Below, piece by piece: positions 1-64,000 of a stretch of 64,000 bases of DNA; position 1 is the stretch's first letter; every line of letters starts with the position of its first letter. Origin of the DNA: Streptacidiphilus rugosus AM-16 (GTDB lineage: Bacteria; Actinomycetota; Actinomycetes; Streptomycetales; Streptomycetaceae); NCBI RefSeq assembly GCF_000744655.1, contig NZ_JQMJ01000004.1, positions 2,480,001-2,544,000 on the forward strand, in the 5' to 3' direction. The notes under the pieces are model-generated. The model was given only the letters and a program-made list of their open reading frames with translations. It was not told the origin of the DNA and searched no databases. Position numbers and translations under genes: made by a program.

Positions 1-787
1 GCTCCAGACCGGCCTGCTCGGCCAGGGCCGTCTCCGGGGCCGCGCCGATGCCGATGAGCACCGCGTGCGCGGGGTGCTCCTGACCGTCGTCGGTGTGGGC
101 CGCCAGCACCATGCCGTCCCGGCCCTCGATCTCGGTGACCGTGGCGCCGAAGTGGAACTTCACCCCCCGCTCCTGGTGCAGCTCGGCGAAGAACGTGCCC
201 AGCTCAGGGCCGAGCGCGGCCTGCAACGGCGTCGACTGCGGCTCCACGACGGTGACCTCGGCCCCGTAGGCGCGCGCGGCGGCCGCCGCCTCCAGACCGA
301 TCCAGCCCGCGCCGACCACCACCAGGGTGCCGTTCTCCCTGCCCAGCGTCTGCAGCGTCGCCCGCAGCCGCTCGGAGTCCGCCACCCGGCGCAGGTAGTG
401 GACGCCGCCCAGGTCCGCTCCGGGGATGTCCAGCTGCCGGGGCGCGGAGCCGGTCGCCAGCAGCAGCCGGTCGTAACCGATCACGCCGCCGTCCCCGCCG
501 AGCCTGAGCTCGCGCGTGCCCCGGTCCAGGCCGACCACCGGCGAGCCGAGGTGCAGTTCCACGTCGTGGGCCGCGTACCAGGCGGAGTCGTGCACGAAGA
601 GCTCGGACCGCTCGGTGCTCCCGGCCAGGTAGCCCTTGGAGAGCGGCGGACGCTCGTAGGGCTGGTCGCGCTCGGCGCCGAGCAGTATCACCCGCCCGGT
701 GAAGCCCTCCGCACGCAAGGTCTCCGCCGCTTTTGCGCCGGCCAGTCCGGCCCCGACGATCGCCATCGTCGCGTGCGCGTCCGCCAT
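1..787 (-). CDS. FAD/NAD(P)-dependent oxidoreductase (ferredoxin-reductase type), C-terminus off window
   Basis: Flavoprotein that would pass electrons between NAD(P)H and a small redox partner, typically a ferredoxin; the partner is not in view. The gene runs out of the left edge, leaving 262 residues. Two Rossmann glycine motifs are visible: an FAD-binding GAGLAG at residues 12-17 and an NAD-binding GAGWIG at 159-164. An ATGSAPR motif lies at 111-117, as in pyridine-nucleotide-disulphide oxidoreductases. The ATG at 787 was chosen because GGAG sits 8 nt upstream; an internal ATG at 766 is possible. The C-terminal reductase domain is outside the window. Family assignment is firm; the substrate is unknown. 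Confidence 0.85.
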   Translation of the reverse strand, partial: MADAHATMAIVGAGLAGAKAAETLRAEGFTGRVILLGAERDQPYERPPLSKGYLAGSTERSELFVHDSAWYAAHDVELHLGSPVVGLDRGTRELRLGGDGGVIGYDRLLLATGSAPRQLDIPGADLGGVHYLRRVADSERLRATLQTLGRENGTLVVVGAGWIGLEAAAAARAYGAEVTVVEPQSTPLQAALGPELGTFFAELHQERGVKFHFGATVTEIEGRDGMVLAAHTDDGQEHPAHAVLIGIGAAPETALAEQAGLE

Positions 788-997
788 GTCCTGTTCTCCT
801 CTGTCGGCTCGCTCGGTGCTCGTCCCACTGACCCGCCGTACCGCTCGTCCCGCCGTACGCCGGACTCGCCCGCCCCGTGCCCGGGTACTCCGTGCACGGG
901 TGCTCCTGCGAGCCTCCCGCATGGCCACCCCGAGGTGAAGAGGGCGTCGCTGATCATTCGTCACAACGAGTGCCGGGACCTCGTGAAGTGACGGATC

Positions 998-2266
998 TCA
1001 GGCGGGCCTGCCGAGGGCCCGGTATCGTGCGAGCGCCGAGGCGTCGGTCAAGGTGGCGATCTGGTCGATGACGGCGCGCAGCCGGCCCGCGTCGTCCGAG
1101 GCCTCCTCGTAGAGGGTGCGGAAGACCGGGTCGAGCCCCTCCGGCGCCGAGGCGACCAGGGCCTCGGCCAGCTCGCCGATCACCACGCGCTGCCGACGGC
1201 GCAGCAGCTCCTGGTCGTCGCGCTGCATGACGTAGCGGTCGGCCACCGCCTTGAGCACCGCGCACTCCAGCCGCACCTCGCGGGGCACGATCAGGTCCGC
1301 GCGGTAACGGGTCAGCGGACCAGGGCCGTACGCGGCGCGCGTGGCCGTCTCGGCGGCCGTGCAGAAGCGCCCGATCAGCTGGCTGGTCATGTCCTTGAGC
1401 CCGGCCCGGTCCCTGGCGGAGCCGTCGTAGCGGTGCGGCCACCACTCCTCGGCCCGCAGCCGGTCCAGCGCGTCGGCGAACTCGTCCGGCTCCGCCCCGC
1501 GCGCGTACCGGGCGGCGACCTCGCACAGCTCGGCCCGCTCGGCGCCGGAGGCCAGCGCGGTCGGGTCGAGATGGCCGGCGTGCAGGCCGTCCTCCACGTC
1601 GTGCACCGAGTAGGCGACGTCGTCGGACCAGTCCATCACCTGGGCCTCGAAACAGCGCCGGTGCGGCGGCGCGCCCTGCCGCAGCCAGGCGAAGACGGCG
1701 TGGTCGTCCTCGTAGACGCCGTACTTGTTGGGCAGTTCCGGGTGCTCGCCGCGTTGCCAGGGGTACTTGGTGGCGGCGTCCAGCGCCGCCCGGGTGAGGT
1801 TCAGACCGACGCTGATGGGCCGGCCGCCCTCCTCCACGTGCGGCACGAAGCGCTTGGGCTCCAGCCGGGTGAGGATGCGCAGGCTCTGCGCGTTGCCCTC
1901 GAAGCCGCCGCAGGCCTCCGCGGCCACGTCGAGCGCCTCCTCGCCGTTGTGGCCGAAGGGCGGGTGGCCGATGTCGTGCGCCAGGCAGGCCGTCTCGACG
2001 AGATCGGGATCGCAGCCGAAGGCCGCGCCCAGCTCCCGCCCGACCTGGGCGCACTCGAGCGAATGGGTGAGCCTGGTCCGCGGGAAGTCGCTCTCCAGCG
2101 GGGCGACGACCTGCGTCGTCCCGGCCAGCCTGCGCAGCGCGGCCGAGTGCAGCACCCGCGCCCGGTCGCGCTGGAACGCGGTGCGACCGGGACGCTTGTC
2201 GGGCTCCTCCACCCAACGCGCCTGCGCGGCGGGGCTGTAGCTGGTGACCTGCGCGGTTTCGTCCAT
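998..2266 (-). CDS. dgt: Deoxyguanosinetriphosphate triphosphohydrolase-like protein
   Basis: HD-superfamily phosphohydrolase that cleaves dNTPs to the deoxynucleoside and triphosphate, so it influences the dNTP pool. The 422-residue protein shows the family N-terminus ([18 protein letters not shown]), then metal-binding His68 and the HD pair His97-Asp98 in [16 protein letters not shown]. The ATG at 2266 is preferred over an upstream in-frame GTG at 2296: a purine-rich GGCGGGA lies directly before the ATG and the shorter form matches the usual start, about 20 residues before the KRPGRTAF motif. It is next to the flavoprotein gene on the same strand, separated by about 210 bp, so it probably has its own promoter. 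Confidence 0.93.
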
Positions 2267-2322
2267 TCCCGCCACGGTAACGCCAGGGACCGACACGACG
2301 GGGCAGGCTCGCAGTCAGCGGC

Positions 2323-2763
2323 TCATCCGCGGGTCGAACGGACCCGCAGCAGCCGCCGCCAGCGCGGCAGCTCGGTGCCGCAGCAGACCAGCGCGAGGAG
2401 GGTGAGCAGCACCGCGGCCCAGCGCGGGAAGAGCAGCCAGGCGGCGGCGACCGCGCCGCCGAGCTCGGCCAGGACCATGAGCACGGTGACCCATCCGGGC
2501 ACCGCGACGACGGTCCCCGGCTTGTCCCCCGGCGTCTGCAGCACGGCGGGGACGCCGATCAGCAGCACGTCCACGCCGACGGCGAGGAGGATCGAGTGCG
2601 GCCAGAGCGCGATCGGCAGACCGACCCAGCCGACCAGCTCCAGCCCGGCCCGCAACGCGGACGCGTACCGCGGTTCCGCGTGGGACGCACCGCTCCCGAC
2701 GCCACTGACACCGACGCCACTGCCCCCGACGGCGCCGCTCTCCGCGGTGCTGCTCTCCGCCAT
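2323..2763 (-). CDS. Small integral membrane protein, function unknown
   Basis: A 146-residue protein whose first 35 residues are Ser/Gly-rich and low in complexity. About four hydrophobic segments follow, between residues 40 and 135, then a basic cytoplasmic-looking tail (RWRRLLRVRSTRG). The ATG at 2763 has a strong AGGGGGAG ribosome-binding site 5 nt upstream. I do not recognise a characterised family; it resembles the many small four-helix DUF membrane proteins of actinobacteria. It lies 56 bp downstream in map order from dgt on the same strand, but nothing ties it functionally to its neighbours. Confidence 0.75.
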   Translation of the reverse strand: MAESSTAESGAVGGSGVGVSGVGSGASHAEPRYASALRAGLELVGWVGLPIALWPHSILLAVGVDVLLIGVPAVLQTPGDKPGTVVAVPGWVTVLMVLAELGGAVAAAWLLFPRWAAVLLTLLALVCCGTELPRWRRLLRVRSTRG

Positions 2764-2861
2764 GCTGACTCCCCCTCGATCACGGCACTGCGTGGATGCT
2801 AGGGGCGGCTTCGGACGTCTGTCGACGGAGCGGGCGCCTGCCGCTCCTTCGGGCGCCGCCG

Positions 2862-3863
2862 TCAGGGTGAGGCGGTCGCCGAGGACGAGGCCGAGGGCGG
2901 CGCGGACGACGTCGCGGGGGCCGAGGGCGATCCCGCGCTCACCGCCCGGAGGTAGAGCGCCTGGGCCCGCGGGCCGAAGGCGGCCGCGTAGGAGACGTCG
3001 TCGGAGTCGCCGCCCTCCTGGTAGCCGCCTATCACTCCGAGCAGGGTTCCCAGGCCGCTCACCGGGTCGATGTCGCGCAGCAGCGGGCCGCCGCTGGTGC
3101 CGTCGGTGAAGCCGGTGCAGTCGAACTCCGACTGCGTCGCCGAATAGGCCGTCAGGGTGTTGAGGCAGGAGATCGGCCGGTCCGTGCCGCCCGGGTAGCC
3201 GATCACTCCCACGGTCACCGGTCGCGTCGCGTCGAAGGCGATCCGCTCCGCGCCGACGACGTCCTCGATCCGCGCCGCAGCGTCGCCGTCCTTGTGCACG
3301 ACCAGGAAGGCGAAGTCGGAGTCAGGGTCGCTGTTCGCGGCCCAGTGCGGGTCGATCAGGATCGAGGAGGACCGCCAGACCCCGAAGGGCTGCTGTCCGT
3401 CGTGGTAGCCGGGCACGAAGAGGACCGGGGCGGCCGTGGGCGAGCCCTGGGCGGGGTCGCTCAGGCAGTGCGCCGCGGTGGCGATCACGTCGCCGCCGGG
3501 GGAGTCGACCACGCTCGCGGTGCAGTAGTGGTGGCCGAGGCCCGAGCCCTCGGGAACGAAGAGCGTGCCGATCGCCGGCAGGCCGAGGAACTCGGCGCTG
3601 TGGCCGAGAGGCACCGCGTGCTTTCCTGCCAGTGACGTCGGGACAGCGGCGGAAGGACCTGGGATACTCCGTCGTGCACCGGTTGACCCGCTTGCCCCGC
3701 TTTTGCCCGTTCCGTCGGGTCGGCCCTCGGCCACCGAGGGGCCCGCGCCCGACGCGCCCGTCCCTCCGTGAACCAGTACGAGCAGAAAACAGGCAAGGAA
3801 GGCCAGCGCTCCCACAGAGCGCGATGCTCGTCGCAGCTGTGCTCCGTTCACCCGACGGATCAT
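2862..3863 (-). CDS. Secreted or membrane-anchored trypsin-like serine peptidase
   Basis: An S1-type peptidase of 333 residues acting outside the membrane. Residues 17-33 form a signal peptide or N-terminal anchor and 40-80 a Gly/Ser/Pro linker. The protease domain carries the full triad: His132 in TAAHC, Asp183 in DSDFAFL and Ser257 in TSGGPLL. Cysteines at 114/133 and 233/249 fit the usual disulphides. The last 25 residues are a Ser/Ala/Pro-rich tail of the kind seen on wall-associated enzymes. The ATG at 3863 lacks a strong Shine-Dalgarno sequence. It is divergent from the esterase gene at 4079; the 215 bp between them should hold both promoters. The substrate is unknown. Confidence 0.88.
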   Translation of the reverse strand: MIRRVNGAQLRRASRSVGALAFLACFLLVLVHGGTGASGAGPSVAEGRPDGTGKSGASGSTGARRSIPGPSAAVPTSLAGKHAVPLGHSAEFLGLPAIGTLFVPEGSGLGHHYCTASVVDSPGGDVIATAAHCLSDPAQGSPTAAPVLFVPGYHDGQQPFGVWRSSSILIDPHWAANSDPDSDFAFLVVHKDGDAAARIEDVVGAERIAFDATRPVTVGVIGYPGGTDRPISCLNTLTAYSATQSEFDCTGFTDGTSGGPLLRDIDPVSGLGTLLGVIGGYQEGGDSDDVSYAAAFGPRAQALYLRAVSAGSPSAPATSSAPPSASSSATASP

Positions 3864-4078
3864 AGGCAGAGCCCACCGGGACCTGTCGAGCGGCGCGACG
3901 CGCCCGACTCGGGGTTCTTCGACAGTTCTGTCACGAACGTCCAGGTAAGAGCCTCACCACACCAAGCGTCGCTAGCCTGCAAATAGCATGAAGCCGCCTG
4001 CGACGCCCACCGCCGGCGGACATCCCTGAACAGCGGGCTGTCCGTAATCCCGAAAGCGAAGAAACAAGAGATCCAGAC

Positions 4079-5251
4079 GTGAGCCTCACCGGAACAGCGT
4101 TCTTCTATCTGCTCATCGCGGCGACGGTGGTCGCGGTGGCAGGCACCATGCTCCTGTGGGGGCTGGTCCGTGGGCCGCAGTGGCTTCGCTGGCTCAGCCG
4201 TCTGCTCATGATCGGGTTCTGCCAGCTGACCGCGATCGCGGTGGTCGCGGTCTGGATCAACAACGCCAACGGCCTCTACACCTCGTGGGCCGACCTGTTC
4301 GGCCAGCAGCAGCCCGACACCATCCCGGTCGCGAGCGCCGACGGCAAGCACGGTCTCACCTTCATCAACGACCGGGCCGGGTTCCGGCGCACCGGCTTCC
4401 ACGGCGCGGCGTCCGGCATGTCCGGCGAGATGCTCGTCTGGACCCCGCCCCAGTACGACGACCCGCAGTACCGCGGCTACGACTTCCCGGTGATCATGCT
4501 GATTCCCGGCTACCCGGGCAGCCCCTGGTCCTGGATCGGCGGCGGCGACATGCCGGGCGCGCTGGAGAAGATGATGGCGAACGGCACGCTCAAGCCGTCC
4601 ATAGTGGTCATCCCGAGCATCACCCCCGGCGGAGTGAACACGGACTGCACCGACGTCGGTAAGAACAAGAACGGCACCTGGGTGGGCGTCGACGTGCCCA
4701 ACATGATCAAGAGCCAGTTCCGGGCCCTCAAGAACCCGCACGCCTGGGGCGTGGTCGGTTACTCCACCGGGGGCTACTGCGCGCCGAAGCTCGCGCTGGA
4801 GTACCCGGGCACCTTCGCCTCCGCCGTGGGCCTCAGCCCCGACGACTTCCGCGGCGACCCCGGCACCATCCGCGACCCGAAGGTGCGGGCCCTGGAGAAC
4901 CCGCTGGCCCTCGCCCAGCGGGCGAAGAACGCCGACGTGCAGATCCTGCTGGCCACGTCCAAGAGCGACAAGTTCAGCACCCCGGCGAACTCGGAGTCGC
5001 TCCGCAAGGCCGTGAAGTGGCCGGTGCAGATGCCGCCGCCGATCGTGCTGAAGGACGGCGGCCACAACTGGAACACCTGGATGGGGCTCTATCCGGTGAT
5101 CTTCCCCTGGCTGAACGACCAGCTCATGTCCCCGCAGACGGCGCCGGCCCCGACCGGCTCCCCCAGCCCCTCCACGCCCTCCCCGGTCGTGAAGGCGGCC
5201 ACCACCGCCGTCGGCCTGGGCATCGAGACCACGGCCGAGAGGCGCGGCTGA
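4079..5251 (+). CDS. Membrane-anchored alpha/beta-hydrolase esterase (esterase D / antigen-85-like)
   Basis: A serine esterase of 390 residues with its catalytic domain presented outside the cell. Two hydrophobic helices occupy residues 7-30 and 40-62. The esterase-D-type domain follows, with nucleophile Ser229 in GYSTGGY and His329 in GGHNW; an Asp such as 297 may complete the triad. The C-terminus is a Pro/Ser/Thr-rich tail. The start is a GTG at 4079 with only a weak purine stretch before it. Mycolyltransferase-like folds of this type are common in non-mycolate actinobacteria, so substrate prediction is unsafe. Confidence 0.85.
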   Translation: MSLTGTAFFYLLIAATVVAVAGTMLLWGLVRGPQWLRWLSRLLMIGFCQLTAIAVVAVWINNANGLYTSWADLFGQQQPDTIPVASADGKHGLTFINDRAGFRRTGFHGAASGMSGEMLVWTPPQYDDPQYRGYDFPVIMLIPGYPGSPWSWIGGGDMPGALEKMMANGTLKPSIVVIPSITPGGVNTDCTDVGKNKNGTWVGVDVPNMIKSQFRALKNPHAWGVVGYSTGGYCAPKLALEYPGTFASAVGLSPDDFRGDPGTIRDPKVRALENPLALAQRAKNADVQILLATSKSDKFSTPANSESLRKAVKWPVQMPPPIVLKDGGHNWNTWMGLYPVIFPWLNDQLMSPQTAPAPTGSPSPSTPSPVVKAATTAVGLGIETTAERRG

Positions 5252-5287
5252 CGCGGGTGCGCGGGGCGCGGGGGCGCCGCACCGCGG

Positions 5288-6202
5288 CTACTCGTCGCGG
5301 TCGCCGTGCTCGGCCAGGAACTCCTCGAAGGCGCGGCCGAGCTCGTCGGCGGACGGCAGATCGACCGGCTCTGCCAGCAGGTTCTCCCGATCCGCCGCGC
5401 CGGCGACGGCGTCGTACTGCTGCTCCAGGCCCAGGATCGCGCCGCGCAGCTCCGCGTCGCCCTCGGAGATCTGCTGGTCGATGTCGGCGCGCACCTCGTC
5501 CATCCGCTCACGCAGGCCCGTGCCCGGCAGCATCAGCCCGGTGGCGGACTGCACCGCCTCCAGCGCGGCCACGGCCGCCTGCGGGTAGGGCGTCCGCGCC
5601 AGGTAGTGCGGGACGTGCGCGGCGAAACCGATGACGCCGTGCCCGGCCTCGTCCAGGCGGTACTCCAGCATCGCCCCGGCGCTGGCGGGCACCTGGACCT
5701 TCTCGAACCAGCGCGGGTGCGTGCCGAGCAGCTCCTTGCGGTTGCCGTGCGGCGTCAGGCCGACCGGGCGGGTGTGCGGGACGCCCATGGGGACGCCGTG
5801 GAAGGTCACGGACAGCCGCACGCCGAGGCGCTCCACGACGTCCCTGACGGCCGCGGCGAAGCGCTCCCACTCCACGTCGGGCTCGGGGCCGGTCAGCAGC
5901 AGGAAGGGGGCTCCCACGGCGTCGTGGACCAGGTGCAGGTCGATCGTCGGGGCCTGGTAGGACGCCCAGTGGTCGTGGTCGAAGACCATCGCCGGCCGAC
6001 GCGCCCGGTAGTCCACCAGACGGTCCGCGTCGAAGCGCGCGACGAGCCTGCGCTCCGGGTCCTCCAGCAGCTCGGCGACGATCTGCTCACCGGTCTCCCC
6101 GGCGTCCATGAAGCCCTCGAAGAAGTGCAGCAGGATCGAGGCGTCCGCAGCCAGCTCCTCGGCGTCCGGCTCGAATGCGTACAGCCCCTGCGGTTCCAGC
6201 AC
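5288..6202 (-). CDS. PAC2 family protein (proteasome-assembly-chaperone fold)
   Basis: A 304-residue cytoplasmic protein recognisable as the actinobacterial PAC2 family. It has an N-terminal '[11 protein letters not shown]' segment around residues 25-36, a central [11 protein letters not shown] motif near 137-147, and an acidic helical C-terminus. The family shares its fold with eukaryotic proteasome assembly chaperones. The bacterial role is not settled, and no proteasome gene is nearby. The GTG start at 6202 is supported by GGAG 5 nt upstream. It converges with the esterase gene across only 36 bp. Confidence 0.88.
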
Positions 6203-6659
6203 CTGCGCTCCACTCCATGGTCTGTGGCCTGTGAGAACGGGCCCTGTCGGAAGCCGTGGGAAACAGCTTCTTCTACCCTGCTTCCAGCATCCCGGAACGT
6301 GCGTTCATTCCCCAACTCGGTGCGCGAACGGCGCCCGCGCGCCCCTCGAACACGCCGTGCACGACGGAAACGCGCGGCTGGGGTGACTTAGCCCCCCGCG
6401 CCGGGTATGGTCCTCTCGCTGCACTCCACTCTCGAGAACCCGTACGCTTCGTGGAGACGCCGCACAACCCTCGCTTCGCACCTTGCCTTCACCTGGCCGC
6501 CCGCTGTCCTTCGCGCTCTCGTTTCCTCCTCGGCCATCTTTCGGACACACACTGTCCCCTCGCTCCCATGCGCCGCACGGCGAACGCGATCCGTCGCCGT
6601 GCCCAAAAGCGCCGGGGTGCACATCTCCCGACCCCACCCGCCGAAGGACCTTAGGCCAA
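6203..6659. other. Intergenic region between divergent PAC2 and acetyltransferase genes
   Basis: These 457 bases hold the promoters of two divergent genes. I see no convincing open reading frame with a ribosome-binding site, no tRNA-like fold and no long inverted repeat. Several frames are open, as expected at this GC content, but their translations look like shadows (arginine- and proline-rich, no domain). The last 20 bases carry the AAGGA ribosome-binding site of the acetyltransferase. Confidence 0.6.
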
Positions 6660-7346
6660 GTGCCCGTACCCGTCTTCCTCTGCGGCCGCACTGTGCGGCT
6701 GGAGCCGCTCGCCGAGCGGCACATCGATGCTTTGGTCGCGGCTGCGGCCGAGGACCGCAGCAGCTATGCCTTCACGCCGGTTCCCCACGGCGTCGAGGCG
6801 ACGGAACGTTACGTCAACGATGCGCTGGCCGCCCAGGCGGCGGGCCGGGCGCTTCCCTTCGCCACCGTGAGAGCCGCCGACGGAGTGGTGGTCGGCTCTA
6901 CCCGGTTCCTCGAGCTCGACTACTGGCAGGGCCCGGTCATCTGGCCGCCGGCCCCGCGCGGCCCGGTGGGAGATCCGCTGACGGCGATCCCGGACGCGAC
7001 GGAGATCGGCGCGACCTGGCTCTCCGCGCGGGCGCAGGGCACGGGCATCAACACCGAGGCCAAGCTGCTGATGCTGCGTCACGCGTTCGAGACGTGGGGC
7101 GTGCGCCGGGTCTCCATGCGCGCCGACGCCCGCAACGTGCGCTCGCGCGCGGCGATCGAACGCCTCGGCGCGGTCCTGGAGGGCGTGCACCGGATGCACA
7201 CCCGCGGCCTGGACGGCATGGTCCGCGGGACGGCGTTCTACAGCATCCTCGACGAGGAGTGGCCGACCGCTCGCGCCTCCCTCGAACGCCGCGTCCTGGC
7301 CGGCCCGACCCCCGTCCTCAACTCCCGCCCGCTCATCTCGGCATAG
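6660..7346 (+). CDS. GNAT-family N-acetyltransferase (RimJ/RimL-like)
   Basis: Transfers an acetyl group from acetyl-CoA to an amine, possibly a protein N-terminus. The 228-residue product begins with the RimJ/L-type 'GRTVRLEPLAERHIDAL' strand-helix. Further on it has EIGATWLS, TGINTEAKLLML (the acetyl-CoA phosphate-binding region, about residues 120-140) and NVRSRAAIERLGA, which matches the conserved 'N..S...iEklGf' motif. I chose the GTG at 6660, preceded by AAGGA, because translation from an upstream ATG at 6483 adds about 59 residues without family similarity. The substrate cannot be read from sequence. Confidence 0.85.
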   Translation: MPVPVFLCGRTVRLEPLAERHIDALVAAAAEDRSSYAFTPVPHGVEATERYVNDALAAQAAGRALPFATVRAADGVVVGSTRFLELDYWQGPVIWPPAPRGPVGDPLTAIPDATEIGATWLSARAQGTGINTEAKLLMLRHAFETWGVRRVSMRADARNVRSRAAIERLGAVLEGVHRMHTRGLDGMVRGTAFYSILDEEWPTARASLERRVLAGPTPVLNSRPLISA

Positions 7347-7369
7347 CCGAACCTCTCAGCAGAGGCACG

Positions 7370-7409
7370 GTTGCACTGTCAGCGGGTTCGCCGCCCGAGG
7401 CGGTGCAAC
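7370..7409. terminator. Bidirectional hairpin between convergent genes
   Basis: Arms GTTGCAC (7370-7376) and GTGCAAC (7403-7409) enclose an inner CGCC/GGCG pairing. The structure sits just after the acetyltransferase stop and at the stop codon of the lipoprotein gene, so it could end transcription from both sides. It has no U-tract, as is usual for high-GC actinobacteria. Confidence 0.5.
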
Positions 7410-7858
7410 TAGCCCTCGACGACCACGGTGACCGTCCAGGTCGCCGCGCCGGAGGCGGTCGCGCTGCTGAGGGTGGCCGTGCCGTCCGTCGCGCCGACGA
7501 ACATGGCCGGGGTGACGCCCAGGGGCGCGGTCATCACACCGGTGTTCGCCGGGGCCAGCACGCCGCCCGCTCCGGAGGCGTGGACCGGTCGCCACTGGCT
7601 GCCCTTCGTCGCGGTCAGGAACACGTCCAGCCGCTGCCCCCTCGGCAGGCAGTAGGCCCCGGTCTGTTGCTCCGTCAACATCCCTGCCGAGTGCGGCAGC
7701 GAGCCCTCCGGCAGCTTCTCGCACGCCGGTGCCGGGGCAGCGGCAACCGTCGTCGAGGACGCCTGGCGGGGCGGCGCCGCGCTGTCACAACCCGCCAGGG
7801 CGGCAAGCAGAGCGGCCGCTGCCGCCGCACGCAGGGCTCCGGCCTTGGCTCGGGTCAC
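7409..7858 (-). CDS. Putative lipoprotein, function unknown
   Basis: A 149-residue exported protein. The N-terminus has basic residues, an alanine/leucine-rich core and a lipobox LAGC with the lipidation cysteine at residue 24, followed by a Ser/Ala/Thr/Pro-rich spacer. The mature domain (about 55-149) is rich in beta-strand-like sequence and ends in TWTVTVVVEG. The GTG at 7858 is chosen because AGGA lies 8 nt upstream and it places the signal sequence at the N-terminus; a longer reading from 7936 would bury it. It lies 85 bp downstream of the secreted HExxE protein gene on the same strand and may be co-transcribed with it. Confidence 0.75.
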   Translation of the reverse strand: MTRAKAGALRAAAAAALLAALAGCDSAAPPRQASSTTVAAAPAPACEKLPEGSLPHSAGMLTEQQTGAYCLPRGQRLDVFLTATKGSQWRPVHASGAGGVLAPANTGVMTAPLGVTPAMFVGATDGTATLSSATASGAATWTVTVVVEG

Positions 7859-7943
7859 CGTGGGGTTCCTCTCCTCGGGAATGGCCAGAGGCCGAGCCCG
7901 GCCCGGGGAGGGTGTCGGGGTCGGCCTCTGGAGCACCTGGATC

Positions 7944-8912
7944 TCAGTGCTGGTTGCTCGCGCTGGTGTAGGAGATCACACAGCCGCCCGCACCGCCGTT
8001 GAAGTTGTTGCTCCACAGCGACTGCACCGCGAAGTTCGCGCCGTTCAGGCTGACGATGCTCGACGCACCCTGGCCGCTGGAGATCCAGGCGCACTTGTCG
8101 CCGTTCTCCGCGCCCGAGCTGTCCACCCAGCCGCTGCTCGGCGCGGGGTCGCTCACGGTCTCCGCGTACTCGTGGCCGCCCACGATGGTGACGCCCTCGG
8201 TCGCGCCGTTCACGCCGGAGGAGCCGGTGGCGACGAAGTTCGCTCCGCAGCTCGCGCCCGCATCGCTCTGGTAGGGCAGGTTGGTGAACGGCAGGTCCGC
8301 GCCGCTGCTGGTCGTGGTGTGGTCGTGCCAGGCGCACCACTGCGTCTTGAAGCCCGAGGGCGAGACGCCGTGCGGCAGGTCGACGACGACCTGGACGTTG
8401 TCGCCGGAGATGCCGAAGTGGGCCGCGGCCTTCTTCGCCTCCGCGGCGATCGCCGAGCTGCTCGGCCTGCTCGGCGTCTTGGCCGAGCTGTCCAGCCAGG
8501 TTCCGCCCAGCATGTTCGAGGAGGCGTGGCCCACCGGCGTGCCCGCGCCGTTGCACTGGGTCGTGCCGACGGCCACTCCCTGGCAGTACTGGGTCGTGGA
8601 GGTGGACCAGGTGTCACCGCTGCCGTAGAGGTGCTGGAAGAAGCTCGACTGCAGGGGCACCTCGCCCGAGGGGTCGTTGGTGACCGAGGAGGTCCCCCAC
8701 TGGTTGCCCCAGTAGACGATGTAGACGTGCGGGCTGGCGACGATGTTGCCGCCCCCGTACGCCAGGTTGTTCCCCGCGGCCGCCGCGGCCGCGGCCTTGT
8801 GGGCGTTCATGTGGTGGGGCGCGATCTCGCTCGCGCCGGCCGGCGCGGAGGCGAGGAGGCCTGCGGCGGCGAGCGCGGTGGCGCAGCCTGCGACAAGAGC
8901 GGAACGAAGCAC
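7944..8912 (-). CDS. Secreted protein with HExxE motif (Exordium/Phi-1-like or cryptic metallopeptidase)
   Basis: A 322-residue exported protein. It has a signal peptide (residues 1-27, with ASAPAGA before a probable cleavage site), an alanine run at 40-46, then a globular domain starting PHVYIVYWGNQWG. Around residues 246-275 it carries GHEYAETVSDP (His247, Glu248, Glu251), then GW.D..GAENGDKCAW. This HExxE...DP...W...E.GD.C pattern resembles the plant Exordium/phosphate-induced (Phi-1) family and could also be a metal site. Paired cysteines at 110/120, 193/222 and 274/311 fit an extracellular protein. The GTG at 8912 has AAGG 8 nt upstream. Catalytic activity is unproven. Confidence 0.65.
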   Translation of the reverse strand: MLRSALVAGCATALAAAGLLASAPAGASEIAPHHMNAHKAAAAAAAGNNLAYGGGNIVASPHVYIVYWGNQWGTSSVTNDPSGEVPLQSSFFQHLYGSGDTWSTSTTQYCQGVAVGTTQCNGAGTPVGHASSNMLGGTWLDSSAKTPSRPSSSAIAAEAKKAAAHFGISGDNVQVVVDLPHGVSPSGFKTQWCAWHDHTTTSSGADLPFTNLPYQSDAGASCGANFVATGSSGVNGATEGVTIVGGHEYAETVSDPAPSSGWVDSSGAENGDKCAWISSGQGASSIVSLNGANFAVQSLWSNNFNGGAGGCVISYTSASNQH

Positions 8913-9025
8913 GGTGGTGCCCTTCTCGATGGGGGAACGGGAGGGCTGTGCGACGCCGCGGGCCAGGCGGCTGAGTGGTGACACCACGTCGAAGGGTTGC
9001 TCTGGTGCTCCGAGACGTTAGTGAT

Positions 9026-9097
9026 CTGACACCGGACGTTCAAGAGCACGTCGACCGGCTCAGAGCGAACTCTGAGCCGGTGGTAACAAAGTGTCAG
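9026..9097. other. Nested inverted repeats (hairpin with CGAA tetraloop)
   Basis: A perfect 12-bp stem, ACCGGCTCAGAG (9054-9065) and CTCTGAGCCGGT (9070-9081), closes on a 4-nt CGAA loop. It is nested inside a second inverted repeat, CTGACAC (9026-9032) and GTGTCAG (9091-9097). On the minus strand it could be a second terminator behind ppdK, or a regulatory structure in the leader of the secreted-protein gene. Confidence 0.5.
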
Positions 9098-9128
9098 CAA
9101 TCCGAAACATACGACGTCACCGCACGAA

Positions 9129-9170
9129 GCCGGGGCGGGAACGGACGCCGTTGTCCGTTCCCGCCCCGGC
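9129..9170 (-). terminator. Strong hairpin, likely ppdK terminator
   Basis: A perfect 18-bp inverted repeat: left arm 9129-9146, right arm 9153-9170, 6-nt loop. It lies about 160 bp beyond the ppdK stop codon. Stem length and GC content are typical of factor-independent actinobacterial terminators that lack a U-tract. Confidence 0.7.
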
Positions 9171-9332
9171 GGGAGTCCGCTGCGGCTACTCTGCGCCGAG
9201 CTCCGCAGCGGACGTGTGGTGCGGGCAGCGCCCCCTCCGTCCTTGCATCAACACATCCTTGGTCGGGGACGGTGACGTTCGAAGGGGGGTTCCCTCGCGC
9301 TGGCACCCGGTGAGGGACCGGGTGAGGGTATG

Positions 9333-12050
<2,718 letters not shown>

Positions 12051-12655
12051 GAGCCGGTCTCCTGCCGCACGGTTGCCCTGACGCCGGAGAACATACCCAG
12101 ATCAAAGGCGGTTGGCTGCCCCCACTAGGCCGTCAGTGGCTGGTACCGACGGGTAACCAGCGAGATCGAAAGCTCGGATTCGGGCTTCGCCTGCGAAAGT
12201 AAAATCGTCGCCCTGACGCTAGCGCGTGTTCAGAGGTTGAACGCGGGGAAACCAGAAGATCACAGAAACCCGCCGCGCACCACACGTACTGCGACGAACG
12301 GGTTGCCTTGACTTGATGCATTGGAGGCAAGCCGGGCGCGAGACCGGCGCACTCGTTCGGGAAGCGTTTCACACCCCACGCCACCTGCAGTTTTACGTCC
12401 TTCTGACGTAAAGTGACGGCGAATGTGGCCGGAGTCACGCCCGTTTTGGACGCCCGTCTCACCCCTCGTACGTACCGGGTCTCACCATCCGTCGCCCTGC
12501 GTCCACCCCGTGTTCCCGCCGGGGCGGTTCGCCTTCGTTTCCACGGCGGCCCGATCGGGCACCCTGACGTAAACCCCCGTTCACCACACCTGTCGGCAGC
12601 GCCGCCAACAACAGGTCCTCACCTGTAGTCGCGCAAGCGAGGACGGAGTCGTGCA
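12051..12655. other. Long divergent intergenic region with operator-like repeats
   Basis: These 605 bases separate ppdK (minus) from the DUF6082-like gene (plus). Candidate control elements are TTGCCT (12303-12308) and AGGCAA (12325-12330) as an inverted pair, and a TTTACGTC/GACGTAAA palindrome at 12392-12412, whose CTGACGTAAA half recurs at 12564-12573. No small gene is convincing: the open frames lack ribosome-binding sites and domain-like composition. Confidence 0.55.
12392..12412. promoter_or_regulatory. Palindromic operator candidate TTTACGTC-N5-GACGTAAA
   Basis: A perfect 8+8 inverted repeat with a 5-bp spacer in the ppdK upstream region. The right-hand 10-mer CTGACGTAAA is repeated exactly at 12564-12573, between here and the plus-strand gene. 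Its AT-rich character stands out from the surrounding GC-rich sequence. Which regulator binds is unknown. Confidence 0.4.
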
Positions 12656-13393
12656 ATGCGAGGTCTACGCGCGTCGATCACCCTGATCCTGCCGCTGGTC
12701 GGCGCGGTCCTGCTCTGTGTGGCCCTGACCTGGGTTCTGGTCAGCCTCCCCTTCGGGCTGCTCCAGCACAGTGCACAGGCCAACGCCGGCAACGCCTTCA
12801 ACGGCGCGGCCGCCGTCGGCAGCACCCTGGTGCTCTTCTTCATGGTCCGCACCCTGCGACTGCAGGAGCTCGAACAACGCGCGCAGCGCGAGGAGCTGCG
12901 GCTCCAGCGCGCCGTGCTCCAGGAACAGTGCGCGAAGACCGAAGCCACCAACAGCGAACTGCGGCGCACCTCGGAGGCCCTGCTGCGGGGCCTGCACATG
13001 GGTCTGATGCGGCTCGCCATGGAGGACGAGGAGATCGCCACGCTCTGGCCCAGTTGCTCCGCCGACGCCCCGCCGGGCCGCAACAAGCAGTACCTCTACA
13101 TCAACCAGGTGATCTCGCTGCAGTACCTCGCGCTGGAGAGCGGCTACCCGCCCGCGATGATCGAGGCGAACCTGGCCGCCTTCTTCACCCAGCCCGTCTG
13201 GCGGGCGTTCTGGGAGGACACCCAGCCCGAACGGGCGACCCGCACCCCGCCCGGCACCCTGGAGGCCGACTTCTTCGTCATCGTCGAGCGGGCCTACCAG
13301 GCGGGAGCCGGCTCCGTGCCGCTCCACGGCCGCCGCGGCGAGCCCTCAGCCGACGGGCAGGTCCCGTCCGGCATGGACCAGCGTCTCGCGTGA
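12656..13393 (+). CDS. DUF6082-like membrane protein
   Basis: A 245-residue protein with two hydrophobic helices (about 8-34 and 47-64), a charged coiled-coil stretch (about 66-110, ELEQRAQREELRLQRAVLQE) and a cytoplasmic C-terminal domain containing YLYINQVISLQYLALESGY and PAMIEANLAAFF. This layout and these motifs fit the actinobacterial DUF6082 family, whose function is unknown. The ATG at 12656 has GGAG 7 nt upstream. Its 3' end overlaps the convergent 77-codon gene by 48 bp. Confidence 0.7.
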   Translation: MRGLRASITLILPLVGAVLLCVALTWVLVSLPFGLLQHSAQANAGNAFNGAAAVGSTLVLFFMVRTLRLQELEQRAQREELRLQRAVLQEQCAKTEATNSELRRTSEALLRGLHMGLMRLAMEDEEIATLWPSCSADAPPGRNKQYLYINQVISLQYLALESGYPPAMIEANLAAFFTQPVWRAFWEDTQPERATRTPPGTLEADFFVIVERAYQAGAGSVPLHGRRGEPSADGQVPSGMDQRLA

Positions 13394-13579
13394 CACGACG
13401 ACGATCCGTTCGTCCGCACCGCAGCCCGCGTCGTCGGGCAGCAGCCCGCGCAGCTGCTCCGTCATGTCCCGGCCGATCACCGCGAAGTCACCGTCGGCGA
13501 GCTCGAAGACATCGGGGCAGGTCGCCTCGGAGAGGCAACGCTCCTTCGGGGAACTGCCCAAGCGCCGAACGATCTCCAC
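13346..13579 (-). CDS. Small conserved protein, function unknown
   Basis: A 77-residue protein containing CPDVFELADGDFAVIGRDMT, a motif I recognise from small Streptomyces proteins often annotated only as hypothetical. The second half (ADERIVVVSRETLVHAGRDL) looks like one beta-strand and helix. The GTG at 13579 is backed by GGAGAGG 6 nt upstream, which argues for a real gene. Its last 48 bp run antisense to the end of the DUF6082-like gene. Confidence 0.7.
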   Translation of the reverse strand: MEIVRRLGSSPKERCLSEATCPDVFELADGDFAVIGRDMTEQLRGLLPDDAGCGADERIVVVSRETLVHAGRDLPVG

Positions 13580-13678
13580 ACTGTGCCTCTCCGCAGGAAC
13601 TGTCTGCGCAGACGATGGCAGATCCCAGCCGGAACAGCGGCCCCAGGAGCCCCGACTCCCCCTAATGCGTGGATTAAA

Positions 13679-14833
13679 TCAGCCGCCTGACGTATCCAGC
13701 TCCGCGTCGGCTGACGGAACGGCGCAGTCGTACGGGTCGTCCAGCCAGCCCTCGGGGAGCACCACACGGGCCGCGCCCGAGGTGCGGCCGCGGGGGCCGT
13801 CGGCGCTGTCCGGCCAGTGCTGGGCGGCGTCGATCCTGGAGAGGTGGTCCTCCAGCTCGGCCAGCGAGGAGACGGTGGCGAGGGCGTTGCGCAGCTCCGA
13901 GCCGACCGAGAAGCCCTTGGTGTACCAGGCCACGTGCTTGCGGAAGTCGACGACGCCGCGCTTCTCGTCGCCGATCCACTCCCCCAGCAGCTCGGCGTGG
14001 CGCACCATGGTGCGGGCCACGTAGCCGAAGTCGGGGCGGGCGTAGTCGACCTCGCCCTCGAAGACGCTGACCAGCTCCTTGAACAGCCACGGCCGCCCCA
14101 GGCAGCCGCGGCCGACGACCACGCCGTCGCAGCCGGTCTCGCGGACCATGCGGGCCGCGTCGTCGGCCGACCAGATGTCGCCGTTGCCGAGCACAGGGAC
14201 GTGGGCGGGGACGATCTCGCGCAGGCGGGCGATCGCCGACCAGTCGGCCTCGCCGCTGTAGTGCTGGATCGCGGTGCGGCCGTGCAGGGCGATCGCGGCG
14301 ACGCCCTCCTCCGCGCCGATCCGGCCGGCGTCGAGGTAGGTGATGTGGTCGTCGTCGATGCCCATCCGCATCTTCATGGTGACCGGCAGGTCGCCCGCGT
14401 TGCGGACGGCCTCGCGGAGGATCTCGCGGAGCAGGTTCCGCTTGTAGGGCAGGGCGGAGCCGCCGCCCTTGCGGGTGACCTTGGGGACCGGGCAGCCGAA
14501 GTTGAGGTCGATGTGGTCGGCCAGGTCCTCCTCGGCGATCATCTTCGCCGCGCGGCCGACGGTCTCCGGGTCCACGCCGTACAGCTGGACCGAGCGCGGC
14601 TGCTCGCTCGGGTCGAAGTGGATCAGCTGCATGGTCTTGGCGTTCCGCTCGACCAGGGCCCTGGTCGTGATCATCTCCGAGACGAACAGCCCCTTGCCCC
14701 CGCTCTGCTCGCGGCAGAGGGTGCGGAACGGCGCGTTGGTGATCCCCGCCATCGGCGCGAGCACGACGGGCGGCCACACCTCCAGCGCGCCGAGGCGCAA
14801 CGGAGCTGCGGTGACGGTGTCCGTGATGCTCAT
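13679..14833 (-). CDS. dusB: tRNA-dihydrouridine synthase
   Basis: FMN-dependent reductase that converts specific uridines in the tRNA D-loop to dihydrouridine. The 384-residue TIM-barrel protein shows APMAGITNAPFR (26-37), the catalytic Cys114 in NFGCPVPKVT, MKMRMG, ALHGRTA.QHYSG and the FMN-phosphate-binding GNGDIW and GVVVGRGCLGRPW. The ATG at 14833 has GAGGA 9 nt upstream. The bacterial DusB subfamily fits best by motif, but DusA/DusC cannot be excluded without alignment. A short gap separates it from the MmyB-type regulator on the same strand. Confidence 0.93.
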   Translation of the reverse strand: MSITDTVTAAPLRLGALEVWPPVVLAPMAGITNAPFRTLCREQSGGKGLFVSEMITTRALVERNAKTMQLIHFDPSEQPRSVQLYGVDPETVGRAAKMIAEEDLADHIDLNFGCPVPKVTRKGGGSALPYKRNLLREILREAVRNAGDLPVTMKMRMGIDDDHITYLDAGRIGAEEGVAAIALHGRTAIQHYSGEADWSAIARLREIVPAHVPVLGNGDIWSADDAARMVRETGCDGVVVGRGCLGRPWLFKELVSVFEGEVDYARPDFGYVARTMVRHAELLGEWIGDEKRGVVDFRKHVAWYTKGFSVGSELRNALATVSSLAELEDHLSRIDAAQHWPDSADGPRGRTSGAARVVLPEGWLDDPYDCAVPSADAELDTSGG

Positions 14834-14897
14834 CCGGGAAGATCCTCAGCGACGGGGGCGGGCCAGGGCGGCGCCCGGCGCGGACCGGGCAGAACCT

Positions 14898-15794
14898 CTA
14901 TTGTCCCATCGCCGCCAGACGCTCCACGCGCTCCCTGGTCTGGGGGTCCGCCGGAACATAGGTGATCATGCGGTAACCGGGCCGCGGACCCAGCCACAGG
15001 TTGGTGTACTCGAAGTTCAGCAGACCCACCTCGGCGTTCAGGAAGCGCTTGGTGCCCTCCGAGGTGCCGGTCACGTCGTGGTGCTCCCAGTGCTCGACGA
15101 ACTCGGGCGAGGCCAGTTGCAGCCGCTTGAGCAGCGACTTGTACTTCGGCTCCGCCACGTGCTCGGCGAGCGCGACCCGGAACTTGGCCACCATGTGCGG
15201 CACCGCCTGCTCCCAGTCGACCAGCAGCTCCCGCCAGCTCGGCTCGGTGAAGGCCAGCCAGAGGATGTTGCGCTCCTCGGGCGCGAAGCGCTCGAGACCG
15301 CCGCAGAGCCGGGAGTAGACGTCGTTGCAGCCGATCACGTCGAAGCGCGCGTTCAGCACCATCGCGGGCATCGGCGCGAGCTGGTCGAGGATCGCGCGGA
15401 CCGTCGGGGTGACCACCGGGCACTCGCGCGGCGCGCCCGCCGGGTCCGCGGCGCCGGCCAGGGCGAACAGGTGCTGCCGCTCGACCTGGTCCAGCAGCAG
15501 CCCGCGCGCGATGGCGTCGAGGACCTGCCCGGACACCTGGATGTCCCGGGCCTGCTCCAGCCACGTGTACCAGGTGACCCCTACCGCGGCGAGCTGCGCG
15601 ACCTCCTCGCGGCGCAGCCCCGGCGTCCGGCGGCGGCCGCCGCTGGGCAGGCCGACCTGCTCCGGCGAGATCCGCTCGCGGCGGCTGCGCAGGAACGCGG
15701 CCAGCTCGCGGCGGCGCAGGTCGCCGCGCCGCTCGGCGGTGGGGGCCGAGTGGACGAGTTCGAGGGGCGGAGTGGACGCGGCGGCTGTGGTCAT
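14898..15794 (-). CDS. XRE-type regulator with MmyB-like ligand domain
   Basis: A 298-residue transcription factor. A helix-turn-helix at about 28-95 contains RRRTPGLRREEVAQLAAVGVTWYTWLEQ, the hallmark of the actinobacterial 'MmyB' group. A C-terminal ligand-binding domain contains ILDQLAPMPAMVLNARFDVIGCN and the NILWLAF motif. These proteins commonly sit divergent to, and control, a dehydrogenase or transporter. Here the divergent partner is an MFS exporter 102 bp away, with palindromes in between. The ligand is unknown. Confidence 0.9.
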   Translation of the reverse strand: MTTAAASTPPLELVHSAPTAERRGDLRRRELAAFLRSRRERISPEQVGLPSGGRRRTPGLRREEVAQLAAVGVTWYTWLEQARDIQVSGQVLDAIARGLLLDQVERQHLFALAGAADPAGAPRECPVVTPTVRAILDQLAPMPAMVLNARFDVIGCNDVYSRLCGGLERFAPEERNILWLAFTEPSWRELLVDWEQAVPHMVAKFRVALAEHVAEPKYKSLLKRLQLASPEFVEHWEHHDVTGTSEGTKRFLNAEVGLLNFEYTNLWLGPRPGYRMITYVPADPQTRERVERLAAMGQ

Positions 15795-15802
15795 GTATCC
15801 CA

Positions 15803-15869
15803 GGATGCGTCATCTCGCATCCCGTTGCCAGGTACTCCCGGTACCAGGATAACCAGACACTGGTACCAG
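15803..15869. promoter_or_regulatory. Operator cluster between MmyB-type regulator and MFS exporter
   Basis: Three symmetrical elements lie in 67 bp of the divergent promoter: GGATGCG-N6-CGCATCC (15803-15822), CCGGTACCAGG (about 15838-15848) and the perfect palindrome CTGGTACCAG (15860-15869). The last two share the GGTACCAG core and look like two sites for one dimeric regulator, presumably the adjacent MmyB-type protein. This is inferred from position and symmetry. Confidence 0.5.
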
Positions 15870-15896
15870 GCTACGGCGCGGCGGACAGTAGTCCTC

Positions 15897-17417
15897 GTGA
15901 GCATCCAGAGCACACCTCCGCAGACCGCCGGGACACCCACCCGGGCCAACGTCCTGCCCCGCGTCATCCGCGTGGGCGACACCGCCCCCTCCGCCGCCGG
16001 CGCCACCTCCTCCGCCGCCAGGACCGCTCCCGCCCAGCCCCGGCTGAGCACCCTGGGCCTGGTCACCGTCCTGCTCGGCGCCTTCCTGCCGATGCTGGAC
16101 TTCTTCATCGTCAACGTCGCGCTGCCGACCATCGACCGCGACCTCTCCGCCGGTCCGGCCACCCTGGAACTCTTCGTCGCCGGCTACGGCATCGCCTACG
16201 CGGTGCTGCTGGTCCTCGGCGGCCGCCTCGGCGACCTGTACGGGCGCAAGAAGCTCTTCGTCGCCGGCGCGCTCCTCTTCGGACTCACCTCGCTGGCCTG
16301 CGGGCTCGCGCCGACCGCCCTGGCGCTCGTCGTCGCCAGGGTCGCGCAGGGCGCGTCCGCCGCGCTGATGCTGCCGCAGGCGCTGGCCACCATCCAGGCC
16401 GCCACCGACGGCGAGCGCAAGGCCAAGGCCATGGGCATCTACGGCGCCGTGGGCGGGATCTCCGTCGTGATCGGCCAGGTGCTGGGCGGCGTACTGCTCT
16501 CCGCGAACCTGTTCGGCACCGGCTGGCGGTTCATCTTCCTGGTCAACGTGCCGGTCGCGCTGGCCGCCGTGCTGCTCGCCAGCCGCGCCGTCCCCGAGAC
16601 CCGCTCGGCCAACCCGGCGCGCGTCGACGTCCCCGGCACCGTGCTCCTCGGCGCGGCCCTGCTCGCGCTGCTGGTCCCGCTGATGGAGGGCCGCTCACTG
16701 GGCTGGCCCGCCTGGACCTGGGTGCTGCTGGCCGCCTCGCCCTTCCTCTTCGGGGCCTTCGTGTCGGTCGAGCGCCGCGGCGAGCGGGCCGGTCAGGTTC
16801 CGCTGGTCCCGCTGTCGCTGCTGAAGCTGCGCGGGCTGCGGGTCGGCCTGACCATGGCGGTGCCGTTCTTCGCCGGCTTCGGCGGCTTCATGATGGTGAT
16901 GGCCGTGGCGCTGCAGGTCGGCCTGCACGAGGGCCCGATCGCCTCCGGTCTGGCGATGGTCCCGATGGCGACCGGCTTCTTCGCCGCCTCGCTGGCCGGT
17001 CCCCGGCTGCTGAGCCGCTTCGGCTCCCGCGTCATCGTGACCGGCGCGGTGATCCAGGCCATCGGCCTGGGCGTGCTGACCCTGACGGTGCTGACCGACT
17101 GGTCCGGCCTGAGCCCGTGGGTGCTGCTGCCCGGCATGGCGATCGCCGGCACCGGCCAGGGTCTGGTCATGCCGCCGCTCATCCGGCTGGTGCTGGGTCA
17201 GGTTCCGGTCGAGCGGGCGGGCGTGGGCGGCGGGATCCTCGCCACCACCCAGCAGTCCTCGCTGGCCCTCGGCGTCGCGACCCTGGGCACGCTGTTCCTC
17301 TCCCTCTCCCCCACCATGGGCATGCACCACGCCCTGGCGCTGGTCCTGGCCCTGCAGTTCGCGGCGACCTTCGCGGTCATCGCCCTGGCGACGCGCCTGC
17401 CGCGCTCGGTCGGGTGA
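15897..17417 (+). CDS. MFS transporter, DHA2-type (EmrB/QacA-like) exporter
   Basis: A drug/proton-antiporter-type membrane protein of 506 residues with roughly 14 hydrophobic helices. A 48-residue Pro/Thr/Ala-rich tail precedes the first helix. DHA2 signatures are MLDFFIVNVALPTID in helix 1 and the motif-A loop GGRLGDLYGRKKLF. The GTG at 15897 follows the divergent operator region directly; a much longer upstream open frame is a shadow through the antisense genes. Induction by a toxic compound, relieved by the neighbouring regulator, is a reasonable guess. The substrate is unknown. Confidence 0.88.
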   Translation: MSIQSTPPQTAGTPTRANVLPRVIRVGDTAPSAAGATSSAARTAPAQPRLSTLGLVTVLLGAFLPMLDFFIVNVALPTIDRDLSAGPATLELFVAGYGIAYAVLLVLGGRLGDLYGRKKLFVAGALLFGLTSLACGLAPTALALVVARVAQGASAALMLPQALATIQAATDGERKAKAMGIYGAVGGISVVIGQVLGGVLLSANLFGTGWRFIFLVNVPVALAAVLLASRAVPETRSANPARVDVPGTVLLGAALLALLVPLMEGRSLGWPAWTWVLLAASPFLFGAFVSVERRGERAGQVPLVPLSLLKLRGLRVGLTMAVPFFAGFGGFMMVMAVALQVGLHEGPIASGLAMVPMATGFFAASLAGPRLLSRFGSRVIVTGAVIQAIGLGVLTLTVLTDWSGLSPWVLLPGMAIAGTGQGLVMPPLIRLVLGQVPVERAGVGGGILATTQQSSLALGVATLGTLFLSLSPTMGMHHALALVLALQFAATFAVIALATRLPRSVG

Positions 17418-17471
17418 GCCCTGTGGATAACCCGTCGCTCGCTGTCACACCCCCGTGCGAGCATCCCTCCC

Positions 17472-18065
17472 ATGAACGCGCACGAGATCGACACCCACAC
17501 CCACCCGGCGGCAGCCCGTAGCCGGGAGCAGCTCGCGGCCCTGACGGCAGCCGGCGCCCGCCCGAAGTGGCTGATGTTCTGGGGGCATCAGCCACAGAGG
17601 GACGGCAGCGTCGGCTCCGGCGCGCTGAGCCAGTGGTGGCCGTGCCGCTTCGAGGTCGACGGCGTCGAGTACCGCAGCGCCGAGCACTGGATGATGGCCG
17701 CCAAGGCTCGCCTCTTCGACGACGAGGCCGCCGTGGCCCCGATCCTCGCGGCCCGCACGCCGGCCGAGGCCAAGGCGCTGGGCCGGCTGGTGTCGGGCTT
17801 CGAGGAGTCCCGCTGGGCGGCGGAACGCTTCGAGCTCGTGGTGCGGGGCAATGTCGCCAAGTTCGGCCAGGACCAGGCGCTCCGCGCCTACCTCCTGGGC
17901 ACCGCCCAGCGGGTCCTGGTCGAGGCCAGCCCCCGCGACCGTATCTGGGGCATAGGCCTCGGCGCGGCCAACCCCGCCGCCACCGACCCCGCCCGCTGGC
18001 GCGGCCTCAACCTCCTCGGCTTCGCCCTGATGGAGGCCCGGGAGCGCCTCGCCGCCGCCCAGTGA
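17472..18065 (+). CDS. NADAR family protein (YbiA-like)
   Basis: A 197-residue cytoplasmic protein of the NADAR fold, a family linked to N-glycosidic cleavage of ADP-ribose-type or riboflavin-pathway intermediates. Visible family features are FWGHQP, LSQWWPCRFEVDG, YRSAEHWMMAAKARLFDD (with the conserved Glu in SAEHWM) and SPRDRIWGIGLGA. The ATG at 17472 has only a weak ribosome-binding site, 54 bp behind the MFS stop, so read-through from the exporter gene is possible. It converges with the DUF4097 gene. Confidence 0.85.
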   Translation: MNAHEIDTHTHPAAARSREQLAALTAAGARPKWLMFWGHQPQRDGSVGSGALSQWWPCRFEVDGVEYRSAEHWMMAAKARLFDDEAAVAPILAARTPAEAKALGRLVSGFEESRWAAERFELVVRGNVAKFGQDQALRAYLLGTAQRVLVEASPRDRIWGIGLGAANPAATDPARWRGLNLLGFALMEARERLAAAQ

Positions 18066-18096
18066 TCCCGGGCCGGTTCCGGCGTCGGCGGTCGGG

Positions 18097-18900
18097 TCAG
18101 CGGTAGCTGATCGAGATCGCGCCGCTGGTGGCCGTGGCCGTGATGAGGCCCGGGGCCGAGTCGCTGGCCAGGCCGTCGTCCACGGAGGCCGCACCCGCAC
18201 CCGAGCCGACGGACGCGGTCACGTGGTACCGGCTGCCACGCGGCAGGGCGAGGCTGAGTGCGCCGGAGGTCACCGACGTGGTCACCTTCGACGGCGGGTG
18301 GGCGAAGTCCAGGTCGACCGAGCCCGAGCCGGCCGTCGCCGAGACCGTGGTCGAGGTCAGCCCCGAGGCTTCGATCGCGCCGCTCGACGCCTGCGCGTCC
18401 ACGTCGCCGGAAAGGTTGTTCAAGGTGATGGCCCCCGAGGAGGCCCGTGCCTGGACCGGGCCGGTCAGGGCGGTGACCGTGATCGCGCCCGAGCTGGTCC
18501 GGGCGTCGACCGAGGCGGCGGGGGGCACCTGGATGTCGACGTCCGCGCTGCACGTGCCGAATCCGGCCAGGAACTTCCCCTGGCTGTCGCAGCTCACCTT
18601 GACCGACAGGACGCCCTGGGCGTCCAGTTGCACGTCGACCAGCGGTTTCGAGGTGACCCAGGTGAGTTTCGCCGTCACCGAGGCGGACCGGTCGGGGCCG
18701 GAGACGATCCGGACCCCGGCGTCGGGCGCGAAGACCTGGACGGCCCTGACGTCCCGGTCCGTGTACCCCGTCGTCTGCTGCGCGTGCTGCTCCAGCAGCC
18801 AGGTCACCACGGTTCCCCCGGAGACCAGGGTCACGACCACGACCACCACCGCGGCGAGCGAGTACCAGAGGCCGCGGCGGCGGGCCGGCTCGGCCGTCAT
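18097..18900 (-). CDS. DUF4097 (adhesin-like beta-helix) membrane-anchored protein
   Basis: A 267-residue protein with one N-terminal membrane helix (about 11-35). The extracytoplasmic domain is built from repeated 'ASSGAI...' turns (SSGAITV, SSGAITL, SSGAIEA, TSGALSL, TSGAISI), the signature of the DUF4097 beta-solenoid. Its ATG overlaps the response-regulator stop codon as ATGA, so the two are translationally coupled; GGAGGAG 6 nt upstream is a strong ribosome-binding site. Being last in the kinase-regulator operon suggests a surface output or feedback partner of that system. Its function is unknown. Confidence 0.85.
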   Translation of the reverse strand: MTAEPARRRGLWYSLAAVVVVVVTLVSGGTVVTWLLEQHAQQTTGYTDRDVRAVQVFAPDAGVRIVSGPDRSASVTAKLTWVTSKPLVDVQLDAQGVLSVKVSCDSQGKFLAGFGTCSADVDIQVPPAASVDARTSSGAITVTALTGPVQARASSGAITLNNLSGDVDAQASSGAIEASGLTSTTVSATAGSGSVDLDFAHPPSKVTTSVTSGALSLALPRGSRYHVTASVGSGAGAASVDDGLASDSAPGLITATATSGAISISYR

Positions 18901-19550
18901 GACGACTCCTCCGATTCGAGGAAGCGCAGCACGGCCATGACCCGCCGGTGCTCGCCGTCGGTCGGGCTGAGGCCGAGCTTCATGAAGATGTTGTTGATGT
19001 GCTTGGCCACCGCGCTCTCGCTGACCACCAGGCCCTGCGCGATCGCCGCGTTCGAGCGCCCCTCCGCCATCAGGGCCAGGACCTCCCGCTCGCGCGGGGT
19101 CAGCAGGTCCAGCGGGCCGCTCTGGCGGCGCAGCAGCAGCTGCGAGACGACCTCGGGGTCCAACGCCGTGCCGCCCGCCGCGACCCGTTCCAGCGCGTCG
19201 AGGAAGTCGTCGACGTTGCCGACCCGCTCCTTCAGCAGGTAGCCGACGCCGCGGTTGTTGCCGGTCAGCAGGTCGGCGGCGTACCGCTCCTCGACGTACT
19301 GGGAGAGCAGCAGCACCGCGATCTCCGGATACTGACGCCGGATCAGCAGGGCGGCCCGAACGCCCTCGTCGGTCAGTCCCGGCGGCATCCGCACATCGGT
19401 GACGACCACGTCGGGCCGGTGCTCCTCGACGGCCGCCAGCAGCTGCTCCGCGTCGTTGACCGCGGCCAGGACCGTGTAGCCCACGGCCTCCAGCACCTTG
19501 ACCAGGCCCGCCCGCAGCAGGACCGAGTCCTCGGCGATTACAGCACGCAC
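18897..19550 (-). CDS. NarL/FixJ-family response regulator
   Basis: A 217-residue two-component regulator: receiver domain with phospho-acceptor Asp52 in VVTDVRMPP (acidic pair Glu7-Asp8, Lys107 in YLLKERV) and a C-terminal LuxR-type helix-turn-helix (LTPREREVLALMAEGRSNAAIAQ, then SAVAKHINNIFMKLGL). The GTG at 19550 has GGAG 5 nt upstream. It overlaps the kinase gene by 13 bp and the DUF4097 gene by 4 bp, so all three form one operon. Confidence 0.95.
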   Translation of the reverse strand: MRAVIAEDSVLLRAGLVKVLEAVGYTVLAAVNDAEQLLAAVEEHRPDVVVTDVRMPPGLTDEGVRAALLIRRQYPEIAVLLLSQYVEERYAADLLTGNNRGVGYLLKERVGNVDDFLDALERVAAGGTALDPEVVSQLLLRRQSGPLDLLTPREREVLALMAEGRSNAAIAQGLVVSESAVAKHINNIFMKLGLSPTDGEHRRVMAVLRFLESEESS

Positions 19551-20761
19551 GGCAGCTCCGCTCGAAGAGTCGTCGGGCCCCCGAGGGGGCTGGTGATCTG
19601 CAGGGTCCCGTCCACGGAGGCGGCACGCTGCCGCAGCCCGACGAGTCCGGTGCCCTTGACCGGGTCGGCTCCGCCGACGCCGTCGTCGAACACGGTGATG
19701 AACAGGCGGGAGCCATTCTCCCGGACGGAGATCTCCGCACGGGAGGCCCGCGCGTGCTTGGCGATGTTCGCCAGGGCCTCTGACACCACGAAGTACGCCA
19801 CCGCCTCCACCGCGGGCGCGGCCCGGCGCGCCATCGTGACGTCCAGCTTGACCGGCAGCGGCGCCCGCGCGGCGACCCCGGACAGCGCGGCGTCCAGGCC
19901 GCGGTCCTCCAGCACCACCGGGTGCAGACCGCGTACCAGGTCCCGCAGTTCGGCGATGGCGGCCTGCGCCTCGGTGTGCGCCTCCTCGATGACCGTCATC
20001 GCGCGCGTCGCCTGCTCCTCGACGGGCAGGTTCTTCAGCATCCGGCGGGCCAGGCCCAGGTTCATCGCCAGCGAGACCAGCCGCTGCTGGGCGCCGTCGT
20101 GCAGGTCGCGCTCGATCCGGCGGCGCTCCGCGTCCGCGGCGTCGACGACCTCGGCCCGGCTCTCCGCCAGGTTCTCGACCCTGCGGACGAGTTCACGCGT
20201 GCGGCTCGGCCCGAGCAGGCCGGCCGCGGCGCGGGTGTCCAGCCACCGCCCGAGCCACGCCAGCCACGGGGCCGCCACCAGCAGGACCGCGCCGAGCGTG
20301 GTCATCCACATCAGGCTGTGGTGGTTGACCCGCACGTCGGCGGAGTCGGGCAGCGCGAAGTACCAGGACGGCAGGCTGGCCAGCACCACCCCGGCCGCCA
20401 TCACGAAGAGCACGCCGGCGCCGTAGAGCGCCACCGCCGCGTTGACCAGCAGGTGGTAGAGGTACTGCCGCCAGGTCGCCTCCGTCGTCAGCAGCCGCCA
20501 CGGCGGGCCGGGACTGGGCACGGCGGGAATATCCAGACCCAACTGCGTGAGGAAACGGCTGCGCTGGATGCGCGTCAGCAACGGCAGCAGCAGAAGCGTG
20601 AGCAGCGGCACGAGGGAGAGGCTGACCGCGCTCGGCGAGCTGACGAAGACGATCGCCGGCAGCAGGGCGGGCGGCACCGCCGTGGCGAGGAAGGCGACGT
20701 CGCGCAGACCCTGACGCCCGTACGGCGCCAGAACCCGGCGGATCGCCCTGACTATTGGCAT
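19538..20761 (-). CDS. Sensor histidine kinase (HisKA_3 type)
   Basis: A 407-residue membrane kinase. There are about four hydrophobic helices in residues 22-64 and 103-170. A short linker leads to the dimerisation domain with phospho-acceptor His221 in RRRIERDLHDGAQQRL, then an HATPase_c domain (VVSEALANIAKHARAS N-box, DDGVGGAD and GTGLVGLRQR G-boxes). It has no large periplasmic loop, so the signal may be sensed in or near the membrane. It should phosphorylate the regulator encoded immediately downstream. Confidence 0.95.
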   Translation of the reverse strand: MPIVRAIRRVLAPYGRQGLRDVAFLATAVPPALLPAIVFVSSPSAVSLSLVPLLTLLLLPLLTRIQRSRFLTQLGLDIPAVPSPGPPWRLLTTEATWRQYLYHLLVNAAVALYGAGVLFVMAAGVVLASLPSWYFALPDSADVRVNHHSLMWMTTLGAVLLVAAPWLAWLGRWLDTRAAAGLLGPSRTRELVRRVENLAESRAEVVDAADAERRRIERDLHDGAQQRLVSLAMNLGLARRMLKNLPVEEQATRAMTVIEEAHTEAQAAIAELRDLVRGLHPVVLEDRGLDAALSGVAARAPLPVKLDVTMARRAAPAVEAVAYFVVSEALANIAKHARASRAEISVRENGSRLFITVFDDGVGGADPVKGTGLVGLRQRAASVDGTLQITSPLGGPTTLRAELPCVL

Positions 20762-20923
20762 GCGCCCAGGCTAGACGCTGATGATCACCCGCGTCGCTGA
20801 ACCCTGAGCCCCCTTAAGGGTGTACCTGGCACCACCCCGAGAACGGCGTCGGAGACCACTGAAATTCACAGAGAAGTGGGGAAGTCTGTACCGGGCAGAC
20901 GAACCGAACGCCGGGAGGGCATC

Positions 20924-21340
20924 ATGAGCGACACCGAACTCAGCACGCTTGACCTGGAGTTCCGTGGCCTTCCGCTGCTGGACTCGCCCTGGTCGGTCCG
21001 CTTCGCGCAGGGAACCCGCGGCCGCCGGGCCCTGGAGATCTACAACAACGGCCTGCTGCTCGACGTGATGGTGGAGTCCACCCTCGCCCCCCATCTGCTG
21101 CGCGGTGCGCGCCGCGGCTCACGGGAGGGACGCCACTCCGTGCTCGCCTGGGGCCATGTCCCGCTGGCCGAGGCGCCACCCAGGGTCTTCCTCGGCCGGA
21201 CGGGCACGGAGGTCGAGGCGATCGCCGCGGCGGGCGGCTTCTGGCTGGCGCTGGCGGAGGGCGACGCGGACCGGGTCACCGCACACGGCGCGGACGGCGC
21301 GGCCGAGCACCTGCGCGTCCGCGCCGGCTGGTCGCGCTGA
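20924..21340 (+). CDS. Conserved hypothetical protein
   Basis: A 138-residue protein with no motif I can name. It starts with a short acidic segment, contains RALEIYNNGLLLDVMVESTLAPHLLRGARRG, and looks globular and cytoplasmic. The ATG at 20924 is preferred to one at 20876 because GGAGG lies 5 nt upstream. It is divergent from the histidine kinase gene; the 162 bp between them should carry both promoters. It ends just before a long inverted repeat. Confidence 0.65.
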   Translation: MSDTELSTLDLEFRGLPLLDSPWSVRFAQGTRGRRALEIYNNGLLLDVMVESTLAPHLLRGARRGSREGRHSVLAWGHVPLAEAPPRVFLGRTGTEVEAIAAAGGFWLALAEGDADRVTAHGADGAAEHLRVRAGWSR

Positions 21341-21360
21341 CAGCCGGTTGCAGCACACCA

Positions 21361-21461
21361 AGGGGCGCGGGGAACTGCGCGACAAGCCACCGAAGTGGTG
21401 TGTCGCCGAACGAGCGGGCCGTCCGAGGTGGACGGTCGCTCGCGCAGTTCCCCGCGCCCCT
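21361..21461. repeat. Dispersed inverted repeat, copy 1 (likely bidirectional terminator)
   Basis: Perfect 21-bp arms at 21361-21381 and 21441-21461, built on the GGGGCGCGGGGAACTGCGCG motif. It lies between the convergent hypothetical gene and glyS, so it can terminate both. The same motif recurs at 26312-26413 and 47512-47562. Similar elements are scattered through Streptomyces genomes. Confidence 0.75.
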
Positions 21462-21498
21462 GGTCGTGCAGCGCGCTCACCTGCCCGGAGCGGAGCTC

Positions 21499-22881
21499 CT
21501 AGCAGCCGAGCAGCTTCGGGGCCAGGAAGTTCTGGACCTGGTCCAGCGAGACGCGGGTCTGCTGCATGGTGTCGCGCTCGCGGATCGTCACCGCGTTGTC
21601 GTCCAGGGTGTCGAAGTCGACCGTGATGCAGAACGGCGTGCCGATCTCGTCCTGGCGACGGTAGCGACGGCCGATCGCCCCGGCGTCGTCGAACTCGACG
21701 TTCCAGTTCTTGCGCAGGTCCGCGGCCAGGCCGCGGGCCTTCGGGGAGAGGTCGGCGTTGCGCGACAGCGGCAGCACCGCGACCTTGACCGGCGCGAGAC
21801 GCGGGTCGAGACGCATCACGACGCGCTTCTCCATGACACCCTTGGCGTTCGGCGCCTCGTCCTCGCGGTAGGCGTCGATCATGAAGGCGAGCATGGCGCG
21901 GTTGACGCCGGCCGCCGGCTCGATGACGTAGGGGTACCAGCGCTCGTTGGACTCCTGGTCGAAGTACTTGAGGTCCACGCCGGACGCCTCGCTGTGCGAG
22001 CGCAGGTCGTAGTCGGTGCGGTTGGCGATGCCCTCCAGCTCACCGAACTCGTTGCCGCCGAAGTTGAAGCGGTACTCGATGTCCACGGTGCGCTTGGCGT
22101 AGTGGGAGAGCTTCTCCTTCGCGTGCTCGTAGAAGCGGATGTTCTCCTCGCGGATGCCGAGGTTCGTGTACCAGTCCCAGCGCTCCTGCAGCCAGTACTC
22201 GTGCCACTTCTCGTCCTCGCCCGGCTTGACGAAGAACTCCATCTCCATCTGCTCGAACTCGCGGGTGCGGAAGATGAAGTTGCCGGGCGTGATCTCGTTG
22301 CGGAAGCTCTTGCCGGTCTGGGCGATGCCGAACGGCGGCTTCTTGCGCGAGGTGGTCTGCACCGCGGCGAAGTTGATGAAGATGCCCTGGGCGGTCTCCG
22401 GGCGCAGGTAGGCCAGGCCGGAGGCGTCCTCGGTCACGCCGAGGTGGGTCTTCAGCATGCCGGAGAACTGCTTGGGCTCGGTGAACTGGCCCTTGGTGCC
22501 GCAGTTGGGGCAGTTGACGTCGGCGAGGCCGTTCGCGGGGAGCTTGTGGTGCTTGGCCTCGTACGCCTCCTCCAGGTGGTCGGCGCGGTAGCGCTTGTGG
22601 CAGGAGGTGCACTCGGTGAGCGGGTCGTTGAAGGTGGCGACGTGGCCGGAGGCCTCCCAGACCTCACGGGCCAGGATCACCGAGGAGTCGAGACCCACCA
22701 CGTCCTCGCGCCCGGTGACCATCGCCCGCCACCACTGGCGCTTGATGTTCTCCTTCAGCTCCACGCCCAGCGGCCCGTAGTCCCAGGCGGCACGCTGGCC
22801 GCCGTAGATCTCACTGCACGGGTACACGAAGCCACGGCGCTTGCTCAGGCTGACGATGGTGTCGATCTTGTCGGCGGCCAC
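21499..22881 (-). CDS. glyS: Glycine--tRNA ligase
   Basis: Class II aminoacyl-tRNA synthetase of the dimeric (alpha2) type that charges tRNA-Gly. The 460 residues are the usual actinobacterial length. Visible are the N-terminal [16 protein letters not shown], the zinc-type insertion with Cys91, Cys94, Cys124 and Cys127, [13 protein letters not shown] (class II motif 2 region), FRNEITP, and the C-terminal anticodon-binding domain ([11 protein letters not shown]). The GTG at 22881 is chosen because an upstream extension of the frame to 23250 lacks family similarity and crosses the zur promoter region. Confidence 0.97.
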
Positions 22882-22999
22882 AGTGCTCTCTTCAGGTACG
22901 ACGAAGGCGGTCAAGGATGGATTTCCATGCACGCGGATATCACAGGCTACCGGGCAGCGCGGGGGGCGTTTCAAATCCATGGCCCGCAGCGAGATGATT

Positions 23000-23036
23000 T
23001 GACAATCGTTTTCATATAAAGTGAACATGATTTCCA
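23000..23036 (+). promoter_or_regulatory. Two Zur-box-like palindromes over a promoter
   Basis: TGACAATCGTTTTCA (23000-23014) and TGAACATGATTTCCA (23022-23036) each match the 7-1-7 Zur-box pattern (TGAAAAT-N-ATTTTCA) with five of seven symmetric pairs. Their starts are 22 bp apart, two helical turns. A TTGACA hexamer (22999-23004) and GAACAT (23023-23028, 18-bp spacing) make a plausible promoter directed toward zur. In S. coelicolor the zinc-uptake ABC genes occupy this position before zur; here they are absent. Confidence 0.6.
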
Positions 23037-23088
23037 TGAACGCGCGCTCGAGGACCCCGGCGCCGAGGAGGAGCGAAGGGGTGCGATC

Positions 23089-23316
23089 GTGGCGCGGGCG
23101 ATGGCGGTGTTCGCGGTTCTGGCCGCCGCCGGAGCGGCCGGAGGGATCCTCGGCCGCCCCGCATCCGCCCAATCGGCGTCCGGTCGGTCTCGAACTGGCA
23201 CAATGGCGGCTGAAGAGTCGTCTGAGTACGCGTTCGGCGAGTTCGAACACCGCGAGGACCTCGAAGACCGAGAAGACCTCGAACCGTCAGCCCGAGAGCC
23301 GCAGGAGAGCCGGTGA
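23089..23316 (+). CDS. Small coupled ORF upstream of zur (possible exported acidic peptide)
   Basis: A possible 75-codon gene. The GTG at 23089 has AAGGGG 7 nt upstream, and the stop overlaps the zur start as GTGA, the arrangement used for translational coupling. The N-terminus ([18 protein letters not shown], then a possible ASA cleavage site) is signal-peptide-like. The C-terminal half is strongly acidic, with repeated [10 protein letters not shown]. Codon bias weakens after about codon 33, so it may instead be leader sequence or the remnant of a deleted zinc-transport gene. I recognise no family. Confidence 0.4.
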
Positions 23317-23747
23317 CCCCCGCGAACCAGTCGTCCCCCGCCAGGTCGACCCGTCAGCGCACCGCCGTCGCCTCGCTGCTCGCGGAGGTGGACGACTTCC
23401 GCAGCGCGCAGGAGCTGCACGACCTGCTCAAGCACCGGGGCGACTCGGTGGGCCTGACCACGGTCTACCGCACGCTGCAGTCGCTCGCCGACGCGGGTGA
23501 GATCGACGTGCTGCGCACCGACGACGGCGAGGCCGTCTACCGACGCTGCAGCAGCGGACACCACCACCACCTGGTCTGCCGCTCCTGCGGCCGGACCGTC
23601 GAGGTGGAAGGTCCGGCCGTGGAGCGCTGGGCCGACGGCGTGGCACGCGAGCACGGCTTCGTCGACGTCGCGCACACCCTGGAGATCTTCGGCACCTGCG
23701 CCGTCTGCGCGGCCGCCCAGGCGGCCCCGGCGGCGCAGGCCGAGTAA
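23313..23747 (+). CDS. zur: Zinc uptake regulator, Fur family
   Basis: A zinc-responsive repressor of 144 residues. A winged helix (about 12-75, GLTTVYRTLQSLADAGEID) precedes a dimerisation/metal domain with the structural zinc cysteines Cys89, Cys92, Cys129 and Cys132, plus sensor-site ligands around His83-86 and His121. The lengthy HHHH stretch and the position between glyS and uppS identify Zur rather than the other Fur paralogues. The GTG at 23313 has AGGAG 5 nt upstream and overlaps the preceding small ORF by 4 bp. Two Zur-box-like sites about 300 bp upstream suggest autoregulation. Confidence 0.92.
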   Translation: MTPANQSSPARSTRQRTAVASLLAEVDDFRSAQELHDLLKHRGDSVGLTTVYRTLQSLADAGEIDVLRTDDGEAVYRRCSSGHHHHLVCRSCGRTVEVEGPAVERWADGVAREHGFVDVAHTLEIFGTCAVCAAAQAAPAAQAE

Positions 23748-23752
23748 CCCGC

Positions 23753-24604
23753 TCAGCTCTCCTCGGACTCGCCGAGCTGCGCGGGGACCGTCGCCTCGTT
23801 CGGCAGCGCCCCGCCGTAGCGGCGGTCGCGCATCGCGAACTCCTCGCACGCCCGCCACAGGTCGCGGCGGTCGAAGTCCGGCCAGAGCACGTCCTGGAAC
23901 ACCATCTCGGCGTAGGCGGACTGCCACAGCAGGAAGTTGGACGTGCGCTGCTCACCGCTCGGGCGGATGAACAGGTCCACGTCCGGCATGTCGCGGTGGT
24001 ACATGTACTTCGCGAAGGTCTTCTCGTTGACCTTGCCAGGGTCGAGCCTGCCCTCGGCGACGTCCTTGGCGAGCGCCGCCGCCGCGTCGGCGATCTCGGC
24101 GCGCCCGCCGTAGTTGACGCACATGTAGAGGGTCATCGCGTCGTTGTCGCGGGTCATCTCCTCCGCGACCTGGAGCTCCTGCACGACGGACTTCCACAGC
24201 TTGGGCATGCGGCCGGCCCAGCGGATCCGGATGCCCATGTCGTTCATCTCGTCGCGGCGGCGGTGGATGACGTCACGGTTGAAGTTCATCAGGAAGCGGA
24301 CCTCGTCGGGCGAGCGCTTCCAGTTCTCGGTCGAGAAGGCGTAGAGCGAGAGGTTCTTCACGCCCAGCTCGATGCAGCCCTTGAGCACGTCGAGGACGAC
24401 GCCCTCGCCGACCTTGTGGCCCTCCGTGCGCGGCAGCCCCCGCTCCTTCGCCCAGCGGCCGTTGCCGTCCATGACGATGGCGACGTGCTCGGGGACCAGC
24501 TCGCCCGGGATCTTGGGCGGCTGCGCGCCGCTCGGGTGCGGGGTGGGCGGGAGGTACTCCCTGCTCCGCCTGCTGCCGAAGAGTCCGCGCCGTGCCGTAG
24601 CCAT
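23753..24604 (-). CDS. uppS: Isoprenyl transferase (cis-prenyl, undecaprenyl-diphosphate synthase type)
   Basis: Condenses isopentenyl diphosphate units to a long cis-polyprenyl diphosphate, the lipid carrier for cell-wall synthesis. The 283-residue protein has the catalytic Asp46 in [10 protein letters not shown], then [18 protein letters not shown], the substrate-binding [24 protein letters not shown] and a WPDF motif. The ATG at 24604 has purine-rich sequence upstream; an extension to 24838 has no family similarity. It lies 22 bp downstream of recO on the same strand, so the two are probably one transcript. Product chain length cannot be read from sequence. Confidence 0.95.
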
Positions 24605-24626
24605 GTGCCTCTGCTTCTTCTCTCGA

Positions 24627-25373
24627 TCAGTGTGCGACGTACTTGAGGGAACGCAGCCCCCGCTCCAGGTGCCACTGGACGTAGGCGGCGACCAGGCCGC
24701 TCCCCTCCCGGCGGTGCCGGGGCTCGCAGGCGTCCGCGGTCTCCCAGTCGCCGGACAACAGCGCGCCCAGCAGCTCCAGTGTCTCAGGGGAGGGTACGAC
24801 ACTCCCCGGCACCCGGCAGTCGCTGCACAGGGATCCACCGGTCTGCACCGAGAAGAACCGATTCGGCCCGGGAAGACCGCATTTGGCGCAGGCGTCGAAG
24901 GAGGGCGCGTAGCCGTTGACCGCGAGCGAGCGCAGCAGGAAGGCGTCCAGGACCAGATGCGGTTCGTGCTCCGCGCCGGCCAGCGTCCGCAGCGCGCCGA
25001 TCAGCAGCAGGTACTGCTGGACGGCCGGCTCGCCCTCGTTGTCGGTGAAACGCTCGGCGGTCTCCAGCATCGCCGTGGCGGCGGTGTAGCGGTCGTAGTC
25101 GTTCGCCATCCGGCTGCCGTACGGGGCGATCGTCTCGACCTGCGTGCAGAGCGCCAGATGCCGCCCGACCAGCTCGTCGCCCCGGCAGAAGAACTGCACG
25201 TCGACGTGGCTGCACGGCTCCAGCCGCGCGCCGAACTTGGACTTCGTCTTGCGCACCCCGCGCGCCACAGCCCTGACCCGGCCGTGCTCCCGGGTGAGGA
25301 TGGTGATGATCCGATCCGCCTCCCCCAGCTTCTGGGTGCGCAGCACCACGCCGTCATCGCGGATCAGACTCAT
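24627..25373 (-). CDS. recO: DNA repair protein RecO
   Basis: Mediator of the RecFOR recombination pathway that helps load RecA on SSB-coated DNA. The 248-residue protein has the N-terminal OB fold ([26 protein letters not shown], 7-32) and a C-terminal helical domain with a zinc ribbon formed by Cys162, Cys165, Cys183 and Cys186. The ATG at 25373 has GGGGGA upstream. It lies between the TerB-like gene and uppS, the standard actinobacterial order. Confidence 0.95.
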
Positions 25374-25473
25374 GCGCCCATTGTCCCCCCTCGGCGAGCC
25401 GGGCAGGGACGGCGGGGCAAACGAGCAGCGGGGCAAACGAGCGGCCGGGCGAGCGGACGGCGGACGGCCGCGC

Positions 25474-26175
25474 TCAGGACCTGGGGGTGCGGGCCGCGGC
25501 CGCCAGTGTGGCGTCCGTCTCCTCACGACTCAGCCCCAGGCACTGTCCGACGACGCGCAGCACCGACCGCTCGGCCGGCCGGTAGGGCCCGTCGGCGAGG
25601 GCGATCAGCGCGCCCTGGGTCAGCAGCCGGCCGAGCCCCGGGCCCAGCAGGTGCGGCGCGAGCGGTTCGATGGCCGTGTGCAGCTCGACCACGAGCGCGG
25701 CCCCGCAGCCGCAGATGTCGGCGTGCGCGCCCTCGGGACTCCCCTGATCGTCCGGCTCGTCCTCGCCCACACCGACCGCGGCGAGCTCGGCCAGCAGCGC
25801 GGACGCGTCGAGATCGCCGTAGCCGGCCTCGCGCAGCACGCTCACCGCCGAGTCCCGCACGGCGGGCCCTGCCGACGGACCGCCGCTCGCCGCGAGAACG
25901 GCGAGCGCGATGGCGTGGTGCGCGTTGCGCAGCATGGCCAGCAGCTGGCTGGAGGTCGGATGCGCGAGCGCGTCCATCCCGTAGCGGGCCCGGCAGGAGG
26001 TGCACTGCAGGGTGGCCGCGGTGCGCCGCAGCGGCAGCAGCGGGATCGCCGCCAGGCGGAGCCAGTTGCGGCCGCGCTGTCTGCGGTAGTTGCGGTCGCC
26101 GCCGCAGGCGAGGCAGTAGAACTCCCCAAGCAGCTCGGTGTGCCACCGGGCTGAGACAGCGACCACGTGCGTCAC
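25474..26175 (-). CDS. TerB-like protein with N-terminal zinc ribbon
   Basis: A 233-residue cytoplasmic protein. A CxxC...CxxC zinc ribbon is formed by Cys21, Cys24, Cys58 and Cys61. The C-terminal half is an all-helical domain resembling the TerB (tellurite-resistance) fold (LIALADGPYRPAERSVLRVVGQCLGLSREETD), in which acidic residues bind metal. The GTG at 26175 has GGGAG 6 nt upstream and puts the ribbon close to the N-terminus. Tellurite resistance is not implied; this core-genome relative is uncharacterised. It leads into recO and uppS. Confidence 0.75.
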   Translation of the reverse strand: MTHVVAVSARWHTELLGEFYCLACGGDRNYRRQRGRNWLRLAAIPLLPLRRTAATLQCTSCRARYGMDALAHPTSSQLLAMLRNAHHAIALAVLAASGGPSAGPAVRDSAVSVLREAGYGDLDASALLAELAAVGVGEDEPDDQGSPEGAHADICGCGAALVVELHTAIEPLAPHLLGPGLGRLLTQGALIALADGPYRPAERSVLRVVGQCLGLSREETDATLAAAARTPRS

Positions 26176-26311
26176 GGCGCGCTCCCGACTGCGTCGGCCG
26201 GAGCGGCCCCGTCGCTGCTGCCGGCTGGCAACGATGCTGCCACGCAGATGACGTCGTGTCAGCACCCCCGACGGGCCGTTGCCGTGCGGGACGAGGGAAG
26301 CCGCACGGCCC

Positions 26312-26413
26312 AGGGGCGCGAGGAACTGCGCGACAAGCCACCGGCGTGCGGGTGGTCCTCACTGAACAGGGCCGTCCGCACCGGGTGGTCGCTCGAGCAG
26401 TTCCTCGCGCCCC
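26312..26413. repeat. Dispersed inverted repeat, copy 2 (variant arms)
   Basis: Arms around 26312-26333 and 26391-26413 carry the same motif as copy 1, but with GCGAGGAAC in place of GCGGGGAAC. The opposite arm has the matching change (GTTCCTCGC), so pairing is preserved. It lies just downstream of the leuA stop codon and should terminate leuA. Confidence 0.7.
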
Positions 26414-26424
26414 TTACGGGGCTA

Positions 26425-28254
<1,830 letters not shown>

Positions 28255-28280
28255 TCATGAAACGCACGCAGCACCCACCC

Positions 28281-28326
28281 CCGCGGCGAGGGAGTCGGCC
28301 TCGATTAACTCGGGCCCTCGCCGCGG
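28281..28326 (-). promoter_or_regulatory. leuA attenuator hairpin
   Basis: A 12-bp perfect inverted repeat (CCGCGGCGAGGG and its complement, arms 28315-28326 and 28281-28292, loop 22 nt). The 5' arm overlaps the codons just after the leucine run of the leader peptide, and leuA begins 93 bp downstream. A ribosome stalled at the leucine codons would alter whether this stem forms. The exact antiterminator partner was not worked out. Confidence 0.7.
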
Positions 28327-28355
28327 CAGCTAAGAAGAAGCAGCCCGTAACGCAT
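28305..28355 (-). CDS. leuL: leuA leader peptide (16 aa, four consecutive Leu codons)
   Basis: A 16-codon ORF, MRYGLLLLSCRGEGPS. It has one CTG and three CTT leucine codons in a row at residues 5-8; CTT is scarce in such a GC-rich genome, which makes the run a good sensor of charged tRNA-Leu. The stop lies within the loop of the attenuator hairpin. Leader-peptide attenuation of leuA is known in actinobacteria. The ribosome-binding site is weak. The symbol is descriptive. Confidence 0.75.
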   Translation of the reverse strand: MRYGLLLLSCRGEGPS

Positions 28356-28543
28356 GATGCTGCCCAGAGTAACCCAACCGTCCGCGAGGACTAAGCGGAT
28401 CCCACAGGCGTTCCGCTCTGTGAGACGGCCACCGGCTCCGCCCCGGGCGCTGAGAGCCACTTCACAGCCGGGCCTGTCGCGCGCCCAGAGTCAAGACCCT
28501 CAGGCCCTCCTCTTTCGTCGCTCCTCGGAGCACACTGATTACT

Positions 28544-28819
28544 ATGCGCATCATGGTCACCCGTACGGGCGGGTTCACCGCGATCGAGGACCGGGCCGTG
28601 CTGGACACCGAGGGACGTCCGGACGCCCCCCACATCCATGCCATGGTGCGCGAGGCCCTGGGCGCCTGCGGGCGCAGCCCCTCGCTCGGCGTGGCCGAGG
28701 GCTTCCACTACTCGATCACCGTGGACGGACGGCCGACGGGCTACTGCGCGGATCCGCAACTGACCGCGAGCCAGCGCTCGGTGATCGCCCTCGTGCTCAG
28801 CCACGCGGGCACCGTCTGA
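28544..28819 (+). CDS. Emfourin-like (protealysin-inhibitor family) small protein
   Basis: A 91-residue protein whose layout (MRIMVTRTGGFTAIE..., then a helix, then EGFHYSITVDGR) matches the emfourin family of small M4-metallopeptidase inhibitors as I recall it. No M4 peptidase gene is next to it. The ATG at 28544 has GGAG 13 nt upstream, which is rather far; an internal ATG at 28553 is possible. Divergent from leuA. Confidence in the gene is good, in the inhibitor function moderate. Confidence 0.65.
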   Translation: MRIMVTRTGGFTAIEDRAVLDTEGRPDAPHIHAMVREALGACGRSPSLGVAEGFHYSITVDGRPTGYCADPQLTASQRSVIALVLSHAGTV

Positions 28820-28826
28820 CGGCGCG

Positions 28827-28856
28827 CTGCCCCGGACCAGGCACGGTCCGGGGCAG
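28827..28856. terminator. Bidirectional hairpin between emfourin-like and GH3 genes
   Basis: Perfect 12-bp arms, CTGCCCCGGACC (28827-28838) and GGTCCGGGGCAG (28845-28856), with a 6-nt loop fill the 45-bp gap between two convergent stop codons. Confidence 0.75.
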
Positions 28857-28864
28857 AACGGGCG

Positions 28865-31345
28865 TCAGCGCGGGAGAGGCACCTCGAGCGCGACGCTCAA
28901 CGGCAGGTCCGCAGCACTGCGGCCCGCCCGTACCTGGTGGTCGCCCTCGCGACCGGTCCAGCCCTCCGCGCCCCAACGCTGGAAGGCGCGCAGCGGCAGC
29001 CCGATCCGCGCCTCGGCCAGCTCGCCGGGCGCCGCGGTGACCGCCGCGAAGCCGGCCAGCGCACTGCCGGGCGTGGCGGCGTCGGCCCGGTCCGGGCACA
29101 GGTACACCTGGACGACCTCGCGCCCGGCCCGCGCGCCGGTGTTGCGCACCCGGACCACGGCCTCGGCCACCGGCGCGTACGGGTCGGCGCCGCCGGTCTC
29201 CGGCGTGAGCAGGCGCAGCTCCAGCCCCTCGTAGGACCAGTCGGTGTAGCCCAGCCCGTGCCCGAACCAGTAGGCGGGCGCCGCGCCGTCCCTGCGCTGC
29301 CAGGCCCGGTAGCCGACGAACAGGCCCTCGCGGTACTCCAGTCGGCCGTCCGTCGTCTCGACCTCCCAGACCGGCACGTCCGCCTCGGTGGCCGGCCAGG
29401 TGGTGGGCAGCCGCCCGCCCGGCTCGACCGCGCCGGTGAGCACGTCGGCCAGGGCCGCGCCCGCCTCCTGGCCGGGGAACCAGGCCAGGAGCACCGCGGC
29501 GACGTCGTCGCGCCACGGCATCAGCACCGGCGCGCCCGCGTTGACGACGACCACGGTGCGGGGGTTGACCGCCGCGACCCGCGCCACCAGCTCGTCCTGG
29601 CGTCCGGGCAGGGCCAGCGAGGCACGGTCGACGCCCTCGCTCTCGACCTCCTCGGTGGTGCCGACGACCACGACCGCGACGTCGGCGGCGGCCGCCACGG
29701 CCACGGCCTCGTCGAGCAGTTCGTCCGCCGTGCCGGTGGGCTCCCCGTGCCCGAGGACGAAGGACACCAGGCCGAATCCGGCGAAGCCGCTGTTCTCGGG
29801 AAGCACGTGGCGCAGCTTCAGCGCCACCGTCCGCGCCCCGTCGAGCTCCAGCTCGAAGACCTGCTCCGGCGGGTTGAGGAAGGCCGCGGCGGGATCGGTG
29901 CCCACGGGCACCACGACGTCGTCGAAGAGGACCGCGCCGTCCGCCTCCAGCACGAACCTGCCCACGCCGCGGATGCCGACGCGGTGCAGGCCCTCGCTCC
30001 GGGCGGCGAGGACGCCGGTGAGCTCGACCTCGGCCAGGTCGGCGAAGGAGATGCCGGCGGGCAGCTGCCCGATCCAGCGCGCGGTGCCGTCGGGCAGCGC
30101 GACGCGGCCCAGCTCGGAGCCGTCACGGCCGAGGAAGCGCGCCTCGGTCCTGGCGGCCAGCGGACGCAGATCGACGTTCGGGTCCGCGCCGACGGCGAAG
30201 CCGATCGCGGTCTCCTGCGGCAGTGCGGTCCGCAGGCCCTCCAGCGGGGCGATCACGCGGGTCGGGAAGACCTGCGCCGACCCGCCGCCGCCGATCCGCG
30301 CCTCGACGGCGGCCGCGCCGATCAGTGCGACCGAGCCCAGGGAGTCGGAGAGGGGCAGCACGCCGTCGTTGGAGACGAGCGTCATGCCGGCGGCCGCGAC
30401 CTCGCGCGCCAACGCCTCGCCGTCGATCGCCGCCGGCAGCTCCTCGGCCGGCACGGCGGCCGGGGCGTCGGCCAGCAGGCCGACGCGGGCGGCCAGCCGC
30501 AGCACCCGGCGGGCCAGCTCGTCGACGGTCTCCTCGGGCACCAGCCCTTCGCGGACGGCCTTGACCAGGTGCTCGCCGTAGACCGTGACCGGGCCCGGCA
30601 TGGCGATGTCCAGCCCGGCCAGCGCGTCGCGGACGGTGTCGCGGGCGCCGGTCCAGTCCGAGACCAGGATCCCGTCGAAGCCCCACTCCTCGCGCAGCAC
30701 GCCGTTGTTGAGCTCCTGGTTCGCGCTCATGCTGACGCCGTTGACCTGGTTGTAGGAGGCCATCAGGCCCCACGGCGTGGCCTTGCGCACGATCGCCTCG
30801 AAGGGCGCCAGGTAGAGCTCACGCAGGGTCCGCTCGTCGACCCTGACGTCGACGGTGTAGCGCTCGGTCTCCGAGTCGTTGGCGACCCAGTGCTTCGGCG
30901 TGGTCGCGACACCGCCGGACTGGACGCCGGAGACGAAGGCCGCGCCGATCTCGCCGGAGAGCAGCGGGTCCTCGGAGTAGGCCTCGAAGTGGCGGCCGCC
31001 GCGCGGGCTGCGGTGCAGGTTGACGGTCGGGGCGAGCACCACGTGCGCGCCCTTGCGGCGGGCCTCCTGGGCCAGCAACTGCCCGGTGCGGTGGGCCAGC
31101 TCCCGGCTCCAGGCGGCGGCCAGCGCGGTGGGCGAGGGCACGGAGACGGACGGGTCGTCCGCCGTCCAGTGCTCGCCGCGCACTCCGGCCGGTCCGTCCG
31201 ACATCACCAGCCGTCCGAGGCCGATCTCCTGGTTCGCGGGCAGCGACCACATGTCCGCTCCGGCGAGCAGGGCCACCTTCGCGGCCAGGTCGAGCTTGCC
31301 GAGCGCCGCCTCGACGGCGGTCTCCCGCTGCTGATCGGGTGTCAT
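28865..31345 (-). CDS. Glycoside hydrolase family 3 beta-glucosidase
   Basis: An intracellular (no signal peptide) beta-glycosidase of 826 residues that would release monosaccharides from imported oligosaccharides. The GH3 barrel holds the substrate-binding KHWVANDSE (151-159) and the nucleophile Asp230 in GILVSDWTG. The alpha/beta sandwich follows, interrupted by a PA14-like beta domain (about 390-520). A C-terminal Fn3-like domain begins near 690. The ATG at 31345 has AAGGA 10 nt upstream. It is the last gene of the hydrolase/MFS cassette controlled by the divergent LacI gene. Beta-glucosidase is the likeliest activity; beta-xylosidase is possible. Confidence 0.9.
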   Translation of the reverse strand: MTPDQQRETAVEAALGKLDLAAKVALLAGADMWSLPANQEIGLGRLVMSDGPAGVRGEHWTADDPSVSVPSPTALAAAWSRELAHRTGQLLAQEARRKGAHVVLAPTVNLHRSPRGGRHFEAYSEDPLLSGEIGAAFVSGVQSGGVATTPKHWVANDSETERYTVDVRVDERTLRELYLAPFEAIVRKATPWGLMASYNQVNGVSMSANQELNNGVLREEWGFDGILVSDWTGARDTVRDALAGLDIAMPGPVTVYGEHLVKAVREGLVPEETVDELARRVLRLAARVGLLADAPAAVPAEELPAAIDGEALAREVAAAGMTLVSNDGVLPLSDSLGSVALIGAAAVEARIGGGGSAQVFPTRVIAPLEGLRTALPQETAIGFAVGADPNVDLRPLAARTEARFLGRDGSELGRVALPDGTARWIGQLPAGISFADLAEVELTGVLAARSEGLHRVGIRGVGRFVLEADGAVLFDDVVVPVGTDPAAAFLNPPEQVFELELDGARTVALKLRHVLPENSGFAGFGLVSFVLGHGEPTGTADELLDEAVAVAAAADVAVVVVGTTEEVESEGVDRASLALPGRQDELVARVAAVNPRTVVVVNAGAPVLMPWRDDVAAVLLAWFPGQEAGAALADVLTGAVEPGGRLPTTWPATEADVPVWEVETTDGRLEYREGLFVGYRAWQRRDGAAPAYWFGHGLGYTDWSYEGLELRLLTPETGGADPYAPVAEAVVRVRNTGARAGREVVQVYLCPDRADAATPGSALAGFAAVTAAPGELAEARIGLPLRAFQRWGAEGWTGREGDHQVRAGRSAADLPLSVALEVPLPR

Positions 31346-31417
31346 CTCTCCAACGTCCTTTCCACTCCCCCGCCTGATTGCCGAATGTGCGTCAGTTCCG
31401 GTGCCGGGCCGGGCGGA

Positions 31418-32116
31418 TCAGATCCAGCCGTCGAGCGAGGCCATGAAGCCGGCGAAGTCGTCCCGATGGATCGTGTGCCCCGCGCCTTCGACGGTACGCA
31501 CCTCGAAGCCCCGCCCACGGAGCGTCTCCTTGTCCTCCGCCGAGAGCAGGAAGCTCGGGTCCGCCACCTGCACCAGCGACGGCACGACGGGCTTCTGCGG
31601 CAGCACGGCCGCCTCGGTCAGCGAGGACAGCGCCAGCGCGGTGGCGCCGTCCCAGACGGCGAGGGTCTCCAGCTCGACCTGGACGTCCTCCTCGGCCCAG
31701 CGCGGGTTCGTCGCCGCGATCGACTCGCGCGTGGCGTGGGCCGCGAACTCGACGAACATGGCCGGGTCGAAGCCCTGCTCGGGCTGGACGAGGCGCCAGG
31801 CCGGGTCGGAGAAGACGGCCCGCTCCGGCTTCAGCCGGTCCACGGCCAGCGAGAGCGTCAGACCGCCCAGCGAGTGGCCGATGGCGAGGGCCGCCCCACC
31901 GGGAAGCGTCTCGACCAGGTCGTCCGCGTAGTTCTCCGGGGTGTACTCGCCGCGCCCCGAGGCGCCGTGGCCGCGCTGGTCGACGGCGATGACGCGGTAG
32001 CCGCGCTCGGCGAGCGCCGGGCCGACCAGCCGCCAGGTGCGCGAGTCGGACATGATCCCGTGGACCAGCAGGGCGACCTTGTCGCCGCTGCCCCACTCGC
32101 GGGTGTTGAGCCTCAT
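31418..32116 (-). CDS. Alpha/beta-hydrolase
   Basis: A 232-residue single-domain alpha/beta hydrolase: oxyanion-hole HGIMSDSRTW, DQRGHGASG after strand 4, nucleophile Ser82 in GHSLGG and a C-terminal GAGHTIHRDD with the catalytic His. The ATG at 32116 has GAAAGG 8 nt upstream. It sits 29 bp behind the MFS gene and 72 bp before the GH3 gene, so it probably removes acyl or similar groups from the imported sugar. This last point is inference. Confidence 0.88.
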   Translation of the reverse strand: MRLNTREWGSGDKVALLVHGIMSDSRTWRLVGPALAERGYRVIAVDQRGHGASGRGEYTPENYADDLVETLPGGAALAIGHSLGGLTLSLAVDRLKPERAVFSDPAWRLVQPEQGFDPAMFVEFAAHATRESIAATNPRWAEEDVQVELETLAVWDGATALALSSLTEAAVLPQKPVVPSLVQVADPSFLLSAEDKETLRGRGFEVRTVEGAGHTIHRDDFAGFMASLDGWI

Positions 32117-32145
32117 GTGCTGTGCCTTTCAGGCTTCCCGGATTT

Positions 32146-33423
32146 CTACCGGACGGAACGGATCGGCCGGACGGCCAGCGCGCCGAGCACGCTGAGCAGA
32201 CCGCCGAGCAGGAAGAGGAGGTCGTAGCCGGCCAGGCCGACCACGACGGAGGCGATGAAGGGCGCCACGATCTGCGGCCCGGCGTTGGCGATGTTCAGCA
32301 CGCCCATGTCGCGGGCGGCGTCCTCGGCCCTGGGCAGCACCAGGGTGACCAGGGCGGTGTCGACGGCCATGAAGCAGCCGAAGGCGAGACCGTTGACCAC
32401 GGAGAAGACCAGCATTCCGGCGAAGGTGGGCGCCACCACGGGAATCAGCGCGCAGGCGCCGGAGGCCGCGGCCGACAGGCCGACGAAGCGCTTGCGGGCG
32501 TCCATCCGGTCCGAGAGCGGGCCGCAGACCGCGATCGAGACGACCATGGCGAGGCTGGAGACCGGCGTCAGCACGGCGGCGGCCGCGGTGGCGCTCATCC
32601 CGTGCGGCAGCGCGATGTGGTCCTGGAGGACGTAGAGCTGGTAGCCGCTGATCGCGAAGTAGCCCAGCACCAGCAGGGCCCGGCCGATGAAGGCCCAGCG
32701 GAAGTCGTGGGTCCGCAGGCTGTCCGCGAAGACCCGCGCCTGCTCGCCGAGGGAGGCGGGCGCCTTGGCGGGCCGGCGCTGCTCCTTGCCGATCCCGGAG
32801 ACCAGCAGCGCGGCGACGGCGACGAGGACGCCGAGGACCAGGTAGCCGGTGCGGAAGCCGCCGGAGAAGCCGTTGCCGACGAGGACGCCGATCACGCTGC
32901 CGATCGGCAGGCCGAGGCCGACGGCGGCGGAGGCGGTGCCGCGCTTCGCCTCGGGGACGCGGTCGGGGACGATCGAGGTGATCGCGGCCTGGTAGACGTT
33001 CATGACGGCCTGGCCCAGACACCAGGCGAGGGCGACCAGCAGGATCGAGTTCACCGCGCCCAGCAGCACCATGGCGGGCACCGCGAGCAGGCCGCCGGCC
33101 AGGATCCAGGGATTGCGGCGGCCGGACCGGTCCGACAGCGCGCCGGCGACCGGGTTGAAGACGGCGGCGAAGATCGCGCTGATCCCGGACACCAGGCCCA
33201 GCATGGCGACCTTGTCGTGCGGCGCGATGTGCTCGACCTGGAGCGGCAGCAGGATGGCCCCGACGCCGACATAGAGCGCGTACATGGCCGCGTTGCCGGT
33301 GAACAGCAGCGGCAGCAGGCCTCTGGACGCCTGCGCGGGCGCCGCAGGGGCAGCGGGCGGAGCGGGGACCGGGGCGGGGACCGGGGTGGGGACCGGGGCG
33401 GGGGTCGATTCGGAAAGGGCCAC
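32146..33423 (-). CDS. MFS transporter, probable glycoside/sugar permease
   Basis: A 12-helix major-facilitator protein of 425 residues. It starts with a 30-residue Pro/Ala/Val repeat (PAPVPTPVPAPVPAPP), followed by helix 1 (LLPLLFTGNAAMYALYVGVG) and the motif-A loop GALSDRSGRRNPW. The GTG at 33423 has a near-perfect AGGAGG 5 nt upstream. First gene of the cassette MFS - hydrolase - GH3, divergent from the LacI gene. Context points to uptake of a beta-glucoside; efflux cannot be excluded. Confidence 0.85.
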   Translation of the reverse strand: MALSESTPAPVPTPVPAPVPAPPAAPAAPAQASRGLLPLLFTGNAAMYALYVGVGAILLPLQVEHIAPHDKVAMLGLVSGISAIFAAVFNPVAGALSDRSGRRNPWILAGGLLAVPAMVLLGAVNSILLVALAWCLGQAVMNVYQAAITSIVPDRVPEAKRGTASAAVGLGLPIGSVIGVLVGNGFSGGFRTGYLVLGVLVAVAALLVSGIGKEQRRPAKAPASLGEQARVFADSLRTHDFRWAFIGRALLVLGYFAISGYQLYVLQDHIALPHGMSATAAAAVLTPVSSLAMVVSIAVCGPLSDRMDARKRFVGLSAAASGACALIPVVAPTFAGMLVFSVVNGLAFGCFMAVDTALVTLVLPRAEDAARDMGVLNIANAGPQIVAPFIASVVVGLAGYDLLFLLGGLLSVLGALAVRPIRSVR

Positions 33424-33540
33424 GTCGCCCTCCTGTTTCGTGAGGTGGCGCTGAAGTAGGTGGGAGCGCCCCGGCGGGTGAGGGGACCCGCAGGGGCCGG
33501 GGTCTCGCAACCCCGCGCCGCTACTCGTGCTGGTGTATGG

Positions 33541-33567
33541 TGACACGTGTCATGATGACTCGTGTAA
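33541..33567. promoter_or_regulatory. LacI-type operator pair
   Basis: A perfect 12-bp palindrome TGACACGTGTCA (33541-33552) is followed 15 bp on by the imperfect copy TGACTCGTGTAA (33556-33567). Both lie in the divergent promoter region between the MFS gene and the lacI-family gene. Central CG symmetry is typical of LacI-family operators. Confidence 0.6.
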
Positions 33568-33631
33568 CCACATGTTTAGCACCCGTTCCACCGACGCACC
33601 AGCCCCCGCTTCTGGAAAGATGTGGAGGGCA

Positions 33632-34696
33632 ATGACTCAGCCATCACCCACGGCAGCCTCCGCCGCGCCCACCAGCAGCGCAGCCACCGGCAGCGCTCCC
33701 ACCAGCGCCGATGTCGCGCGCCTGGCCGGCGTCTCGCGCGCCACGGTCTCCTATGTGCTCAACGACACCGTCGGCGGGCGCGTCAGCGAGCAGACCAGGC
33801 TCCGGGTCCGCGCCGCCGCCGACGAGCTCGGCTATGTCCCGCACGCCGCCGCCCGCTCGCTGCGGGCGGGCCACTCCGGCCTGGTGCTGCTGGCGACGCC
33901 CGAGATCACCTTCGGACCGCTCTTCAACGAGTTCTTCACCGAGCTCCGGGCCGGCCTGCGCGACCACGGCTACACCGCCGTCCTCTACGGCAACCGCTCC
34001 GACCTCGGCGAACGCGACATCGCCCGGGCCTGGGCGGAGCTGCGGCCCACGGCCGTGCTGGCCGGGGCCGGCGACGAGCTGACCCCCGAAGGCGTCGAGA
34101 TCCTCAAGCGCTCCGGCACCCGGGCCGTGCTGACACTCGGCGCCCGTCCGATCCCCGGCGCGCACGCGCTGGTGCTGGACCAGCGAGAGATCGGCGTGAG
34201 CGCCGGCACGCACCTGCTGGCGGGCGGCCACGAGGCGATCGGCGTGCTGATGCCCACGGACCGGACCCTGCTCCCGTTCACCGAGCCGCGCCTGGCGGGC
34301 GTCCGCGCGGCGGCGGCCGCCTCGGTGAACCCCGGGCGTGTACGCGTGGAGCCGCTGCCGCTGGACTACACCGAGGAGGCCGCCGCCGCCCTCGCGGCCC
34401 GCTGGCGGTCGCTCGGGCTCACGGCGCTCTACGGCTACAACGACGAGTACGCGGCCCTGGTCCTGGCCGCCTTCCAGGACGCGGGCATCGCCGTCCCCGC
34501 CGAGGCGGCGGTCGTCGGCTCCGACGACACCATGCTGGCCAGGGTGCTGCGCCCGCGGCTCACCTCGGTCCAGGTAGCACTGCCGACCGGGCAGGTGCTC
34601 GCAGATCTGATCGACCGTCTGATCCGCGAGCCCGACAGCCCGGTGGAGACGCACCAGCTCGGCAGCAGCCGCATCGTCCCCCGCGACAGCGGCTGA
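33632..34696 (+). CDS. LacI-family transcriptional regulator
   Basis: A 354-residue repressor. A 23-residue Ser/Ala/Thr-rich tail precedes the helix-turn-helix (TSADVARLAGVSRATVSYVLND, about 24-45) and hinge helix (AARSLRAG). The periplasmic-binding-protein-like sensor domain runs to the C-terminus (TALYGYNDEYAALVLAAFQDAG, GSDDTMLARVLRPRLTSV). The ATG at 33632 has GGAGG 3 nt upstream, tight but strong; an ATG at 33620 is the alternative. It most likely controls the divergent MFS-hydrolase-GH3 operon, with a sugar as inducer. Confidence 0.92.
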   Translation: MTQPSPTAASAAPTSSAATGSAPTSADVARLAGVSRATVSYVLNDTVGGRVSEQTRLRVRAAADELGYVPHAAARSLRAGHSGLVLLATPEITFGPLFNEFFTELRAGLRDHGYTAVLYGNRSDLGERDIARAWAELRPTAVLAGAGDELTPEGVEILKRSGTRAVLTLGARPIPGAHALVLDQREIGVSAGTHLLAGGHEAIGVLMPTDRTLLPFTEPRLAGVRAAAAASVNPGRVRVEPLPLDYTEEAAAALAARWRSLGLTALYGYNDEYAALVLAAFQDAGIAVPAEAAVVGSDDTMLARVLRPRLTSVQVALPTGQVLADLIDRLIREPDSPVETHQLGSSRIVPRDSG

Positions 34697-34714
34697 GCCC
34701 GCCTCCCGCCCGGG

Positions 34715-35647
34715 TCAGAACCCGAGCTTGCGCAGCTGCTTGGGGTCGCGCTGCCAGTCCTTGGCGACCTTGACGTGCAGGTCGAGGTAGACGGGCGTGC
34801 CGAGCAGGGCCTCGATCTGCTTGCGGGCGACGGTGCCGACGTGCTTGAGGCGGGAGCCCTTGGCACCGATGACGATCGCCTTCTGGCTCTGCCGCTCGAT
34901 GTAGACGTTGGCGTGGATGTCGAGCAGCGGCCGGTCGGCCGGGCGGCCCTCGCGCGGCAGCATCTCCTCGACGACGACGGCCAGCGAGTGCGGCAGCTCG
35001 TCGCGGACGCCCTCCAGCGCGGCCTCGCGGATCAGCTCGGCGATCATGATCTGCTCGGGCTCGTCGGTGAGGTCGCCCTCGGGGTAGAGCTGCGGGCCCT
35101 CGGGCAGCAGCGGCACCAGCAGGTCCACCAGCAGGTCGACCTGCTTGCCCTCCTTGGCGGAGACCGGAATGATCTCGGCCCACTCGATCCCCAGCTCCGC
35201 GCCCATCTTGGCGACGTCGAGCAGTTGCTCGGCCAGGCGCTTGGAGTCGACCAGGTCGGTCTTGGTGACGATCGCGACCTTCGGGCGGCGCTTGATCCCG
35301 GCGATCTCCTTGGCGATGAACTTGTCGCCGGGGCCGATCTTCTGGTCGGCGGGCAGGCAGAAGCCGATGACGTCCACCTCGGCCCAGGTCGTGCGCACGA
35401 CGTCGTTGAGCCGCTCGCCGAGGAGCGTGCGGGGCTTGTGGAGACCGGGCGTGTCGACGAGCACGAGCTGTGCCTCGGGGCGGTGCACGATGCCGCGCAC
35501 GGTGTGCCGCGTGGTCTGCGGACGGTCGGAGGTGATCGCAACCTTGGTGCCGACGAGCGCGTTGGTGAGCGTGGACTTGCCGGCGTTGGGGCGCCCGACG
35601 AAACAGGCGAAACCCGAGCGGTGCTGCTGGGCGGGGCGGGAACTCAT
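34715..35647 (-). CDS. era: GTPase Era
   Basis: Essential GTPase that binds 16S rRNA during 30S subunit maturation. The 310-residue protein carries G1 GRPNAGKST (18-26), G3 DTPGLHKP, G4 TKTD and G5 SAKEG, then the KH domain with the family motif (NVYIERQSQKAIVIGAKGSRLK). The ATG at 35647 has GGGAG 9 nt upstream. It converges with the LacI gene across only 18 bp. Confidence 0.97.
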   Translation of the reverse strand: MSSRPAQQHRSGFACFVGRPNAGKSTLTNALVGTKVAITSDRPQTTRHTVRGIVHRPEAQLVLVDTPGLHKPRTLLGERLNDVVRTTWAEVDVIGFCLPADQKIGPGDKFIAKEIAGIKRRPKVAIVTKTDLVDSKRLAEQLLDVAKMGAELGIEWAEIIPVSAKEGKQVDLLVDLLVPLLPEGPQLYPEGDLTDEPEQIMIAELIREAALEGVRDELPHSLAVVVEEMLPREGRPADRPLLDIHANVYIERQSQKAIVIGAKGSRLKHVGTVARKQIEALLGTPVYLDLHVKVAKDWQRDPKQLRKLGF

Positions 35648-35682
35648 GCCGCCATTCTCCCTTACCCGGGGAGCGCGCGAGG

Positions 35683-36282
35683 TCAGAGCCAGCGCTGTGG
35701 GTCGCCGAGATCGATGTCGATCGGGAACGGCAGGTCGAGGGTCAGCCGACCGCGGTGGATCCCCGCGGGCTGGTAGGCGCCGGTGGCCACGTCGCGTTCG
35801 TAGACGTAGACCGCGAGCTCGCCCTTCTCGTTCTCGACCCGCCAGTAGTGCCGGACGCCCGCACCCGCGTACTTGCGCGGCTTCACCTCGCGGTCGCGCT
35901 CCACCGAGTCCGGGGAGACAACCTCCACAGCGAGGAGGACGTCCTTCGGCTGGTAGTCGGACTGCTGATCATCGATGACGGCAGCTCTGGGCACGACCAT
36001 GAGATCCGGCTCCGGCCGGTCACGCTTGCCCAGCGTGACGGTCATTTCCCCGATGACAGCGAGATCCACGGGTCGTGTTGCGAGCAGGCCGCACTGCAGC
36101 AAATTGATCGCGTAGTTGTGGAAGTTTCGCTGCGGACTCCTGAAGACGAGGTTCCCGTCGAGAAGCTCCGTGTGCGGAGGCAGGTCGGGGAGCCGGTCGA
36201 GGTCGGCCGAGGTCCAGCCACCCGGTGGCGGTACAGGCCACGTCGGGGTGTTCGTCGGTGCGACGGTCCTCGTTGCTCCCAT
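35683..36282 (-). CDS. Uma2 family (PD-(D/E)XK) putative endonuclease
   Basis: A 199-residue protein with the Uma2/DUF820 nuclease-like core: PHTELLDGNLVFRSPQ near the N-terminus, PEPDLMVVPRAAV, LAVEVVSPDSVERDREVKPRKYAGAGVRHYW containing the E-x-V and Lys of the PD-(D/E)XK site, then a beta-rich end. The ATG at 36282 has GAGGA 8 nt upstream. Uma2 genes are numerous in Streptomyces and of unknown role. This one lies beside era, with no mobile-element signs. Confidence 0.88.
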   Translation of the reverse strand: MGATRTVAPTNTPTWPVPPPGGWTSADLDRLPDLPPHTELLDGNLVFRSPQRNFHNYAINLLQCGLLATRPVDLAVIGEMTVTLGKRDRPEPDLMVVPRAAVIDDQQSDYQPKDVLLAVEVVSPDSVERDREVKPRKYAGAGVRHYWRVENEKGELAVYVYERDVATGAYQPAGIHRGRLTLDLPFPIDIDLGDPQRWL

Positions 36283-36379
36283 GGGCGAGATCCTCGTCGT
36301 CCTGACCAGCGTACCCAGAGGCTTTCGCTGATCACTCACCCGAACGTGGGAGCGCCCAGCCGACGCACGCGCCGCGCGG

Positions 36380-36538
36380 TTACTTCCCGCGCTTGAAGAG
36401 CGACCCCAGGCCACCGATGACGGTGAACAGCGCCACGATGATGGAGGCGGCCAGCCAGCCCGGGTTCTGGTCCTGCTGCCAGTGGCCCATGCCCATGAGC
36501 ACGAACAGCACGCCCGCGATGAACGCGATGCCCTTCAT
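36380..36538 (-). CDS. Small two-helix membrane protein
   Basis: A 52-residue protein: MKGIAFIAGVLFVLMGMGHW forms one membrane helix, and a second (LAASIIVALFTVIGGLGSLF) ends with a basic tail FKRGK. The ATG at 36538 directly follows GGTGGGGG. Its amino-acid composition and helix layout are those of a genuine membrane microprotein. It lies between the Uma2 gene and the deaminase-like gene on the same strand. Function unknown. Confidence 0.7.
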   Translation of the reverse strand: MKGIAFIAGVLFVLMGMGHWQQDQNPGWLAASIIVALFTVIGGLGSLFKRGK

Positions 36539-36624
36539 CCCCCACCCCCGCCCCACGGCGCCTCACCGACGGGCACCGCCCCGACGATAGCGGTCACGGG
36601 GCGGTTGGCAAGACGGCCGACGGG

Positions 36625-36984
36625 TCAGTCCAGGACGACCGTCTGGCGGACGACCGCGTCGGTGCCGGCCAGGAAAACGGAGGTGCCGGCGCCGCCCAGG
36701 TCACGGGCCGCGTCGAGGTCCGCGTCCACCAGGTGGTTGGCGTCGCCGACCACCGCGGCCGCCTCCAGGCCCTTGGCGCCGCTGGCGACGGCCATGGCGA
36801 CGGCCGTCTGCAGGGCGCTGAGGTGGAGGGACGGCAGGGACACCGTGCCGGCGACGTAGGTGCGACCGGTCTCGTCCCGCACCGCCGCGCCCTCGGCGAC
36901 GCCGTTGCGCGCGCGGACCGAACGGGCCAAGGTGATGATCTTCTGGTCTTCCGCGTCAAGCTCGACGGACTGCTGCTCGCTCAT
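36625..36984 (-). CDS. Degenerate cytidine-deaminase-fold protein
   Basis: A 119-residue protein of cytidine-deaminase size and fold (helix, GRTYVAGTVSLPSLHLSALQTAVAMAVASGA, then Rossmann-like strands). The catalytic zinc site is missing: the Cys-Ala-Glu motif reads SAL at 56-58, and the expected Pro-Cys-x-x-Cys in the following helix is absent (DAARDL). It is therefore unlikely to deaminate cytidine and may have a binding or structural role. It occupies the standard slot between era and the CorC gene in streptomycetes. The ATG at 36984 has a poor ribosome-binding site. Confidence 0.8.
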   Translation of the reverse strand: MSEQQSVELDAEDQKIITLARSVRARNGVAEGAAVRDETGRTYVAGTVSLPSLHLSALQTAVAMAVASGAKGLEAAAVVGDANHLVDADLDAARDLGGAGTSVFLAGTDAVVRQTVVLD

Positions 36985-37035
36985 GGCAAGAGAATACGGT
37001 CTCCTGAGCCCACGTGATCAGATAGCTTCGCCGCC

Positions 37036-37908
37036 ATGACTGATCCTCGTATCGGCGTGATGTTCGACCGCTCCTGGGACCCGGCCGGGTTGCCCGCCTT
37101 CGCGCGGGAGACGGAGCGGCTCGGGGCGGACGACCTCTGGGTGGTCGAGGACCTGGGCTGGAACGGCGGGATCTCGGCCGCGGCGGTCGCCCTCGGGGCG
37201 ACCGAACGGCTCCGGGTGGGTCTCGGCATCGCGCCCGCGCCGCTGCGCAGTCCGGCGCTGCTGGCGATGGAGGTCGCCACTCTGGCGCGGGTCCACCCCG
37301 GGCGCTTCGTGGCCGGGATCGGGCACGGGGTGCGGGAGTGGATGCAGCAGCTCGGCGTCGCGCCGCGTTCGCCGCTGGCGCTCCTGGAGGAGACCTTGAC
37401 CGCAGTGCGGGCGCTGCTGCGCGGCGAGGAGGTGAGTCTGGACGGGCGCGAGCTGCGCCTGGACGGCGTGCGGCTGGTGCACCCGCCCGCGCCGGAGGCG
37501 GTGCCGCCGGTGATCGCGGGCGTGGTCTCGCCGAAATCGCTGGAGCTGGCCGGACGCGCGGCACAGGGCACCCTCGTCGCCGAGGGCCACGGCCCGGACG
37601 ACCTGCGGAACGTCCGCGCGGCGGCGGAGCGCGGCGGCGCGGCCTCCGACCACGCGCTCACCGTCTTCGCCTTCCTCGGCGTCGGCGAGGCCGCAGCGCC
37701 CGCACTGCGCGAGGCCGTCGCCGGCCACGCCGACTGGCTCGGCCGGTGCCACAAGGACACCTTCTCCGTCTCCGGCTCCGCCGCCGAGGCCTCGGCGTCC
37801 GTCGACGCGCTGGCCGCGGCCGGGGCGGGGACCGTCGTCCTGCGTCCGTGCGGCCCCGACCCGCTCGCGCAGGTCGAGGCCGTCCTCTCGGCCAGGCGGG
37901 CCGGCTAG
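37036..37908 (+). CDS. LLM-class (luciferase-like, probably F420-dependent) oxidoreductase
   Basis: A 290-residue TIM-barrel flavin/F420 enzyme: DPRIGVMFDRSWDP at strand 1, DDLWVVEDLGWNGG, LGIAPAPLRSPALLAMEVATLARVHPGRFVAGIGHG, the family's most conserved stretch, and a C-terminal GAGTVVLRP. The substrate is unknown. The ATG at 37036 has no obvious Shine-Dalgarno sequence. Its stop overlaps the end of the convergent M20 gene by 4 bp. It begins the block inserted between the deaminase-like gene and CorC. Confidence 0.88.
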   Translation: MTDPRIGVMFDRSWDPAGLPAFARETERLGADDLWVVEDLGWNGGISAAAVALGATERLRVGLGIAPAPLRSPALLAMEVATLARVHPGRFVAGIGHGVREWMQQLGVAPRSPLALLEETLTAVRALLRGEEVSLDGRELRLDGVRLVHPPAPEAVPPVIAGVVSPKSLELAGRAAQGTLVAEGHGPDDLRNVRAAAERGGAASDHALTVFAFLGVGEAAAPALREAVAGHADWLGRCHKDTFSVSGSAAEASASVDALAAAGAGTVVLRPCGPDPLAQVEAVLSARRAG

Positions 37909-39116
37909 GCGGTGGCCTCCCGCTCCAGCCGGGCGATCGCCAGTCGGGCCAGCAGGGCCGCGCCGTCCGCGAGCACGGAGTCGTCGAAGAAGGCCTCAGG
38001 GGAGTGGTTGTAGGCGGCGGTGGTGTGGTCCCGGTCGGGCGGGCAGGCGCCGAGGAAGAAGTAGGCGGAGGGCACCTGCTCGCAGACGTAGGAGAAGTCC
38101 TCCGCACCGGTGAGCGGCTGCTCCATCGGGCGGAACCGGTCCTCGCCCAGCAGCTCGCGGACGGTCCGTGCGGCGAACTCCGCCTCCGTCGCGTCGTTGA
38201 CCGTCACCGGGTAGAGCCGCTCGTAGCGGGCGTCGACCTCCAGACCGTGCGCGGCGGCGACTCCGTGGACGACCCGCAGCGTCTCCTCCTCGGCGCGCGC
38301 CCGCGCCTCGGGCGAGAAGGTGCGGACGGTCGCCTCGAAGCAGGCGTCGTCGGGGATCACGTTGTTGATGGTGCCGCCGTGCAGGTGGCCCACCGTCAGC
38401 ACGACCGGGTCGAAGGCGTCGAAGCGGCGGGTCACCATCGTCTGCAGCGCCGTCACCGCCTCGCAGAGCGCGGGGATCGGATCGAGCGCGGCGTGCGGCG
38501 CGGAGCCGTGGCCGCCGCGTCCGCGCATGGTGACGTAGAGGGTGTCCGCCGCCGCCATCGCCGCGCCCGGACGGCCGGAGACCACGCCGCCGGGCAGCAG
38601 TCCGGCCACGACGTGCAGTCCGTACGCCGCGACCACCTGCGCACCCGCGGCGTCCAGCAGGCCCTCGTCCAGCATGATCTTCGCGCCGCCGCGGCCCTCC
38701 TCGCCGGGCTGGAACATGAAGACGACCGACCCGGCCAGCTCCTCCCGCCGCTCCGCCAGCAGCTTCGCCGCGCCGACCAGACCCGCCACATGCAGGTCGT
38801 GCCCACAGGCGTGCATCGCCCCGTCGATGCCCGACGCGAACGGCAACCCGCTCGTCTCCTGCACCGGCAACGCGTCCATGTCGCCACGCAACAGCACCGC
38901 AGGACCGGGCCGCCCACCCCGCAACACAGCGACGACACTGCTCAGCTTCTCCCCCAGCGCCACCTCGAGACCCAGACCGTCCAGCGCCGCCACCACCCGC
39001 GCCTGCGTCAACGGCAGATCCAGACCGATCTCCGGCTCCCGGTGCAGCTCTCGTCGCAGGGCGGCCAGCTCCGGCCGGAGCAGCGCGGCGGATTCCAGCA
39101 GCGTGGGTGTGGTCAT
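37905..39116 (-). CDS. M20-family amidohydrolase (paralogue A)
   Basis: A 403-residue metal-dependent amidohydrolase of the hippurate/IAA-amino-acid hydrolase group that would cleave N-acyl amino acids. The N-terminal catalytic half shows ELHREPEIG, GDMDALPVQE and the metal-binding HACGHDLHVAG, then GEEGRGGA. The dimerisation domain lies around 190-310, and SEDF-type GAEDFSYV near the C-terminus supplies the last metal ligand. The ATG at 39116 has GGGAGGA upstream. Residues 8-140 are encoded by DNA identical to the second M20 gene at 41706-42905. It follows the MFS gene on the same strand. Confidence 0.92.
   Translation of the reverse strand: MTTPTLLESAALLRPELAALRRELHREPEIGLDLPLTQARVVAALDGLGLEVALGEKLSSVVAVLRGGRPGPAVLLRGDMDALPVQETSGLPFASGIDGAMHACGHDLHVAGLVGAAKLLAERREELAGSVVFMFQPGEEGRGGAKIMLDEGLLDAAGAQVVAAYGLHVVAGLLPGGVVSGRPGAAMAAADTLYVTMRGRGGHGSAPHAALDPIPALCEAVTALQTMVTRRFDAFDPVVLTVGHLHGGTINNVIPDDACFEATVRTFSPEARARAEEETLRVVHGVAAAHGLEVDARYERLYPVTVNDATEAEFAARTVRELLGEDRFRPMEQPLTGAEDFSYVCEQVPSAYFFLGACPPDRDHTTAAYNHSPEAFFDDSVLADGAALLARLAIARLEREATA
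38694..39092 (-). repeat. 399-bp direct repeat, copy 1 (within M20 paralogue A)
   Basis: Identical base for base to 42486-42884 (offset 3,792 bp, same orientation and same codon register). A further 56-bp identical tract lies in register at 38392-38447 and 42184-42239. Outside these tracts the genes differ at many positions. Confidence 0.95.
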
Positions 39117-39140
39117 GGACGGTCCTCCCCGACGTGTTGA

Positions 39141-40520
39141 TCACACTGGTTGCTCCGAGGCTAGCCGCCCGGAGGCCGCCGCGGCAGAGGCCCCGCGCAG
39201 CGCCAGCGCCACCGGCACCCCGAGCGCGCAGAGCAGCGCGCAGGCCGCCCAGATCGCGACATAGGCTCCCTGGCTCGACACGCCGGGACGCAGCAGCAGC
39301 GTGTCCAGCACGGCCGCCCCGCCCGCGCCCGCCGCCGCGCCGGCCAGCGTCTTGAGGGTGTTGTAGACGCCCGTGCCGATGCCGGTCTGGTCGGCGGGCA
39401 GACGGCGCATCAACAGGCCGGGCAGCAGGCTGAGTCCGAGGCCCGCGCCGAAGCCGGCGAAGGCGCTGGGCGCGACGAAGGCGGCGGCGCTGCCGTGGTT
39501 CAGCGCGATCACCGCATAGCCGACCGCGCTCAGCGCGAAGCCGCAGGCCAGCACGGCGCGCGCGCCGAAACGGCGTCCGAGCCGGTCGGCGACCAGCGCG
39601 CCCGTCAGCGCGCCGAGCACCGCGGGGAGCGAGAGCAGTCCGAGAAGCTGCGAGTCCGCGCCGAGGCCGTAACCGGTCTTCACGGGGTCGGCCGCCTGGA
39701 AGGACAGGGTCGGCGACTGGGCGCCGTAGAGGGCGCAGCCGAGCAGGAAGCTGAGCCCGAAGACCGGCGCCGTCGCCCGCCGGGCGAGCATCCGCACGTC
39801 CACGGTCGGGGCGGGAACGCGCAGCTGCCTGCGGACGAAGAGGACCAGCAGCGCCGCCGCGCCCAGCAGCAGACCCCCCGTCAGCAGCACTCCGGTCGAC
39901 TTGCCGACACTGCTGAAGCTGCCGAAGAGCAGCCCGAGCCCGACGAAGAGCAGCAGCGCGCCGAGCCAGTCCATCCGCCCGACGGCGCGGGTCGCCGACT
40001 CCGGCACCCACAGCAGCACGACGACCAGCGACACGGCGGGAAGCGCCGCCATCACCCAGAGACCCGGACGGGTGACCGCGCCGACGATCGTGCCCAGCGT
40101 GAGCGAGCCGACCAGCAGCCCGACGGCGCGGCCTCCGCGCTCCTCGCCGAGCCGGTCGCGCAGCAGCGCGAACTCCAGCGGCAGCCAGCAGCTGAGCAGG
40201 CCCGCGAGCGCCTGCCCGACCAGCAGCAGCGCCAGGCCGGTGGCGGCGGCGGAGAGCACGTAGCCGACGCAGGTCAGCGCCAGAGTCGCCAGCAGCAGCC
40301 TGCGATGGCCGAAGAGGTCGCCGAGCCGGGAGCTGAGCGGCACCGTCACCCCCGCGACCAGGAAGTTCACCCCGAGCACCAGGGCTTGGTCGCCGGCGCC
40401 GAAGCCGAGGGACCTGGCCAGGTCGGGCAGCAGGATCGGGAAGGCGCCCTGGAGCGCCCCGCTGAAGAACTCCACCAGCACGAGCAGCCCGATGAGTGGT
40501 GCGCGGGAAAGGCGAGGCAT
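39141..40520 (-). CDS. MFS transporter, DHA2-like
   Basis: A membrane transporter of about 459 residues with 12-14 hydrophobic helices. The first helix (LIGLLVLVEFFSGALQGAFPILLP) and motif A (SSRLGDLFGHRRLLL) place it in the drug-efflux-like MFS. The ATG at 40520 is used; an in-frame GTG at 40526 is equally placed, and neither has a good ribosome-binding site. It is divergent from the AsnC gene and upstream of M20 paralogue A (24 bp), suggesting joint control. It may move the substrates or products of the amidohydrolases. Confidence 0.85.
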   Translation of the reverse strand: MPRLSRAPLIGLLVLVEFFSGALQGAFPILLPDLARSLGFGAGDQALVLGVNFLVAGVTVPLSSRLGDLFGHRRLLLATLALTCVGYVLSAAATGLALLLVGQALAGLLSCWLPLEFALLRDRLGEERGGRAVGLLVGSLTLGTIVGAVTRPGLWVMAALPAVSLVVVLLWVPESATRAVGRMDWLGALLLFVGLGLLFGSFSSVGKSTGVLLTGGLLLGAAALLVLFVRRQLRVPAPTVDVRMLARRATAPVFGLSFLLGCALYGAQSPTLSFQAADPVKTGYGLGADSQLLGLLSLPAVLGALTGALVADRLGRRFGARAVLACGFALSAVGYAVIALNHGSAAAFVAPSAFAGFGAGLGLSLLPGLLMRRLPADQTGIGTGVYNTLKTLAGAAAGAGGAAVLDTLLLRPGVSSQGAYVAIWAACALLCALGVPVALALRGASAAAASGRLASEQPV

Positions 40521-40617
40521 GGGCACATCCGGATGTCGGCGCGCGAAGCGGCGCGGGGCGTCGGGTGGGCGAAAGGATGGCTAATCTGGGTGGCCCGGAG
40601 CCGCCGCCGCACGAATC

Positions 40618-40631
40618 GGCAGCCGGCTGCC
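40618..40631. promoter_or_regulatory. Palindrome in the MFS/AsnC divergent promoter
   Basis: A 14-bp perfect palindrome GGCAGCCGGCTGCC, 29 bp before the AsnC start. Nearby, GGATGGCTAAT (from 40576) and the complement of TCAGCCATTCC form a looser inverted pair. These are candidate sites for the AsnC regulator. Confidence 0.4.
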
Positions 40632-40659
40632 CCCGCGCGCAAGGATCAGCCATTCCGCC

Positions 40660-41700
40660 ATGATCGACGAACTCGACCTCTCCCTCGTCGACGCGCTGCG
40701 CGTCGACCCGCGGGCGTCCTGGTCCCGGCTGGCCGGACCGCTCGGCGTCGATCCCGCCACCCTGTCCCGGCGCTGGGCCCGGCTCTCCGGCGACGGAGAC
40801 GCCTGGGTGACCTGCTACCCCTCGGCCGAGCGGATGGGGATCGGGCTGACCGCCCTGGTCCTGGTCGAGTGTCGGGCCGACTCCGTCCCCTCGGTCGCGG
40901 CGACGCTGGCCGAGGACCCGCAGACCCCGACGGTCGAGGTGATCAGCGGCGAGGCGGACCTGATGCTGACGGTCGCCGCGCTGGAGCCCGAGCAGATCAC
41001 CGGCTACGTGCTGGACCGGGTCGGCCGGGTGCCCGGCGTGCTGCGCACCCGCACCGCCTTCGTGGAGCGCACCCTGCGCGAGGGCAGTCGTTGGCGCGAG
41101 GGCGCGCTGGACCCGGCGCAGCGCGAGGCGATCGGCGGCGCCGGTGCCACCGTGCAGGCGGCACCGGCGGAGCAGGCCCTGCGGGCCACCCTGGCCCGGC
41201 GCGCGCTCGCCGACCGCACACTGATGCAGGCGCTGGGCGCGGACGGCCGGATGTCCTTCGCCGGACTCGCCGAACGCACCGGCCTGCCCGCCACCACCGT
41301 GCGCCGCAGGCTCGGCGAGCTGCGCGAGTCCGGACGTCTGGTGCTGCGCTGCGACGCGAGCCCGCGGCTCGGCGGGCACGTGGTCGGCACGATGCTCTGG
41401 CTGGACGTCCCGGCGCGTGAGCTGGACGCCGCGACGGGCTGGCTGGGCGAGCTGCCCGCCACCAGGATGTGCGGCCTGGTGGCGGGCTCGACGGCGAACG
41501 TGGCCGCCTATGTGATGACCCACCAGGTCGGGGACGCCCGGCGGATCGAGGCCGCAATGGCGCAGCGCTTCCCCGCCGCCCGGGTGGTGGGGCGTCAGGT
41601 CACGCTGCGCACGGTGAAACTGGTCGGCCGGCTGCTCGACCCTGACGGCCGCGCGAACGGCTACGTCCCGATCGACCCCTGGCAGACCGGCCAGGCCTGA
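40660..41700 (+). CDS. Lrp/AsnC-family regulator with two tandem units
   Basis: A 346-residue protein that is two AsnC monomers end to end. The first helix-turn-helix (ELDLSLVDALRVDPRASWSRLAGPLGVDPATLSRR, 4-38) is followed by a ligand-binding RAM-like domain (about 60-150). A second helix-turn-helix (RTLMQALGADGRMSFAGLAERTGLPATTVRRR, about 184-216) and a second RAM-like domain follow. Single-unit Lrp proteins are about 150 residues. It is divergent from the MFS gene, and its stop is 5 bp from the end of M20 paralogue B. It probably senses an amino acid and controls the flanking MFS and M20 genes. Confidence 0.9.
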   Translation: MIDELDLSLVDALRVDPRASWSRLAGPLGVDPATLSRRWARLSGDGDAWVTCYPSAERMGIGLTALVLVECRADSVPSVAATLAEDPQTPTVEVISGEADLMLTVAALEPEQITGYVLDRVGRVPGVLRTRTAFVERTLREGSRWREGALDPAQREAIGGAGATVQAAPAEQALRATLARRALADRTLMQALGADGRMSFAGLAERTGLPATTVRRRLGELRESGRLVLRCDASPRLGGHVVGTMLWLDVPARELDAATGWLGELPATRMCGLVAGSTANVAAYVMTHQVGDARRIEAAMAQRFPAARVVGRQVTLRTVKLVGRLLDPDGRANGYVPIDPWQTGQA

Positions 41701-41705
41701 ACCGC

Positions 41706-42905
41706 TCAGCCCCGCGCGAGCCGCCCCAGCGCCAGCCCGGCCAGCAGCGCCGCGCCGTCGGCCACGACCGCGTCGTCGAACGCCGCCTCGGGGGCGTGGT
41801 TGTAGGGCGCGGTGAACGGATCGCGGTCCGCCGGGCAGGCGCCGAGCATCACGTACGCCGAGGGCACCAGCGCGCCGACCACGCCGAAGTCCTCCGAGCC
41901 CGCGACCGCGTGCGGCATCTCGACATAACGCCCCTCCCCCAGCACCTCCGCGACCGTGCGGGCGGCGAACGCCGCCTCGGCGTGGTCGTTGACGGTGACC
42001 GGGTACCCGCTCTCCAGCTCCGCCTCGACGGTGAGCCCGTGCGCCGCCCCGACGCCGTGCACGACGCGCAGCGTCTCCTCCGCGACGCGGGCGCGCGCCT
42101 CCTCGGAGAAGGACCGGATGGTGGCGGCGAAGCTCGCCGTCTCCGGGATGACGTTCTCCACGGTGCCCGCGTGGAAGGTGCCGACCGTCAGCACGACCGG
42201 GTCGAAGGCGTCGAAGCGGCGGGTCACCATCGTCTGCAGGGCGAGCACCGCCTCGCAGGCCGCCGGCACCGGGTCGAGGGCGATGTGCGGGCTGGAACCG
42301 TGGCCGCCGCGCCCCCGCAGGGTCACCCGCAGGGTGTCCGAGGCGGCCATGATCGGGCCGGGGCGCCCGGCGACCCAGCCCTGCGGCAGCAGCGCCGACG
42401 CGACGTGCAGGGCGTACGCGGCGACCACACGCTCACCCGCCGCGTCCAGCACCCCTTCGTCGATCATGATCTGGGCGCCGCCGGAGCCCTCCTCGCCGGG
42501 CTGGAACATGAAGACGACCGACCCGGCCAGCTCCTCCCGCCGCTCCGCCAGCAGCTTCGCCGCGCCGACCAGACCCGCCACATGCAGGTCGTGCCCACAG
42601 GCGTGCATCGCCCCGTCGATGCCCGACGCGAACGGCAACCCGCTCGTCTCCTGCACCGGCAACGCGTCCATGTCGCCACGCAACAGCACCGCAGGACCGG
42701 GCCGCCCACCCCGCAACACAGCGACGACACTGCTCAGCTTCTCCCCCAGCGCCACCTCGAGACCCAGACCGTCCAGCGCCGCCACCACCCGCGCCTGCGT
42801 CAACGGCAGATCCAGACCGATCTCCGGCTCCCGGTGCAGCTCTCGTCGCAGGGCGGCCAGCTCCGGCCGGAGCAGCGCGGCGGACTCGGCAAGGGTGGGC
42901 GACAT
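41706..42905 (-). CDS. M20-family amidohydrolase (paralogue B)
   Basis: A 399-residue amidohydrolase with the same layout as paralogue A: identical N-terminal catalytic half including HACGHDLHVAG, then GEEGSGGA, and a diverged second half ending in AGSEDFGVVG with the C-terminal metal ligand. The ATG at 42905 has GGAG 6 nt upstream; a start at 42941 is less likely. Two paralogues with different substrate-contacting halves suggest related but distinct N-acyl amino-acid substrates. Confidence 0.92.
   Translation of the reverse strand: MSPTLAESAALLRPELAALRRELHREPEIGLDLPLTQARVVAALDGLGLEVALGEKLSSVVAVLRGGRPGPAVLLRGDMDALPVQETSGLPFASGIDGAMHACGHDLHVAGLVGAAKLLAERREELAGSVVFMFQPGEEGSGGAQIMIDEGVLDAAGERVVAAYALHVASALLPQGWVAGRPGPIMAASDTLRVTLRGRGGHGSSPHIALDPVPAACEAVLALQTMVTRRFDAFDPVVLTVGTFHAGTVENVIPETASFAATIRSFSEEARARVAEETLRVVHGVGAAHGLTVEAELESGYPVTVNDHAEAAFAARTVAEVLGEGRYVEMPHAVAGSEDFGVVGALVPSAYVMLGACPADRDPFTAPYNHAPEAAFDDAVVADGAALLAGLALGRLARG
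42486..42884 (-). repeat. 399-bp direct repeat, copy 2 (within M20 paralogue B)
   Basis: Partner of 38694-39092. Identity begins and ends abruptly: single mismatches at 42485 and 42885 bound it. Confidence 0.95.
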
Positions 42906-43037
42906 CGGCGTCTCCTCAGGGGACCAGGGATGGTGCCCCATCGTCGGACGCCGGACGGGCGCTGTCGCGCCGACGCACGGATCGACCGCCCCACGCCGCC
43001 GCGCGCACGGATCAGCCGCGCCCGGGTGTACCCGTCC

Positions 43038-44384
43038 CTAGTCCGACTCGGGCCGCAGCTCCGACTCGTCGGGCTCGTCGTGGCGCGAGCTCCGCGGGAC
43101 CGCGGAGGCGAGCAGCGTCCCGATGCGGTTGCGGCGGCCGGCTGTGCTCTCGGCCGTCAGGCGGATCGCCGCGATGGGGAGTTCGTCGTCCTCGGGGACC
43201 GGGACCTCGGCGTCGGATCCGGGGATCGGGACGCGGCCGAGCGCCTTGGCCAGCAGGCCGCCGACCGTCTCGACGTCTTCGTCCTCCAGTTCTATGCCGA
43301 AGAGCTCGCCCAGCTCCTCCACCGGAAGCCGCGCCGTGATCCGGTACGAGCCGTCCGCCAGCGGTTCCACCGGCGGCGTCTCGCGGTCGTACTCGTCGGT
43401 GATCTCGCCGACGATCTCCTCCAGGATGTCCTCGATGGTCACCAGGCCCGCCGTGCCGCCGTACTCGTCGATCACGACCGCGACGTGGATCCGGTCCCGC
43501 TGCATCTCCCGCAGCAGGTCGGCCACGGGCTTGCTGTCGGGGACGAAGGTCGCCGCCCGCATCACCTGGCCGACCGGCTCGCTCTCCGCGTCACGGTTCG
43601 CGTGGGTCCGACGGACCAGGTCCTTCAGGTAGGCGATGCCGACGACGTCGTCCTCGTTCTCGCCCACCACCGGGATCCGGGAGAAACCGCTCCGCAGCGC
43701 CAGGGTCAGCGTCTGCCGCACGGTCTTGCCGCGCTCGATCATCACCAGGTCGGTGCGCGGCACCATCACCTCGCGCACGATGGTGTCGCCCAGCTCGAAG
43801 ACCGAGTGCACCATCCGGCGCTCCTCGTCCTCGATCAGGTCGTCCTTCTCGGCCAGGTCCACCAGCGCCCGCAGCTCCGCCTCCGAGGCGAAGGGGCCCT
43901 CACGGAAGCCCTTGCCCGGCGTCAGCGCGTTGCCGAGCAGGATCAGCAGGCGCGGGATCGGCCCCATCACCCTGGCCAGCGGCAGCAGCACGAAGGAGCC
44001 GGCCGTGGCCGAGTTCAGCGGGTGCTGCCGCCCGATCGTGCGCGGCGAGACGCCGACCGCGACGAAGGAGACCAGCACCATCGCCCCGATCGCGACCAGC
44101 ACCGCCTGCCAGGTCTCGTGGAAGCTGCGCACGCAGACCACGGTGACCAGCACCGCCGCCGCCATCTCACAGGTGACCCGGATCAGGGTCGCCAGGTTCA
44201 GGTAGGTGATCGGGTCGCTCGCCATGGCGAGCAGCCGCTCGGAGCCGCGACGGCCGGCCCGGACCGCCTCCTCGGCGCGGAAGCGCGAAACGCGCGAGAT
44301 GCCCGCCTCGGCGCAGGCGGCGAGCCACGCGCAGATGACGAGCAGCACCGCCCCGACGAGGAAGCTGGTACTACTGCCGCTCAT
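43038..44384 (-). CDS. CNNM/CBS-domain membrane protein (CorC/HlyC family)
   Basis: A 448-residue protein with an N-terminal DUF21/CNNM membrane domain (three to four helices in residues 5-145), a CBS pair (REVMVPRTDLVMIERG, then GIAYLKDL and DRIHVAVVIDEYGGTAGLVTIEDILEEIVGEI), and a C-terminal CorC_HlyC domain (SYRITARLPVEELGELFGIELED, about 350-420). The family is linked to magnesium or cobalt export. The start at 44384 lies 14 bp behind ybeY, and together with phoH these form a conserved operon. Confidence 0.93.
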   Translation of the reverse strand: MSGSSTSFLVGAVLLVICAWLAACAEAGISRVSRFRAEEAVRAGRRGSERLLAMASDPITYLNLATLIRVTCEMAAAVLVTVVCVRSFHETWQAVLVAIGAMVLVSFVAVGVSPRTIGRQHPLNSATAGSFVLLPLARVMGPIPRLLILLGNALTPGKGFREGPFASEAELRALVDLAEKDDLIEDEERRMVHSVFELGDTIVREVMVPRTDLVMIERGKTVRQTLTLALRSGFSRIPVVGENEDDVVGIAYLKDLVRRTHANRDAESEPVGQVMRAATFVPDSKPVADLLREMQRDRIHVAVVIDEYGGTAGLVTIEDILEEIVGEITDEYDRETPPVEPLADGSYRITARLPVEELGELFGIELEDEDVETVGGLLAKALGRVPIPGSDAEVPVPEDDELPIAAIRLTAESTAGRRNRIGTLLASAVPRSSRHDEPDESELRPESD

Positions 44385-44398
44385 CCCCGGTACCCGCC

Positions 44399-44887
44399 TT
44401 ATCGGGTGGTCGGGGCCGGCGAGGGACCTGTCTCGCCCCGTGAGGCGCGCCAGTCGTCCAGGATGCGCTTCTGCAGCCCGAACATCTCACGCTCCTCCTC
44501 GGGATCCTCGTGGTCGTAGCCGAGGACGTGCAGCACGCCGTGGACGGTGAGCAGCTGGAGCTCGGCGTCCATGGAGTGGCCGTTGGCCGCGCCCTGCTTG
44601 GTGGCGACCTCCGGGCAGAGCACGATGTCGCCGAGCAGACCCTGCGGCAGCTCCTCGTCCTCCTTGCCCGGACGCAGCTCGTCCATCGGGAAGGACATCA
44701 CGTCCGTGGCGCCCGGCTCGTCCATCCACTGCACGTGCAGGGCCGCCATGGCCTCCTCGTCGATGACGATGACGGAGAGCTCGGACAGCGGGTGGATGCG
44801 CATCCGGTCCAGCGCGAAGCGGGCGACGTCGAGGAGCGCCTCCTCGTCGACCTCCGTGCCGGATTCGTTGTTGATGTCGATCGCCAT
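44399..44887 (-). CDS. ybeY: Endoribonuclease YbeY
   Basis: A zinc-dependent endoribonuclease needed for 16S rRNA 3'-end maturation and ribosome quality control. The 162-residue protein has the signature [11 protein letters not shown] with ligands His116, His120 and His126, plus the upstream [10 protein letters not shown] motif. The ATG at 44887 lies 56 bp after the phoH stop. phoH-ybeY-corC is a standard bacterial gene cluster. Confidence 0.96.
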
Positions 44888-44943
44888 GGCGGGTGCGGGT
44901 CTCGGCTTTCTGCTGACTCGGTGGGAGGGAGGGGGTGAAGGGG

Positions 44944-46011
44944 TTACTCGGAGTGGCGGTGCTGGCGCGGCGCGGCGCTGTGGGCGTCGAACCGGCTGTA
45001 GGCGTCGACGATGCGCCCCACCAGCTTGTGCCGCACGACGTCCGCGCTGGTCAGACGGGTGAAGTGGATGTCCTCCACATCGCCGAGGATGTCCTGGACC
45101 ACGCGCAGGCCGCTGACCGTGCCGCCGGGCAGGTCGATCTGCGTGATGTCGCCGGTGACCACGATCTTCGAGTTGAAGCCGAGACGGGTCAGGAACATCT
45201 TCATCTGCTCGGCGCTGGTGTTCTGCGCCTCGTCGAGGATGATGAACGCGTCGTTGAGGGTACGGCCGCGCATGTACGCGAGCGGCGCGACCTCGATCGT
45301 CCCCGCCGCCATCAGCCGCGGGATCGAGTCCGGGTCGATCATGTCGTGCAGCGCGTCGTAGAGCGGGCGCAGGTAGGGGTCGATCTTCTCGTAGAGCGTG
45401 CCCGGCAGGAAGCCGAGCCGCTCGCCCGCCTCGACGGCGGGCCGGGTCAGGATGATCCGGTTGACCTGCTTGGCCTGCAGCGCCTGCACCGCCTTGGCCA
45501 TGGCCAGGTACGTCTTGCCGGTACCGGCCGGGCCGATGCCGAAGACGATGGTGTGGCGGTCGATCGCGTCGACGTAGCCCTGCTGGTTCAGCGTCTTGGG
45601 GCGGATGGACCGGCCCCGGTTGGACAGGATGTTGGCGGTGAAGACGGACGAGGGGCTCTCGTGCGCCTCAGGGCTGGAGGGGTCCTCGGCGGCCTTGCGC
45701 AGCATGGCGATCGAACGCTCCACGGTGTCTTCGGTCAGGGGCTGGCCGGTGCGGAGCACCAGCATCATCTCGTCGAACACGCGTTGCACCAGAGCGGTCT
45801 CGACCGGGTCGCCGGTGGCGGTGACCTCGTTGCCGCGGGCATGGATGTCGACGGTGGGGAAAGCGTTCTCGATCACGCGGAGGAGTGAGTCGCCGGTACC
45901 CAGCACCGTCACCATCGGGTGCTTCTCCGGGATGACGATGCGCGCCTGGGTCCGGGCCTGCCGCGCCTGCGCGGGCTGCGTGTCGGAGGGCGCCTGTGTG
46001 TGAGAAGTCAT
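44944..46011 (-). CDS. phoH: PhoH-like ATPase
   Basis: A 355-residue cytoplasmic ATPase of the PhoH/PhoL group, tied by conserved linkage to ybeY and rRNA processing. A KH-like N-terminal part (about 33-90, [21 protein letters not shown]) precedes the P-loop domain: Walker [13 protein letters not shown] at 160-171 and Walker [11 protein letters not shown], then [12 protein letters not shown]. The ATG at 46011 has a weak ribosome-binding site, so an internal start near residue 33 (MVTVLGTG) is possible. Confidence 0.94.
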
Positions 46012-46151
46012 AGGTCGGCGCTGAGGCCTGCCTCATCCCATTTCACTGTCGGGTCCATCGTGCCGGATAGGAAAAGGGTACGACGGACGGAACGGCCGGG
46101 AACAATGATGCTGCGCTGCTCAGCGGAGATCCGCCAGTGTTTTATGCGCGT

Positions 46152-47084
46152 TCAGACGCGTGACGGCACCGCGACCCGCATCAGGTCCGTGGCGACGACG
46201 ATCTCGCCGTCGAAGTTCCGCCCGGCCTCCGCCAGGTGCCCCTCCAGGTCCGGGTAGCGCTGGGAGAAGTGCGTCAGCACGAGCGTGCGGACGCCCGCCT
46301 CCGCCGCGACCCTGGCCGCCTGACCGGCGGTGAGGTGGCCGTGCTCCTCGGCGAGGTGGGCGTCGGCGTCCAGGAAGGTCGCCTCGATGACCAGCAGATC
46401 GGCCCCCTCGGCCAGCGCGTGGACGCCGTCGCACAGGCGGGTGTCCATGACGAACGCCGCCCGCTGCCCACGCCGCGTCTCGCTGACCTCGCCCAGGGTG
46501 ACCTCCGGCCGCCCCTCGCGGACCAGCCGCCCGTCCCGCTGCAGCACCCCGACCTCGGGGCCGCCGATGCCGAGGGCGCGCAGCCGCTCCGGCAGGATCC
46601 GGCGTCCGTCGGGCTCGACCAGGCGGTAGCCGTAGGACTCGACGGGATGCGACAGCCGCGCCGCCTCCAGCGCGAACGGCGCTCCCTCCCGCCCGGGCGC
46701 CTTCAACGGGCCGCCCTCGCCCGCGACGGGCTGCGCCTGCAGCTCGACCGTCTCGTAGAAGGCGCTGGCGCTCCTCAGCCGCTCGAACCAGTGCGCGCCG
46801 GACGCCGGGAAGTAGGCGGTGACCGGATGCGGTACCCGGTCCAGGTTGATCCGCTGGATCACGCCGGGCAGGCCGAGGCAGTGGTCGCCGTGGAAGTGCG
46901 TGACGCAGATCCTGGTGATGTCGTGGGCGCTGACCCCGGCGTGCAGCATCTGCCGCTGGGTGCCCTCGCCGGGATCGAAGAGCAGGCCCTCGCCGTCCCA
47001 GCGCAGCAGGTAGCCGTTGTGGTTCCGGTGCCGCGTGGGCACCTGACTGGCCGTGCCCAGCACGACCAGCTCGCGCGCCGACAC
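46152..47084 (-). CDS. rnz: Ribonuclease Z (tRNase Z-type MBL-fold nuclease)
   Basis: Endonuclease that trims the 3' trailer of tRNA precursors. The 310-residue beta-lactamase-fold protein has [21 protein letters not shown] at the N-terminus and the zinc motif [13 protein letters not shown] (His63, His65, Asp67, His68). An [12 protein letters not shown] strand carries a later metal ligand, followed by EATFLDAD and LTHFSQRY. The GTG at 47084 is 5 bp behind the HIT gene's stop, so the two are likely co-translated. Confidence 0.93.
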
Positions 47085-47089
47085 CGTGC

Positions 47090-47452
47090 TCAGACCAGCC
47101 GCTCGCGCAGGCCGGCGTTGCCGCCGAGCACGTGCACGTGGGCGTGGAAGACGGTCTGCCCCGCGCCGCTGCCGGTGTTGAAGATCAGCCGGTATCCGCT
47201 GTCGACGACCTTCTCCTCCTCGGCGACGCGACCGGCCTCGGCCAGCACGGCGCCGGCGAGGGTCGGGTCCGCGTCGGCGAGGGCGGCGGCGTTCGGGTAG
47301 TGCGCCTTGGGCACGACGAGCACGTGCGTCGGCATCTGCGGGTTGATGTCGCGGAACGCGAGCGTGTGCTCGGTCTCGCGCACCTTCGTGGACGGGATCT
47401 CGCCCGCCACGATCTTGCAGAACAGGCAGTCCGCCTGGGCCTCGCCGGCCAT
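47090..47452 (-). CDS. HIT-family nucleotide-binding protein
   Basis: A 120-residue Hint/PKCI-type protein that binds and hydrolyses purine nucleotide phosphoramidates. It has the zinc-type CLFCKI (Cys9, Cys12), [19 protein letters not shown] and the histidine triad HAHVH at 103-107 with nucleophile His105. The ATG at 47452 has GGGAG 8 nt upstream. Its closeness to rnz suggests one transcript. Confidence 0.95.
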
Positions 47453-47511
47453 CCCGCACGCTCCCTCGGTCCTACGGTCGTTTGCGCTGCAGCTTACGCC
47501 AGCCGGGCGGC

Positions 47512-47562
47512 CCGTCAGGGGCGCGGGGAACTGCGCGGGAACCACCCTCGCGCCCCTGACGG
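47512..47562 (-). repeat. Dispersed inverted repeat, copy 3 (likely terminator of the tricorn gene)
   Basis: Arms CCGTCAGGGGCGCG (47512-47525) and CGCGCCCCTGACGG (47549-47562), with a 23-nt loop that still contains the GGGAACTGCGCG segment of the repeat family. It begins 18 bp beyond the tricorn-protease stop. Confidence 0.7.
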
Positions 47563-47580
47563 TGCAAGCTCCGCCTGTGC

Positions 47581-50500
47581 CTACAGTTCGGGCAGCGTCG
47601 GGGGCTGGACCGCCGGCGTCTCCGCCAGCGCGGCCAGGGCCAGTTCGATCGCCCTGTCGAGCTGCGGGTCGCGGCCGGAGACCCAGTCCGACGGGGTCAT
47701 GCGGACCTCGACGTCGGGGTCGACGCCGTGGTTCTCCAGGCCCCAGCCGTAGCCCTGCAGCCAGGTCGCGTAACGCGGTTGGGTGACACCCGTCCCGTCG
47801 ACCAGGCGGTAGTGGCCGTCGATGCCGATCACCCCGCCCCAGCTCCGCACCCCCACGACGGGGCCCAGCCGCAGCGCCTGGAACGCTCCGCCGACGATGT
47901 CGCCGTCGGAGCCCGCGAACTCGTCCGTCACCGCGACCAGCGGGCCGCGCGGCGCGTCGAAGGGGTACGTCGAGGGAACGCTGTCGCGCGGCACGTCCCA
48001 GCCGACGACACGACGGTTCAGCTTCTCGATGACCAGCTGCGAGGTGTGGCCGCCGCGGTTCTCGCGGACGTCCACGACCAGGCCGTCGCGTACCATCTCG
48101 GTGTGCAGGTCGCGGTGGAGCTGCGCCCAGCCCTTCCCCACCATGTCCGGCACGTGCAGATAGCCCAGCCGGCCGCCGGAGGCGGCGTGGACGTGGGCCC
48201 GGCGGCCGGACACCCACGCGTGGTAGCGCAACGCCTCCTCGTCGGCCAGCGGGACCACCACCACGGCGCGCTCGGCGCCGTCCTGGCGGACCGTGAGCTC
48301 GACCGGCTTGCCCGCCGTACCGACCAGCAGCGGTCCCGGGCCCGTCACCGGGTCCACCGGACGGCCGTCGACGCTCAGCAGCACCGCGCCCGGCCGTACG
48401 CCCACCCCCGGCGCGGCCAGCGGCGAGCGGGCGAACGGGTCCGAGGACTCCGAGGGAAGCACCGTCACCACCCGCCACTCGCCCGACTCGTCGCGGGCGA
48501 GGTCCGCGCCGAGGAGGCCCTGGCGGCGGTTCTCGCCCGGGTCGCGGGGGGCCGGCATCACGTAGGCGTGCGAGGTGCGCGGCTCGCCCTGGAGCTCCCA
48601 GAGCAGGTCCACCAGGTCACCGTGGCTGCCGAGCCGCTCCACCAGCGGCCGGTAGCGCGCCTGGACCGCGTCCCAGTCCATCCCGCCGAGGTCCGCGCGC
48701 CAGAAGTTGTCGCGCATCAACCGGGCGGTCTCGTCGAACATCTGCCGCCACTCGGCGGTCGGGTCCACGGTGACCCTGACCCGCGAGAGGTCGACGGAGA
48801 CGCGTTCGTCGCGGTCCTCACGCTCCACCTTGCGGTCGGAGGGCAGGACGGTCACCGACCCGTGATCGCGGACCACGAGCCTGCTGCCGTCGCCGGAGAC
48901 GTCGAAGCCGTCCAGCTCCTCGACCAGCACCTCGGCGCGGCGGGTGGCGAAGTCGAAGCGCTCCAGCACGCTCCGCTCGGCGTCCGCCTCCGGCGTGGCC
49001 CGGCCGCTGCCGAGCACCCCGGCCACCGGATGGCGCAGCCACGCCACACCGCCCTTGACCGCCCGCAGCCCGCCGTACCGTCCGGCCGGCACCGGGAACG
49101 CGATGACCCGCGCGTCCAGGCCGTCCAGGTCCACGGTCGTGGCCCCGGCCTCCGGTTGGTCCGCAGCGGCCGCTCCCGCGCCGCCCGACCCCGCACCGCC
49201 CGTTCCGGCGCCTCCGCCCTTGCCGGGGGCGCGGCCGTCGAGCAGGGGGCCGAAGGGCGAGAGCGTCTCCGCGGCCAGCGTCAGCAGATAGGGCCGGGAG
49301 GCGGCCGGGAAGGACAGGTCGAAGACGTGCTCGTCGTAGACCGGGTCGAAGTCGCGCGCGGAGAGGAACGCCAGGTGCTTGCCGTCGCCGGTGAAGACCG
49401 GCGCGTAGTCGCGGAAACGCGGAGGCGTGGCCTCGACCAGTTCTCCGGTGGCGGTCCGGGCCAGCTTGATCTGACTCAGCGCCGACTCCAGCGAGATCGA
49501 GTGCGTCCAGGCCAGCCAGCCGGAGTCCGGCGAGAAGGAGAGGTCCGCCGCCATCGCGTGCGGGCTCCGGTCCAGTTCGCGCAGGGCGCCCGGCGCCTCC
49601 GGGTCGGCCACGGGCAGCAGCAGCACGCGGCCGACCCGGTCGGCGACGGCGACCAGGGTGCCGTCGGGGGAGGCCGCCAGTGCCTCCACGCGGCCCAACC
49701 GCCCTGCGAGCACCCGCCGTCCGTCGGAGAACTCCAGCGCGTCCTCGCCCTCGGCGTCGGTGACCCAGACCGACGCGCCGTCGGGCAGTGCCTGCGGCAG
49801 GCGGTTCCGCACACCCGGCGTCACCGCCAGCGCGCGGACCGGACCGTCCCTGTGGGTGACCCGGTGCACGGTGCCGCGGACCTCGACGACGCTGGAACGG
49901 CCGTCGACGTCGGGCGCGACCGCGCCCAGGTGCCGCCCGGCCTCGACCGGGAACGGCCGGCGCTCGCTGCGCGGCCCGCCGAGGCGGATCTCCAGCAGCC
50001 TGGGCCGCGTGCCGTCGGCCAGGCTCTCCACCAACCAGAGGTCGCCGCCCGCGTGGTGGACGACCCGGCTGCCGTCGGTGGCGGCGTTGCGGGCGTAGAA
50101 GCCGTGCTCGCCGTGGCCGCGCAGATCGGAGCCGTCGGGCAGGCTCGACCAGAGCCGGCCCAGCGGCGCGCCGTCGTCGAGGGAGTGGTCGGAGAGGAAG
50201 GCGACGCGCTCGCCCACCCACATCGGCGAGTCGATGTTGCCGTCGAGGTCCGCGTGCAGGCGGGTGAACTCACCGCCCTCGCTGCCGATCCAGAGCCGGC
50301 CGGCCTGGCCGCCCCGGTAGCCCTTCCAGTGGGCGGCCTCCCGGCCGGTGCTCGCCGAGGTGAGCAGCACCTGATCGCCGCCCGGCCGGAACGCGATGCT
50401 GCTGAGCCTGCCGAAGGGCAGGGTCCGCGCCGGGCCGCCGTCGAGCGGCACGGCGTGCGCCCAGGAGTGGGCCCGGGACCGCCGCCCCTGGGTGCTGCCG

Positions 50501-50814
50501 GCGATCACCTCGCCGTCCTCGGTCCAGCCCAGCACGGTGGTCTGCGCGCTGCCCCAGTGGGTCAGCCGTCGCGCCGGACCGCCCTCGACCGGGGCGACGT
50601 GCACCTCCGGCGCGCCGTCCCTGGTGGACGCCCAGGCCAGCAGGGTCCCGTCCGCCGAGAACCTGGGACGGGTCGCGGGCGCGTGGTCCGCGCTCACCCG
50701 CCACGCGCGCCCGCCCGTCACGGGGGCGAGCCAGACGTCGTCCTCGGCGACGAAGGCGACGAGGTCGCCGTGGATGTCGGGATACCTGAAGTAGCCATCG
50801 CTCGTATGCGTCAC
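47581..50814 (-). CDS. Tricorn-type protease (S41 family)
   Basis: A very large cytoplasmic protease, 1,077 residues. The first two thirds form beta-propeller repeats (blades ending in motifs such as RPRFSADGTLLAWAS and DLSFSPDSGWLAWTHS). A tricorn C1 domain, a PDZ domain (about 760-850, GVGVRPGAVLLSVDGRPV) and the S41 catalytic domain follow, with nucleophile Ser969 in EFAGSDGD and a probable catalytic His in RTSHAYV. Tricorn proteases cut oligopeptides released by larger proteases. The GTG at 50814 starts after a short leader. A Gly/Ala-rich low-complexity loop lies near residue 530. Confidence 0.93.
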   Translation of the reverse strand: MTHTSDGYFRYPDIHGDLVAFVAEDDVWLAPVTGGRAWRVSADHAPATRPRFSADGTLLAWASTRDGAPEVHVAPVEGGPARRLTHWGSAQTTVLGWTEDGEVIAGSTQGRRSRAHSWAHAVPLDGGPARTLPFGRLSSIAFRPGGDQVLLTSASTGREAAHWKGYRGGQAGRLWIGSEGGEFTRLHADLDGNIDSPMWVGERVAFLSDHSLDDGAPLGRLWSSLPDGSDLRGHGEHGFYARNAATDGSRVVHHAGGDLWLVESLADGTRPRLLEIRLGGPRSERRPFPVEAGRHLGAVAPDVDGRSSVVEVRGTVHRVTHRDGPVRALAVTPGVRNRLPQALPDGASVWVTDAEGEDALEFSDGRRVLAGRLGRVEALAASPDGTLVAVADRVGRVLLLPVADPEAPGALRELDRSPHAMAADLSFSPDSGWLAWTHSISLESALSQIKLARTATGELVEATPPRFRDYAPVFTGDGKHLAFLSARDFDPVYDEHVFDLSFPAASRPYLLTLAAETLSPFGPLLDGRAPGKGGGAGTGGAGSGGAGAAAADQPEAGATTVDLDGLDARVIAFPVPAGRYGGLRAVKGGVAWLRHPVAGVLGSGRATPEADAERSVLERFDFATRRAEVLVEELDGFDVSGDGSRLVVRDHGSVTVLPSDRKVEREDRDERVSVDLSRVRVTVDPTAEWRQMFDETARLMRDNFWRADLGGMDWDAVQARYRPLVERLGSHGDLVDLLWELQGEPRTSHAYVMPAPRDPGENRRQGLLGADLARDESGEWRVVTVLPSESSDPFARSPLAAPGVGVRPGAVLLSVDGRPVDPVTGPGPLLVGTAGKPVELTVRQDGAERAVVVVPLADEEALRYHAWVSGRRAHVHAASGGRLGYLHVPDMVGKGWAQLHRDLHTEMVRDGLVVDVRENRGGHTSQLVIEKLNRRVVGWDVPRDSVPSTYPFDAPRGPLVAVTDEFAGSDGDIVGGAFQALRLGPVVGVRSWGGVIGIDGHYRLVDGTGVTQPRYATWLQGYGWGLENHGVDPDVEVRMTPSDWVSGRDPQLDRAIELALAALAETPAVQPPTLPEL

Positions 50815-50931
50815 ATCGGCACGCTAACCGAGTCCGAGTTGGATCAGCACCCCCTTTCCCCTCCTCGGCCCGGTCCAACACTCCTGCCGACGAACGGGGT
50901 TCGACGTTCCGCTTCAGTCGCCCAGCGTTCG

Positions 50932-51555
50932 TCACTCCGTCGCGCCGCCGCCGAGGAGCGAACGCCGGACCCTGGCGAGCCGGGCCTGCCTGGTCTCCGG
51001 CGTCAGCGCCTGCAGCAGCGGCAGGATCAGCTGGTAGCGCCCGGACCTGTCGAGCGCCTCGAAGGCCGCACGGGCCTTCGGCTCCGCGTCGAGGAGCGCG
51101 GCCAGGTCGTCCGGCACCGTCGCGGTCCGCTGCGGCTGGTAGGCCGCGGCCCACCGCCCGTCCGCCTTGGCCCGGCGGACCTCGGCCAGCCCCGGCTCGC
51201 GCATCCGCCCGGCCGCGGTCAGCGCGGCGACCCGGTCGACGTTGACCTGCGACCACAGACTGCGCCGCCGACGCGGCACGTACTTCTGCAGGTAGTGCCG
51301 CTCGTCCAGGGCGCGGCGCTGCCCGGAGACCCAACCGAAGCAGAGCCCGGCGTCGACCATCTCGTCCTCGGTGACGCTCGGGAGGCCCGAGCCCTTCCTC
51401 GCCACCCTGATCCAGACGCCCTCCTGGCGGGTGTGGTGCTCGGCCAGCCAGTCCTCGAAAGCGGCCGCGTCCACGAAGGCGACGACCTCGGCCCCGTCCC
51501 GCCCTGCTCCTTCGTGCGCCGCTCCTTCGTGCCCTGCTCCTTCGTCCGCTGTCAT
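50932..51555 (-). CDS. YdeI/OmpD-associated family protein
   Basis: A 207-residue protein of the YdeI (bacteriocin/antimicrobial-peptide protection) family: FEDWLAEHHTRQEGVWIRVARKGSG, EDEMVDAGLCFGWVSGQRRALDERHYLQKYVPRRRRSLWSQVN, then a C-terminal DUF1905-like helical part (LPLLQALTPETRQARLARV). The N-terminus is a short Glu/Gly/Ala/His repeat (EGAGHEGAAHEGAG). The ATG at 51555 is the first methionine giving this family start. Divergent from the SigJ-type gene. Confidence 0.85.
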   Translation of the reverse strand: MTADEGAGHEGAAHEGAGRDGAEVVAFVDAAAFEDWLAEHHTRQEGVWIRVARKGSGLPSVTEDEMVDAGLCFGWVSGQRRALDERHYLQKYVPRRRRSLWSQVNVDRVAALTAAGRMREPGLAEVRRAKADGRWAAAYQPQRTATVPDDLAALLDAEPKARAAFEALDRSGRYQLILPLLQALTPETRQARLARVRRSLLGGGATE

Positions 51556-51677
51556 GAGGACGCTTCTACCCGTTCCCTGCGGGCTTTCCCTTCGCGGCGC
51601 GCGCACCAATCCCGGCGTCCTTGTCGCATCCACGGCGTCCGATTCGTCACAGTGGTGAGGACGCCCGACGAGAGAAT

Positions 51678-52619
51678 GTGACAGGACCCGTGAACGACTA
51701 CGTCAACGACGGTCTGGCCGATCGATTCGAGCAGAACCGCGCCCGGCTCCGGTCCGTGGCCTACCGCATGCTCGGTTCCACCGACGAGGCCGAGGACGCG
51801 GTGCAGGAGGCCTGGCTGCGGCTGAGCCGCTCCGACGCCGCCGAGATCGACAACCTCAGCGGCTGGCTGACCACCGTGGTCGGCCGGGTCTGCCTGGACA
51901 TGCTGCGCTCGCGCGGTTCCCGGCGCGAGGAGTCGTGGGAGGTGCACGTCCCCGACACGATCGAGGGCATCGAGGCCTTCGGCGGTCCGGAGGGGCCGGG
52001 CGGTCGCGGCTCCGTCGACCGGGCCAACCCGGAGGACGAGGCGCTGCTGGCCGACTCGATCGGACTGGCGCTGCTGGTCGTGCTGGACACGCTGGACCCC
52101 GCCGAGCGCCTCGCGTTCGTGCTGCACGACATGTTCGCCGTCCCCTTCGACGAGATCGCCCCGATCGTCGGCCGCTCGACCGCCGCGGCCCGGCAGCTGG
52201 CCAGCCGGGCGCGCCGCCGGGTCCAGGGCGTCGAGCCGGACCCCGAGGCGGATCTGCGCCGGCAGAAGGAGGTCGTCGACGCCTTCCTCTCGGCCGCACG
52301 CGGCGGCGACTTCGAGGCGCTGCTGTCGGTGCTCGACCCCGACGTGGTGTTCCGCGCCGACGCCATGGCCATGCGCATGGGCTCGACGGGCGAGACCCGC
52401 GGGGCCAAGGCGGTCGCCGGCTTCTACCTCGGCAAGGCCCAGGCCGTCCGGCCCGCCCTGGTGGACGACTTCATGGCCGGTGTCTGGGCGGAGGGCGGGC
52501 GGCCGCGCATCGTCCTCGAGTTCACCATCGAGGACGACCGGATCACCGCGATCGACGTCCACGCCGAGCCCGAACTGCTCGCCTCCTACGACGTGCGGTT
52601 CCTGGACGGGAAGGACTGA
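51678..52619 (+). CDS. sigJ: SigJ-type ECF sigma factor with C-terminal SnoaL-like domain
   Basis: An alternative sigma factor of 313 residues. Region 2 (ADRFEQNRARLRSVAYRMLGSTDEAEDAVQEAWLRLSR) and region 4 (LDPAERLAFVLHDMFAVPFDEIAPIVGRSTAAARQLASRARRRV) are followed by a SnoaL/NTF2-like domain (about 190-313). In SigJ/ECF41-type proteins this domain replaces a separate anti-sigma factor by regulating the sigma factor in cis. The GTG at 51678 is used; a GTG at 51690 with AGGA close by is also possible. No membrane anti-sigma gene is adjacent. Confidence 0.88.
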   Translation: MTGPVNDYVNDGLADRFEQNRARLRSVAYRMLGSTDEAEDAVQEAWLRLSRSDAAEIDNLSGWLTTVVGRVCLDMLRSRGSRREESWEVHVPDTIEGIEAFGGPEGPGGRGSVDRANPEDEALLADSIGLALLVVLDTLDPAERLAFVLHDMFAVPFDEIAPIVGRSTAAARQLASRARRRVQGVEPDPEADLRRQKEVVDAFLSAARGGDFEALLSVLDPDVVFRADAMAMRMGSTGETRGAKAVAGFYLGKAQAVRPALVDDFMAGVWAEGGRPRIVLEFTIEDDRITAIDVHAEPELLASYDVRFLDGKD

Positions 52620-52675
52620 ACGGAACTCGACTGAGCCGGACCGAGCCGAACGGGAACGGGAACAGGTGCGGCGAA

Positions 52676-52709
52676 CCGCTGGGGTGGTTTTTGGGACTAG
52701 CCCCAGCGG
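52676..52709. terminator. Bidirectional hairpin between sigJ and rsmE
   Basis: Arms CCGCTGGGG (52676-52684) and CCCCAGCGG (52701-52709) flank a spacer with a T-rich GGTTTTTGGG. The structure straddles the rsmE stop codon and lies 56 bp after the sigJ stop. Confidence 0.65.
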
Positions 52710-53440
52710 CCGCTGCGGCCGAGCAGCAGCGCACCGGCCGCGACGCCGGCGGTGGAGGTGCGGAGCACGGAGGGGCCCAGCAGGTAGGCGCCCGCCCCGG
52801 CCGTGGCGAAGGCGCCCAGCTCGTCCGGGGAGACACCGCCCTCGGGGCCGACGACCAGCACGACCGAGCCGGCCTGCGGAAGGTCGGCGGCGGCCAGCGG
52901 CGACGCGCCCTCCTCGTGCAGCACGGCCGGCAGCGTCGCCGAGGCCAGCAGTCCGGCGACCTGGCGGGTCGTCATGAGGTCCTGGACGACGGGGAAGCGC
53001 AGCCGACGCGACTGCTTGCCCGCCTCCCGGGCGGTCGCCCGCCACTTGGCCAGCGACTTGGCGCCCCGTTCGCCCTTCCACTGGGTGATGCAGCGCGAGG
53101 CGGACCACGGGACGATCTCGTCCACGCCGACCTCGGTCATCAACTCGACCGCGAGCTCGCCGCGGTCGCCCTTGGGCAGCGCCTGGACCACGGTGATCCG
53201 CAGCGGCGGCTCGGGCTCGGTCAGCACCGCGGTCACGCGGACGTCGAGCGCGTCCTTGCCCTCCAGCGCCGCGACGGTGCCCCGGACGCCCGCGCCCGCC
53301 CCGTCGGTGAGGACCAGCTCCTCACCGACGGTCAGCCGCTTGACGGCGACCGCATGCCGCCCCTCCGCACCGTCCAGGCGGATCAGCCCGCCCACGGGGG
53401 CGAGGCGGTCGGTGTCCAGCAGGAAGACAGGGGCGGTCAC
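52697..53440 (-). CDS. rsmE: 16S rRNA (uracil(1498)-N(3))-methyltransferase
   Basis: SPOUT-class methyltransferase that methylates U1498 of 16S rRNA. The 247-residue protein has an N-terminal PUA-like domain (GGLIRLDGAEGRHAVAVKRLTVGEEL), the ALPKGDRGELAVELMTEVGVDEIVPWSASRCI stretch, and the SAM-binding trefoil knot (VLVVGPEGGVSPDEL, LGPSVLRTSTAGVAAGALLL). The GTG at 53440 lies 47 bp behind dnaJ; hrcA-dnaJ-rsmE is a common operon. Confidence 0.95.
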   Translation of the reverse strand: MTAPVFLLDTDRLAPVGGLIRLDGAEGRHAVAVKRLTVGEELVLTDGAGAGVRGTVAALEGKDALDVRVTAVLTEPEPPLRITVVQALPKGDRGELAVELMTEVGVDEIVPWSASRCITQWKGERGAKSLAKWRATAREAGKQSRRLRFPVVQDLMTTRQVAGLLASATLPAVLHEEGASPLAAADLPQAGSVVLVVGPEGGVSPDELGAFATAGAGAYLLGPSVLRTSTAGVAAGALLLGRSGRWG

Positions 53441-53487
53441 GTGCTGCTCGGTTCTCCGGGAGAAGGGGGCTGGGCGGCCGGGAGGGA

Positions 53488-54630
53488 TCAGCGGCCGTTG
53501 AAGGCGTCCTTGAGACGGGAGAAGAGACCCTGCTGTCCCGGCGCGAACTGACCGGAGGGCCGCTCCTCGCCGCGCAGCTTGGCGAGCCGCCGCAGCAGCT
53601 CCTCCTGCTCCGCGTCGAGCTTGCTCGGCGTCAGGACCTCGACATGCACTATCAGGTCGCCACGCCCGCCGCCGCGCAGGTGCGTGATGCCCCGGCCGTG
53701 CAGCGGGATGGACTGCCCCGACTGGGTGCCGGGCCGGATGTCGATCTCGGCCACGCCGTCCAGGGTGTCCAGCGGGACCTTCGTGCCCAGCGAGGCCGCC
53801 GTCATCGGCAGGGTCACCGTGCAGTGCAGGTCGTCTCCGCGCCGCTGGAAGATCTCGTGCGCGTTCTCGGAGATCTCCACGTACAGGTCGCCGGCCGGAC
53901 CGCCGCCGGGGCCGACCTCGCCCTCGCCGGCCAGCTGGATCCGGGTGCCGTTGTCGACGCCCGCGGGGATCTTGACGGTCAGCGTCCGCCGCGCGCGCAC
54001 CCGGCCGTCGCCGGCGCACTCGGGGCAGGGGGTCGGCACGACCGTGCCGAAGCCCTGGCACTGGGGGCAGGGACGCGAGGTCATGACCTGGCCGAGGAAG
54101 GACCGGGTCACCTGGGACACCTCACCGCGGCCGCGACACATGTCGCAGGTCTGCGCCGAGGTGCCGGGGGCCGCGCCCTCGCCGTTGCAGGTGGTGCAGA
54201 CGACGGCGGTGTCGACCTGGATGTCCTTTGTGGTGCCGAAGGCCGCCTCCTCCAGATCGATGTCGATCCGGATCATGGCGTCCTGGCCGCGCCGGGTCCG
54301 CGAACGCGGGCCGCGCTGGCCGCCGGCCGCGCCGAAGAAGGCGTCCATGATGTCGCTGAAGCCGAAGCCCGCGCCCGTGCCGAAGCCGCCGGCCCCGCCC
54401 GCGCCGCCGGTGGCGGAGAGCGGGTCGCCGCCGAGGTCGTAGACCTGGCGCTTGTTCGGGTCCGAGAGCACCTCGTAGGCGGCGTTGATCTCCTTGAACC
54501 GCTCCTGGGTCTTCGGGTCCGGGTTGACGTCAGGATGCAGCTCACGCGCCAGCCGGCGGAAAGCCTTCTTGATCTCGTCCTGACTCGCGTCCCGTCGGAC
54601 GCCGAGTACCGCGTAGTAGTCCGTGGCCAC
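53488..54630 (-). CDS. dnaJ: Molecular chaperone DnaJ
   Basis: Hsp40 co-chaperone that stimulates DnaK. The 380-residue protein contains a J domain (3-67) with His32-Pro33-Asp34, a Gly/Phe-rich segment (about 70-110), four CxxCxGxG zinc repeats ([32 protein letters not shown]; about 138-205) and the C-terminal substrate-binding domains. The GTG at 54630 has GGAG 7 nt upstream and is preferred to the TTG one codon earlier. Paired with hrcA, so it corresponds to the second (DnaJ2) copy of streptomycetes, under CIRCE control. Confidence 0.96.
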
Positions 54631-54722
54631 CAAAATGCTCCGCTAGTCTCCGTGTGAGGCTCGTGCCATGTCGTGTCGTGGTCTGTCAGGACCGGGTCGG
54701 ACCCGGGTGAGTCCTGGGTGGA

Positions 54723-55754
54723 CTAGGACGCGGCCAGGATCTGACCGACATACCGTGCAACCGCTCGGACAGCACCCATGGTTCCCGGGTAGTCCATCCG
54801 CGTCGGCCCGACCACCCCGAGTTTGGCGACGGTCTCATCGCCCGAACCGTAGCCCACCGAGACGACCGAGGTGGAATTCAGTCCCTCATAGGCGTTCTCG
54901 TGACCGATCCTGACCATCACTCCCGGGTCTCCGGTCTCACCCAGCAGCCGAAGCAGCACCACCTGTTCTTCCAGCGCCTCCAGGACGGGGGCGATGGTGA
55001 GGGGGAAGTCGTGCGGGAAGCGGGTCAGGTTCGCGGTGCCGCCCAGGACGACGCGCTCCTCGGTCTGCTCGACCAGCGCCTCGTACAGAGTGGACAGCAC
55101 GGTCGTGACCGCGGCCCGGTCCTGGTGCGGGAAGCTCTCAGGGAGATCCTGCAGCAGCGTCGGCACCTCGGCGAAGCGGCGACCGGCCGCCCGCGCGTTG
55201 AGCCTGCTGCGCAGGTCCCCCAGCATCGCCTCGCCGACCTGGCTCGGGCAGTCGACCAGCCGCTGCTCGACCCGTCCGGTGTCGGTGATCAGCACCAGCA
55301 TCACCCGGGTCGGCGTCAGCGCGACCAGCTCGACGTGCCGGACCGTGGAACGGGTGAGCGAGGGGTACTGGACCACCGCCACCTGTCTGGTCAGCTGCGC
55401 CAGCAGCCGCACCGTGCGGGCGACGACGTCGTCGAGGTCCACCGCGTGGTCGAGGAAGCTGGTGATCGCCCGGCGCTCGGCCGTCGACAGCGGCTTGACC
55501 TCCGTCAGCCGGTCGACGAAGAGCCGGTATCCCTTGTCGGTGGGCACCCGTCCGGCACTGGTGTGCGGCTGGTGGATGTAGCCCTCCTCCTCGAGGACGG
55601 CCATGTCGTTACGGACGGTAGCCGAGGAGACACCGAGGTTGTGGCGTTCGACCAGCGCCTTGGAGCCGACCGGCTCCTCGGTGCCCACGTAGTCCTGCAC
55701 GATGGCGCGCAGCACCGCGAGCTTGCGGTCGTCGAGCCGACGCTCCTCGCGCAC
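54723..55754 (-). CDS. hrcA: Heat-inducible transcriptional repressor HrcA
   Basis: Repressor that binds CIRCE and shuts off chaperone genes until heat or misfolded protein relieves it. The 343-residue protein starts with a winged helix ([66 protein letters not shown]) and continues with the HrcA dimerisation/GAF-like domain. Two GTG codons are in frame; the one at 55754 is optimally spaced from GGAGG, the one at 55760 is only 3 nt from it. A CIRCE element lies 134 bp upstream. Confidence 0.96.
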
Positions 55755-55887
55755 GGGCACGCACCTCCAGTCGTCCGGTCCAGCAGTCGTCCGGCCCGGC
55801 GGTCGTCCGGTCCGGTCGGGCGGTCCAGCAGGTCCGACGCCCCGGCGGTCGGGGGCCGGGCGCCTTGATCCCGTCACTACACCTGTC

Positions 55888-55914
55888 CTGGCACTCTTGA
55901 CATACGAGTGCCAG
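55888..55914 (-). promoter_or_regulatory. CIRCE element (HrcA operator)
   Basis: CTGGCACTC-N9-GAGTGCCAG, a perfect 9-9-9 inverted repeat. It matches the actinobacterial CIRCE and sits in the hrcA promoter region, so hrcA-dnaJ-rsmE should be HrcA-regulated. Confidence 0.92.
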
Positions 55915-56041
55915 CATTCGTCGTGTGCCAGTGTAAGCGCGAGGGTCCGCGACCGGAACGTCTGGACCTCGTCAGACGTACCACATAGCGAGGGCGCCAC
56001 GGCAGAATTGCACCCGCAGTTCACCGCCCAGGAGGGACACC

Positions 56042-56962
56042 ATGTCCAGGACTCGTTTCGCACCGGACCGCGGGCTGACCACGCGCATGCTGATCACGAT
56101 GTTCATGATCGGCCTGCTGTTCGTGGCCTTCGTCGGCGTGCTGCTGGTGGCCCTGCGCGGGATGTGGCCCCTGGTCGTCATCATCGCGGGCGGACTCTTC
56201 ATCGCCCAGTTCTGGTTCAGCGACAAGATCGCCGCCTTCAGCATGGGCGCCCGCGAGGTCACCCCCCAGGACTACCCGGAGCTGCACGGCGCCATCGACC
56301 GCCTGTGCGCGCTCGCGGACATGTCCAAGCCGAAGGTCGCCGTCGCGCAGAGTGACATCCCGAACGCGTTCGCGACCGGCCGGAACGAGAAGAACGCCGT
56401 CGTCTGCGTCACCACCGGTCTGCTGCGCCGCCTCGAGCCGGAGGAGCTGGAGGGCGTGCTGGCCCACGAGCTCTCGCACGTCGCCCACCGCGACGTCGCG
56501 GTGATGACCATCGCCGGCTTCCTCGGCGTGCTGGCCGGCATCATCACCCGCGTCGGCCTCCAGTTCGGCATGTTCGGCGGCTTCGACCGTCGCGACAGCC
56601 GCGACAACGACAACACCGCGATCGCGATGCTCGCCGTCATCGCGATCAGCGCCGTCGTCTACGCCATCAGCTTCCTGCTGACCCGCCTGCTCTCCCGCTA
56701 CCGCGAGCTGTCCGCCGACCGCTCGGCCGCGCTGCTGACCGGCAAGCCCTCGGCGCTCGCCTCGGCGCTCACCAAGGTCACCGGCGACATCGGCGCGATC
56801 CCGACGCAGGACCTGCGCCAGGCCCAGCCGTTCAACGCCTTCTACTTCGCCCCGGCCCTGTCCGCGCGCGCGGTCGCCAGCAACGCCTTCTCCACCCACC
56901 CGTCGCTCCAGCAGCGCCTGGAGCAGCTCGGCAGGATCTCCACCGAACTCGGCCGCGGCTGA
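56042..56962 (+). CDS. htpX: M48-family membrane metalloprotease HtpX
   Basis: Zinc protease of the cytoplasmic membrane that helps remove damaged membrane proteins. The 306-residue protein has two N-terminal helices (16-38, 42-58), the zinc motif [10 protein letters not shown] (His142, Glu143, His146) and a further hydrophobic pair (about 152-172 and 192-218). The downstream ELSADRSAA supplies the third ligand Glu. The ATG at 56042 has AGGAGG 6 nt upstream. It is divergent from hrcA and is followed by the PspAB gene, as in other streptomycetes. Confidence 0.94.
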
Positions 56963-56973
56963 CACCGACCGCG

Positions 56974-57080
56974 CTGCACCGCCTGCCACCTGCACCGCCT
57001 GGCCACCTGCACCACCTATGACCTGCACCACCCATGACCTGCACCGCCCAATACCCGCACCGCCCACTACCTGCACCGCC
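56974..57080 (+). repeat. 16-17-bp tandem repeat between htpX and pspAB
   Basis: About 6.6 imperfect copies of a CTGCACCGCCTGCCAC-type unit, at 56974, 56990, 57007, 57023, 57039, 57055 and 57071. The sequence ends 21 bp before the pspAB start. Variation is concentrated in the last five bases of each unit. Confidence 0.8.
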
Positions 57081-57101
57081 GCCGAGAGGACAGAGACTCC
57101 G

Positions 57102-57683
57102 ATGGGTTTCCTGGACGCCCTTCTGGGCCGGACCAAGCCGGTCAAGCCCGATCTGGACCAGCTCTTCGGCCTCCCCTCGGCCGCCATCACCCTGGAGGCC
57201 GCCGCGGGCTTCAAGCCCACCGGCGTCGGCTCGGTCTGCTTCGCCGCGGCCGAGGGCGGTGCGTTCGCCACGGTCCAGCAGGACGTCCAGGCGCTCCTGG
57301 ACGCCGACACCGGACGCGGCGGCCAACCGGTCGAGCTGACCCCGCGCGACGCGTACGGCTACACCTGGCTCACCTCGCGTCAGGACCCGGAGGACATCGT
57401 CTCCCTGGTCAACGACGTCCACGCGGTCAACTCCGCCCTGGAGTCCCAGGGCTTCGGCCCGCAACTGCTCTGCTCGCTGGTCAACTTCGCCGACGCGCAG
57501 GGCCGCAGGTTCGCCCTGGTCTACCTCTACAAGCGGGGCTCCTTCTACCCCTTCGCCCCGCTGCCGGGCGAGAAGCGGGACAACCCGCTGGAGCTGCAGA
57601 TCAAGGCGATGCTCGGCAACGACCTGCGACTGGAGCAGGATCTGACCCGCTGGTTCCCGGTCTGGGGCGCGCCCGGTCTGTAA
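57102..57683 (+). CDS. pspAB: PspA-associated protein PspAB
   Basis: A 193-residue cytoplasmic protein recognised as PspAB, which in actinobacteria accompanies phage-shock/PspA and HtpX genes. Features: GFLDALLGRTKPVKPDLDQLFGLPSAAITLEAAAGFKPTG at the N-terminus and a C-terminal YLYKRGSFYPFAPLPGEKRDNPLELQIKAML. The ATG at 57102 is preferred to an upstream ATG at 57018, which lies inside the tandem repeat. Presumed role is membrane-stress response alongside HtpX. Confidence 0.88.
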   Translation: MGFLDALLGRTKPVKPDLDQLFGLPSAAITLEAAAGFKPTGVGSVCFAAAEGGAFATVQQDVQALLDADTGRGGQPVELTPRDAYGYTWLTSRQDPEDIVSLVNDVHAVNSALESQGFGPQLLCSLVNFADAQGRRFALVYLYKRGSFYPFAPLPGEKRDNPLELQIKAMLGNDLRLEQDLTRWFPVWGAPGL

Positions 57684-57693
57684 TGATCGGTCG

Positions 57694-58530
57694 GTGAGCC
57701 GATACGACCCCCGTGGACTGACCGACCTGACGCCGCCGTGGAAGCAGCCCTCCACGGTGCCCGAACTGCCCGCCGAGCGGGACCTGGTGGTCGAGGAGGC
57801 GTCGACCGGCTTCTGCGGCGCGGTGATCCGCTGCGAGAAGACCGCCGAGGGCTTCACCGTCACGCTGGAGGACCGGCACGGCAAGCTCCGGGTCTTCCCG
57901 CTCGTCCCGCGCGGCTTCCTGGTCGACGGTCGGCCGGTGACCCTGGTGCGCCCGCAGCCGGGCGGCCCGTCGAGGCCGCAGGGCCCCTCCCGGACGGCCT
58001 CCGGCTCCGTGGCGGTGGCCGGCACGAAGGCGCGCGTCGCACTGCCGAGCCGGATCTACGTCGAGGGCCGCCACGACGCCGAACTGGTCGAACGGGTCTG
58101 GGGCGACGACCTGCGGATCGAGGGCGTGGTCGTCGAGTACCTGGAGGGCATCGACGACCTCCCGGCGATCGTGGCCGAGTTCGGGCCGGAACCCGGACGT
58201 CGGCTCGGCGTGCTGGTGGACCACCTGGTGCCCGGCTCGAAGGAGTCCCGCATCGCGGCACAGGTCACCGGCGCGCACGTGCTGGTCGTCGGCCACCCGT
58301 TCATCGACATCTGGGCGGCCGTCAAACCCGCCGCCGTGGGCATCCCGGCCTGGCCGGACGTGCCGCGCGGCGAGGACTGGAAGACGGGCGTCTGCGCCCG
58401 CCTGGGATGGCCGCTGGACACCCCGGAGGCGTGGCGCCGCATCCGCGGCTCGGTCCGCTCCTACAAGGACCTCGACCCGGCCCTGCTCGGCCGGGTCGAG
58501 GAACTGATCGACTTCGTCACCGCACCGTGA
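57694..58530 (+). CDS. DUF3097 family protein
   Basis: A 278-residue actinobacterial core protein. It has an N-terminal beta-rich part (LTPPWKQPSTVPELPAERDLVVEEASTGFCGAVIRCEKTAEGFTVTLEDRHGKLRVFPL) and a C-terminal part containing YVEGRHDAELVERVWGDDLRIEGVVVEYLEG and GVLVDHLVPGSKE. The latter has the acidic spacing of a Toprim-like nucleotidyl-transfer domain, which is only suggestive. The GTG at 57694 lies 10 bp behind pspAB. Function unknown. Confidence 0.85.
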   Translation: MSRYDPRGLTDLTPPWKQPSTVPELPAERDLVVEEASTGFCGAVIRCEKTAEGFTVTLEDRHGKLRVFPLVPRGFLVDGRPVTLVRPQPGGPSRPQGPSRTASGSVAVAGTKARVALPSRIYVEGRHDAELVERVWGDDLRIEGVVVEYLEGIDDLPAIVAEFGPEPGRRLGVLVDHLVPGSKESRIAAQVTGAHVLVVGHPFIDIWAAVKPAAVGIPAWPDVPRGEDWKTGVCARLGWPLDTPEAWRRIRGSVRSYKDLDPALLGRVEELIDFVTAP

Positions 58531-58599
58531 GACGCACCACCCTGAGACGTACTGCCCTGGGACTCGTCGCCCTGAGACTCGTCGCCCCGGGACGCAGCG
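58525..58599 (+). repeat. 15-bp tandem repeat at the DUF3097 3' end
   Basis: Five 15-bp units of the form CCCTGAGACTCGTCG begin at 58525, 58540, 58555, 58570 and 58585. The first unit contains the DUF3097 stop codon. The array fills the gap before the convergent pectinase gene, where a terminator would be expected. Confidence 0.75.
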
Positions 58600-58605
58600 G
58601 GTGGG

Positions 58606-61155
58606 TCACAGCGCGGGGTAGGCCGGGAACGAGCAGCTGAACGTGTCCGGGGTGCCGTTCACCGACGTGACGCCGACACCCGTGCCCGCGGGCACGAGGT
58701 TGTCGGCGTAGCGGGTGATCGCCGCGTAGGCGGCGGTGTCGGCGGTGGCGTCCACCGAGACGTTCCAGAGCGCCAGCCCCAGCGGGTGGCTCGCGTTCAG
58801 TCCGACGAAGGTCGACTTGGCCCCGCTCTGCGACGCCGTCGCCCGGAAGCCGTCGACGATGATCCGGGTGAAGAACGGGACGCCGGAGCCGCTGCCGTTC
58901 GAGTAGTGGGTGTCGAACACCATCGGCGCGCGGACGGCGGTGACGCAGGTGTTCAGGTAGGTCACGTCGCTGACCGTGCCGCCGTTGGCCGGCGAGGACT
59001 TGATCCGGATCCCGGTGCTGCTGCCGCTGACGTTGCCGAGGCTGTCGACGCCGGTGACAGTGTTGTTCCTGACCAGGACGTTGCTGACGCCGCCGTTGGT
59101 CTCGCTTCCGATGGAGATGCCGTGGGTGCCGTAGAAGTGGCTGTTCTCGACGGTGATGTCGCGGGTCGCGGCACCGCCCTTGACGGCGATGCCGTCGTCG
59201 CCGGTCATGATGTAGCTGTCGTTGACGGTGACGTTCGTCGCGCCGCCCGGGTCGATGCCGTCGGTGTTGCGGGCGGTGTCCGGGGTCTTGATGCGCACGC
59301 CCCAGGCGGTGAAGCCGGTGCCGCCCTGGTAGACCACGTGGAAGTTCGGCGAGTTGAGCATGTCCAGGTGGTAGAGGGTGAAGTTGTCGGAGTCGACGGC
59401 CTGGATCAGCCGCGGGTTGTTCTGGTTCTCGCCCGCCTTCTGGGCCGCGGTGGCCAACCCCCACCAGGTGGTGCCGCCGCCGAGGATCGTCTGGTCGCCA
59501 CGCCCGTCGATCCTGCCCTGCGCACCGGAGGCGGCGCGCACCGACTCGATGCCCGCGTCGGCCCCGGCCACGGTGATCAGGGGCTTGCAGCCGCCCTCGT
59601 GCGAGCTGAGCGTGCCGCAGGTCGGCTTGCCGCTCACCTGGTAGTTCACCGGGTTGCGGGAGGCGAAAAGGGTGACGCCCGAGTCGAGCAGCAGCACCTC
59701 GCCCCGGTGCACGGTCAACGGACCGCTGAGGAAGGCGTTGTGAGCGGCGTCCGCGGCGGAGAGCCGGACTGCCACGGTGGCCGAACCGGACTGGGTGCAC
59801 GCGTCCAGGGCCCGCTGCAGGCGGGCCGTGTCCGGCGGGCTGCTCTCGGCGGCGGAGCCTGCCGTGCGCCCGGGCATGGCGAGCTGGGCCGGGACGGTCG
59901 CACAGACGGTGGCGGGCACGACAGGCTCGGAGACCTTGCGCGCGTCACCCGTTGCGCTGCCGACGGGGGCTGTCGTGGTGCCGGACGTCGTGGCACCGAC
60001 CGAGGTGGGGTTCCAGCCGTCGGTGCCCGCGAGGTAGGTCCTGGCGGTGTACTTCGCCGCCCGGGCCGCGCTCAACTGGGGACTGTTAGCGCTCACACCA
60101 CCGTTGGCGGCACTGAGCTTCGCGCCCGTCCCGGTGTTCGCATAGGAGTCGAAGCGCGCCGACTGCCACGGGTATCCGCCCATGGCGGTCCACGGCGTCG
60201 CACCCTTGACCGCAGCCGGGAGGACGGTGTTCCGCACCACCACCTGGGCGACCGCGGTCGAGGTCGGGTGCCAGGGACGGCCGAGGTAGTAGGTCCGGGC
60301 CTTCGCCGAGCTGGTCACGGTGCTGTCCGTGATCAGGAAGCCGTACGCCCTGCTCGCCTCGGTGTTGGCCGCGGTCAGGAAGCCGTTCAGGCCGTCCGCC
60401 GGCGCGCCGTCGTCCAGCGCGTCGATCGTCGCGTGGTCGAAGACCGCGGTGGCGTTGCCGAAGAGGAAGTCGACGTCGCCGCTCACCAAGACCGAGCGGA
60501 AGTACTGCCGGGTCTGCGCGGTCGGCGTGGGGGACCAGGCGAGCAGCGTGTCCTGGTGGCCGAGGAACCGGTCGTTCAGGTAGACCTGCCGGTCGCCCTC
60601 CGCGTTCAGAGCCACCGCCTGACCGCCCTTGACGCCCGGATGTGAGGCCTTGGAGAAGGAGTTGACAATGGTGAGGTTCTTCACCGTCATCCCGGCCGCG
60701 GCAAAGGTCGCGGTCGCGCTGCCCATGGTGCCGTAGGGGGAGCCGTCCGGCCTGCTCAGTCCGGCGGCGTTGCCGTAGGTGATCACGACGTCGGCCGGGT
60801 TGCCGGTCGCGCCCACCAGACTCAGCCCGGTCCTGGTCGCCGGAACGGAGACCGTCTCGTGGTAAGTCCCCTTCGCGACGACGATCGTGTCGCCCGCTGC
60901 GGCGGCGTCCACCGCCGCCTGCACGGTGCGGAACTGGGCGCCCCCGCCCGCCGCGACCGTCAGCGTGCGCGCGCTGCGGGCGCCGTGGGTGCCGTGGGTG
61001 CCGTGGGTGGCCGCGTCGGACGTGCTGCTGGCGGAGGCGAGCAGCGGTATCGCCGCCAGGCCGCCGCCTGCGATGGCCACGGCCGCGACGACGGCGGGGA
61101 CGCGCCGCGCGAGGCGGGAACGGCGATGGGTGGGGAGTGGAGGGGTCGGTGACAC
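58606..61155 (-). CDS. Secreted pectinesterase-polygalacturonase fusion (CE8-GH28)
   Basis: A two-activity pectin-degrading enzyme, 849 residues. A signal peptide lies in residues 1-45 (RRSRLARRVP, then a hydrophobic core). The CE8 pectin methylesterase domain (about 60-370) has GQAVALN, QVYLNDRFLGHQDTLLA, catalytic GDVDFLFGNATAVFD and YYLGRPWHP. A Ser/Thr/Gly linker (about 390-420) leads to the GH28 right-handed helix (about 430-849), with NTDGIDPG, GDDGIAVKGG, GTHGISIGSE and RIKSS, the standard catalytic motifs. The GTG at 61155 has AGAGGA 8 nt upstream. De-esterification followed by cleavage in one chain is efficient on methylated pectin. Confidence 0.9.
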   Translation of the reverse strand: MSPTPPLPTHRRSRLARRVPAVVAAVAIAGGGLAAIPLLASASSTSDAATHGTHGTHGARSARTLTVAAGGGAQFRTVQAAVDAAAAGDTIVVAKGTYHETVSVPATRTGLSLVGATGNPADVVITYGNAAGLSRPDGSPYGTMGSATATFAAAGMTVKNLTIVNSFSKASHPGVKGGQAVALNAEGDRQVYLNDRFLGHQDTLLAWSPTPTAQTRQYFRSVLVSGDVDFLFGNATAVFDHATIDALDDGAPADGLNGFLTAANTEASRAYGFLITDSTVTSSAKARTYYLGRPWHPTSTAVAQVVVRNTVLPAAVKGATPWTAMGGYPWQSARFDSYANTGTGAKLSAANGGVSANSPQLSAARAAKYTARTYLAGTDGWNPTSVGATTSGTTTAPVGSATGDARKVSEPVVPATVCATVPAQLAMPGRTAGSAAESSPPDTARLQRALDACTQSGSATVAVRLSAADAAHNAFLSGPLTVHRGEVLLLDSGVTLFASRNPVNYQVSGKPTCGTLSSHEGGCKPLITVAGADAGIESVRAASGAQGRIDGRGDQTILGGGTTWWGLATAAQKAGENQNNPRLIQAVDSDNFTLYHLDMLNSPNFHVVYQGGTGFTAWGVRIKTPDTARNTDGIDPGGATNVTVNDSYIMTGDDGIAVKGGAATRDITVENSHFYGTHGISIGSETNGGVSNVLVRNNTVTGVDSLGNVSGSSTGIRIKSSPANGGTVSDVTYLNTCVTAVRAPMVFDTHYSNGSGSGVPFFTRIIVDGFRATASQSGAKSTFVGLNASHPLGLALWNVSVDATADTAAYAAITRYADNLVPAGTGVGVTSVNGTPDTFSCSFPAYPAL

Positions 61156-61297
61156 GCGGTCAGTCCTCTGCTTCCGGTGGTGCTTCTCGGACGGTTTCCC
61201 CTCTGAGTGGTCCGGGAGACGGGAAAGGTTGCCCGTGCGGAGAGAACTTTTCCGGAGGTCGGCCGCCCGCGGTCGGCGTCCGCTCCCGCTGGTTCTG

Positions 61298-62358
61298 CTA
61301 CCTCGCCGCCACGGGGTAGAAGTTCCCGTAGACGAGCGCCTGGTCGCCGTGGCCGGTCGCGGTGGCCCGGTAGTCGTCCTGTCCGGCGTCGCGGCCTCCG
61401 GCGGCGTGGTCGTACTGGCCGGCGAAGGTGTAGGTCCCCGGCGCGAGGGTGACCCCGGACCTGAGGGTCCATTCGTAGACCAGGAACCCACCCTGGCGGG
61501 TCACGGTGACGACCAGGCTCGGCGAAGACACGGTGGACCACGTCCCGGTGCTCTCCACCCCCGGTGTCAGCGCGACGCGCAGGCGGACGTCGAGCGCACC
61601 GAGGCTGAACGCGCTCTTCAGAGTCACGTCGCTCTGGGCCCAATTCGTGTTGCTGTTCGGGTCGACGGAGCCGTCCGACCAGAGGAAGCCCTGCTGGACC
61701 CTGGTTCCTGTTGGCGAGGCGCCGGCCGGCGAGGCGGCCGGCGCGGAACCCGTAGGGGACGGGGCACCCGCTCCGCCCGCCACGGTGCTCCCCGAGGCCG
61801 CGGCCGACGGACCGGCGCTGCGCCCCCGCCCGCGGTACCGCCCGGCCCGGACGGAACGGTCGACGAGGCCGTAGGGCGGGGCACGCTGGTCGCGGAGCCG
61901 ATGTCGGTCGAACCGCCGGGTTCGGTCCGCGAGGCGGGACCGGGGCCGACGTACCGGCCTACGGCCGCCCACGTGCCCGCCACACTGGCCGCCAGAAGCA
62001 GCACCGAGACGACCCCGAGCCCCGCCACCCGCACCAGGCGACGCGCCGGACGTGCGGCCCGTGCGGCCCGCGCGGCCCGCGCGGGTCGTACGGCCCGCAC
62101 GCGCCCGTGCTCGACGGCACGTTCGGCGTCTCGCCGGGCGGCGATCCTGACCAGCATCGCCTCCCGGTCGGGGCGGTGCCGTGCCGCCTCCTCGTGCAGG
62201 GCGTCGCGGAGTCGGCCTTCGTCGCCGAGGGTTTCGTGGTGCAGGGTCTCGTGATGCGGGGTTTCGTGGGGCGGGGTCCCGTGGTGCGGGGTTTCATCGT
62301 GCGGGGTCCCCTGGTACCGCGTCCGGTCGTCGCGCCGGGCCTCGCGTCCGTGTTCCAT
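61298..62358 (-). pseudogene. Sigma-factor-coupled membrane protein with extracellular beta domain; apparent 1-nt frameshift
   Basis: The ATG at 62358-62356 overlaps the sigma-factor stop (TGATG) with GGAGGG 6 nt upstream. The N-terminal cytoplasmic part has an unusual His/Thr/Pro repeat (TPHHETLHHETL) and a helical segment. A single membrane helix follows (LVRVAGLGVVSVLLLAASVA), then a Pro/Ser/Thr linker. Near 61823-61833, at a run of five Cs (plus strand), the frame is lost. One added base would restore an extracytoplasmic beta-rich domain (FLWSDGSVDPNSNTNWAQSD to the stop at 61298). The position suggests an anti-sigma factor or substrate sensor. The frameshift may be real or a sequencing error. 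Confidence 0.65.
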
Positions 62359-62906
62359 CAACGTCCCTCCCCCGCCTGACGCGCCGACACCAACCACGCC
62401 TCCGGACGGCGTCCGCCGAGGAGCTCCGCGAGCTGCGCCGCTCCGCGCGACGTCTGGCTCTTCACGGTGCCCACGCTGATCCCCAGGGCCTGCGCGGTCT
62501 CCCGTTCGGAAAGGTCGAAGGCAAAGCGTAGGACGACGCAGGCCCGACGGCGGTGCGGGAGCCTCCGCAGTGCGCTGCGGACGTCCACGACGGCGGGTAT
62601 GTCGGTCGTGTGAGCGTTCTCACGCCACAGCGTGCTCCAGCCGCGCAGGCCATTGCGCTCCCGCCCCAGACGGCGCGCCCGGTTCCGGCAGAGGTTCGCG
62701 AGCACACCGCGCGCGTAGGCCGCCGGGGAGTCGGCGGCGCAGACCCGGTCCCAGTGACGCCAGACCTCCAGCAGCGCGTCGGCGGCGAGGTCGTCCGCCG
62801 CGTCGGGCTCACCGGTGAGCAGGTAGGCAAGGCGCGAGAGCTCGGCGTGATGCCGCTCAAAGAAGGCCTGGTACGCGCTCTCGGCCGCGCCGTCCCGCAG
62901 AACCAC
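62358..62906 (-). CDS. SigE-family (TIGR02983-type) ECF sigma factor
   Basis: A 182-residue sigma factor with region 2 (AFFERHHAELSRLAYLLTGEPDAADDLAADALLEVWRHWDRV) and region 4 (LRRLPHRRRACVVLRFAFDLSERETAQALGISVGTVKSQTSRGAAQL). These are the features of the actinobacterial 'SigE family', not the S. coelicolor cell-envelope SigE itself. The GTG at 62906 has GGGAGG 6 nt upstream. It overlaps the membrane-protein gene by one base, so the pair is co-translated and likely forms a sigma/anti-sigma module. A CGGACGG/CCGTCCG hairpin lies in its leader at 62933-62949. Confidence 0.9.
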   Translation of the reverse strand: MVLRDGAAESAYQAFFERHHAELSRLAYLLTGEPDAADDLAADALLEVWRHWDRVCAADSPAAYARGVLANLCRNRARRLGRERNGLRGWSTLWRENAHTTDIPAVVDVRSALRRLPHRRRACVVLRFAFDLSERETAQALGISVGTVKSQTSRGAAQLAELLGGRRPEAWLVSARQAGEGR

Positions 62907-63048
62907 CCGAACCCTCCCCCGAGCCCGTCCGCCGGACGGATGCCGTCCGACCGCCATGGAAGCCGCGAGCCTACCAATGCAACCTGACCGCAACGGCGCT
63001 GGCGGCATGTCGACGTGCCGGGACGGGCGGCTGAACGTGCTCGGCGCG

Positions 63049-63660
63049 TCAGAGCGACTCGGGATCGGCCGCGAGGGACTCCCAGTAGTCGACGTAGGCC
63101 TGCTCATGGGCAACCGCCAACCGGAGGATGCGCGCGCGGGAGAGCCGGCGCGCCTCGTCGGTCGGATCGATGTCCGCACGGAACGACTGGTAGAGCTCCA
63201 GCCACCTGCGATGCTGCGCGGCCCGCGCCTTCGCCAACGCGACCACGTCGGCCGGGTCGCCCAGGTCGGCGAAGAACAGTTTGAGCTGCGCCGGATCGCG
63301 GGTCTCCGGCTCCGGGGCCTGCGGATCGCCCAGCCAGCGTTCGAGCGCCGCGCGCCCCGCCCCGGTGAGGTGGAAGACCCGTCGACGGCGGCCCTCGGTC
63401 TCCGTCTCCTCACGGAGCAGCCCGAGCTCCGCCAGCCGGGGCGGAATCCGGTACAGCTGCGCATGCGGGATCGGCCAGAAGTACTGAACGCTCTCCTCCA
63501 CGCGCGCCTTGAGCTCGTAGGGCGTCATCGCCCCATGCCGCGCGATGAGCCCCAGGACGACGTAGCCGGACGGGCTGCACCCGCCGTCCCCCCCGCCCTC
63601 TGCCGCCTGCGCCGAGCCTGATTCCTTCGGTTCCGCCTGTTCTGCCTGCTCTGCCGCCAT
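63049..63660 (-). CDS. PadR-family transcriptional regulator
   Basis: A 203-residue repressor. A Glu/Gly-rich tail (1-28) precedes the PadR winged helix (GYVVLGLIARHGAMTPYELKARVEESVQYFWPIPHAQLYRIPPRLAELGLL, then REETETEGRRRRVFHLT). The C-terminal Vir_C-type helical dimerisation domain runs from about residue 110 to the end. The ATG at 63660 has AGGAGG 10 nt upstream. Divergent from the gene at 63795, with repeated operator-like sequences between; that gene is the likely target. Confidence 0.92.
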   Translation of the reverse strand: MAAEQAEQAEPKESGSAQAAEGGGDGGCSPSGYVVLGLIARHGAMTPYELKARVEESVQYFWPIPHAQLYRIPPRLAELGLLREETETEGRRRRVFHLTGAGRAALERWLGDPQAPEPETRDPAQLKLFFADLGDPADVVALAKARAAQHRRWLELYQSFRADIDPTDEARRLSRARILRLAVAHEQAYVDYWESLAADPESL

Positions 63661-63712
63661 GCCGCGCGCGCCTCCTCGTCTTCCCGTCGCCGGCCGTGAG
63701 GCCTTGCTCTCC

Positions 63713-63769
63713 TTGACACCGTATCAATGAGAGCATAGTGTCCATCTCATCGAGACCGTATCAATGAGA
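63713..63769 (+). promoter_or_regulatory. Promoter with duplicated PadR operator candidate
   Basis: TTGACA (63713-63718), 17 bp, TAGTGT (63736-63741) forms a near-consensus promoter directed at the gene at 63795. The 15-mer ACCGTATCAATGAGA occurs at 63718-63732, inside the spacer, and again at 63755-63769. Occupation by PadR would block the promoter. Confidence 0.6.
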
Positions 63770-63794
63770 CTATTGCTGAGCGAGAGAAGGTCCC

Positions 63795-64000
63795 ATGACG
63801 ACGTCCGCAGCGATCTCCACCGACTACGTCCATCCCGAACTCGCCTCCGTGCTGGCGACCATGCCCGAGCGTCCCGCCAACCCCTACGCCGACGTCCAAG
63901 GTCTGCGGGACAGCTTCAAGGCGTTGATGGCCCCGCTCGCGGCCATCACGGCCGAGGCGGTCCAGCGCGCCGAACTCACGATCACCGAGGCCACGTTGAC
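63795..64000 (+). CDS. Possible alpha/beta-hydrolase (esterase), N-terminal fragment
   Basis: Only the first 68 codons are in the window. The start (TDYVHPELASVLATMPE...DVQGLRDSFKALMAP) resembles the N-terminal cap region of hormone-sensitive-lipase-type alpha/beta hydrolases, which usually reads D-P-E-L-A..L, then R. No catalytic motif is visible yet. The ATG at 63795 has AAGG 4 nt upstream and lies behind a strong promoter with PadR-site candidates, so substrate-induced expression is likely. Confidence 0.5.
   Translation, partial: MTTSAAISTDYVHPELASVLATMPERPANPYADVQGLRDSFKALMAPLAAITAEAVQRAELTITEATL

What the first reader, a model, noticed from the sequence alone, without database searches (positions are those of the whole stretch)
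38694..42884. 399-bp perfectly identical tract shared in register by two diverged M20 amidohydrolase genes
38694-39092 and 42486-42884 are identical base for base and bounded by single mismatches. A second in-register identical tract of 56 bp lies at 38392-38447 / 42184-42239. The rest of the genes differ at many codons, including silent sites. This mosaic points to recent gene conversion that homogenised the catalytic half while leaving the substrate-facing half divergent. The 3.8-kb direct repeat also brackets the MFS and AsnC genes. Recombination between the copies would delete both and leave one chimeric amidohydrolase.
Basis: seen in the sequence. Interest (0 to 1): 0.72.

Follow-up and report, generated by a model that had tools for sequence, protein, structure and literature searches.

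The report
Twin enzyme genes repeatedly sharing one third
Two neighbouring enzyme genes in a soil bacterium have a front third that is kept almost identical by repeated copying from one gene to the other while the rest stays different; this happened separately in at least six related species with nearly the same stopping point, and in one relative the pair has collapsed into a single hybrid gene.

Summary
38694-39092 and 42486-42884 are identical over 399 bp, and a second 56-bp tract is identical too. Behind the tract the genes differ at 200 of 777 bases.

Gene conversion is supported, and it is not a single event. Of 14 held genomes of the genus, 11 carry both genes. In the eight intact pairs the first ~141 codons are 82.7-100% identical within a genome; the rest is 72-76%. 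In six of eight, the front segment of A is sister to its own B, while the back segment groups with the A genes of other species. In seven of eight the fitted tract ends between codons 137 and 145.

The predicted deletion product exists in relative G011: one gene with B's 5' flank and A's C-terminal part, and no match at the cut-offs used to MFS, AsnC or B's C-terminal part in that assembly.

The process is known: concerted evolution by interlocus conversion. Confinement to one third of a bacterial gene, with a shared boundary, is the new variant. Whether selection, an inherited identity cliff or both fix the boundary is open.

The parts
37905..39116 (-). gene A: M20 amidohydrolase (TIGR01891 subfamily), downstream of the MFS gene on the same strand
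   Evidence: Pfam PF01546 and PF07687, NCBIfam TIGR01891 305 bits against cut-off 153.75
41706..42941 (-). gene B: M20 amidohydrolase paralogue; the true start may be the internal ATG at about 42905, by comparison with orthologues
   Evidence: PF01546, PF07687, TIGR01891 309 bits; starts compared
38694..39092 (-). 399-bp identical tract, copy in A (codons 9-141)
42486..42884 (-). 399-bp identical tract, copy in B
38392..38447 (-). 56-bp identical island in A (about codons 224-242, inside the dimerisation domain)
   Evidence: matching-run permutation p 0.0024, uncorrected
42184..42239 (-). 56-bp identical island in B
39141..40526 (-). MFS transporter, 24 bp upstream of A on the same strand
   Evidence: PF07690
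40660..41700 (+). Lrp/AsnC-type regulator with two HTH regions, divergent from MFS-A and convergent with B
   Evidence: PF13404, PF13412, PF01037
37036..37908 (+). luciferase-like monooxygenase flanking the pair (its 3' end overlaps that of A)
   Evidence: PF00296; synteny
43038..44384 (-). CNNM/CorC-type transporter, conserved flank on the B side
   Evidence: PF01595, PF00571, PF03471; synteny

Best explanation
A and B are old M20-type amidohydrolase paralogues that differ by about 26% over most of their length. Homologous recombination between the two direct repeats, 3.8 kb apart, copies the first ~141 codons non-reciprocally from one gene to the other, again and again, independently in lineages of this genus (the repeated homogenisation is shown from sequence; recombination as the agent is inferred). 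The 5' end of the tract is where homology begins, at the start of the gene. The 3' end, at codons 137-145, is a step in similarity that is also present in a lineage without recent conversion (G005), so later exchanges may stop there because the partners beyond it are too different; probably selection also keeps the C-terminal two thirds (lid/dimer domain and the second half of the catalytic domain) distinct because A and B differ in substrate or in pairing (both inferred). A conserved stretch inside the divergent part, codons 217-244, still seems to get converted in some genomes. Crossing over instead of conversion between the repeats deletes MFS, AsnC and the inner gene parts and leaves a chimera of B's upstream region and A's C-terminal part, as seen in G011.
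For: Identity of A and B within a genome by segment, N / C: G000 100/74.1, G006 99.2/73.5, G002 99.0/73.9, G010 98.7/76.0, G013 95.7/75.9, G004 90.5/74.2, G005 85.5/72.2, G001 82.7/73.3; plus G007 98/76 from an error-rich assembly and G009 97.7-99.6/75 from split contigs. N segments of the other species compared reach at most 84% with G000. N tree: A is sister to its own B in 6 of 8 pairs (five with starred support, G000 identical); C tree: all A rows together. Holding the nine A rows together in N is rejected (p 2e-62); holding own pairs together in C is rejected in 6 of 6 tested (p 4e-5 or less). Fitted tract 3' ends at codons 141, 145, 137, 141, 141, 145, 145 for G000, G002, G006, G010, G013, G004, G005. 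In six genomes, mean within-genome A-B identity is 93-100% in each 12-codon window from codon 13 to 144; from 145 on it is within 5 points of the identity of A and B taken from different genomes. Synteny keeps A and B as separate orthologous loci. G011 chimera: 5' flank 92% to G006 B and 69% to G006 A; C part 93% to G006 A and 73% to G006 B; no MFS match at E 1e-60, no AsnC match at E 1e-40, and no second gene of this locus in that genome.
Against: In G001 and G005 the N segments of A and B are 82.7 and 85.5% alike and not sisters in the N tree, so conversion is not obligatory; in G001 the change-point fit picks codons 210-239, not the N tract; for G004 and G005 the 3' end is poorly fixed (codons 142-157 and 136-148). 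The A clade in the C tree has modest support (89/66), and six N-tree rows, four of them from two converted genomes (G002, G006), have unusual base make-up. The groups given to the AU tests were chosen after the identities were seen. G004's assembly is listed with 10% contamination. The cause of the boundary is not settled. The donor is not settled: for G010/G013, grouping with A-type rows is not rejected (p 0.14) and grouping with B-type rows is (p 0.016, uncorrected); for the G000 group, grouping with the A rows of G001/G005/G012 is rejected (p 0.0004). No substrate is known for A or B.
Confidence: 0.85

Rival explanations
1. Inherited identity cliff, no selection: an early conversion or a chimeric origin of A made only the first third alike, and later exchanges are confined to it simply because recombination needs near-identity. 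(A variant of the best explanation: it concerns the boundary, not the conversion.)
For: The step is at about the same place in G005, where A and B N segments are only 85.5% alike (interval codons 136-148), so there it predates any recent event. The C part is at 72-76% in all eight intact pairs.
Against: Matching runs in the C part at codons 217-244 in four of nine genomes suggest that exchange can start there; residues 337-360 are more alike among A and among B than between them, which suggests separate constraints.
Confidence: 0.45
2. Selection sieve: conversions fall anywhere, but those that overwrite C-terminal specificity residues are lost. (Also a variant concerning the boundary.)
For: Nine positions separate A from B rows (11 A, 26 B rows; seven without shared residues, two at 90% or more), all after codon 141; the island at 217-244 lies between two of them (206 and 301).
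Against: The absence of such positions in N is expected from homogenisation alone. No enzyme data exist.
Confidence: 0.4
3. Strong purifying selection on the N-terminal part, no conversion.
For: The segment carries conserved motifs, and between genomes A-B identity is on the whole higher in N than in C windows.
Against: 0 of 133 codons differ silently within G000, while N segments of the other species compared differ from it by about 16% or more.
Confidence: 0.01
4. Assembly artefact: one copy of the tract was placed at both sites.
For: Such tracts do break assemblies: contigs of G009 end inside it.
Against: The flanks are unique, the genome has 4 contigs, and two single-contig relatives show 98.7 and 95.7% rather than 100%.
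Confidence: 0.03
5. A recombination hot spot or stop signal lies at the boundary (QPGEEG codons).
For: Seven of eight fitted 3' ends fall within nine codons.
Against: No signal was searched for; in the Salmonella tuf system conversion starts effectively uniformly along the gene (PMC5485169, summary and passages).
Confidence: 0.08

Closest known systems
Long-lasting recurrent concerted evolution in prokaryotes (tuf, amoABC, psbA and others; Wang and Chen 2018, PMC6053082)
   Same: Paralogues in a genome more alike than orthologues, at silent sites too, with synteny evidence, recurrent in five or more species (abstract, passages and section 6 seen).
   Different: [quoted passage not shown] here only about one third is homogenised and the rest stays at 72-76%.
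Salmonella tuf gene conversion (PMC5485169)
   Same: Non-reciprocal transfer between two copies on one chromosome, limited by the end of homology (summary and passages).
   Different: There conversion starts effectively uniformly and is bounded by the gene; here it stops inside the gene.
Teshima-Innan signature of neofunctionalisation under conversion (as described in PMC2588116)
   Same: Locally high divergence kept within otherwise homogenised duplicates (passages).
   Different: Applied there to fly duplicates; here a bacterial pair, with the divergent part larger than the converted part and the selection step not shown.
YxeP (1ysj) and ILL2 (1xmb) M20 amidohydrolases
   Same: Closest solved relatives of A by sequence (E 2e-69 and 2e-65).
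   Different: No substrate is inferred for A or B from this.

Membership tests
Concerted evolution by interlocus gene conversion | Paralogues in one genome closer than orthologues, with conserved synteny | tested here: met
   N segment: 6 of 8 pairs sister in the tree, G001 and G005 not; synteny; not met in the C segment
Concerted evolution by interlocus gene conversion | Homogenised at silent sites | tested here: met
   in G000 0 of 133 codons differ in the tract, 55 of 180 same-residue codons differ behind it
Long-lasting prokaryotic concerted evolution of PMC6053082 | Identity across nearly the full gene length | tested here: not met
   C segment 72-76% in all eight intact pairs
Long-lasting prokaryotic concerted evolution of PMC6053082 | Seen in at least five species | tested here: met
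   six pairs sister by genome in the N segment, plus G007 and G009 by identity
M20 amidohydrolase subfamily TIGR01891 | Score above the curated cut-off | tested here: met
   305 and 309 bits against 153.75
Carboxypeptidase CpsA (NF040868) | Score above the curated cut-off | tested here: not met
   327 and 311 bits against 500
N-acetyl-diaminobutanoate deacetylase DoeB2 (NF038260) | Score above the curated cut-off | tested here: not met
   250 and 249 bits against 550
M20 amidohydrolase | Hydrolysis of an N-acyl or amide substrate | not testable with these tools
   needs an enzyme assay

The most novel reading that the evidence does not exclude
The pair is maintained as two enzymes that share one interchangeable front module: continual conversion keeps the module identical in each species while selection removes every conversion that crosses codon ~145, so the boundary marks the start of the specificity-determining part; the same recombination occasionally collapses the locus into a rewired chimera (B's upstream region, A's specificity).
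Probability: 0.4. Interest if true: 0.62.

Novelty: new variant of a known kind. Interest (0 to 1): 0.5.

Why it matters
It gives a natural replicate series, at least six independent conversions with nearly one boundary plus one natural deletion product, with which to ask what stops gene conversion inside a gene: lost homology or selection for different functions. It also shows a part-gene form of concerted evolution that whole-gene scans may miss (inference), and a repeat at which at least one relative's assembly breaks (G009).

Tried and rejected
Purifying selection as sole cause was rejected on silent sites. Recent re-duplication was rejected because the C parts and the flanking genes keep A and B as separate orthologous loci. 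Mis-assembly is disfavoured. The donor of the N tract could not be fixed. G001 does not show the N tract in the change-point fit, and G003 (B only) and G012 (A only) have no pair at this locus. The second island is weaker: permutation p 0.002-0.009 in G000, G002, G010 and G013, uncorrected for nine genomes, and not significant in G006, G004, G005, G001 or G008; 1 of 72 between-genome control pairs has a run of 19, as long as two of the four (19, 20, 20, 19), though at another place; and the island hardly shows in the window means. A structure prediction was not run: I judged that without coordinates in the Python box it would not give distances to the active site. A YxeK-YxeP-like salvage role (luciferase-like monooxygenase next to an M20 hydrolase) is a recalled lead only; one search listed a single paper, which I did not read. 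Paper searches on conversion between paralogues listed no such case for M20 genes or this genus in the titles and abstract starts shown; that is not proof of absence. Of PMC9205934 (assembly-line biosynthesis) I saw three passages; they mention homogenisation by gene conversion but no comparable pair.

Rows dropped before counts: G008 (5' halves read as N) from the N tree, and its one- or two-codon N values were ignored; G007 (error-rich assembly, 76% complete) and G009 (genes split over contigs) from trees, change points and run tests, reported by identity only; G245 served as outgroup and was left out of the A/B position count. The 12-codon window means use six genomes, the pairs sister in the N tree. 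The 13 non-genus rows added are a choice from its 64 matching genomes outside the genus, and 80 of 593 relatives were kept, of which I used few.
Full report
OBSERVATION. The two stated tracts are identical (399 and 56 bp, offset 3792) and end at mismatches. Behind the tract the two coding sequences differ at 200 of 777 bases; in the tract 0 of 133 codons differ. In the 9.0-Mb, 4-contig genome the tract is found at these two places; the only further match listed is 56 bp at 78%.

LOCUS. On the minus strand lie B (41706-42941) and, further on, MFS (39141-40526) followed after 24 bp by A (37905-39116). A regulator of the Lrp/AsnC type (40660-41700, plus strand) diverges from MFS-A and converges on B. 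Both A and B score as TIGR01891-type M20 amidohydrolases with an M20 dimerisation domain. Neither reaches the cut-off of the CpsA or DoeB2 models. From the arrangement, A is probably co-transcribed with MFS under AsnC control, and B has its own promoter (inference). The order Era, deaminase-like gene, luciferase-like monooxygenase, A, MFS, AsnC, B, CorC, YbeY, PhoH is kept in the genus with losses and insertions. In related genera a B-AsnC-MFS unit without an adjacent A occurs: in 3 of 3 genomes of one genus of the same order, and in 8 of the 22 loci, all eight among the 13 taken from other genera of the same family as rows for the trees. So the unit is probably older and A looks like an addition in this genus (inference).

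GENUS. 

RECURRENCE. All 14 held genomes of the genus were searched. Eleven have both genes at this locus; G003 has B only, G012 A only, G011 one gene. In the eight intact pairs the front segment (codons 9-141 of A) is 100, 99.2, 99.0, 98.7, 95.7, 90.5, 85.5 and 82.7% identical within the genome (G000, G006, G002, G010, G013, G004, G005, G001), and the rest 72-76%. G007 (error-rich) gives 98 against 76. G009, whose contigs end inside the tract, gives 97.7-99.6 over 174-262 bp against 75. In G008 both front halves read as N, so it cannot be scored. N segments of the other species compared reach at most 84% with G000. G002 and G006, which are about 90% alike in N, each have their A and B at 99%, so their latest conversions are separate. 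The opposite holds in G001 and G005: their A genes are 92% and their B genes 93% alike in N, but A and B within each only 83 and 86%.

TREES. With 36 rows, the N tree joins A with its own B in G000, G002, G004, G006, G010 and G013, not in G001 and G005. The C tree, with 38 rows, puts all A rows together (support 89/66, not starred). Six rows of the N tree have unusual base make-up. Forcing the nine A rows together in N is rejected (p 2e-62), and forcing own pairs together in C is rejected in all six genomes tested (p 4e-5 or less); these groups were named after the identities had been seen.

BOUNDARY. A two-rate change-point fit ends the tract at codon 141 (G000), 145 (G002), 137 (G006), 141 (G010), 141 (G013), 145 (G004, interval 142-157) and 145 (G005, interval 136-148); G001 does not fit. 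In 12-codon windows over the six genomes whose pairs are sisters, mean within-genome A-B identity is 93-100% from codon 13 to 144; in every later window it is within 5 points of that of A and B taken from different genomes. Matching runs at codons 217-244 are longer than shuffles allow in G000, G002, G010 and G013 (p 0.002-0.009, uncorrected), not in five other genomes, and 1 of 72 between-genome control pairs has a run of 19, at codons 162-172. So a second, small, recurrent conversion site is likely but less secure.

FUNCTION. Nine positions separate 11 A rows from 26 B rows (seven without shared residues, two at 90% or more), all after codon 141; homogenisation alone would remove such positions from N. 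The front third holds the HACGHD and GEEG motifs; the YGLHV and NHSPE motifs lie behind it. That these are metal-binding motifs is family knowledge, recalled.

DELETION PRODUCT. G011 has one gene between the monooxygenase and CorC. Its C part is 93% identical to A of G006 and 73% to B. Its 5' flank is 92% identical to that of B of G006 (242 aligned bases) and 69% to that of A, and the sequence further upstream aligns with the B side. MFS has no match at E 1e-60 and AsnC none at E 1e-40 in that 99%-complete genome, and its only other match to B at E 1e-60 is a 63% homologue elsewhere. It is a 150-contig assembly, so reads should confirm it.

MECHANISM. Shown: repeated homogenisation of the same segment, and one genome with the expected deletion structure. 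Inferred: homologous recombination between the direct repeats as the agent, and the reason for the boundary. A step at about the same place in G005, where A and B fronts are only 86% alike, suits an inherited identity cliff. Separate constraint on A and B at codons 337-360 suits selection. The donor is open: grouping the G000 rows with the A rows of G001, G005 and G012 is rejected (p 0.0004), while for G010/G013 the A-type grouping is not rejected (p 0.14) and the B-type grouping is (p 0.016, uncorrected).

COMPARISON. The prokaryotic catalogue of PMC6053082 (abstract, passages, section 6) lists 26 genes, none of them an M20 hydrolase, alike over nearly the full gene length. Part-gene divergence maintained under conversion is a known theoretical signature (passages of PMC2588116). 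I therefore class this as a new variant of a known kind. The searches used listed no report of this pair.

Noticed in passing
L122 and L123 (G009 contigs C53 and C35): In G009 (probably S. jiangxiensis) most of the A gene with about 4.1 kb beyond its 3' end, which carries a permease-like ORF and an FAD amine-oxidase-like ORF (names by eye, not searched), is present on two contigs at 97.4% identity over 5184 bp, so the repeat may also drive duplication.
   Followed up: partly
L127:9034-13852: In G011 the B-side flank holds ORFs that look like a helix-turn-helix regulator, a TetR-like regulator, a dehydrogenase, another MFS transporter and an AraC-like regulator (names by eye from the translations); part of this stretch is shared with G006.
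   Followed up: no
window:36956-37564 and neighbours: Many long ORFs on the strand opposite the likely genes, as expected at 72% G+C; they were not taken as genes.
   Followed up: no
C-segment tree, B rows: B genes of two genomes of another family of the same order (G045, G047) group with the B gene of this genome in the C tree (98/94), which hints at transfer of the B-AsnC-MFS unit between families.
   Followed up: partly
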